From the IMG/VR virus record IMGVR_UViG_3300021378_000103, positions 1 through 30,528 of that record: DNA of 30,528 nucleotides. One strand, given 5' to 3'. Below are positions 1 through 30,528 of the stretch, one piece after another. The DNA is from a virus. The translations under genes were made by a program, and so were the position numbers. The notes below the pieces were generated by a model. The model was not told where the DNA came from. It saw nothing but the letters and a program-made list of their open reading frames with translations, and made no database searches. Position 1 is the first letter of the stretch. Each line of letters begins with the position of its first letter.

Positions 1-18
1 GGGTCAGGCAAGACTAGC

Positions 19-48
19 TTGCAAAGCGCATTATCCTTTGGGATAGTG
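19..48 (+). promoter_or_regulatory. Candidate promoter with overlapping inverted repeat
   Basis: TTGCAA at 19-24 and GATAGT at 42-47 are spaced 17 bases apart, an acceptable sigma-70-like arrangement. A near-perfect inverted repeat (CATTATCC at 29-36, GGATAGTG at 41-48, 7 of 8 positions paired) covers the -10 element. A bound regulator would therefore block polymerase. The downstream gene would be the doubtful small ORF at 80-244. The assignment is from sequence pattern only. Confidence 0.3.
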
Positions 49-79
49 CCTATATTCTTTCAAGATATTGTGAGGGCCG

Positions 80-244
80 ATGGGGCGTGTGGATTTGAGG
101 TGGCTAGACGCCACGCTCACGGCGGAAGAGCGGCGCGACCTTGCCGCGTTTATTTCTTCCCTGGTCGAGGCCCGCGCTGTGCGAGAATGCCCCGGACTTG
201 AGCAGCGACTAAAGAGGCTTCGTCATCGGTCAAAAGTTCAGTAA
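80..244 (+). CDS. Possible small protein antisense to the repressor end (doubtful)
   Basis: This 54-codon ORF starts at ATG 80, a few bases after a GAGGG stretch that could serve as ribosome binding site, and lies downstream of a candidate promoter at 19-47. The predicted product is charged and helical-looking, starting MGRVDLRWLDATLTAEERRD, with no domain I recognise. Its last 95 bases overlap, on the opposite strand, the 3' end of the repressor-like gene, and only one of the two need be real. I favour the repressor because it has a recognisable N-terminal domain. This entry is kept because nothing else explains 1-149. Confidence 0.25.
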   Translation: MGRVDLRWLDATLTAEERRDLAAFISSLVEARAVRECPGLEQRLKRLRHRSKVQ

Positions 245-476
245 GGGCGGGCAATCCGAAGTCGCCCCGACTTTTGTACTTCACGAACGCCTCTAGGGTC
301 TTGCCGTAGTAGGCCGAGATCAGAAGCGCGTTTTCGGCAGACGTTGACGATCCTTCACGGGCCAGCAGCTTGTTTATCACGTCGCGGCTGATGCCCGTAG
401 CGCGAACGATGTCCGCGATCTTGGTCTCTTGATTCTCGAAATGCCACAAAAAGGCGTCTCTGAAGGTCTGTTCCAT
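150..476 (-). CDS. Phage repressor-like helix-turn-helix protein
   Basis: The product is 108 residues. The N-terminal half has the layout of a lambda-repressor/XRE-type DNA-binding domain: residues about 17-40 (QETKIADIVRATGISRDVIN and following) fit a helix-turn-helix, with the recognition helix around SRDVINKLL. Residues 41-70 (SAENALLISAYYGKTLEAF) fit the closing helices of such a domain. The C-terminal third is short and has no peptidase dyad, so this is not a LexA/CI-type self-cleaving repressor. The start at 476 was chosen because the upstream extension of the frame is an antisense shadow of the Cro-like gene. No Shine-Dalgarno precedes this ATG, but a TATAGA box ends 7 bases upstream, so the message may be leaderless. 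It is divergent from the gene at 564, the usual geometry of a lysogeny switch. The exact role is inferred. Confidence 0.8.
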   Translation of the reverse strand: MEQTFRDAFLWHFENQETKIADIVRATGISRDVINKLLAREGSSTSAENALLISAYYGKTLEAFVKYKSRGDFGLPALTELLTDDEASLVAAQVRGILAQRGPRPGKK

Positions 477-563
477 GGGGCAGTCTATACCTACAACATG
501 TTTTTCCGGAAACGTGGCAATTGGCACTTGCGCAAAAGTGTGCCTTTTGGCATAGTCGACGGC
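477..563. promoter_or_regulatory. Divergent promoter-operator region of the phage switch
   Basis: These 87 bases separate two divergent regulators. Two perfect palindromes lie inside: TTTCCGGAAA at 503-512 and TTGCGCAA at 528-535; the second sits within a CACTT...AAGTG inverted repeat (525-529/536-540). A reverse-strand -10 box TATAGA covers 489-484, with a weak TTTCCG -35 17 bases upstream that falls in the first palindrome. A forward -10 CATAGT covers 551-556, with TTGCGC at 528-533 exactly 17 bases upstream, in the second palindrome. Each -10 ends 7 bases before the start codon it serves, and neither gene has a Shine-Dalgarno. Binding at either palindrome would therefore occlude a promoter. 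Operator function is inferred. Confidence 0.6.
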
Positions 564-863
564 ATGACAAAACTTCATGACATCATCCCATGCGTTGAGG
601 CGAAGGCTTTGGAAGCTGGCGTGACGCCCGCGCACCTTTGCCGCTTGGCGTCTGGCAACCCACGGCTCTTTGAGCGCCTCAAGTCACGGGTCGCCCAGAT
701 CGAGCGGGATATTTCCAGGATTGATGCGGCTTTTGCCATATTGACTCCATCGGCGTCCAATTGCGGATCTGGCGACGGTTCCTTGCCTGCAGGCAATCAT
801 ACGCACGATGTAGCGAATAGTCAAGATTTGGAAACAATCCCTGCCCAAAAGGACAGGGAATGA
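564..863 (+). CDS. Cro-like / early phage regulator
   Basis: The 99-residue product is divergent from the repressor-like gene. Its N-terminal ~55 residues are helical and end in a basic segment (PAHLCRLASGNPRLFERLKS). I recall similar sequences in small DNA-binding proteins of rhodobacterial prophages. The remaining tail (from about residue 60) is Ser/Gly/Asn/His-rich and probably disordered. The start at ATG 564 was chosen because the frame upstream runs through the intergenic operators; the ATG lies 7 bases after a CATAGT -10 box and lacks a Shine-Dalgarno, suggesting leaderless translation. The stop overlaps the next potential start as ATGA (860-863). Cro-like function is inferred from position. 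Another early regulator, such as a CII-like protein, is possible. Confidence 0.65.
   Translation: MTKLHDIIPCVEAKALEAGVTPAHLCRLASGNPRLFERLKSRVAQIERDISRIDAAFAILTPSASNCGSGDGSLPAGNHTHDVANSQDLETIPAQKDRE
783..796. promoter_or_regulatory. 14-bp perfect palindrome, candidate operator
   Basis: TTGCCTGCAGGCAA reads identically on both strands. It has the same TTGC/GCAA half-ends as the TTGCGCAA palindrome at 528-535, with six extra central bases. It lies inside the 3' part of the Cro-like gene, about 65 bases before the next possible start at 860. A second binding site for one of the two switch proteins is plausible, but chance cannot be excluded for a single palindrome. Confidence 0.35.
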
Positions 864-1066
864 CCTCCCCCCGCGTCACTGCCGGTGACCGCTTCACCAT
901 CGCGGGCAACTGCGAGGCGGGTCACACCGTCTCGCATTTTTATTCAGAGACCATGACAGCAGTCGGGCTTGCATACCCCGTACCAGCAGCACCGGGGGGC
1001 GGCTGTCTGCTGTCGTGCGCCCCCAGCGCCGCCCCCTATGTCCTCCCTGTGGGGGCGGCGCAATGA
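860..1066 (+). CDS. Possible small protein in the leader before rusA (doubtful)
   Basis: This 68-codon ORF is joined to its neighbours by ATGA overlaps at both ends (860-863 and 1063-1066), which argues for coding. Against it, the second half translates the GC-rich hairpin sequence into Pro/Ala/Gly/Cys-rich residues with no domain character. The likely ribosome binding site (AGGGA, 855-859) is held in a 6-bp stem, TCCCTG 838-843 with CAGGGA 854-859. The ORF may be a leader peptide whose translation governs folding of the hairpins at 995-1061, or simply non-coding leader. Confidence 0.35.
   Translation: MTSPRVTAGDRFTIAGNCEAGHTVSHFYSETMTAVGLAYPVPAAPGGGCLLSCAPSAAPYVLPVGAAQ
995..1061 (+). promoter_or_regulatory. 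Competing hairpins immediately before the rusA start
   Basis: GCGCCGCCCCC at 1026-1036 pairs perfectly with GGGGGCGGCGC at 1051-1061, an 11-bp all-GC stem with a 14-base loop that ends one base before the rusA ATG. A second copy of GGGGGCGGC at 995-1003 can pair with the same GCCGCCCCC at 1028-1036. The two structures are mutually exclusive, as in attenuators. The downstream hairpin would hide the ribosome-loading region of rusA; the upstream pairing would free it. No U-tract follows, so control of translation or pausing is more likely than intrinsic termination. Folding is inferred from complementarity. Confidence 0.55.
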
Positions 1067-1410
1067 AAATAACCCTGCCCTGGCCACCGTCGAAGCTGTC
1101 GCCAAATGCCCGCATTCACTGGGCACCGAAGCGCAAGATGACACAGGAATACCGGGCGGCCTGCTTTTACGAGGCCCGCAAGTCCGGCGTCTGGCCATTG
1201 GATTGCGACACGCTGCCTTTGACGATCACCTTTTGCCCGCCTGACAAGCGCGGGCGGGATCGGGACAACATGATTGCCAGCTTCAAGGCCGGTCAAGACG
1301 GCCTGTCCGATGCCGTGGGCATTGATGACAAGCATTTCGTCCCAACCTACCGCGTCTGCGACCCCATCAAGGGCGGCGCGGTCATCGTGGAGTTTGACCA
1401 TGCCGTTTGA
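1063..1410 (+). CDS. rusA: RusA-family Holliday junction resolvase
   Basis: The 115-residue protein has the RusA fold signature: an N-terminal beta strand (MKITLPWPPSKLSPNARIHW), then the conserved acidic cluster RDRDNM (D66, D68, N69), the K75 region, and DGLSDAVGIDD (residues 79-89, with D88/D89). RusA is a Mg-dependent homodimer that cuts four-way DNA junctions symmetrically. In phages it resolves recombination or replication branches before packaging. The length matches the family (about 110-130). The start overlaps the upstream ORF as ATGA and follows a strong hairpin by one base. The 3' end overlaps the next gene by 11 bases. Confidence 0.95.
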   Translation: MKITLPWPPSKLSPNARIHWAPKRKMTQEYRAACFYEARKSGVWPLDCDTLPLTITFCPPDKRGRDRDNMIASFKAGQDGLSDAVGIDDKHFVPTYRVCDPIKGGAVIVEFDHAV

Positions 1411-1699
1411 AATCCAAACACAAGTCAACACGCCCAATCTGTTCAAGACGGATCTAGTCGGCACGTTGGAACAGGCCGCCCGCGATGGCCTGCCTGATGA
1501 CTTCACCCAGGCGCAACTCGACGACGCTATGGCGCAACTGATCATGGGCGAGTTGCGCAGCCCCAAAACGCTCAAGACAGTCCGCCGCCGCCTGGTCGGC
1601 CTGTGGTCGCTCATAGCGCCGCTGGCGGAGCGTGAGCCGGAAGTCTTTGACGAAATCATTCTCGAATACCTCGACCGGCAACAAACGCTGTCCGAGTGA
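1400..1699 (+). CDS. Small uncharacterised phage protein
   Basis: The 99-residue protein overlaps rusA by 11 bases and lies between resolvase and SSB, so a role in replication, recombination or host takeover is likely. It is almost entirely helical in appearance. There is an acidic/Gln-rich middle (residues 31-50) and a basic stretch, KTLKTVRRRL, around residues 57-66. The second half ends in a run of acidic and hydrophobic residues (EPEVFDEIILEYLDRQ). I do not recognise a family. The start at ATG 1400 gives a normal small overlap; the longer upstream frame is a shadow of rusA. Confidence 0.85.
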   Translation: MPFEIQTQVNTPNLFKTDLVGTLEQAARDGLPDDFTQAQLDDAMAQLIMGELRSPKTLKTVRRRLVGLWSLIAPLAEREPEVFDEIILEYLDRQQTLSE

Positions 1700-1704
1700 T
1701 CCGC

Positions 1705-1721
1705 GCACGGCGGTTCCGTGC
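1705..1721 (+). promoter_or_regulatory. Intergenic hairpin before the SSB gene
   Basis: GCACGG (1705-1710) and CCGTGC (1716-1721) form a perfect 6-bp stem with a five-base loop, followed by ATAAAAACT. It is in the 43-base gap between 1699 and 1743. With no T-run on either side it is more likely an mRNA-processing, pausing or stability element than a full terminator. Confidence 0.3.
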
Positions 1722-1742
1722 ATAAAAACTGAAAGCAATACG

Positions 1743-2378
1743 ATGGCAAACAATTCCGACTTCCTGAAAATCATGGTCTCTGACGTGACGCTGCATTGGC
1801 CGCGCCTCGATCATCCATACCGCTACAACAACGCCGAAAAGCGGACTGAGGCTTGCGCCGCAACCGTCAACGGCGCTGGCTATTCCATCGCCTGGGACAT
1901 GCCGATGGATGACGCTCGCGCCCTCCACGCATCGCTGAAAGAGCATTACAACGCTTGCCGGGCTGGCAACAAGAAGCTGCCCGAGTTCAGCCAAGTGTTC
2001 GGGATGAAGAAGGACGAGGAAGCGGGCACCGTCCGCTTTACCGCCAAGAAGCGGGCGATGTCCAATGACGGCAAGGAAAACAAACCGCCCCGCGTGATCG
2101 GCGGCGATCTGACTGACCTTGACGACAAGGGCATCTGGTCCGGCTCCACCGGAAACCTGCGCGTTCTCGCATTCCCCACGACTGACCCAGACGGCAAGGG
2201 CGGTATTTCCATGCTGCTTGATGTCGTCCAGGTCATCGAAGCTGTCTACGGCGGCGACGGCATTGAGGACGATTTCGCGCCGGTCAAAGCGTCCAAGCCG
2301 ATGACTGAGGACTTCGACGCGCCAACGCCGCAGCCGGAAAAGCAAACCCCGGCGATGGCGGATGACGGCGGCTTCTAA
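1743..2378 (+). CDS. Phage single-stranded-DNA-binding protein (DUF2815 / T7 gp2.5-like)
   Basis: The 211-residue protein begins with a strand-rich segment typical of the OB-fold of DUF2815 proteins (KIMVSDVTLHWPRLDHPYRY near residues 9-28). The middle is lysine-rich (FTAKKRAMSNDGKENKPPRV), followed by a glycine-rich beta region. The last ~30 residues are acidic and disordered and end in DDGGF. An acidic tail ending in Phe is the hallmark of SSB and T7 gp2.5 C-termini, which dock polymerase and helicase. The likely role is coating single-stranded DNA at phage forks, working with the primase-helicase encoded next. No DNA polymerase is in this window. The family assignment is from sequence pattern and context. 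Confidence 0.88.
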   Translation: MANNSDFLKIMVSDVTLHWPRLDHPYRYNNAEKRTEACAATVNGAGYSIAWDMPMDDARALHASLKEHYNACRAGNKKLPEFSQVFGMKKDEEAGTVRFTAKKRAMSNDGKENKPPRVIGGDLTDLDDKGIWSGSTGNLRVLAFPTTDPDGKGGISMLLDVVQVIEAVYGGDGIEDDFAPVKASKPMTEDFDAPTPQPEKQTPAMADDGGF

Positions 2379-2385
2379 GCCAACT

Positions 2386-2411
2386 GACCCGGCTGCCACG
2401 GTGGCCGGGTC
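2386..2411 (+). promoter_or_regulatory. 8-bp GC hairpin after the SSB gene
   Basis: GACCCGGC (2386-2393) pairs with GCCGGGTC (2404-2411) around a 10-base loop, within the 56-base gap between the SSB and primase-helicase genes. No U-tract follows, so it may act as a weak or Rho-dependent attenuator or 3'-end stabiliser, lowering helicase relative to SSB. The stem is seen; the function is inferred. Confidence 0.4.
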
Positions 2412-2434
2412 CACCTTCTGAAACACAATCCAGA

Positions 2435-4426
2435 ATGGGGCGAAACGTGGTGCCAGCCGAACAACTCAAAGCCGACCGCGCCGCAATCAAGGCCGATCTG
2501 GAATACATGACAGCCCGTTGGGGTGAACTGTCACAGCCTGCCGTTTTCGAGGTGCGGGCCTTCAAGGAACACAGCCAGCCCCAGACCGCCCGTTTTAAGC
2601 CGGAATGGCTGGACGACGCCGTGACATGGGTCGCGGACATGAATGCCATCGGCTTCAACACCTACGCCGTCCGCAACCCCATTCGCGCCGATGTCTCAAA
2701 GTCCGCGTCCGATGCGGACATCATTGCCGCATTCTTCTTATGGGCCGACTGCGACGAGGCAAACAGCGCCGAAAACGTGCGCCGTTGGGATGGCCCGAAG
2801 TATTCCGCCGCCGTCACAACCGGCAAAATCCCAGAGGTCCGCGTCCACACCTATTGGGCGCTGGATACACCGGAAACCGATCTGGACGCATGGCGGGCCG
2901 TGCAGATGTCCATTGCCGCCCACTTTGGGTCGGACAGGACCGTCATCAACCCAAGCCGCATCATGCGGATTGCTGGCACAGTGGCCTACCCAGCAACCCA
3001 CAAGCAAGAGCGCGGCTATATCCCCGAATTGGTCACGATCCGCACGACATACCCAGACGCCCGCGCACCGGTCACACTGGACCAAATGCGCCGCGCCTTT
3101 GGCCTGACACAGCCCGCGCCCCCGTCGTCATCCTTCACGATTGAAACCGGACCGCCGTCGCTTGATCGGGAACGCCTCAAGATCCAGGCGCTAGAAGGGC
3201 GGGAATGGCATAGCGCCGTGATCCGCCTTGTGGCGTCCTACGTTGGCAAGGGTCTGTCAGATGACGAGATCCACAGCCTGACCGATCCGCTGACGCTGGC
3301 AGGCTATACGGTCGAACAGACGCGCCGCGAGGTCCAGGCGGCCATAGAAGGCGCAAGGCGCAAAGGGTGGACGCCAGAGCCGCAACCGCAGCCCATAGAA
3401 CCCACGCCGCAAGTCATCGCGGACTTCAAGATTGATAGCAGCGCCGACTTTCTGGCCGACCTACAGCCGCTGGAGTACCTCGTTGACGGCATCCTGCCAT
3501 CAGGCGTGGTCTACAGCCTCACAGGCTTTGCAGGGCACGGCAAGACGACGCTGGCGCTACAGTTTGCCTTATCCATCGCCCAGGGCGAGACATTCAGCGA
3601 CAGAGACACCAGCAAGGGCGCTGTTCTCGTTCTGGCAGGCGAGAACCCCTACAACGTGAAGTGGCAATACGCCGCCGCTCTGGCCGCCAGGGGGCTAAAC
3701 GCGGCTGACGTGGACATCCACTGGATACAGGGCCGGTTCAGCGTTGACCAATTCTCTGAGGTGGTCCGCGCCAAGATGCGGCAAATCCCCAATCTCAAGC
3801 TGGTCATCGTTGACAGCCTTCAAGCCTTCTTTGAGGGCGACAATGACAACGACAATTCGCAGATGGTCACAATGGCCCACAAGATGCGGGAATTGGCGAA
3901 CATAGAAACGCGCCCCGCGATGCTCGTCATTGCGCACCCGGCGGGCAAGACGCCATCAAAGGACAACCTCGTCCCGCGTGGCGGCGGGGCCTTCTTGAAT
4001 GAGATTGACGGTAACCTGACCGTCTGGTCACAGGACGCCTCACAACAAACCCTGCACCACTCACAGAAGTTTAGGGGCGCTGGCTTCGATCCGCTTGAAT
4101 GGGTGATGCAGATCCACGAATTTGACCACCTCACAGACATCCACGGCACACCGCTCAAGCTGCCCGTCAGCCGCCCCGAAATGGCCATAGAGCGGGTCAA
4201 CCGTGAAGTGAAGATGGACAGCCTGCTCAAGCAATACCTCGACTGGGTGGACCAGGCTCGCATTCCGTCAGAGCGGGACGCAGCGGTTCAGTGGATGGTG
4301 TCACGCCGCAAGGTCCGCGCCGTCATTGATACGGCCAAGGACGAGAAACTCATCAAGCGCCACGCCAAGACATACGTCCTGACACAAGGCGGGAAAGACT
4401 TTCTGGAGGCCGAAAATGCGGGCTGA
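2435..4426 (+). CDS. Fused RepB-like primase and RecA-like (RepA-type) replicative helicase
   Basis: This 663-residue protein has three parts. Residues about 30-220 resemble RepB-like archaeo-eukaryotic primases: a DxD-like FLWADCDE (D105, D107), a histidine in VHTYWALD (H138), and the strongly conserved NPSRIMRIAGT (172-182). Residues about 340-570 are a RecA-like ATPase of the RepA hexameric helicase group, with Walker A GFAGHGKTT (364-372, K370) and Walker B LKLVIVD (454-460, D460). They are followed by the polar loop region MLVIAHPAGK. The last ~70 residues look like a winged-helix domain (VQWMVSRRKVRAVIDTAKDE). The protein would prime and unwind DNA at the phage fork, a functional analogue of T7 gp4 built from different domains. 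A candidate origin follows directly. Confidence 0.93.
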   Translation: MGRNVVPAEQLKADRAAIKADLEYMTARWGELSQPAVFEVRAFKEHSQPQTARFKPEWLDDAVTWVADMNAIGFNTYAVRNPIRADVSKSASDADIIAAFFLWADCDEANSAENVRRWDGPKYSAAVTTGKIPEVRVHTYWALDTPETDLDAWRAVQMSIAAHFGSDRTVINPSRIMRIAGTVAYPATHKQERGYIPELVTIRTTYPDARAPVTLDQMRRAFGLTQPAPPSSSFTIETGPPSLDRERLKIQALEGREWHSAVIRLVASYVGKGLSDDEIHSLTDPLTLAGYTVEQTRREVQAAIEGARRKGWTPEPQPQPIEPTPQVIADFKIDSSADFLADLQPLEYLVDGILPSGVVYSLTGFAGHGKTTLALQFALSIAQGETFSDRDTSKGAVLVLAGENPYNVKWQYAAALAARGLNAADVDIHWIQGRFSVDQFSEVVRAKMRQIPNLKLVIVDSLQAFFEGDNDNDNSQMVTMAHKMRELANIETRPAMLVIAHPAGKTPSKDNLVPRGGGAFLNEIDGNLTVWSQDASQQTLHHSQKFRGAGFDPLEWVMQIHEFDHLTDIHGTPLKLPVSRPEMAIERVNREVKMDSLLKQYLDWVDQARIPSERDAAVQWMVSRRKVRAVIDTAKDEKLIKRHAKTYVLTQGGKDFLEAENAG

Positions 4427-4444
4427 TTTGACCCCAAAAACGCT

Positions 4445-4646
4445 TGGTCCGCTTTGCGAAAATGGCCGGACCAACGGACCAAATGAAAAGCGGACCACGG
4501 ACCGGACCAAGAGCGGACCAAAGGCCATTTTCGTTAAGCAAAAACAAAAGGTTATGCGTGGACCACTCTTTGGTCCGGTCTGGTCCAACTGGTGTTTTGG
4601 TACTGGTCCGGTCCGCAGTGTGTCCGTAGGACACTACGGCGGACCA
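4445..4646. repeat. GGACC/GGTCC iteron-like array, candidate replication origin
   Basis: Thirteen GGACC or GGTCC cores lie between 4446 and 4645, mostly as CGGACCA or its complement TGGTCCG. Forward copies start at 4467, 4475, 4491, 4498 (variant), 4503 and 4514. Mainly inverted copies follow, at 4571, 4581, 4604 and 4609, with single copies at 4445 (inverted), 4559 and 4640 (forward). Between the two clusters, 4521-4558 is A/T-richer (about 63%) with runs of A. A hairpin, CCGTAG 4624-4629 with CTACGG 4634-4639, lies at the right edge. Iterons facing an AT-rich segment directly downstream of a primase-helicase are what a phage or plasmid origin looks like. The frames across it give no convincing protein. 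A regulatory site for a phage protein is the main alternative. Confidence 0.6.
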
Positions 4647-4693
4647 ACCGAACCATCGGGCCAAGATTTGAACCAATGGAAAGGATGTCGGCA

Positions 4694-5281
4694 ATGAAAG
4701 CCAAGCAGGCCCGCGCCATGCGCCAGAGGAAAGATGACCGGATGATCCACGGTCCGGTGGACAAGCAGTCCATCGAATGTGATTTCGTCCTGGGTCCATA
4801 CGACGCCGCTGTCAGGGCAATGGGCATCAAGTGGGGCGTTGACCGTCTGCCAGACTTGGTGACGCCGGATCTGGCCCAACGCTTCGGCAAGGCGATGGCC
4901 GCGCTGAATGAGGCCGTCGAAGCCAACGACCCTGAGTTGGTCAAGGCGAAGGTCATCAACGCGGTGAAGGGCATCAACGCGCTGGACGCAGCCGCCGAGG
5001 CATCCGGTGCGCCGAAGGCAAGTCCGCATGTCATCGAATTCGAGATCGACGGCAACAAGTGCGCCTTGCTCACCAATGACGAGGCTTGGCCCGCGCTAAA
5101 GGCGCAGCGGCCCGATCTGTTCTTTTACACGATGACCGACATCAAGGGCATGATCCGCGCCGCAGGGCCTACCGGCGAATTGCTGGAGGAAACCCGCAAG
5201 CATTTCCCAGACGCAAAGATCGTCCCAACCAATCGCGGCAAGCCCAATTACGACCTGGGCGGCGACTTCATTCCATTTTGA
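4694..5281 (+). CDS. Uncharacterised replication-region protein with SSB-like C-terminal tip
   Basis: The 195-residue protein has a basic N-terminus (MKAKQARAMRQRKDDR), a helical middle (residues about 35-105, with alanine-rich helices), and a C-terminal alpha/beta part (VIEFEIDGNKCALLTND, DLFFYTMTDIKGMIRAA). It ends DLGGDFIPF. That ending closely resembles the bacterial SSB tip (acidic residues then IPF), which binds PriA, RecQ, exonuclease I and other repair proteins. It suggests binding to host SSB partners or mimicry of SSB. ATG 4694 was chosen because AAGGA at 4681-4685 is ideally spaced; ATG 4676 or 4685 are alternatives. I recognise no full-length family. Confidence 0.85.
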   Translation: MKAKQARAMRQRKDDRMIHGPVDKQSIECDFVLGPYDAAVRAMGIKWGVDRLPDLVTPDLAQRFGKAMAALNEAVEANDPELVKAKVINAVKGINALDAAAEASGAPKASPHVIEFEIDGNKCALLTNDEAWPALKAQRPDLFFYTMTDIKGMIRAAGPTGELLEETRKHFPDAKIVPTNRGKPNYDLGGDFIPF

Positions 5282-5295
5282 AAGGACCAACCGAA

Positions 5296-5697
5296 ATGAA
5301 TGCACACACACGCACAGTCGCGCAAATGGCCCACAACAATATAATCGGCAGCGCATCCTTCCAAGACGCCTACCGCCGCCGTTGGGAGGCCGAGGTTTTC
5401 AAATCGCGGACCACTCAGGAACAGGATGCCAAGCGCAAGCAGCGCGACGACGCGCGGTCCATCATCAACCGGGATCGGCACCGCCAAATGTGGGAGGCCC
5501 AGATCAGGCCGCTTCTTGCGAAGTACCCGCAGCCGATCAGGGCGCTGTCTGAAAGCACCGGCATCCCGCATCACCTGGTCAACCAGATCCTGCGGTGGGC
5601 GAAATACGAGGGCCTGGTGATGAAGGGCAAGGATACCCGCGTCCCTGACAACCGGGGGCAGACGGTGCGACGCCCGACATGGAAGCTGGCGAAGTGA
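5296..5697 (+). CDS. Small basic protein with C-terminal winged-helix-like domain
   Basis: The 133-residue protein is preceded by AAAGGA ten bases from its ATG. Residues about 20-70 are highly charged and helical, rich in Arg, Lys, Gln and Asp (RTTQEQDAKRKQRDDARS). Residues about 76-115 read as a winged helix-turn-helix: YPQPIRALSESTGIPHHLVN is helix-turn-helix-like and LRWAKYEGLVMKG would be the wing. The likely function is DNA binding, either as a regulator of the next transcription unit or as a replication accessory such as an origin-binding or helicase-loading protein. The location next to the repeat array supports but does not prove the second. No family name can be given. Confidence 0.82.
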   Translation: MNAHTRTVAQMAHNNIIGSASFQDAYRRRWEAEVFKSRTTQEQDAKRKQRDDARSIINRDRHRQMWEAQIRPLLAKYPQPIRALSESTGIPHHLVNQILRWAKYEGLVMKGKDTRVPDNRGQTVRRPTWKLAK

Positions 5698-5885
5698 CGC
5701 CCGATCAACTCACAGCGGGCCGCAGCGAGGCCGAGTTGCTGCGGATGGCCATCCATCCCGCCATAGAACGCGCTGACACCGTTGTCCTACGGGTTGTGGC
5801 AACTCAGCTAGGGCTGACACCCCGGACGCACTCAGAGGACGCAGGACGGCCTTACGTGGCCCCTGTGGACACACTCGACATCTAG
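5679..5885 (+). CDS. Small uncharacterised phage protein
   Basis: The product is 68 residues if ATG 5679 is used (19-base overlap with the preceding gene) or 63 residues from GTG 5694, which makes a GTGA overlap with the upstream stop. The second is attractive because such 4-base junctions recur here. The sequence has one helical stretch (SEAELLRMAIHPAIERADTV) and a polar C-terminus. It is the last gene before the NusG-like gene. No domain is recognised. Confidence 0.6.
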   Translation: MEAGEVTPDQLTAGRSEAELLRMAIHPAIERADTVVLRVVATQLGLTPRTHSEDAGRPYVAPVDTLDI

Positions 5886-5919
5886 GCCCCCCAGAGGGCA
5901 CAGCAGAGAGGCAGGCAAT

Positions 5920-6450
5920 ATGTGGTGGTTTGGATATGCCAAAGCAGGGCGGGAATTTGAAGTGCAGCAAAGTTTACGCGACCTTGGTATTCGGTGCGAG
6001 GTGCCGCGCAAGGTCGAGGCCAAGAGAGTGCCAACAAAGCGAATGCCGGTCGCGGTGACAACGCCATACCTGGGCAACTACGTCTTCATCGAATGCAGCG
6101 GCGACCAGTGGCACCTTGCCCACACCGTCAAGCACCTGGCCAGCACCATGGTGCCGATAGGTCAGCGCGAGGCCGAGCGCGACCTGGCGTCATTCATGCG
6201 CAGGACCGAGGACGCATACCAGGCCCGCGCAGCCGCCATAGAGGCCGGTGAGCGGGTGGTGGAGTACAAGCAGGGCGACACCGTGGAAATCCTGTCAGGT
6301 CCGCTGGCGGGCAAGTTGGCGACGTTCCGGCGCATTGTCGAAACGGCGCAGGATCTGTTTCCAAGGCTTGAGGCCGATGTCGTCATTCTTGGCGGTACGA
6401 CGAAAGTGAACTTGGACCCAATTCATGCAAGACGCCACGCCAGCACCTAA
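5920..6450 (+). CDS. NusG/RfaH-family transcription antitermination protein
   Basis: The 176-residue protein has the two-domain NusG layout. Residues 1 to ~100 form an NGN domain: MWWFGYAKAGREFEVQQSLR at the start, then PYLGNYVFIE (49-58), the equivalent of the conserved PxLPGYVF strand. Residues about 117-145 form a KOW motif (KQGDTVEILSGPLAGKLATF). NusG paralogues bind the beta-prime clamp helices of RNA polymerase, suppress pausing, and couple to ribosomes or Rho. A phage copy directly before the long virion operon, with a promoter and structured leader just downstream, suggests an operon-specific antiterminator for late genes. GAGAGG upstream gives a reasonable ribosome binding site. The family is clear; the target is inferred. 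Confidence 0.92.
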   Translation: MWWFGYAKAGREFEVQQSLRDLGIRCEVPRKVEAKRVPTKRMPVAVTTPYLGNYVFIECSGDQWHLAHTVKHLASTMVPIGQREAERDLASFMRRTEDAYQARAAAIEAGERVVEYKQGDTVEILSGPLAGKLATFRRIVETAQDLFPRLEADVVILGGTTKVNLDPIHARRHAST

Positions 6451-6453
6451 CGC

Positions 6454-6482
6454 TTGTGTCAAGACATAAAATGATGTAAAAT
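6454..6482 (+). promoter_or_regulatory. Candidate late-operon promoter
   Basis: TTGTGT (6454-6459) and TAAAAT (6477-6482) are separated by exactly 17 bases, in the only markedly AT-rich stretch of the local sequence. It lies between the stop of the NusG-like gene and the first packaging-region gene. A small inverted repeat, TGTC AA GACA (6457-6466), lies between the two boxes. The predicted start near 6489 would give a leader of about 100 bases before the ATG at 6593. Confidence 0.6.
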
Positions 6483-6491
6483 AAATTCAGC

Positions 6492-6563
6492 GCGGTGCAT
6501 CGTATGGCTTCGGGCCGACCACCGCCGTGTCACCGGGCCTCTTAATGAGCAGGCAGCCCGGTG
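6492..6563 (+). promoter_or_regulatory. Structured leader with two stem-loops upstream of the late genes
   Basis: The first stem pairs GCGGTG (6492-6497) with CACCGC (6520-6525); a smaller GGC/GCC stem with loop TTCGG fits inside it. The second stem pairs CACCGGGC (6531-6538) with GCCCGGTG (6556-6563), 8 perfect base pairs around a 17-base loop. Both lie between the candidate promoter and the first gene of the virion operon. They could be recognition or pause elements for the NusG-like protein (compare ops for RfaH or put for HK022), an attenuator, or ribosome-access structures. Pairing is seen; the role is inferred. Confidence 0.45.
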
Positions 6564-6592
6564 CTACTGCATTCCAGACATCGGGACAACGC

Positions 6593-6874
6593 ATGGCCAA
6601 CGCTGAACAGGCGCAACGTTGCCGCGCCCTTTTCTCAGAGGTCGTCATGACGGCCATCAAGGATTACGCCCGCGACGGTGACAAAGGCGTTGCCGCAATG
6701 GAACGTTGGGCCAACTCACGCGACGGTCAGCTTGTCATCACATCAGCAGGCATTGAACACAGCCCCCAGGTGGTAAACGCACTTACCGAAAAGGTGCGTC
6801 GCAAGGTGGCTGCGCAAAAGAAGCGCGAGGCAGCGAGGAAGGCAGCACAGGCCGCCGCAATCGCCGCGCTATAA
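6593..6874 (+). CDS. Small phage protein at the head of the packaging operon
   Basis: The 93-residue product, from ATG 6593, is largely helical. Its C-terminal third is a Lys/Arg/Ala-rich helix (KVRRKVAAQKKREAARKAAQ), probably nucleic-acid-binding or coiled. Upstream in-frame starts exist (GTG 6527, ATG 6545), but they would translate the 6531-6563 stem-loop into low-quality residues, so the later ATG is preferred; no start has a strong ribosome binding site. Its position, just before the terminase genes, is one where phages often carry a small DNA-binding packaging accessory. I do not recognise the family. Confidence 0.7.
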   Translation: MANAEQAQRCRALFSEVVMTAIKDYARDGDKGVAAMERWANSRDGQLVITSAGIEHSPQVVNALTEKVRRKVAAQKKREAARKAAQAAAIAAL

Positions 6875-6917
6875 CACCAGCAGAGGACCGGCAAACCGCA
6901 AGGGACCGGACAAACGC

Positions 6918-7292
6918 ATGGCCGCAACCAAAGGCACTTTGAGCAAGCTACAGCAGGACAAGATCCGCGAAGCCATTCAAACCACCCAGCTTGTAAAACG
7001 CTTGCAGTTCTTTGCGCTGGGTCAAAAAGATCCGGCGGAAGTGGCAAGGGTCGGCGACGATAAGGCGCAACCCGTTGACCTTGATGCAGGAAGGTTGAAG
7101 GCGATTGACATGCTGATCCGCAAAACGCTGCCGGATCTGTCTGCCGTGACAATCTCTGGGGACGCCGATCAGCCGCTTGTTCACAAGGTCATTCGCGAGA
7201 TCGTGAACACCCAGCCTCAAATCGAGCATCTTGAAGCGCCACTTGTCCACAAGGTCGTCCGCGAAGGCGTGAATGCGCGACCTAAAGATTAG
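6918..7292 (+). CDS. Putative terminase small subunit
   Basis: The 124-residue protein lies directly upstream of, and overlaps by 20 bases, the large terminase. The N-terminal ~75 residues are helical, and a segment ending in AIDMLIRKTLPDLSAVTISGD resembles small proteins found at this position in many podoviruses and usually taken as TerS. A small terminase recognises viral DNA and loads the ATPase. The C-terminus carries an internal duplication: PLVHKVIREIVNTQP from residue 86 and PLVHKVVREGVNARP from residue 108, 22 residues (66 bases) apart. These may be repeated contacts with TerL or extra oligomerisation helices. The assignment depends mainly on context. Confidence 0.65.
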   Translation: MAATKGTLSKLQQDKIREAIQTTQLVKRLQFFALGQKDPAEVARVGDDKAQPVDLDAGRLKAIDMLIRKTLPDLSAVTISGDADQPLVHKVIREIVNTQPQIEHLEAPLVHKVVREGVNARPKD

Positions 7293-8568
7293 AACGGCGG
7301 CAGTCTTTGCGCCGTTGCTTGAGCCTGCACGATACAAGGGCGCATGGGGCGGGCGAGGGTCTGGCAAGTCGCACTTCTTCGCCGACAACATGATCGAAGC
7401 GCACTTGATGGAACGCGGTTCGCGGTCTGTCTGCATCAGGGAGGTTCAGAAATCCCTCAAGGAAAGCGCCAAGCGTCTTTTGGAGGACAAACTGCAAACC
7501 TTCGGCCTGACCGAGGCCGATGGCTTCAAGGTCTGGCGCGAGGTTATCGAAACGCCTGGCGATGGCGTCATCACATTCACCGGAATGCAAGATCACACCG
7601 CCGACAGCGTGAAGTCGCTTGAGGGCTACAACCGGGCATGGATCGAAGAAGCGCAGTCAATGTCCATGCGGTCGCTGACGTTGCTGCGTCCTACCATTCG
7701 GGCGGAAGGGTCGGAACTTTGGTTTGGCTGGAACCCCAGGCGGGCGAGTGACGCGGTTGACATGATGTTGCGCGGCCCTGCGCTGCCAACCGGGGCGGCA
7801 GTGGTCCGCGCCAATTGGTCTGACAATCCTTGGTTGCCGGACGTTCTCAAGCAAGAGCGGCTAGACTGCCTCAACAACGAACCCGACCAATACGGCCACA
7901 TCTGGGAAGGTGAGTATGCCACGACGGCGGCGGGGGCCTACTTCGCCAAGCACCTGGCTACAGCACAGCTAGAGCGCCGCATTGGCTTCTATGCCGCCGA
8001 TCCGCTGATGAAGCGATACGCCTTCTGGGACATCGCGGGCACCGGCAGCAAGGCCGACGCGGTTGCAATCTGGATCGTGCAATTCATCGGCGCTGAAATC
8101 AGGGTGCTGGATTATTACGAGGCCGTTGGCCAGCCGTTCGATGCCCACGTCAATTGGCTAAGAGCAAACGGTCATCATGAAGCGGTCTGCATCCTGCCGC
8201 ATGACGGCGTAAAGCACGACACGGTTTATGCGGTGACGCCGATGTCATATCTGGGCGGCGCTGGATTTCCGGTCGAGACGGTCAAGAACCAGGGACGCGG
8301 CGCTGCACTGCAACGAATTGATGCCGTCCGGCAGATATTCGCGCAGATCCGGTTCAACGAAGAAACAACGCAGGCGGGCCGTGAGGCTTTGGGCTTTTAC
8401 CACGAAAAGCGCGACGAACACCGCAATGTCGGGCTTGGCCCTGACCATGATTGGTCATCGCACGGTGCGGATGCCTTTGGCTTGATGGCTGTTTGGCATT
8501 TGCAGCAGCCCGAAAGCTCAACCGACTGGTCGAAGCCACTGCGCCGCAATCTGAAAGGCATCGTTTGA
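7273..8568 (+). CDS. terL: Terminase large subunit (packaging ATPase-nuclease)
   Basis: The 431-residue protein has both TerL domains. The ATPase has Walker A GGRGSGKS (26-33, K32) and Walker B with catalytic glutamate in RAWIEEAQS (E125/E126), followed by a coupling-like segment in LWFGWNPRR. The C-terminal RNase-H-like nuclease shows three acidic positions expected for two-metal catalysis: FWDIAG (D253), PHDGVKHD (D311 region) and SSHGADAFGL (D400). Length and motif order match PBSX-type/Terminase_3 large subunits. The motor docks on the portal, pumps DNA into the prohead and cuts it. Translation is probably coupled to the small subunit (20-base overlap). The stop overlaps the next ATG by one base. 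Confidence 0.96.
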   Translation: MRDLKIRTAAVFAPLLEPARYKGAWGGRGSGKSHFFADNMIEAHLMERGSRSVCIREVQKSLKESAKRLLEDKLQTFGLTEADGFKVWREVIETPGDGVITFTGMQDHTADSVKSLEGYNRAWIEEAQSMSMRSLTLLRPTIRAEGSELWFGWNPRRASDAVDMMLRGPALPTGAAVVRANWSDNPWLPDVLKQERLDCLNNEPDQYGHIWEGEYATTAAGAYFAKHLATAQLERRIGFYAADPLMKRYAFWDIAGTGSKADAVAIWIVQFIGAEIRVLDYYEAVGQPFDAHVNWLRANGHHEAVCILPHDGVKHDTVYAVTPMSYLGGAGFPVETVKNQGRGAALQRIDAVRQIFAQIRFNEETTQAGREALGFYHEKRDEHRNVGLGPDHDWSSHGADAFGLMAVWHLQQPESSTDWSKPLRRNLKGIV

Positions 8569-9185
8569 TGGCCATCACCAACTACACAGAGTTGCAGGCG
8601 GCGGTGGCAACATTGCTGGTCCGCGACGACCTGACGGCCACCATTCCAACGCTGATTGACCTGGCCGAGGCTGGCATTCAGCGCGATGTGCGGTCATGGC
8701 GGATGGAAGCGTCAGCGTCGATCACGCTTGACGCGCAGTTCGTTGACCTGCCGAGTGATTGGGTCGAGACGGTCAGCCTGTCCAGCCTTGACACAGGCGT
8801 CAGAGACATCCGGCTTGTGTCGCGGCCCGAAATGGAGCGGATGCGGGCGAATGCATCGGACGCCACTGGGTCGCCATCGCATTACTGCCTGACCGGTGGT
8901 CAGATTGAACTCTACCCGACGCCAGACACGTCCTACACGGGCCGCATCATCTATATTCAGCGCATTCCGACAGTCGTCAGCAATGACAACTGGCTGATCA
9001 CCTATCACCCCGACGTGTATCTCTACGGGGCGCTGGTGCATTCTGCCGGGCTGCTGGCCGAAGACGGTCGCATGGCGTTCTGGCGCGACCTGTATTCGGC
9101 AGCGGTCGGAGCGGTCAACACTGCGTCTGATGCGAGCGAATACAGCGGCACCGGGCTAGTCATGAAGGGGCGGCGCAATGGCTGA
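8568..9185 (+). CDS. Head-tail adaptor protein (SU10/podovirus connector type)
   Basis: The 205-residue protein follows TerL with a TGATG junction. The N-terminal part is helical ([20 protein letters not shown], then [19 protein letters not shown]); the middle is beta-rich ([35 protein letters not shown]); the end is helical with [15 protein letters not shown]. This pattern is shared by adaptor proteins that form a ring under the portal of SU10-like and related short-tailed phages, equivalent in role to P22 gp4. It would join the portal to the tail nozzle. The last 8 bases overlap the next gene. Confidence 0.75.
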
Positions 9186-9570
9186 CACAACCACAACGAA
9201 TTTCAGCCTGACAAAGCCGGAAGTCGGCGCGTCTCAGAACACCTGGGGCACCAAGCTGAACACCAACCTCGACACGATTGACGGCCTCCTTGAGGGCGCA
9301 GCGCGGGCTTGGGGATATGTGACGGTCAGCGGCACCACGCCGACGCTGGCATCGGGTAGCAACGTGACAAGCGTGTCTCGCGTGGCCGAGGGTGTTTACC
9401 GGATCACGTTCACCAATGCCCTGCCGGACGCCAACTACACGCTGACTGGCGACCGCATCAATATTGCGGGCTATGGCTCTGCGCTGACCCGTTCGACCAC
9501 TGTTGCGGACGTGACTGTCAGCGATGGCATTGGCCGGGCGGATCTCAGCTTTAACTTCGCGGTGATCTAA
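9178..9570 (+). CDS. Small tail/fibre structural protein
   Basis: The 130-residue protein begins with [20 protein letters not shown] and [11 protein letters not shown], a segment common at the start of phage tail fibres and tail-associated proteins. The rest is a predicted beta-rich domain ([38 protein letters not shown]) resembling fibre-tip or head-fibre sandwich modules. AAGGGG precedes the ATG. It lies between adaptor and nozzle-like genes with overlaps on both sides, so it is probably a virion component attached at the neck or tail. Whether it is a fibre or an attachment module is unresolved. Confidence 0.75.
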
Positions 9571-11045
9571 TGAGCCTCTTGCCGCTGGACATCCCGCCGG
9601 GCGTCTACCGCAACGGGACCGAGTACCAGGCAAGCAACCGGTGGCGCGATGCCAACCTTGTGCGCTGGTCAAAAGGGTCTATGCGCCCCGTTGGCGGATG
9701 GGTTGAGCGCGACGATGCGGCAACCAACCCGCCGCGTGGCATGATTGCCTGGCGGGATAACAGCGGCGACCGGCGCTATGCGTTTGGCACGTTTGACGGG
9801 CTTTACACTGCAACGGCGTCCGGCACCGTGTCGGACATCACGCCGGTTGGCCTGACCGATGGCATTGAAGATGCAGCGGCCAACACCGGCTATGGCGGCA
9901 GCTTCTACGGCACAGAAGATTACAGCACCACGCGCCCCGACGATGGCGTTTACTCCGAGGCAACAAGCTGGTCTCTGGATACTTGGGGCGAATACCTGGT
10001 CGGCTGTTCGGTTGCGGACGGCGTGATTTACCAATGGGAACTTGACACGGGCACACCGGCGGCTGCGGTATCCAATGCACCAACTGGCAACCTTGCGCTG
10101 ATCGTGACTGACGAAAGGTTCTTGTTTGCGCTTGGTGCGGGCGGCAACCCTAAGAAGGTTCAGTGGTCCGACCGCGAGGACAACACGGTCTGGACGCCTG
10201 CCGCGACGAATGAGGCGGGCGACATAGAGTTGCAAACGCCGGGCCAGATCATGTGCGCCCACCGCGTTCGGGGCGTCACGCTCATTCTGACGGATCGGGA
10301 TGCACATACTGCGACCTATCAAGGTCCACCGTTTGTTTACGGCTTCAACCGGGTCAACTCTGCTTGTGGCGTGTCCAGCCGCATGGCGTCGGTCACGATT
10401 GACAATGGCGCATATTGGATGGGCAACAAGACCTTCTGGACGTTTGACGGCGGCACGGTGTCGGAAATCGAGTGCGAGGTGTCGGACTACATCTTTGACA
10501 GCCTGACCGAAAGCCAGATCAGCAAAGTTTGCGCAATCGACAACGCACAGTTCGGCGAAGTCTGGTGGTTTTTCCCATCGGGCGACAGCTTGGAAAATGA
10601 CAAGTACGTCATCTACAACTACCGCGAGGGGCATTGGTCGATTGGCAACTTCGGGCGCACAACTGGCGTCGGGCGTGGCACATTCCCAAGCCCGCTGATG
10701 GCCGATGCCAGCGGCATGATTTACACGCATGAGGTCGGCAACGCTTACGACGGGGCGGATGTCTATGCAGAGACCGGGCCGATCAGTCTTGGCAATGGCG
10801 ACCAGGTGATGACGGTCAACAAGCTGATTTCGGACGAAGCCACACAGGGCGACGTGTCGTTTACGTTCAAGGCAAGAATGCATCCGAACGACACCGAGCG
10901 CGACTATGGGCCTTATACACCGGGCAACCCGACGAACGTCCTGTTTACCGGGCGTCAAATCAGAATGCGCGTTGATGGCGTGACGCCTTCTGATTGGCGC
11001 GTTGGGCGTCAGCGTTTGAAGGCAATCGCAAGGGGCGAACGTTGA
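9570..11045 (+). CDS. Tail nozzle-like / tail hub structural protein
   Basis: The 491-residue protein begins with LPLDIPPGVYRNGTEYQASN and WRDANLVRWSKGSMRPVGGW, typical of large podovirus tail proteins that form a beta-propeller. Repeated short aromatic strands follow along the chain (for example RRYAFGTFDGLYTATASGTV and YGFNRVNSACGVSSRMASV). P22 gp10 and equivalent nozzle proteins have this size and repeat character. Its place after the adaptor fits a nozzle that extends the DNA channel. The gene overlaps the previous stop by one base and the next TTG start by four. The family is inferred from pattern and context. Confidence 0.7.
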   Translation: MSLLPLDIPPGVYRNGTEYQASNRWRDANLVRWSKGSMRPVGGWVERDDAATNPPRGMIAWRDNSGDRRYAFGTFDGLYTATASGTVSDITPVGLTDGIEDAAANTGYGGSFYGTEDYSTTRPDDGVYSEATSWSLDTWGEYLVGCSVADGVIYQWELDTGTPAAAVSNAPTGNLALIVTDERFLFALGAGGNPKKVQWSDREDNTVWTPAATNEAGDIELQTPGQIMCAHRVRGVTLILTDRDAHTATYQGPPFVYGFNRVNSACGVSSRMASVTIDNGAYWMGNKTFWTFDGGTVSEIECEVSDYIFDSLTESQISKVCAIDNAQFGEVWWFFPSGDSLENDKYVIYNYREGHWSIGNFGRTTGVGRGTFPSPLMADASGMIYTHEVGNAYDGADVYAETGPISLGNGDQVMTVNKLISDEATQGDVSFTFKARMHPNDTERDYGPYTPGNPTNVLFTGRQIRMRVDGVTPSDWRVGRQRLKAIARGER

Positions 11046-11362
11046 GAAACCCGCCGCAACTAACGCCGGATCTGCGGCAGTGGGCTGAACAGATCCGCAG
11101 GTTCTTGGCCACAAGCATTTCGCAGTTGGACTACAAGACGGGCACAGTGCCTGCGACGGACAACGGGCTGCTCTTGTGGGATACTGCCGGTTATCCGGTC
11201 GTCAGCCGGACAAACGCATTTGAGCGCATTCCGCTGTTGGTGGCGGCACCGGCAAGCGCGTCGGCATCGGGCACGGCGGGCGATATTGCTTACGACAGCA
11301 GCTATTTTTACGTCTGCACGGCCACTGACACTTGGAAGCGTGTGGCAATCGCAACATGGTAA
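11042..11362 (+). CDS. Small tail-associated protein (TTG start)
   Basis: The 106-residue product starts at TTG 11042, forming a TTGA overlap with the preceding stop; AAGGGG just upstream (11029-11034) supports it. The N-terminal helix (PDLRQWAEQIRRFLATSISQ) is followed by a small beta region with LLWDTAGYPVVSR and an alanine/serine linker. It ends in GDIAYDSSYFYVCTATDTWK, a pattern seen at the ends of virion surface proteins. An in-frame start upstream would overlap the nozzle-like gene by about 50 bases and is less likely. It is probably a structural or assembly protein; no family is assigned. Confidence 0.75.
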   Translation: MRNPPQLTPDLRQWAEQIRRFLATSISQLDYKTGTVPATDNGLLLWDTAGYPVVSRTNAFERIPLLVAAPASASASGTAGDIAYDSSYFYVCTATDTWKRVAIATW

Positions 11363-11715
11363 GCGAACCGGAACGCTGCCGACCGTGGATTGAGGGTGCG
11401 TTAGCCTATTCCGGCGGGACGCACGACTTCGACGACATCGCGGCGGGCATTGAAACCGGGCGCTTTCAACTCTGGCCTGCGCCTGACGGGTGCTTGGTCA
11501 CTGAAATCATCAACTACCCAAAGAAGCGCGTTTTGAACGTGTTTCTGGCGGGCGGCAAGATGGCCCAGATCATAGATATGAATGATGCGGTCTGCGCCTG
11601 GGGCAAAGCGCACGGCTGCGACACCATCACAATCAACGGGCGGCCCGGCTGGGCCAAGGTTGCAGCGCCGTTCGGCTGGAAGCCCATCTTCACGGCGCTT
11701 GAAAAGGATCTCTGA
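11356..11715 (+). CDS. GNAT-fold-like protein (T7 gp13-type internal virion protein)
   Basis: The 119-residue protein overlaps its upstream neighbour by 7 bases. Its pattern, LVTEIINYPKKRVLNVFLAG followed by GKMAQIIDMNDAVCAWGKAH and a C-terminal segment around RPGWAKVAAPFGWKPI, resembles the GNAT-like domain found in small podovirus proteins such as T7 gp13, an internal virion or assembly protein. Acetyltransferase activity is not implied. It lies at the junction between tail genes and the probable ejection proteins, which fits an internal virion or core-assembly role. Confidence 0.65.
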   Translation: MVSEPERCRPWIEGALAYSGGTHDFDDIAAGIETGRFQLWPAPDGCLVTEIINYPKKRVLNVFLAGGKMAQIIDMNDAVCAWGKAHGCDTITINGRPGWAKVAAPFGWKPIFTALEKDL

Positions 11716-11716
11716 T

Positions 11717-12217
11717 ATGTCACTTGGCGGCAAGAACACCACAACGACCGAAATCCCCGAATATATCAGGGAGCCGCTTGTCAGGGCTTTGGCGCAGGCC
11801 GAGGAAGTCGGCAAGATTGGTTACACGCCCTACCGTGGCGCGACCGTGGCCGCAATGACGCCAAACCAGCAAGCGGCAATGGCCAGCACGAATGACGCCG
11901 CAAGCGCGTTCGGAATGCGGACGGCTGCGCCTTCGCAGTTCAGCCAATCGGCGACAGACTACGGCGGCGGGATGATGGGTTATGGCACCGGCGCACTTTA
12001 TGACAACGCGGTCGGCCAGTTCGCAGGCACATCGCCAGATCAGCATAAGGCTTTGAGCGATCAGTTTGTGCCGCAGGGGCATGGTCAGGCGTTCTTTGAT
12101 GCCAGAGGGCCGCAGCCCGGCACGTCGAGCAAGGGCGGGGCTACGGGCGTACAGCCGCAGGTTCTGAACGCGCAAGGCAATTCCGATCCATTCATCAACA
12201 TGCTGCGGGGTCAATAA
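11717..12217 (+). CDS. Small Gly/Ala/Met-rich internal virion protein candidate
   Basis: The 166-residue protein starts at ATG 11717. Apart from a short N-terminal helix (IREPLVRALAQAEEVGKIGY), it is Ala/Gly/Ser/Gln/Met-rich and low in complexity (MTPNQQAAMASTNDAASAFG, YGGGMMGYGTGALYD). Residues near YTPYRGATVAAMTPNQQ resemble the start segment seen in several phage ejection proteins, in which a flexible chain is threaded out of the capsid. The next gene is Asn/Gln-rich in a similar way. I infer a co-ejected or core protein; no catalytic domain is visible. Confidence 0.7.
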   Translation: MSLGGKNTTTTEIPEYIREPLVRALAQAEEVGKIGYTPYRGATVAAMTPNQQAAMASTNDAASAFGMRTAAPSQFSQSATDYGGGMMGYGTGALYDNAVGQFAGTSPDQHKALSDQFVPQGHGQAFFDARGPQPGTSSKGGATGVQPQVLNAQGNSDPFINMLRGQ

Positions 12218-12218
12218 A

Positions 12219-13580
12219 ATGGGACGTGGTGGCGCAAATAGCGGTCAGCCCGCGCAGCAGCCTGCGCAACAGCCGGGCTTTCAGCCAATGGCGGGCGTCA
12301 ACTACAACCAGGCGCTTGGTCAATCGCAGGCTGCGCCATTCAATCCGAGCCAGTTTGGTGGCGCTGCACCGCAGGGCAACATTTACAACCAGTCGGCGCA
12401 GAACATGGGCAACGCGGCCCAGTTTGCCACAAATGTTGGCAATGCGGCGATGAACCCGCAGATGGTCAACTACCAAGGCACTGGCCAGACTGCACAGGTG
12501 CAGATGCCGGGCTATGCGCAGAACGTGCAGGGGCAGGGCTACAATGCTGCGCAAGCCAATTTGGCGGGCAGAAACGCGCCGACAATGAACGCATCAATGA
12601 TGAATGCCAAGACCAACGGTGCGGCACCGCAACTGGCCAACGCGAATATCGGGCAGTATCAAAACCCGTATACGCAACAGGTGACGGACCGGACGTTGCA
12701 GGGGCTTGAGCGCCAGCGCCAAATGCAGACCAATGACATCGGCGCGGCAGCATCGGCGGCTGGTGCGTTTGGCGGCTCGCGTCATGGTGTGGCCGAAAGC
12801 CTGACAAATGAGGCATTCGCCCGGCAAGGCGCTGACAGCTTGGCGGCATTGAACAGCGCAGGCTTTCAGAACGCGCAGCAGGCCGCACAATATGACATCG
12901 GCAACACGATCAACCGGCAGGACACCAATCAGGCCGCGATCAACAACAGCCGCCAGTTCAACGCGGGCAATCGTCAGCAGGCAAACATGGCCAACCAGGC
13001 GAGCCAGCAACAGCGGCAGCAAATGGCTACCCAGAACAATCAGTTCAATGCGAACAACCAGAATGCGGCGCGTCAGTTCGGCGCTTCGGCTGGCAACACG
13101 GCGGGCCTTGCCAATCAAAATGCGCGTTTACAGGGCATGAACCTGAACAACGCGGCCCAGCAGTTCAATGCGTCTGCACAGAATGCCAACAACCAGTTCA
13201 ACGCGGGCAACCGGCTGCAAGCGCAGGGCATGAACCAGAACGCCATGCAGAACGCGGGCGCGATGGGGCTGAATGCGGCAAGCACCTTGTCCGGCATTGG
13301 CAATCAGCAGTTCAACACCGGTCAGGCCATTCAAAATCAGCAATACCAGCAGGGACAGGCCGAGCAGTCGCTACAACAAGCGCTGATGGCGCAGTCGGCC
13401 AATCAGTTTGGCCAGTATGCCAACAGCCCGCAGGCGGCTCTGGCACCGCTTCTGGCGGCTCTTGGCGTTCCTCCTGCATCGCAGGGTGGCACCACGACGC
13501 AAACGACCACGCCGGGCTTGTTTGACTTCTTGTCGCTTGGCCTTGGCACCTATGGCCAGGTCATGGGCGGTCGCGGTTAA
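12219..13580 (+). CDS. Asn/Gln-rich ejection (DNA transfer) protein candidate
   Basis: This 453-residue protein contains 62 Asn and 81 Gln, about 32% of all residues, plus much Ala, Gly and Met. The only ordered-looking section is around residues 148-196: YQNPYTQQVTDRTLQGLERQ, then AAGAFGGSRHGV and LTNEAFARQG. I recognise the NPY...GAFGGSRHG segment from podovirus DNA-transfer or internal virion proteins. Residues about 225-400 are near-repeats built on QFNA, NNQ and GNRQQ, which look prion-like or able to form a flexible polar tube. The short C-terminus is hydrophobic (LFDFLSLGLGTYGQVM) and may insert into membrane. I infer ejection with the genome to line a trans-envelope channel. Confidence 0.75.
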   Translation: MGRGGANSGQPAQQPAQQPGFQPMAGVNYNQALGQSQAAPFNPSQFGGAAPQGNIYNQSAQNMGNAAQFATNVGNAAMNPQMVNYQGTGQTAQVQMPGYAQNVQGQGYNAAQANLAGRNAPTMNASMMNAKTNGAAPQLANANIGQYQNPYTQQVTDRTLQGLERQRQMQTNDIGAAASAAGAFGGSRHGVAESLTNEAFARQGADSLAALNSAGFQNAQQAAQYDIGNTINRQDTNQAAINNSRQFNAGNRQQANMANQASQQQRQQMATQNNQFNANNQNAARQFGASAGNTAGLANQNARLQGMNLNNAAQQFNASAQNANNQFNAGNRLQAQGMNQNAMQNAGAMGLNAASTLSGIGNQQFNTGQAIQNQQYQQGQAEQSLQQALMAQSANQFGQYANSPQAALAPLLAALGVPPASQGGTTTQTTTPGLFDFLSLGLGTYGQVMGGRG

Positions 13581-15275
13581 ATGGTCGGCTCTGCTGATCT
13601 ATTCGCGGCTGGCATCGGGAACCCGCAACAGTCGATTGTTGAAGGGCTTGTTGCGCGAGGAATGCCTCGCACGGCAGCCATCGGCTTTGCGGGCAACTTC
13701 GCCGTTGAAAGCGGCTTCAACCCTGGCATCAACGAGATTTCGCCGTTGGTGCCGGGGTCACGCGGCGGCTTTGGTTTGGCGCAATGGACCGGGCCGCGCC
13801 GCCGTGAATACGAAGCCTTTGCATCGCAAAATGGCCAGCCAATTGATGGGCTTCTGCCGCAACTTGATTTCCTAATGCAGGAACTAAACACGACCGAAGC
13901 GCGGTCGCGTGACAGCATTTACAACGCCCAAACGCCAGAAGAAGCGGCTCGCCTTGTTAGCGATCTGTTTTTGCGCCCAGGCATTCCGCACTTAGACCGC
14001 CGAATTGCAGCGGCGCAAGCCATCGCCAATGGCGAGCAGATCCCCACGGGAGGCCCCATGCAGACATACGCCAGAGCGCCAGCAAGGCCACCAGCAGGGC
14101 AGCGCCCGTTCGAACCGGGTGTGCTTGACCGGGCAACCGGAAGGGCCACCACACCGCCCGCTGACAGCCTCTGGTCGCGCCTGACGGGTCGCGACTTGCC
14201 GGAAGCGTTCCAAGGTCAGCCCGACGTGTTCAGCAACCCTGACGTTTGGCAATCGCTTGCAATGGGTTTGCAGGGCATGACGGTCAACCCCAACGAAGCA
14301 TTTATGGCCGCTATGCAGCAGGGCATCAGCGGGCGGCGTGAAGATCGTGTGCAGTCCGAGGCCATGCAGCGCGAGGAACAGCAGCGGCAGCAGGCGGCGG
14401 CGCAAGAGGCGCAGACAAGGCAGCAGGCGGCGGCATGGCTTGAAAGCATCGGGGCAAACCCTGACATGACGGCAGCGGTAGCTAACGGCTACATGACCAT
14501 TGAAGAAGCTGCCGCGCAGATTACCGACCCGGCAGCAGTAAACACGAATGAGCGGTATCAAGCGGTCGGCGGCAGGTTCTACGACATGCAGCCCGAAGGC
14601 GGTGGTCCGCCTGTTCCGATTGACAACGGCAGTGGCCTTGGGCCTGGCGGCGTCAACCTGACATTTGATCCCGCGACGGGTCGGCTTGAATACAATAGCA
14701 ACGGCGGCGTTGGCGGCGGTGACTTCACCGAGGGTGAAAGCAAAGATGTCGTTTATGTGACAAGGGCGCAGGGTGCGCTTGAGGTTCTGGACGCTGCAAT
14801 TGACGAAGCTGGAACATTGCGGTCGAGCCTCTTGACGGATCGTGGCGACCGTTTGGCCGGGATGCTTCCGATGGGTACTGGCGGCGGGCTTCAAAACCCT
14901 GAGTTCCAAGTCGCACAGCAAGCTGGCGAAGAGTTCTTGCAAGCCATCTTGCGCAAGGACACAGGCGCAGCAATCACGTCTGAGGAGCAGGCGCTCTACG
15001 GCGCAACGTACCTTCCGCAGCCCGGCGATCAACCGGCTGTCTTGGAGGCCAAGCGCCAAGCCCGCATTCGGGCAATTGAAGCCATCAGGGGCGGTCAGCC
15101 GCCGGAAGCTATGATTGCGGCAGAATTGGCTTTGCGCCGCTCTGAAGATCGTGCAGCAGCGACAGGAAGCGGGACAGTCGGTAACGGCGTCACAACGACA
15201 ACCTTGCCGCCCCCGTCTGGCGGTGGTGAGGTCATCGACCTTGGCAACGGCGTGACTATAAGGCAGATCCAATAA
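13581..15275 (+). CDS. Internal virion protein with N-terminal phage tail lysozyme domain
   Basis: The 564-residue protein opens with a phage tail lysozyme domain. Residues 15-85 include GLVARGMPRTAAIGFAGNFA, VESGFNP with probable catalytic E43, and GGFGLAQWTGPRRR (62-74). Pairing and spacing of the Glu and the GxGLAQW motif are those of peptidoglycan-cutting enzymes carried in virions. Residues about 250-290 form a Gln/Glu/Arg-rich coiled coil (MQREEQQRQQAAAQEAQTRQ). The C-terminal part is mixed, with Gly-rich linkers. The role is likely local cell-wall digestion during DNA injection, followed by channel formation with the neighbouring proteins. It starts immediately after the preceding stop and ends in TAATG. 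Confidence 0.85.
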   Translation: MVGSADLFAAGIGNPQQSIVEGLVARGMPRTAAIGFAGNFAVESGFNPGINEISPLVPGSRGGFGLAQWTGPRRREYEAFASQNGQPIDGLLPQLDFLMQELNTTEARSRDSIYNAQTPEEAARLVSDLFLRPGIPHLDRRIAAAQAIANGEQIPTGGPMQTYARAPARPPAGQRPFEPGVLDRATGRATTPPADSLWSRLTGRDLPEAFQGQPDVFSNPDVWQSLAMGLQGMTVNPNEAFMAAMQQGISGRREDRVQSEAMQREEQQRQQAAAQEAQTRQQAAAWLESIGANPDMTAAVANGYMTIEEAAAQITDPAAVNTNERYQAVGGRFYDMQPEGGGPPVPIDNGSGLGPGGVNLTFDPATGRLEYNSNGGVGGGDFTEGESKDVVYVTRAQGALEVLDAAIDEAGTLRSSLLTDRGDRLAGMLPMGTGGGLQNPEFQVAQQAGEEFLQAILRKDTGAAITSEEQALYGATYLPQPGDQPAVLEAKRQARIRAIEAIRGGQPPEAMIAAELALRRSEDRAAATGSGTVGNGVTTTTLPPPSGGGEVIDLGNGVTIRQIQ

Positions 15276-17359
15276 TGGGCGTTTTCCAGTTCACCACGCC
15301 AGACGGTCAAACGTTCGAGATCACCGCACCGGATCAGGAAGCGGCGATTGAGGCGTTTCGCCAGTTCCAGCCACCGACAGGCGGCGTGTCGGTCAACCGA
15401 CCGGCTGCGCAGGAATTGGCGAGCAATCTTGACCGCGTGGCGACGGATACGGCGCGAACCATGCTGGATGGCCTAAACTTCGGCTGGTCGGATAATCTCG
15501 ACGGCATTCGGCGTGGAATTTTGTTCGGCGAAAACACGGACGCCAATGGCGATGTCAGTTTCGGGAATTACGACATCCCAATGGGTGAGCGGTACGCGAA
15601 TATCCGCGATGAACGCAGGGCTGACTTGGCCCAAAGCGCAGAACGCAGCCCGGCGGCAAGTGTGGTCGGCAACATCCTTGGCGGCACGATCCCTTCCACG
15701 CTCATGGCACCAGCGGTCGCCGGTAACGGACTGTTGTCGATGGTGGGGCGAATGGCAGGCATCGGCGGCTTGGAGGGCAGCTTGATCGGCGCGGGGTACG
15801 CCGACGGTGAGAATGTTGGCGACAATGCCATGTGGGGCGGCCTTCTGGGCGCTGCTACAGGCGGCCTAGCTGTTCCGGTGGCTTCGGCTGTCCGGCAGGC
15901 TGGGCGGGCTACAGGTGGCGTCCTGAGTGCCGTCACTGGGCGGGGCAACGAAGCGCGGGCAGGCAATGCCATTGCGCGGGCGTTCAACCGGGCTGGGATG
16001 GACATCCCGACGCTTGAGCGCCGAATGGCGGAAGCGCGAGCCGTTGGCCAAGATATGTATCGACCAATGGATATGGACGCATCTGTTCTCAGCTTGATGA
16101 ATGGCGTCATTCGTCAGCCGAGCGAGGCGCAAGACTACGCAAGGGCATTTGTGGACCTGCGCAACTCAGGCTCCGGTCAGCGTGTTGCCAATCAAATTGC
16201 TGACGCGACAGGCGTTTCCGAAACTGCCGCGCAGACACTTCAGCGCCTTACACAAGCCCGCCGCGAGACAGCAAAGCAGCTTTATGATCGGGCCGCGCAG
16301 ACATCTGGACCAGTCCAGGTTGATAACGCTCTTGCCCTCATTGATAACCGCCTTGCGTTGATGGCAAATGATGCCGGGATCGAAGGCGACGCCGTTGACC
16401 AGATGTTTAGGCGGTTTCGGGCGCGGCTTGCAGGTGAAACGCCAGACGGCAGCAATGTCATGCTGTCAGATCCGCAGCGGGTCACCGGTGTTTTCCGTCA
16501 GGTCGGCGACGCCATTGACAAGGCAACCCTGGAAAATCAAGGGTATCAGGTTGAGCAATTGACCGCACTCAAGCAAGCGTTGATGGACGCCTTAACTGAC
16601 GCATCGGATGACTTCCGCATTGCCAACAACACCTATCGGGAAATGTCTGCGCCGATTGACGCATTGGCAGAGGGCCGCGCCGCGCTCGCCCCAAGGGCCA
16701 GGTATGAGGACCAAGCCCGCACATTCTCAACGATGACACGTGAAGAACAGGCGGCGTTTACCTCTGGCTTGCAGGACACCATTTTTGGGCGGATTGAGCG
16801 TCAGCCAGTCGGGAGCACGACCGTTGCAAGGAATGTGACTGACATCCCGCAGACTACAAACCTTCTGAGGATGGCAACCAACTCGCAGCGGGCTGGACCT
16901 AACATCCCCGCGCCTGCGTCAAGCGGCGGTTTCATGGATGACTTGCAGAGATACCTTGCAGAAACAAAAGACCCTGGGCCTGGCTTGTTCGGACAGCTTG
17001 CCCGTGAGCGCCAAATGGAACGAGCAACCGATGTGTTGACGGGCGGGTCTCGCACGGCCAACAACCTTGCCGATCAAGTGGACACCGCTGAAGGGGCCAT
17101 CATGGCCGGTGCTAGAGCGGCACAGTCGCCAACCCGTGCAGCCGTTGACGCGGTTGTTGCCGCTCTTGGCAACGCTGCGCAGGGTCGGGACGAAGCAACG
17201 CGGGCAATCATTGCGCGGGCATTGCTTGCAGAAGATCCGGTCGCCGCGCTGCGTCCACTTGTCACCAAGGCCAACGCGACTGAGCGCGGTCAGCGGGCTA
17301 TCGAAGGCATTATCCGGCAGGCAGCCCAACAGGGCCGCATTGCCATGACGGCACCGTAA
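15275..17359 (+). CDS. Large internal virion / DNA ejection protein
   Basis: The 694-residue protein has an N-terminal beta segment MGVFQFTTPDGQTFEITAPD followed by QEAAIEAFRQF, which I recognise from many podovirus ejection proteins. Residues about 125-215 are Gly/Ala-rich and hydrophobic with repeated glycines (SVVGNILGGTIPSTLMAPAV, MWGGLLGAATGGLAVPVAS), suggesting glycine-zipper-like membrane helices. The long C-terminal two thirds is helical and polar (TETAAQTLQRLTQARRET-like segments). This architecture suits a protein that leaves the capsid, inserts in the envelope, and helps form the DNA conduit. It is coupled to the lysozyme gene by a one-base overlap. No enzymatic motif is visible. 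Confidence 0.75.
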   Translation: MGVFQFTTPDGQTFEITAPDQEAAIEAFRQFQPPTGGVSVNRPAAQELASNLDRVATDTARTMLDGLNFGWSDNLDGIRRGILFGENTDANGDVSFGNYDIPMGERYANIRDERRADLAQSAERSPAASVVGNILGGTIPSTLMAPAVAGNGLLSMVGRMAGIGGLEGSLIGAGYADGENVGDNAMWGGLLGAATGGLAVPVASAVRQAGRATGGVLSAVTGRGNEARAGNAIARAFNRAGMDIPTLERRMAEARAVGQDMYRPMDMDASVLSLMNGVIRQPSEAQDYARAFVDLRNSGSGQRVANQIADATGVSETAAQTLQRLTQARRETAKQLYDRAAQTSGPVQVDNALALIDNRLALMANDAGIEGDAVDQMFRRFRARLAGETPDGSNVMLSDPQRVTGVFRQVGDAIDKATLENQGYQVEQLTALKQALMDALTDASDDFRIANNTYREMSAPIDALAEGRAALAPRARYEDQARTFSTMTREEQAAFTSGLQDTIFGRIERQPVGSTTVARNVTDIPQTTNLLRMATNSQRAGPNIPAPASSGGFMDDLQRYLAETKDPGPGLFGQLARERQMERATDVLTGGSRTANNLADQVDTAEGAIMAGARAAQSPTRAAVDAVVAALGNAAQGRDEATRAIIARALLAEDPVAALRPLVTKANATERGQRAIEGIIRQAAQQGRIAMTAP

Positions 17360-17569
17360 TTAAAGCGGTCTGTGGGTGATTAGAACGTAGGCCACAAAGC
17401 CCAACGGGACGATTGCCGAAAACCAGAACAGAAACGGCAAGTCGCGGGGATCTCGCCCCTCGCGTTCTTCTTTCAAAACTCGCCAGCAAAAGAAGATCAG
17501 AAGCGCGGTGAACCCGTTTCCGATGATGCTTCCGGCTGCGCTGACAAGGATGGGATCAAACGGGTCCAT
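17360..17569 (-). CDS. Reverse-strand two-helix membrane protein, holin candidate
   Basis: The 69-residue product has two predicted membrane helices, about residues 7-29 (ILVSAAGSIIGNGFTALLIF) and 47-65 (FLFWFSAIVPLGFVAYVLIT). They are joined by a charged loop, KEEREGRDPRD. This is the size and layout of class II holins. The start at 17569 gives a clean N-terminus; a longer version from 17635 would overlap the portal start. It fills the only gap in the virion operon, convergent with the ejection gene (stops directly abutting) and divergent from the portal gene, so it needs its own promoter or antisense expression. Holin function is inferred; it could instead be a superinfection or envelope protein. 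Confidence 0.7.
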   Translation of the reverse strand: MDPFDPILVSAAGSIIGNGFTALLIFFCWRVLKEEREGRDPRDLPFLFWFSAIVPLGFVAYVLITHRPL

Positions 17570-17613
17570 CCGCCCAAAATACACCTTCCGGCCCCGCCTT
17601 TCAAGGATTTCCC

Positions 17614-19749
17614 ATGCAACCGAAAAAGCTGTCAAAAGACCAGATCCAAAGCAGCCTTACACAGGCGGTTGAGGCGGCGGTTGACTTCATCGAAAGTGAA
17701 ATCGCGCCGGATCGGATCAGGGCGCAACAGTATGTGGACGGCAAGTCTGCGATTGCATACGAGGAAGGCCGGTCCAAGGTCGTGGCGACCAAGTGCCGTG
17801 ATACCTTGCGGGCAATCAAGCCGGTCCTGATGCGGGTTTTCATGCAGTCAGACAAGCCGGTCGAATTCACACCGCGCAGACCTGATGCCGTGGCGGCCGC
17901 CGAGCAGGCGACGGCATATGCTCAAGTCGTGTTCGAGCGCAACGGCGGCTTTCAAATGCTGGACGATGTGTTCCATGACGCTTTGGTCAAGAAGGTAGGC
18001 ATCAACAAGGTTTATTTCGACGAAACAGAGCGCGTCGAGATTGATGAGTATTCCAACCTTGATGAAGAAATGGTGCAGTTTCTTCTGTCAGATCCTGAAA
18101 TCGAGGTGCTTGAGCAAGAAGAAATCCCAGGCGAGGGCGAACCAACCCCGGCAATCGGTGAGGATGGCCAGCCACAAGTCGGGCCGGACGGTCTGCCAGT
18201 CATGTTGCCGCCGCCGTCAACGTACCGCTTGAAGGTGTCCCGCGTCGATACTGACGGCGAAATCAAGTTTCTGTCCATCGCGCCGGAAGATTTCTTCGTT
18301 GATCGGTCTGCGAGTTCCTTGGAAGACTGCTTTGTTTGCGGCCATTCGTCGGAAAAGCGGGTCGGCGATCTTGTCCAGATGGGCTTTGACTTTGAAGAGG
18401 TGTTCAAGCTGGCAGGCGTGGACACTGACGGCACCGACACAGAAGAAGAAATCACTCGCACCGGTTGGGATGATGCAGGCGAGGACGAGGGCAGCATTGA
18501 CCCGTCCATGCGCCGGGTGAAGCTGACCGAAGCCTACATGCGGATGGACATTGAAGGCACCGGCATTCCCCGGCTCTACAAATTCATCTGCGCTGGCACT
18601 GGTTACGAAATCCTCGACTATGAGTTGTGCGACATGGTGCCGTTCGCCGTGTTCGAGGTTGACCCAGAGCCGCACACATTCTTTGGCCGGTCATTGGTGG
18701 AAATCATTGAAGAGGACCAGGATGCGGGCACGTCGCTTCTGCGCGGCCTTCTCGACAGTTTGAGCATGATGAACAACCCCCGCGTTGCTGCTGTGGAAAG
18801 CATGGTAAACATGTCTGACCTTCTGAACAACGAGGTCGGCGGCGTCATTCGGGTAAAGCAACCCGGCATGTTGCAGGAGTTCAGCATTGGCAACGCGGCC
18901 AGCGCGGCATTGCCCGCCATGCAGTTCTTTGACGAAGCTGTCAGGGCCAAGACAGGCGTTACCGGTGCGTCAATGGGCATGGACGCCAATGCCCTGCAAT
19001 CGCAGACGGCGGCGGGTGTCAACGCGGCTGTGCAGGCGGCATCCGCCACGGCTGAATTGATTGCCCGGCATCTGGCCGAAGGCGGCATGAAACAGACCTT
19101 CAAGCTGATTGCGGCCTTGGCCCGCCAGCATCCGCAGCCTGACGAAATGATGCAGATCAACGGCCAGTTTGTGCCGGTCGATCCGCGTTCTTGGTCAATG
19201 GCGCTGGACCTGCGCACCAACGTTGGCCTTGGCACTGGCAAGCACGAAGAGCGGATGGCAATCCTTGGCCAGACGCTACAAACGCAGCAAGCCATTTTGC
19301 AGCAGTTGGGGCCGGGTAACGGCCTGGTCGGCCTGTCCAATGTCCGCGCCACGCTTGTAGACATCCTCAAGCTAGCGGGCATTCACAACGGCGACCGGTA
19401 CTACATGCTGATGACGCCTGAGATCGAGCAGCAGATGGCCCAAGCGGCTGCACAGGCGGCGCAGCAGGCCCCACAAGACCCGAACATGGCCCTTGTGCAG
19501 GTTGAGCAGCAGAAGGCCCAGAGCAAGGCCCAGAACGACCAAATGAAGTTGCAAATGGACGGCCAGAAAATGATGGCCGAAATGCAGTTGAAGGCGCAGC
19601 AGGCCGCTGCCGCCGATGACTTGGCGCGGGATAAAATGGAACAGGAAATGGCGTTCAAGGCCGCCGAGTTCCTGGGCCGCTACGGCATCAACCTGAACGT
19701 TGATGAAGTCCGGCAGCAGATGATGATGCCGAGGGGTGGCTCGTTTTGA
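17614..19749 (+). CDS. Portal protein (P22/SU10 type)
   Basis: The 711-residue protein is preceded by AAGGA and has the features of long podovirus portals. There is an N-terminal helical wing (VEAAVDFIESEIAPDRIRAQ, with YEEGRSKVVATKCRDT) and an acidic insertion around residues 150-200. The clip/stem region includes VDPEPHTFFGRSLVEIIEED, DAGTSLLRGLLDSLSMMNNP and GVIRVKQPGM. A long Gln/Ala/Met-rich C-terminal coiled coil (about residues 610-690) fits a barrel. Twelve copies would form the ring through which DNA enters and leaves, contacted by TerL and the adaptor. The end overlaps the next TTG start as TTGA. Confidence 0.92.
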   Translation: MQPKKLSKDQIQSSLTQAVEAAVDFIESEIAPDRIRAQQYVDGKSAIAYEEGRSKVVATKCRDTLRAIKPVLMRVFMQSDKPVEFTPRRPDAVAAAEQATAYAQVVFERNGGFQMLDDVFHDALVKKVGINKVYFDETERVEIDEYSNLDEEMVQFLLSDPEIEVLEQEEIPGEGEPTPAIGEDGQPQVGPDGLPVMLPPPSTYRLKVSRVDTDGEIKFLSIAPEDFFVDRSASSLEDCFVCGHSSEKRVGDLVQMGFDFEEVFKLAGVDTDGTDTEEEITRTGWDDAGEDEGSIDPSMRRVKLTEAYMRMDIEGTGIPRLYKFICAGTGYEILDYELCDMVPFAVFEVDPEPHTFFGRSLVEIIEEDQDAGTSLLRGLLDSLSMMNNPRVAAVESMVNMSDLLNNEVGGVIRVKQPGMLQEFSIGNAASAALPAMQFFDEAVRAKTGVTGASMGMDANALQSQTAAGVNAAVQAASATAELIARHLAEGGMKQTFKLIAALARQHPQPDEMMQINGQFVPVDPRSWSMALDLRTNVGLGTGKHEERMAILGQTLQTQQAILQQLGPGNGLVGLSNVRATLVDILKLAGIHNGDRYYMLMTPEIEQQMAQAAAQAAQQAPQDPNMALVQVEQQKAQSKAQNDQMKLQMDGQKMMAEMQLKAQQAAAADDLARDKMEQEMAFKAAEFLGRYGINLNVDEVRQQMMMPRGGSF

Positions 19750-21164
19750 AGCTATCGGATCTAGGGTTTTTCAACACGCCAGTGGGGGCGCGTCCCGTCT
19801 TGGGAATGCGCAACGAATTGGGCGACCCTGTGTATCGGGATGTCGGCGGCAACACGTTTGACGTGATGCCCAACCCGGCCCCGCCCGGCCCCGGCCTGAT
19901 TGACGCAATCATGGGCGTTGTGTCTGACCCTATGCCGACGCTGCGGGCTTTGCCTCGTGGGTTGCTTGATGCGGCTGTCAGTGCTGGCACAGCGCCCGCA
20001 AGGGCGGCTAGGGGCGAGCCTGTGACCTATGGGGATGCCTTTGACACGGCGGGCTTGGCATTTATGGGCAGCGCGGGCGGGCTGGCTCCTGCGGAGGCGC
20101 TGACATCCGGCATACCGTGGCGCGAAAGGCTTGAAAGTTCTATTCCGCGTGCATGGCTCGACTCAAAGTATGACCGCGATAACTGGCATCCGATTTCCAG
20201 TGTGTCGTCAAACAGGACTGACCTTGATGCGGTCCACGAGCCAACAGGCACGCTATCGCCAGAACAGCTTTTGCAACTGGATGACATCCTCAACAGCACC
20301 TTAATTCCAGCATACGGCGACAGAACCGCCGCCGGTGTAAACGTGCAGGGCGTTGGCGATCTGAGATATTCTGACCCCGTCAGATCCCTTGGCGGCGCTG
20401 ACTTCATGAGGGAACAGGGTACTGGCCTTTGGGCGAACGCCGGAACACCGGCCCGCTCTTTGGCCAGAAACGCGCAGCGCGTTCTTGAGGATGGCGGCGA
20501 CCCATTGATGGCATTTACTGCAATGGGCGCTCAGAGTGGCGACTTCAGCACAATGATGGCGCGGTCAATACTAAACCAGATTGATCCAGATCGAATGGAC
20601 CCTGCGGCAGTCGCCCGATTTGATGAAAGAGTGCGGAGCCAGGTGCCTTCGTTTGAGGGGCTGACTGCGCCAGACTTGGAGCGTCGGCTGTTTGATGGCC
20701 ACACTGGGTCGCAACGGTGGCAGATGTGGCAGGAAATGGACAAGGCTGCGTATCGCGACGCGGGGCTACCTGATGTCGGCTTGGCCCGACGCGCCATAAC
20801 AGATCCGAGGCAGTTGGACGCGACGCCCTTCGACACCGGACTGACGATTGGCCGGATGAACGGCGAAGTAATCCCGCCAGGGCGGGCAGCAGTCGAACAT
20901 CCATCCTATAATACGCAGCTTGGCGGCGATTACATCGGAGGCATCACGCCGTTGCCCGGCCCGATAGTTTGGCGTGACTTCTTTGAGACCCGCCGAAATG
21001 CTGGAGCCTCTCCGGGCGCTGATCAAAAGTCATTTATGGGACTGTCATCCAATATGACGCAAGTTGTAGATCAGCAGATGATTGATGAGGCCAATGAGCT
21101 TGCCGAATACCTTAGAGGGATGAACGATCCGACTTCTCCGCTTCGGCTATGGCAGCGTCAATAA
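19746..21164 (+). CDS. Large uncharacterised virion-region protein
   Basis: The 472-residue product starts at TTG 19746, forming a TTGA overlap with the portal stop. The N-terminal third is Pro/Gly/Ala-rich (NPAPPGPGLIDAIMGVVSDP), with a weakly hydrophobic GLAFMGSAGGLAPAEALTSG near residue 105. The remainder is polar and mixed alpha/beta, for example SLARNAQRVLEDGGDPLMAF and TAMGAQSGDFSTMMARSILN. I do not recognise a family. The hydrophobic Gly-rich N-terminus and location suggest another internal virion protein or a polyvalent injected protein. Its last 53 bases overlap the reverse-strand gene at 21112-21324. Confidence 0.75.
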   Translation: MKLSDLGFFNTPVGARPVLGMRNELGDPVYRDVGGNTFDVMPNPAPPGPGLIDAIMGVVSDPMPTLRALPRGLLDAAVSAGTAPARAARGEPVTYGDAFDTAGLAFMGSAGGLAPAEALTSGIPWRERLESSIPRAWLDSKYDRDNWHPISSVSSNRTDLDAVHEPTGTLSPEQLLQLDDILNSTLIPAYGDRTAAGVNVQGVGDLRYSDPVRSLGGADFMREQGTGLWANAGTPARSLARNAQRVLEDGGDPLMAFTAMGAQSGDFSTMMARSILNQIDPDRMDPAAVARFDERVRSQVPSFEGLTAPDLERRLFDGHTGSQRWQMWQEMDKAAYRDAGLPDVGLARRAITDPRQLDATPFDTGLTIGRMNGEVIPPGRAAVEHPSYNTQLGGDYIGGITPLPGPIVWRDFFETRRNAGASPGADQKSFMGLSSNMTQVVDQQMIDEANELAEYLRGMNDPTSPLRLWQRQ

Positions 21165-21324
21165 GAAGTTCAATATTTCCTGAGATAACCTTTGCGACCC
21201 CTTCGGCACCGTCAACGTCCTGTTTTGACGCCAATTCGATCAGTTCAAATAGCATCATTGGGATTGCAGCGCCTAGCCGCTCGAGCCGCTCTGCGTCGCG
21301 AAGCAGGGGGATTTCGTCTTCCAT
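21112..21324 (-). CDS. Reverse-strand small acidic protein
   Basis: The 70-residue product is acidic and almost all helical (LRDAERLERLGAAIPMMLFE, then LIELASKQDVDGAEGVAKVI). On the reverse strand its ATG is preceded by GGAGG with a 5-base spacer, the best ribosome binding site in the neighbourhood and strong evidence that it is real. It is convergent with the large gene ending at 21164 and overlaps it by 53 bases. The function is unknown. A small antagonist of a host protein, an antitoxin-like partner or an assembly regulator are possible. It is the second reverse-strand gene in an otherwise forward operon. Confidence 0.75.
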   Translation of the reverse strand: MEDEIPLLRDAERLERLGAAIPMMLFELIELASKQDVDGAEGVAKVISGNIELLIDAAIAEAEKSDRSSL

Positions 21325-21356
21325 ATCAACCTCCAAGATAGACGTTAATCCTATCA

Positions 21357-21380
21357 TTTCTGGATCATTTTAGCCAGAAA
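21357..21380. promoter_or_regulatory. 7-bp inverted repeat between divergent small genes
   Basis: TTTCTGG (21357-21363) and CCAGAAA (21374-21380) are perfect complements around a 10-base loop, in the AT-rich gap between the reverse-strand gene starting at 21324 and the forward gene at 21393. The right arm runs into the A-rich ribosome binding site (AAAAGGA). It could be an operator for the divergent pair or an RNA hairpin affecting access to the forward start. It lacks a U-tract in either direction. Confidence 0.4.
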
Positions 21381-21392
21381 AAAGGACCACCA

Positions 21393-21641
21393 ATGTCAGA
21401 CATCAAACGGCGGGCCACTGAGGCCCGAACGCTCCTGAGCGATCCATCCCTTTCGGATGTGCTGAACGAAATCAGGGAAGACGCCATCGCGGCGTTCCTG
21501 ACGAGTGGCGGAAACGCCGAGCAGATGACCGCAGCATATCAAGACGTGCAAGCGGTCCAAACCATCCTCGACGCCCTGCAACGCCGGATCACGGCACAGG
21601 AAATCGCGGATAAAAAGGATCAGCACCGTGTCAACGACTGA
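21393..21641 (+). CDS. Small helical head-assembly region protein
   Basis: The 82-residue protein is preceded by an A-rich AAGGA and lies directly before the scaffold gene, whose GTG start it overlaps by 14 bases. The sequence is helical throughout (VLNEIREDAIAAFLTSGGNA, then EQMTAAYQDVQAVQTILDAL) with a basic N-terminus. Similar short helical proteins lie between portal and scaffold in many podoviruses and are thought to aid head assembly, but no function is established here. Confidence 0.8.
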   Translation: MSDIKRRATEARTLLSDPSLSDVLNEIREDAIAAFLTSGGNAEQMTAAYQDVQAVQTILDALQRRITAQEIADKKDQHRVND

Positions 21642-22611
21642 GCAACTTTCGGGCGAAAGCCAAGAGATTGACGCCTTTCTGGTGTCAGAAGAAATCGAAG
21701 CCGAGACGGACGAGGGGAACGCAGAAGAAGCGCCCGAAGACGAGGAAGCGGACACCGCCGAGGATGAGGCGGAAGTAGAAGCCGATGACCCCGACGAAGG
21801 CGAAGAAGCCGACGAAGGGGAGGAGGACGACGCCGAAGACGAAGAAGCCGACGAAGAGCCGGACGAAGCCGAGGAACTGATTGCTGTCAAGGTTGACGGT
21901 GAAGAGGTCAAGGTCACGCTGGAACAACTCAAAAGCGGGTATTCGGGACAAGCGAAAATCCAGAAGGGTTTGCAGGAAGTCGCGGCCAAACGCAAAGAGG
22001 CCGAGGCACTACAAAGCGCCCTACAAGCCGCCCAGGAACAATTCTTGGGATTGGTTGAGCAAGTCCAGCGCAACGGGGTGATGCGGCCACCGCAAGCCCC
22101 CGATCCGAACCTGGCGAACACTGACCCCGCTGCGTATGTGCGCCAACGCGCCCAATACGATGCACGGCTTGGCCAGTATCAGCAGCAACAGGCTCAGATC
22201 CAGCACCAGCAACGACAGAAAACCGAGGCCGAAAATCAAGCGCGTGCTGCATATTTGCAGGAACAGGCGATTGAATTGCAACGTGCCGTCCCAGAGTTTT
22301 CCGACCCGCAAAAGGCGGAGGAAATGCGTCAGAACATGACGCGGACGGCGACCGAGCATTATGGGCTGACGGAAGACCTGATCAACGGCATCGACGATGC
22401 CCGTGTTCTCAGGGTTCTGGCCGATGCAACGCGCTATCGGATGCTCAAGAAGTCCGCACCGGCTGCGAAAAAGCAGGAACCGAAACGGACAGTCAAGCCA
22501 GCAGCGCGGCGACCCGAAAAGGCAGGCCAAAAGTCTGCCGATCTCTTGAAGCGGGCAGCAAAGACCCAATCGCCAGACGATTGGGAACGGTTGCTCATGA
22601 CCCCTGATTAA
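21628..22611 (+). CDS. Capsid scaffolding protein
   Basis: The 327-residue protein starts at GTG 21628 after AAAAAGGA. Residues about 20-84 are almost wholly Glu, Asp and Ala (long runs such as EEADEGEEDDAEDEEADEEP). Residues 84-110 hold a small beta/helix motif (IAVKVDGEEVKVTLEQLKSG). Residues 110-205 form a Gln/Ala-rich helix likely to be coiled coil. The C-terminus is basic (KKQEPKRTVKPAARRPEKAG), the usual coat-binding end of scaffolds. Being immediately upstream of the major capsid gene and highly charged, it fits a protein that templates prohead assembly and leaves before packaging. Confidence 0.92.
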   Translation: MSTTEQLSGESQEIDAFLVSEEIEAETDEGNAEEAPEDEEADTAEDEAEVEADDPDEGEEADEGEEDDAEDEEADEEPDEAEELIAVKVDGEEVKVTLEQLKSGYSGQAKIQKGLQEVAAKRKEAEALQSALQAAQEQFLGLVEQVQRNGVMRPPQAPDPNLANTDPAAYVRQRAQYDARLGQYQQQQAQIQHQQRQKTEAENQARAAYLQEQAIELQRAVPEFSDPQKAEEMRQNMTRTATEHYGLTEDLINGIDDARVLRVLADATRYRMLKKSAPAAKKQEPKRTVKPAARRPEKAGQKSADLLKRAAKTQSPDDWERLLMTPD

Positions 22612-22622
22612 GGAGCCTTTCA

Positions 22623-23567
22623 ATGGCACAACCATCCAATTTGGTCCAAACGACCAACCGCGTCGGCATCCGCGAGGATCTGTCCGATATGATCTACAAC
22701 ATCGCCCCCAGTGACACGCCGTTCTTCACGGCATCTGGCCGGTCGTCGGCGTCGTCCACTCTGCACGAATGGCAGACCGACACTCTTCGGGACAGCGCCG
22801 TCAACGCTCACGTTGAAGGTGACGACACCGTTGCAGAAAGCCGTCAGGCCACTGTTCGGCTGAACAACCGAACCCAAATTTTCAAGAATGCGGTCTCTGT
22901 TTCGGGCACCAACCAGGCCGTCACTTCCGCCGGTCGCGCCAAAGAAATGGCCTACCAGACCCGCCTTGTCCTGATGGAGCATAAGCTCGACATCGAAAAG
23001 GCGCTTCTGGATAACCAGGCCAAGGTTGCCGGTTCTTCGTCCACGGCTGCACGTCTTGCAGGCGCTGGCGCGTGGATCACAACCAACGTCAACAACGTTG
23101 GCGCTGGCGGCGCAAACCCGACCGGTGATGGCTCTGATGCCCGCACCGACGGCACGGCAACAGCTCTGACACAGACTGACTTTGACACCACCATGCAGGA
23201 AATCTGGACTGAGGGTGGTCGTGCCAAGGTCAAGACGGTTTATCTCAACCCGTCGAACATGGCCGTGGCTCTGGGCTTCGTTGGCAACAACAACGCCCGC
23301 GCACAGACTGACAGCGGGCAGATCGAAAACGTCATGAACCTCTATGTGACACCTTGGGGTCAGGTGAAGTGGCAGATGTCCACTGAATGCCGGGCAACCG
23401 ACGTCTTCATCATGACCGATGACATGTGGTCCGTTGCCATGCTGCGTCCGACCAAGAACGAGCCGCTGGCCAAGACCGGTGACAGCGAGAAGCGTCAGCT
23501 TGTCACTGAACTAACCCTGGCCTGCAAGAACGAGAAGGCCCACGGCCTTGTTGCCGACTGCGGCTAA
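22623..23567 (+). CDS. Major capsid protein (SU10-type, HK97-fold family)
   Basis: The 314-residue protein has the strongest Shine-Dalgarno of the region (AAGGAG, 22611-22616) before its ATG. The N-terminal part, NRVGIREDLSDMIYNIAPSD followed by TPFFTASGRSSA, and the later VYLNPSNMAVALGF and IFKNAVSVSGTNQAV segments are the pattern of the SU10 major capsid family (DUF5309), a branch of HK97-fold coat proteins. There is no N-terminal scaffolding extension because a separate scaffold gene is present. Copies form the icosahedral shell. A strong GC hairpin follows the stop. Confidence 0.93.
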   Translation: MAQPSNLVQTTNRVGIREDLSDMIYNIAPSDTPFFTASGRSSASSTLHEWQTDTLRDSAVNAHVEGDDTVAESRQATVRLNNRTQIFKNAVSVSGTNQAVTSAGRAKEMAYQTRLVLMEHKLDIEKALLDNQAKVAGSSSTAARLAGAGAWITTNVNNVGAGGANPTGDGSDARTDGTATALTQTDFDTTMQEIWTEGGRAKVKTVYLNPSNMAVALGFVGNNNARAQTDSGQIENVMNLYVTPWGQVKWQMSTECRATDVFIMTDDMWSVAMLRPTKNEPLAKTGDSEKRQLVTELTLACKNEKAHGLVADCG

Positions 23568-23574
23568 TCCATGA

Positions 23575-23598
23575 CGGGGGCGGGCTGATCCGCCCCCG
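23575..23598 (+). terminator. Strong GC hairpin after the capsid gene (attenuator)
   Basis: CGGGGGCGG (23575-23583) pairs perfectly with CCGCCCCCG (23590-23598), 9 bp around a 6-base loop, starting 7 bases after the capsid stop codon. There is no U-run after it, so partial termination, mRNA 3'-end protection or RNase blocking is more likely than full termination. It would favour capsid message over downstream genes. Confidence 0.55.
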
Positions 23599-23625
23599 CA
23601 ACCCATAATCACAGGAGTTGCTATC

Positions 23626-24069
23626 ATGGCATCCGAATACAAGCCGAATTTCGGCCTCATTAGCCTCACGGCATCCAAGACGCTTGACGATTTCTTCGCA
23701 GGCACAACCATCGCCCTCAACGCTGCGGCTGGCCTGACGGTCACGCTGCCAGCCGCAACCGGCACCGGCGCAATCTATGAGTTTATCGTGGGGACCACGG
23801 TCACTTCGAATGACTACATTATCCAAGCCGCGTCGGCTGACGACAGTTTCTTTGGCAACGCTCTGCTTCTGGCAGACGGCGGTAACACCGTTGTTGCCTT
23901 TGAGGCTGCCGCGACTGACGACACCATCACGCTTGATGGTTCGACGACTGGCGGCATTGCAGGCGGTCGCGTCCGCGTGACTGACATCGCGTCGGGCAAG
24001 TTCCACGTCGAAGTTGTCGGCGCTGCAACCGGCACCGAGGCAACGCCGTTCTCTGCGGCTGTGTCCTAA
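23626..24069 (+). CDS. Head decoration / virion surface protein candidate
   Basis: The 147-residue protein is preceded by AGGAG. It is beta-rich and Gly/Ala/Thr-rich with few charges (AALNAAAGLTVTLPAA-type strands, VTSNDYIIQAASADDSFFGN). This resembles small trimeric head-decoration proteins encoded directly after major capsid genes. Placement between two strong hairpins means its level can be set separately from the capsid protein. Cement or decoration function is inferred from position and composition; a head-fibre base is the alternative. Confidence 0.72.
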   Translation: MASEYKPNFGLISLTASKTLDDFFAGTTIALNAAAGLTVTLPAATGTGAIYEFIVGTTVTSNDYIIQAASADDSFFGNALLLADGGNTVVAFEAAATDDTITLDGSTTGGIAGGRVRVTDIASGKFHVEVVGAATGTEATPFSAAVS

Positions 24070-24075
24070 CGGATC

Positions 24076-24097
24076 GGGGCGGGCTTCGGCTCGCCCC
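24076..24097 (+). terminator. UUCG-capped hairpin, attenuator/terminator
   Basis: GGGGCGGGC (24076-24084) and GCTCGCCCC (24089-24097) form 9 pairs including one G-U, closed by a C(UUCG)G tetraloop, an exceptionally stable cap. It starts 7 bases after the stop at 24069. Only ATT follows rather than a T-run. Together with the hairpin at 23575-23598 it brackets the decoration gene and probably lowers expression of the fibre genes relative to the head genes. Confidence 0.6.
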
Positions 24098-24105
24098 ATT
24101 CACCA

Positions 24106-24378
24106 ATGGAAATCAAAGTCATTCTGAACGGCCTGAAGGTGTGCGGTGAGTACCGCGCTGCGGGCGACGTTCTGACCGTGCCGGACGATGAAGCGCAAGC
24201 CATCCTGGCACTTGGCGAACCAAAGCGAATTGAGGTCATTGCCGATGAAAGTCGCGGAAAGAGTGTCGTTCGACGACAACGAAGAACAGATGGTCATCAA
24301 GACGACCTGGGACTTCCTGCCAGCCCTGAGGGTGGCACGAATGGCCCGCGACGCAGGCGCAAGCGCACCGTTCAGTGA
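24106..24378 (+). CDS. Small phage protein; 3' half overlaps next gene out of frame
   Basis: The first ~48 residues, starting MEIKVILNGLKVCGEYRAAG and then DVLTVPDDEAQAILALGEPK, look like a small ordered protein family common in tail/head modules. From about residue 47 on, the chain turns into Arg/Gly/Asp-rich sequence (VVRRQRRTDGHQDDLG, ending PRRRRKRTVQ). This happens exactly where the next gene begins in another frame. The 134-base overlap is therefore either genuine dual coding, or the functional part is just the first half, or a frameshift has altered an older end. No role is assigned. Confidence 0.6.
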   Translation: MEIKVILNGLKVCGEYRAAGDVLTVPDDEAQAILALGEPKRIEVIADESRGKSVVRRQRRTDGHQDDLGLPASPEGGTNGPRRRRKRTVQ

Positions 24379-24538
24379 CAGCAAGCACATCGCGTCCTTC
24401 CCGGCCAACCTCGGTTATGAGTGGGCGGCCGAGGCCGGTGTGGCGTTCGACGACAGCAACGCGATGCAGGAAGTCATTGCCCGCAATCTCGCAGATCCGA
24501 AATACGCGCACTTCCGCGTCTGGCAAGGAACGTTCTGA
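24245..24538 (+). CDS. Small uncharacterised protein before the tail fibre
   Basis: The 97-residue protein starts at ATG 24245, inside the previous gene, and ends one base into the tail fibre ATG (TGATG). The product has a reasonable folded-protein composition: RVSFDDNEEQMVIKTTWDFL, then PALRVARMARDAGASAPFSD and YEWAAEAGVAFDDSNAMQEV. I do not recognise a family. The local context (capsid, decoration, fibre) suggests a completion or connector role. Between the two frames over 24245-24378, this one has the more protein-like sequence. Confidence 0.75.
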   Translation: MKVAERVSFDDNEEQMVIKTTWDFLPALRVARMARDAGASAPFSDSKHIASFPANLGYEWAAEAGVAFDDSNAMQEVIARNLADPKYAHFRVWQGTF

Positions 24539-26319
24539 TGGCCACTTTTGACGTAAACGACACCGGCGCGGATATTCGGACGCGGATCAATGCTGCCATT
24601 ACGTCAGTTGACGCCATCACGGCTGTCAGCACGGCGGGCGGGTCTGACATTACGAACACGGTGCCGCTGCTTGGCCCCGACGGTTCTGCGACTGCGCCTT
24701 CGGTGTCGTTCTCAAGCGACCCCGACACCGGAATTTATAGTTCGGCAGCAAACCAACTTGCCATTGCAACGAATGGCGCACAGGTGGCGCGGGTCAACAA
24801 CAACGGCGCTTGGACTCTTACGGCTACCGGCACTGACACCCAACTTCTTGGGGGGACGGTTGACCTTGGTGTGGAAAATAGAACTTGGGCATTGAAGTCT
24901 CCAGCAACGGATAGTGCGGGCGATCCTTTTGTATTCGAGACAGGGAATTCTTGGCAATTCAACGTGGACACTGTTGCCGCGTTGACAATTGACAGTACCG
25001 GGCAAGTACTCAGCCGTGCTGGCACAACAAGCAACTGCGGCTATGCCTTTGAGGGGGACCCGAACACTGGACTGTTTAGCGCAGCGGCGGATGTCGCTGG
25101 CCTTGTGGCTGGCGGTGTCAGGGGGATTGATGTAAACCCCGGCTCTGGTTTTGTTGTCGTCAACGAAAACGCGGCTGACATTGACTTCCGGGTAGAAGGC
25201 ACGACCGATGTCAACCTAATCAGAAGTGATGCTGGCAGCGACCGGGTAGGCTTTAAGACAGGCGCACCTGTCACTGACGTTGACATAAACGGGCAACTCG
25301 GAGTGGCCGCAGGGACTGCCGCCGCGCCGTCCTACTCGTTTCGCACTGACCTTGACACCGGCATGTTCAGCACTGGCGCTAATGATCTTAGTTTCTCAAC
25401 CGGTGGCGTCAAGCGCATGGAAATTGGGGCTGGCGGCGACCTGAACCTACCCGCCGTTTCTACGGAGACCAAACAACTGAACATTGGAGTTGGCCGGTCT
25501 GGTGATGGTGCTAGTCTGATCGACCTGATTGCTGATGGTGCCACCTATACAGACTACGGCCTGCGGATTGTCAGGAATGCTGGAGCAAACGGAGGCACCC
25601 AGATTGACCACAGGGGTACAGGAAACTTTACCCTTTCGACGAAAGAAGCCGCGAATATAGCCTTCCAGACGGACAGCACAACCCGCTTGTCTATTGGTTC
25701 TGGTGGTGCAGCCACTTTCACCGGAAACATTCTTTCGGGGGCTAGAGTAATCAACAGTGATGGCAGCGCAACAAATCCCTCATATAGTTTTACTAATGAC
25801 GTAGATACCGGCATGTATCGCTATGGTGCGAATGCCATTGGCTTTGCCACGGGAGGAGCCGAGGAGGTCAGGATCACGACGACGGGGATGGTCATCACTG
25901 GGTCGTTGTCCAAAGGATCTGGCTCATTCCGCATTCCGCACCCCATACGCGAGGGTCACGATCTTGTTCACTCGTTTGTGGAAGGCCCGACCGCCGACAA
26001 CATCTATCGCGGCACAGTGCAGCTTGAGGATGGCAAGGCGGTCATCAACCTCGACGAAGTGTCCCGCATGACCGAGGGGACGTTCGTTTCCCTCAACACC
26101 AACGTGCAGTGCTTTACGACCAACGAAACGGATTGGACACCAGTGCGCGGTTTTGTGTCGGGGAACTTGCTGACCATCGGCGCGAAAGATCCGACGGAAG
26201 CCACGGTGTCCTGGCTGGTGATTGGTGAGCGCCATGACGACAACATCAAAGGCGCAGATTGGACCGACGACAACGGACGGGTGATCACCGAGCCGCTGTC
26301 TGAGGTGAGTGATGACTGA
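24538..26319 (+). CDS. Tail fibre/spike with four PSYSF-DTG repeats
   Basis: The 593-residue protein has an N-terminal virion-attachment segment and four copies of a motif of the form PSYSFxxDxDTGMYxxGANxLxFATGG, at residues about 54-80, 168-193, 264-290 and 413-440. This motif is frequent in fibres of marine phages. Between the copies lie beta-helix-like stretches. The C-terminal ~130 residues (FRIPHPIREGHDLVHSFVEG, then DNIYRGTVQLEDGKAVINLD) are a conserved fibre-end domain known from many phage tail proteins. It probably trimerises and binds the host surface. The stop overlaps the next small gene by 8 bases. Confidence 0.88.
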   Translation: MATFDVNDTGADIRTRINAAITSVDAITAVSTAGGSDITNTVPLLGPDGSATAPSVSFSSDPDTGIYSSAANQLAIATNGAQVARVNNNGAWTLTATGTDTQLLGGTVDLGVENRTWALKSPATDSAGDPFVFETGNSWQFNVDTVAALTIDSTGQVLSRAGTTSNCGYAFEGDPNTGLFSAAADVAGLVAGGVRGIDVNPGSGFVVVNENAADIDFRVEGTTDVNLIRSDAGSDRVGFKTGAPVTDVDINGQLGVAAGTAAAPSYSFRTDLDTGMFSTGANDLSFSTGGVKRMEIGAGGDLNLPAVSTETKQLNIGVGRSGDGASLIDLIADGATYTDYGLRIVRNAGANGGTQIDHRGTGNFTLSTKEAANIAFQTDSTTRLSIGSGGAATFTGNILSGARVINSDGSATNPSYSFTNDVDTGMYRYGANAIGFATGGAEEVRITTTGMVITGSLSKGSGSFRIPHPIREGHDLVHSFVEGPTADNIYRGTVQLEDGKAVINLDEVSRMTEGTFVSLNTNVQCFTTNETDWTPVRGFVSGNLLTIGAKDPTEATVSWLVIGERHDDNIKGADWTDDNGRVITEPLSEVSDD

Positions 26320-26506
26320 GCGCCCACTAACAGACGCCGAGATCCAAGAACTGCGTCGCATCCTGGACGAGGAAGGCAAGCGTCAATGGCTCTGGGCCAT
26401 CATGCGCAAGTCTGCCGCTTGGGTGTTTGGAGCGTCGGCGGCTTTGGTGGCGTTTCGGGATGACATCACAACGCTGATCCTCTGGATTGTCGGGCGCGGA
26501 TCATGA
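26312..26506 (+). CDS. Small one-helix membrane protein, possible holin or lysis accessory
   Basis: The 64-residue product from ATG 26312 (GAGGT upstream) has an acidic N-terminal helix (LTDAEIQELRRILDEEGKRQ), a moderately hydrophobic segment (SAAWVFGASAALVAF) and a second hydrophobic end (DDITTLILWIVGRG). It could span the membrane once or twice. The arrangement resembles small holin-like proteins that sit after tail genes. It is coupled by ATGA to another membrane-anchored protein. No endolysin was found next to it, so the lysis role is tentative. Confidence 0.7.
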   Translation: MTERPLTDAEIQELRRILDEEGKRQWLWAIMRKSAAWVFGASAALVAFRDDITTLILWIVGRGS

Positions 26507-26952
26507 GCAGACGAAAGCGCGATTGGCTTTGGGTCTTTGCGATGTTCACCTTCTTTCTGGGGGCATTGCTTTGGGAGGGCTACGACAGGCTCACACTGGA
26601 CCGCAGAGCGCCCATTGACGGCGACATAACGCTTGTGGCCATGCCTCAGGCTATATCGCAGGGCAAGCCGCTGCTGGTGCGGTCTATACGCACAAAGGTT
26701 CGGGATGACTGCGCACCACTGCTGTCGGAGCGTTGGGTTGTCAGCGTTGCGACGGGCGATGCCATTCAACTGCCGTCGCGGGTCTGGGACGGCGGCGATC
26801 CGAACAAGGATTATGTCGATCTGATCTTTGACACGTCTGGCCTGCCGCCCGGTGATTACCAAGGGTTTGCGCGGGCAACCTACCCATGCCCAGGCGTCAC
26901 GCCACCATTCGTTTACAACGCAACATTCTTCTTTTCCATCGTGGGCAAATAA
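26503..26952 (+). CDS. Membrane-anchored periplasmic protein
   Basis: The 149-residue protein has a basic start (MSRRKRDW), one hydrophobic helix at residues about 8-24 (LWVFAMFTFFLGALLW), then a predicted periplasmic beta-rich domain with two cysteines that could form a disulphide (DDCAPLLSERW and ATYPCPGV). The ATGA overlap couples it to the preceding membrane protein. Type II topology and coupling fit a role in lysis (spanin-like) or superinfection exclusion. The beta-rich domain with an immunoglobulin-like feel makes a classical coiled-coil spanin unlikely. The function is unknown. Confidence 0.75.
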   Translation: MSRRKRDWLWVFAMFTFFLGALLWEGYDRLTLDRRAPIDGDITLVAMPQAISQGKPLLVRSIRTKVRDDCAPLLSERWVVSVATGDAIQLPSRVWDGGDPNKDYVDLIFDTSGLPPGDYQGFARATYPCPGVTPPFVYNATFFFSIVGK

Positions 26953-26973
26953 CCCCAAGCAAGAGGCTACAAC

Positions 26974-27234
26974 ATGGACCAATTCGTTTCACAGACCACG
27001 ACCAAGCAGTCACCGATTGAGTTCGCCGTGGCCATCACGCCAGACGATGCGACAGACATTGCGACGGTCAGCCGGGCGATCTATGTCGGCGTTTCCGGCA
27101 ACTTGAAGGTCACGCTGCTAGGTGGCGAGGACATCACGTTTGTCGGCCTTGCCGCTGGTGTGTTCCATCCAATCCGCGCAACTCGCATTTGGTCCACCGG
27201 CACGACTGCCACCAGCATTGTGGCGGCCTCCTAA
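26974..27234 (+). CDS. Spike base protein, Rcc01079 (GhsA)-like
   Basis: The 86-residue protein has the layout FAVAITPDDATDIATVSRAI, VGVSGNLKVTLLGGEDITF and FHPIRATRIWSTGTTATSIV. These segments match the conserved core of the Rcc01079-type spike base family, first recognised in the Rhodobacter capsulatus gene transfer agent, whose head spikes bind the host capsule. AAGAGG upstream provides a ribosome binding site. The stop overlaps the next small ORF as TAATG. Family membership is by pattern recognition from memory; an equivalent structural role here (base of a head or tail spike) is inferred. Confidence 0.8.
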   Translation: MDQFVSQTTTKQSPIEFAVAITPDDATDIATVSRAIYVGVSGNLKVTLLGGEDITFVGLAAGVFHPIRATRIWSTGTTATSIVAAS

Positions 27235-27365
27235 TGATTGGCGTTGGAGTAGGGCTGTGGGGTACGACGGCCTTGGTTTCTGCATCTTGGGCGCTGTTCA
27301 TCCCGTCTGGTTCGGACAGCCTGATTGACGCCAATGGCGATACCTTCAAAATGAGAGAGGCATAA
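27234..27365 (+). CDS. 43-residue protein in the spike module
   Basis: The small ORF begins one base into the spike-base stop (TAATG) and ends two bases before the next ATG (27367), leaving no gap, so it is almost certainly translated. The sequence has a Gly/Val/Trp-rich hydrophobic first half (MIGVGVGLWGTTALVSASWA) and a polar end (SDSLIDANGDTFKMREA). I recall similarly tiny ORFs between spike base and fibre genes in rhodobacterial phages. It may be a hydrophobic tip or linker peptide. Confidence 0.7.
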   Translation: MIGVGVGLWGTTALVSASWALFIPSGSDSLIDANGDTFKMREA

Positions 27366-27366
27366 A

Positions 27367-27789
27367 ATGGCCGACTACAATTCATCCTACACTGGCGCAC
27401 AGATTGACGCGGCCATCACCAAAGTTGGCGGTATTGAGGCTGGTGCTGATGTAACGGACACAGCCAATGTAACCGCTGCCGGTGCGCTGATGGACAGCGA
27501 AGTCACCAACCTTGCGGATGTGAAGGCGTTTGACCCTGTGGACTACGCCACGGCGGCACAGGGCGCTCTTGCTGACAGCGCCCAGCAGCCTCCCGCCGAA
27601 GGAGCCTTCGTTGACGGCGACAAGACCAAGCTGGACGGCATCGAAGCTGGCGCGGAGGTCAACACCGTTGACAGCGACCCTACAGGCGTGACCGGGGCTG
27701 ATGCCATCACCAACATCATCTCGCTGACCACTGCCGAATACGGGGCCATCACGCCTGACGCTGCAACCCTCTACGTGATTAAGGACTGA
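27367..27789 (+). CDS. Short tail/spike fibre protein
   Basis: The 140-residue protein has fibre-type repeats: GIEAGADVTDTANVTAAG and TKLDGIEAGAEVNTVDSD are copies of the KLDGIEAGA(D/E)VN motif abundant in phage fibres. The end, ISLTTAEYGAITPDAATLYV, is a short beta-rich domain often capping such fibres. The first residues (SSYTGAQIDAAITKVGG) also recur in fibre N-termini. It presumably forms a thin trimeric stalk linking the spike base to the receptor-binding protein encoded next. Confidence 0.82.
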   Translation: MADYNSSYTGAQIDAAITKVGGIEAGADVTDTANVTAAGALMDSEVTNLADVKAFDPVDYATAAQGALADSAQQPPAEGAFVDGDKTKLDGIEAGAEVNTVDSDPTGVTGADAITNIISLTTAEYGAITPDAATLYVIKD

Positions 27790-27794
27790 ATCCC

Positions 27795-28724
27795 ATGAAC
27801 CTTGGCACAGCCTCCATCACAGCCCTTTACCTTGGACCTACGGCCATCTCGACGGTGTATCTGGGGTCCACTCAGGTTTACTCTGCCGGTGGTGCCTTCA
27901 GCCCGCTGTCACTGTTCGCATCCGGTGAAGAAGGTGCTTGGTATGACCCCTCTGATCTTACAACAATGTGGACAGACACGGCGGGAACAATACAGGCGAC
28001 GGCTGTCTTAGAGGGAGATACACCAACGGCGGCCAATGCGGTTGCGCGGATCGACGATAAATCAGGAAACGGAAATCACGCTACGCAAATCACATCACCA
28101 TCGCGTCCCTATCTCACGGTGACGGCTGGTGGCCTTTACTACCTGTCGTTTGATGGGACGGATGACTTTATGACTTCCGGCACCAATGCGGATTGGAAGT
28201 ATCTGCACGATGGAACTGGGGCTTATGTTGGTGCTGGCATTACGGCAACTGACAGCGCAAATCCTGATTCCATTGAATTTATTTTTGCGACGAATGACTC
28301 TTCGCCTACGGCTGTTGGGTTCTATGCTAGCATTGACGACAGAAGTTCAGTGTCTAGGAATGAGGCATGGAATGTCCGTGTGAGCAGCACAACATCATCC
28401 CCAACCCCCATATTTGAGGCGACAAATAGCACTGTTTCTGACATTGATGGGAACCTTGTGTTCAGCTTGCAGCATGGCTCGTCTCAAACGCCTGACTTTA
28501 TTTTCAGGGACAATGGTAGTTCTGTTTACTCTGTAAACTATGGGAATACGCCTTCTACAGCAAACAGTGAGACGGCGCTTTATATCGGCAATGGTGGGCC
28601 TACGCCAACTGTGTTTTGGTCTGGGTCGCTATACAACGCAGTTATCCTTGACCGCCTTCTTACCACAGACGAAATCACCAACACCGAAGCCTACCTAGCA
28701 ACACGCAGCGGGGTGACTCTATGA
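27795..28724 (+). CDS. Putative receptor-binding spike protein (concanavalin A-like domain)
   Basis: The 309-residue protein starts with a short repeat (ITALYLGPTAISTVYLGSTQ). Next comes LFASGEEGAWYDPSDLTTMW and the ARIDDKSGNGNHATQ segment, which mark the start of a laminin-G/concanavalin A-like jelly-roll used in phage and gene-transfer-agent spikes to bind carbohydrate. The remainder continues as beta strands up to WSGSLYNAVILDRLLTTDEI, the typical closing segment (strand followed by a TxxEI helix). The Rcc01080/GhsB fibre of the R. capsulatus gene transfer agent is a plausible relative. It likely binds capsule or lipopolysaccharide. The stop overlaps the next ATG as ATGA. The base composition is somewhat more AT-rich than its neighbours. 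Confidence 0.8.
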   Translation: MNLGTASITALYLGPTAISTVYLGSTQVYSAGGAFSPLSLFASGEEGAWYDPSDLTTMWTDTAGTIQATAVLEGDTPTAANAVARIDDKSGNGNHATQITSPSRPYLTVTAGGLYYLSFDGTDDFMTSGTNADWKYLHDGTGAYVGAGITATDSANPDSIEFIFATNDSSPTAVGFYASIDDRSSVSRNEAWNVRVSSTTSSPTPIFEATNSTVSDIDGNLVFSLQHGSSQTPDFIFRDNGSSVYSVNYGNTPSTANSETALYIGNGGPTPTVFWSGSLYNAVILDRLLTTDEITNTEAYLATRSGVTL

Positions 28725-29194
28725 GACTGACCATCGCAACACCCGCAGCGGAACTGGATGACACCCGCAACCTTGCAGTGGCTCTGGGCTGGATGAACGG
28801 CTACACCCCTGCCGAGTGGGAACAGTCCTTCTCCGCGCAATACCAAGACGCACAGGGCGGCATCTACCATATCTCGTCCTTCGAGGCATCTACGGCTTGG
28901 GTCATTGTAGCAACCCAGATGGGGCCTGTGGAGCGTCCTCCCGAGGATGTAGGCACTTGGGATGAAGAGACGCAGGAGTATGGCGCACCCTATGTGGTCA
29001 ACCTGACAGGCGCTCGTCGTGCGCAGGACCGTCTGGTCATCTGGCAACCTGCAACACCTGATCCTGAGACTGGTGATATGCCTGCCAACCCTGTCCCCCA
29101 AGTCGGTGCGGATAATCTGGTGGCTGTCATCGGCATGAAGGGTCCGGCTGCTCTGACGGCTATGGGCTTGCAGCCAATTCCGATGGAGATCTGA
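28721..29194 (+). CDS. Small protein following the spike gene, fibre-chaperone candidate
   Basis: The 157-residue protein is coupled by ATGA to the spike gene. The sequence is mixed: AVALGWMNGYTPAEWEQSFS, then YHISSFEASTAWVIVATQMG, and a Pro-rich region (QPATPDPETGDMPANPVPQV). I do not recognise a family. Genes placed like this after receptor-binding proteins are often fibre assembly chaperones or minor spike subunits. That is positional inference only. Confidence 0.75.
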   Translation: MRLTIATPAAELDDTRNLAVALGWMNGYTPAEWEQSFSAQYQDAQGGIYHISSFEASTAWVIVATQMGPVERPPEDVGTWDEETQEYGAPYVVNLTGARRAQDRLVIWQPATPDPETGDMPANPVPQVGADNLVAVIGMKGPAALTAMGLQPIPMEI

Positions 29195-29195
29195 T

Positions 29196-29564
29196 ATGAC
29201 TGACGAACCCCGCCTCTACGTCTCCGCTGAAGGGGGTCGTCTACAGGCCATGGTAAGGGCTGCGGATCGACCCTTTGACGGTCAGCAACCCGTCGAACGT
29301 GCTTCTATAGGTGCCCGCATGATCTCAATCGACGACATCGAAGGACTGATGCCCGACGACGTGCGGGCGCTGGCCACGGCTGACGACGTGCTAGAGCGTG
29401 TCAAGGCCGGTGCGCGGCCCTATCGCCGCATTCTGCCCGATGAGGAACTTCCGCTCATTCGGGCATATACCGTCATGCGCAGCATCGCGGCGGAAATGGC
29501 AATCCTTTTGGCTGACCTGCACAAGCGGCAGGTGGACAGCATGGATTTGCACAAAGACCCTTAG
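29196..29564 (+). CDS. Small helical accessory protein
   Basis: The 122-residue protein begins two bases after the preceding stop. It has a short beta start (PRLYVSAEGGRLQAMVRAAD) and a helical, charged second half (LPLIRAYTVMRSIAAEMAIL, LADLHKRQVDSMDLHK). There is no signal peptide and no membrane segment. I recognise no family and suggest no function beyond a probable late accessory or assembly protein. Confidence 0.72.
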   Translation: MTDEPRLYVSAEGGRLQAMVRAADRPFDGQQPVERASIGARMISIDDIEGLMPDDVRALATADDVLERVKAGARPYRRILPDEELPLIRAYTVMRSIAAEMAILLADLHKRQVDSMDLHKDP

Positions 29565-29588
29565 GGGCAAATCTCAGGAGCAATCCGA

Positions 29589-29885
29589 ATGAAACAGACC
29601 CTGTTTGCAGGCATCGTTATGCTGTGCGCGTCAACGGCATCCGCGCAGAACTGCGCACCCCATGACGTTGTGATGCGGAACTTGGCTGAGCGTTACGGCG
29701 AAACCCGGCAGGCCATTGCGCTTGTCGATCCGTCCGGTTCGGTCATGGAACTATGGGCCAATCTTGAAACTGGCACTTGGACGCTGACCGGCACCAATCC
29801 TGGCGAACCAACTTGCTTTGTCGTCGCGGGGCAGGGCTATCAGGCGATGTCCGAAGCCTTGCCGCCGGGGGGCGAGGAAATGTGA
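29589..29885 (+). CDS. Exported small periplasmic protein
   Basis: The 98-residue protein has a clear Sec signal peptide, MKQTLFAGIVMLCASTASA, with probable cleavage after ASA before QNC. The mature part contains two cysteines (NCAPHDVVM and PTCFVVAGQG) likely to form a disulphide, with LAERYGETRQAIALVDPSGS between them. I recall very similar small exported proteins in rhodobacterial phages and chromosomes, of unknown function. CAGGAG precedes the start at a good distance. Envelope modification, lysis help or superinfection exclusion are possible. Confidence 0.8.
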   Translation: MKQTLFAGIVMLCASTASAQNCAPHDVVMRNLAERYGETRQAIALVDPSGSVMELWANLETGTWTLTGTNPGEPTCFVVAGQGYQAMSEALPPGGEEM

Positions 29886-29886
29886 C

Positions 29887-30528
29887 GTGACTAGCAACGC
29901 GCCGAGGGGGATCGACCTCGAGACAATGATTGCCGCCTGGAAAAGAAACGGCGGTATTTATGGTGCAACCGCAAGGGATCTGGATTGCGACCGGAAAAAC
30001 GTAGCGCGGCGCATTCGCAAGGCATTCCTTGCCGGTGACGAACGGGTCGATCCCGAATTGTTCTTTCAAGACAAGGTGTCAGTCAACCGCACGGTCTTGG
30101 ACATCATCAAGGCCAAGGAAGAACTAGGAACGCGCAACGACCGCAAGATCGAAAAGGGAAGCTGGCGCAAAGCGTCACTGATTACCCATGCTGGCACCGG
30201 TCCGATCATCCTGGGGATTTTCGGAGATCCGCACTTGGACAACAGCGGCACAGATTTGGAAATGTTCGAGCGCGAACTATCGCGGCGCAATCCCAAAGAG
30301 GGTGTGTTCACTTGTTGCGGCGGTGATTTCTTTGACAACTGGCCACGGTCGATGGGGCATCTGTTTGCCGAAAGCGGCGATCCAACACCGGCCTGGATCT
30401 TGTTTGAATACTATATGGAAAACTGGCCATTCCTGTTCAGCGTGTCCGGCAACCATGACCAATTCGTTTCAGGCACGGCGAACTTCCTCGACGAATTTAT
30501 GCGGGGCAAGGGTTCGCTTTTGCGGCGG
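29887..30528 (+). CDS. Metallophosphoesterase with N-terminal HTH-like segment (partial)
   Basis: The frame is open from GTG 29887 to the window end, 214 codons, so the 3' part is missing. Residues about 12-48 (TMIAAWKRNGGIYGATARDL, DCDRKNVARRIRKAF) look like a helix-turn-helix. From about residue 105 the calcineurin-like metallophosphoesterase motifs appear in order: GDPHLD (D114, H116), GGDFFDN (D147, D150) and GNHD (N189, H190, D191). These bind two metal ions and hydrolyse phosphodiesters or phosphomonoesters. Phage members may act on nucleic acid ends or nucleotides. The fusion suggests DNA-directed action. GTG is the best-placed start after the preceding stop; ATG 29926 is the alternative. 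Confidence 0.88.
   Translation, partial: MTSNAPRGIDLETMIAAWKRNGGIYGATARDLDCDRKNVARRIRKAFLAGDERVDPELFFQDKVSVNRTVLDIIKAKEELGTRNDRKIEKGSWRKASLITHAGTGPIILGIFGDPHLDNSGTDLEMFERELSRRNPKEGVFTCCGGDFFDNWPRSMGHLFAESGDPTPAWILFEYYMENWPFLFSVSGNHDQFVSGTANFLDEFMRGKGSLLRR

Follow-up and report, generated by a model that had tools for sequence, protein, structure and literature searches.

The Rep helicases of the SaPIs use a C-terminal domain to recognise iterons that lie immediately 3' of their own gene (PMC7581432). In the Gram-negative PICIs, two iteron sets flank an AT-rich region in the same place, and one of these elements has been shown to be a replicon; the layout is not shared by any other known bacterial replicon according to the authors of that work (PMC6092414). 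The plasmid RSF1010 combines iterons with an AEP primase and with primase sites on single strands (PMC4538821). In pRN1, an element located just 3' of the ORF904 gene is essential, and its structure is conserved while its sequence is not (PMC4234260). PrimQH-type AEP fusions of mobile elements join a primase, a P-loop ATPase (RepA-type ones included) and a winged helix, and for a related family it has been inferred that the winged helix recognises the origin, as far as the available text of that account goes (PMC5862659).

The stretch of viral DNA analysed here (the window, 30,528 nucleotides, positions 1 to 30,528 of IMG/VR record IMGVR_UViG_3300021378_000103) contains a repeat array 3' of a primase-helicase gene (Table 1). 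It is very probable that this array is a phage replication origin, bound by the winged helix of the upstream primase-helicase itself and giving a bidirectional theta start. The best reading, by analogy, is that the module represents the SaPI/PICI rep-ori layout on a RepA/RecA-fold helicase, in elements that carry genes for terminase and virion proteins, and with a hairpin added. As in SaPIbov1, SaPI1 and EcCICFT073, the origin would lie directly 3' of the initiator-helicase gene, and its short iterons would form two groups that flank an AT-rich stretch; whereas the Rep C-terminal domain of these satellites binds the iterons, such binding is here predicted from the winged helix and from co-variation. 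The satellites use DUF927 or D5/Primase_Cterm (AAA+/SF3-like) helicases, in contrast to the RecA-type RepA helicase (AAA_25) and the conserved hairpin found here in tailed phages and prophages. A literature search for this exact combination in open-licence papers found nothing closer. Genes for a large terminase and for a structural protein of the virion are present in the record, which fits a phage, although capsid-forming satellites may carry such genes too.

Table 1. Features of the proposed replication module and its surroundings (window coordinates)
Feature	Position	Strand	Description
Primase-helicase, proposed initiator	2435..4426	+	663 aa; AEP/PrimPol-like N-terminal part, AAA_25 (RSF1010 RepA-like RecA-fold) helicase, C-terminal winged helix
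C-terminal winged-helix domain, proposed iteron-binding domain	4157..4423	+	P0001 residues 575-663; AF2 pLDDT 88; tracks the word
Recognition-helix codons	4304..4342	+	Residues 624-636; in close relatives, 625 and 628 correspond to two bases of the word
Open frame across array, probably not a gene	4416..4697	+	93 aa, not conserved
Left iteron cluster	4445..4520	.	Inverted TGGTCCG (4445) and 6 forward cores (4467, 4475, 4491, 4498, 4503, 4514)
A-rich spacer, candidate melting region	4521..4558	.	38 bases, 39% A, 63% A+T; counterparts in relatives
Right iteron cluster, mainly inverted	4559..4615	.	Forward 4560; inverted 4571, 4581, 4604, 4610
Hairpin between two inverted iterons (4604-4615 / 4640-4646)	4604..4646	.	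GTGTCC-GTA-GGACAC at 4620-4634; candidate single-strand priming/recognition site
Conserved gene 3' of array	4694..5281	+	Product with SSB-like acidic tip (GGDFIPF); homologues in 86 loci
Binder proposed in the original prediction	5296..5697	+	No homologue in related loci

GGACC or its complement GGTCC occurs 13 times in 4446-4645 and 67 times across the whole record. Dinucleotide shuffles of the record (n=300) gave at most 7 such cores per 200 bp (mean 3.3, 0/300 above 7), and the densest 200 bp elsewhere in the record, with the array excluded, holds 3 cores, so that the dense array described in the original prediction is borne out. The extended word CGGACCA is present in forward copies at 4467, 4475, 4491, 4503, 4514 and 4640, in inverted copies at 4445, 4571 and 4604, and in partial copies at 4498, 4560, 4581 and 4610. 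Two iteron sets (4445-4520 and 4559-4646) thus stand on either side of the spacer, as they do in L003 and other relatives. The layout agrees with the earlier description of a left forward cluster, a 38-base spacer and a mainly inverted right cluster; the core between the clusters, which had been called AT-rich, is A-rich but not strongly AT-rich. The array begins 18 bp past the stop codon of the primase-helicase gene, a position that is kept in relatives, and an Rfam search for structured RNAs across 4300-4900 gave no match at E <= 1.

The primase-helicase ORF matches AAA_25 in Pfam (4.7e-27). A profile built from eleven of its relatives matches RSF1010 RepA (1g8y, E=8e-12) and, with its N-terminal part, the PrimPol AEP domain 6zp9 (E=2e-6); the same profile gave no sequence match to the RepB' primase. 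The RSF1010 (IncQ) system, consisting of RepA/RepB'/RepC, oriV and ssiA/ssiB, shares with this locus iterons and a RepA-type helicase (assigned here by sequence, with the hexamer as a prediction), and its AEP primase has a candidate counterpart in the PrimPol-like N-terminal part, but the window has one polypeptide instead of three, with a fused winged helix replacing the separate RepC initiator, and instead of long direct iterons it has 7-bp words in both orientations, with one hairpin inside an inverted iteron pair. ORF904 of pRN1 is likewise an AEP primase-helicase with a C-terminal winged helix and a 3' element, but has an SF3 helicase and a 100-bp stem-loop without iterons, where the window has an AAA_25 helicase and iterons. 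The PrimQH-type AEP fusions resemble the window protein in domain architecture, whereas the iteron array and the co-variation described below are absent from the available text of PMC5862659.

Because the AF2 model of the full-length primase-helicase was too weak (pLDDT 54), its C-terminal domain was modelled alone. The last 89 residues are predicted to form an H-H-H-strand-strand-H fold (pLDDT 88), with helices at 39-46 and 50-62 and strands at 66-69 and 72-75 in domain numbering. The top Foldseek matches of this winged helix are the CggR DNA-binding domain with its operator, the MarR-type MepR and MntR. The fold model and the co-variation together indicate that this C-terminal winged helix is the likely binder of the array.

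Relatives were collected from viral contigs and genomes through helicase homology, and the array calls rest on those loci. For each, a 6-mer was counted on either strand in the 450 bp 3' of the helicase gene and compared with 100 shuffles. Downstream sequence was long enough in 116 loci, and in 97 of these one 6-mer was more frequent than in any shuffle. The array is therefore retained in relatives, whereas its word is replaced from relative to relative, which upholds one half of the expectation that the repeats would recur beside conserved neighbouring genes. At least four of the remaining loci have an array that an inserted gene has pushed downstream (L024, L064, L075 and L084), and L002 is similar; at L024 the gene inserted between helicase and array (3032-3930) displaces the array and does not break it.

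The word varies by lineage. It is TGGTCCG in the window, TGTCCGG in L003, L031, L032, L104, L112 and L117, TGTCTGA in L002, L004 and L005, TGTCCCA/G in L025 and L026, TGTTACG in L028, TGTGACG in L039, TGGAACG in L027 and L033, TGTAGAA in L007-L013, TGTATGA in L014-L017, CTGTGGA in L045, L056 and others, and CCTCACC in L055 and others. Of these loci, L104 and L117 are prophages of Rhodobacteraceae. Among 397 genomes of the family to which the host of L104 belongs, 20 prophage-type loci were found, most of them with arrays, and their words include GGTAACG, GGGAACG, TGTGACG, TGTCCCG and more. The terminase-encoding plasmid L126, from a sphingomonad, carries an array of TGCGGAAGT, and the E. coli plasmid element pSTEC1024_3 (L127) carries an array of AAAGTGGG at 3951-4250, after a helicase-type AAA ATPase; judged by sequence, this is the same origin plan in an element like the capsid-forming satellites. 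The L127 element also has AlpA, Icd-like, PerC-type and capsid genes. The helicase-domain relatives in mycobacteriophages (Saguaro, L128) have no array after the gene. A megablast of the whole window against cultured phages, a scan of viral contigs with back-translated P0003 and a second scan for closer relatives yielded no match, no match and no additional viruses, respectively, and no phage record covering 80% of the initiator was found as a cultured relative.

By sequence comparison, the word tracks the C-terminal winged helix more closely than it tracks the helicase core. In a dereplicated set of 46 loci, words are more alike where C-termini are more identical, once helicase identity has been removed (partial r 0.22, 0/500 permutations), while the reverse correlation, of helicase and word with C-terminal identity removed, is 0.00. 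In the larger set of 90 loci, in which the helicase is also weakly correlated with the word, the partial r is 0.25 for the C-terminal domain and 0.14 for the helicase, and among pairs whose helicases are 50% identical or more the two values become 0.60 and −0.04. In the 60 cases in which the nearest neighbours by C-terminus and by helicase differ, the word is closer to that of the C-terminal neighbour (similarity 0.64, versus 0.56 for the helicase neighbour; Wilcoxon p = 0.016). Averages over 30-residue blocks identify 571-663 as the best tracker of the word. The recognition helix does not stand out in sliding-window mapping, where single windows of the fast linker 321-341 score equally high, on few pairs, and L029, which has the word of the window and yet a rather different winged helix, counts against the association. 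At L032 (4023-6050) the helicase and winged helix are alike (~72% over the last 330 residues) and the N-terminal primase-like domain is different; the primase module is exchanged there, and the word stays with the winged helix.

In the seven closest relatives the recognition helix reads SR[W/Y]R[M/A][E/D/Q]Q, and two of its residues predict two bases of the word, a sequence-level pairing whose two positions were picked after inspection of six sequences. Where the helix has W, the last base of the word is G (L003, L032, L024), and where it has Y, that base is A (L002, L004, L005, L088). An E in the helix is matched by T at word position 5 (L002, L004, L005, L024), and a D or Q by C (L088, L032, L003). 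All four combinations are present. The helix of L024 (SRWRAEQI) led to the expectation of TGTCTGG, and an array of this word, with 11 exact GTCTGG copies, was then located 0.9 kb downstream; the expectation preceded the location of the array but was written down only afterwards. L088 and L005 are 90% identical over the last 330 residues, and both have mixed arrays, with 8 GTCCGA and 4 GTCTGA copies in L088 (7010-7230) and 9 GTCTGA and 2 GTCCGA copies in L005 (4190-4420). From their sequences, these two arrays are apparently in transition between words, and such mixtures would follow from a copy-by-copy turnover of the arrays. The window itself has R at both code positions (SRRKVRAV), and the base after GTCCG in its array is C in 5 copies, G in 4 and T in 3.

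The right end of the array holds a hairpin at 4620-4634 that the original prediction had not mentioned, and the DNA fold of the segment 4604-4646 has a z of −4.4. Relatives share a common plan of iterons, A-rich spacer, iterons and a G+C hairpin. The stem sequences are unrelated among relatives, while pairing and placement are kept, as in GGCGTGTCC-CTA-GGACGCGCC (L003), GGGGGTTTC-TTTA-GAACCCCCC (L088), CCCCCCCTCCC-TTTA-GGGAGGGGGGG (L026), CCCACGGCCC-TTTA-GGGCCGGGGG (L033) and ATGGTTTCCCCCC-TTTA-GGGGGGGAACCAT (L104). An unbiased best-hairpin search placed 39 of 89 loci above all 20 shuffles, which is moderate evidence, and 32 of the 89 have loops ending in TA; in the window this search did not recover the hairpin of the conserved plan, as another hairpin scores higher. 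The hairpins have no T-run and are thus not plain terminators. RSF1010 has ssi hairpins as priming sites, where the modules described here have a candidate hairpin that is conserved in form, and by analogy with these ssi sites and with the stem-loop of pRN1, the hairpin may perhaps be a priming site for the fused primase.

In all 14 viral records for which GC skew was calculated, the minimum of the detrended cumulative skew lies 0.1-4.6 kb from the array, irrespective of the strand of the module (Fisher p 1.8e-6 by circular distance, a treatment that is approximate since most of the records are contigs not known to be complete). In the window, as a point against the origin reading, the skew forms a broad trough at 3.5-7 kb without a sharp point, with its minimum at ~5.6-5.9 kb, some 1.2-1.4 kb from the array. 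The skew minimum that the original prediction had looked for at the array is thus found near it, and the pattern fits bidirectional replication from the array.

The same features could be read as an operator/terminator region, at which the winged helix or another phage protein controls transcription from the helicase gene to the late genes, with replication starting elsewhere. Transcription repressors are the best fold matches of the winged helix, the hairpin follows a stop codon and the downstream genes keep the same direction, all of which would suit such a region. Around 12 copies in both orientations, within 200 bp around an A-rich spacer, are nevertheless the usual plan of an origin and not of an operator, there is no T-run behind the hairpin, the skew minimum lies near the array in 14/14 records, and the known counterpart of this layout is an origin; an operator region is thus improbable.

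An origin bound mainly by a protein of the 4694 type, which would then load the helicase, is a still less probable arrangement. In 86 loci a homologue of the 4694 gene adjoins the 3' end of the array, and almost every one of the products ends in an SSB-like tip, DDxIPF/W (DDDIPF, DDEIPF, DDPIPW), but about 20 loci keep the array in the absence of the gene, and the word follows the C-terminal domain of the helicase. The suggestion that the 4694 product binds the array is therefore probably wrong, in spite of the conservation of this protein in phages. It matches no family in Pfam or PHROG at E 1e-3, and it may assist replication as an accessory protein, by recruiting host SSB partners. For the other binder suggested earlier, the product of 5296, none of the other loci has a homologue, indicating that it is not the conserved binder.

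The array had also been described as lacking a convincing frame. An open frame of 93 codons does run across it, coupled at both ends to the neighbouring genes, but its product has no homologue in any related locus. L003 has an 89-aa frame that is similarly coupled, and among 81 loci plus frames across the array are open in 47 against 29.7 expected from dinucleotide shuffles, whereas minus frames are open in 38 against 37.2 expected. The plus-frame excess counts against the origin reading, since an array that acts purely as a DNA site gives no account of it; one reason could be that ribosomes leaving the helicase gene run on into the 4694 gene. No plus frame is open in L002, L004, L005 and L088, which make up four of the eight closest arrays, so that translation is not a conserved function there. 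A translated gene that includes the array and overlaps its neighbours at both ends, with the repeats as codons, is thus highly improbable, as the words moreover occur in both orientations and in all frames and their replacement would scramble any product.

The origin reading, already put forward in the original prediction, is well supported at the level of sequence by position, by relatives, by GC skew and by co-variation with the initiator-helicase. Computation shows the array and its hairpin in a placement that relatives conserve, the correspondence of word and winged helix, and a position close to the skew minimum. In the mechanism proposed for this origin, the C-terminal winged helix would bind the ~7-bp iterons (TGGTCCG/CGGACCA) that flank the A-rich spacer, helicase rings would be assembled at the iterons by a self-loading initiator primase-helicase, the spacer would be melted, and bidirectional theta replication would start from the array. 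The hairpin in the inverted iteron pair at the right end probably helps when single-stranded, and may perhaps serve as the start site of the fused primase.

For a widespread group of phages known only from uncultured material, these results provide a probable origin together with its initiator. They also extend the origin plan of SaPI/PICI beyond satellites and to a helicase of unrelated fold. Since the word and the recognition helix change in pairs, the specificity of origins, their incompatibility and the evolution of both can be tested directly from sequence. More tentatively, the arrays and winged helices might constitute a single large lock-and-key family that diversifies fast, in which the word is set by a few residues of the recognition helix, many phage origins are mutually independent, and a structure-conserved hairpin serves as a built-in priming site, amounting to an IncQ-like replicon in one protein and 250 bp that has spread through uncultured tailed phages and prophages.

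Two further genes lie in the neighbourhood of the module. Upstream of the primase-helicase gene, the window encodes a Gp2.5-like single-strand binding protein (1632-2378; PHROG 112, E 6e-13), with a homologue within the flank of just one other fetched locus (L039). In the interval between origin and terminase, 5920-6450 encodes a NusG-like product, a transcription antiterminator by PHROG.
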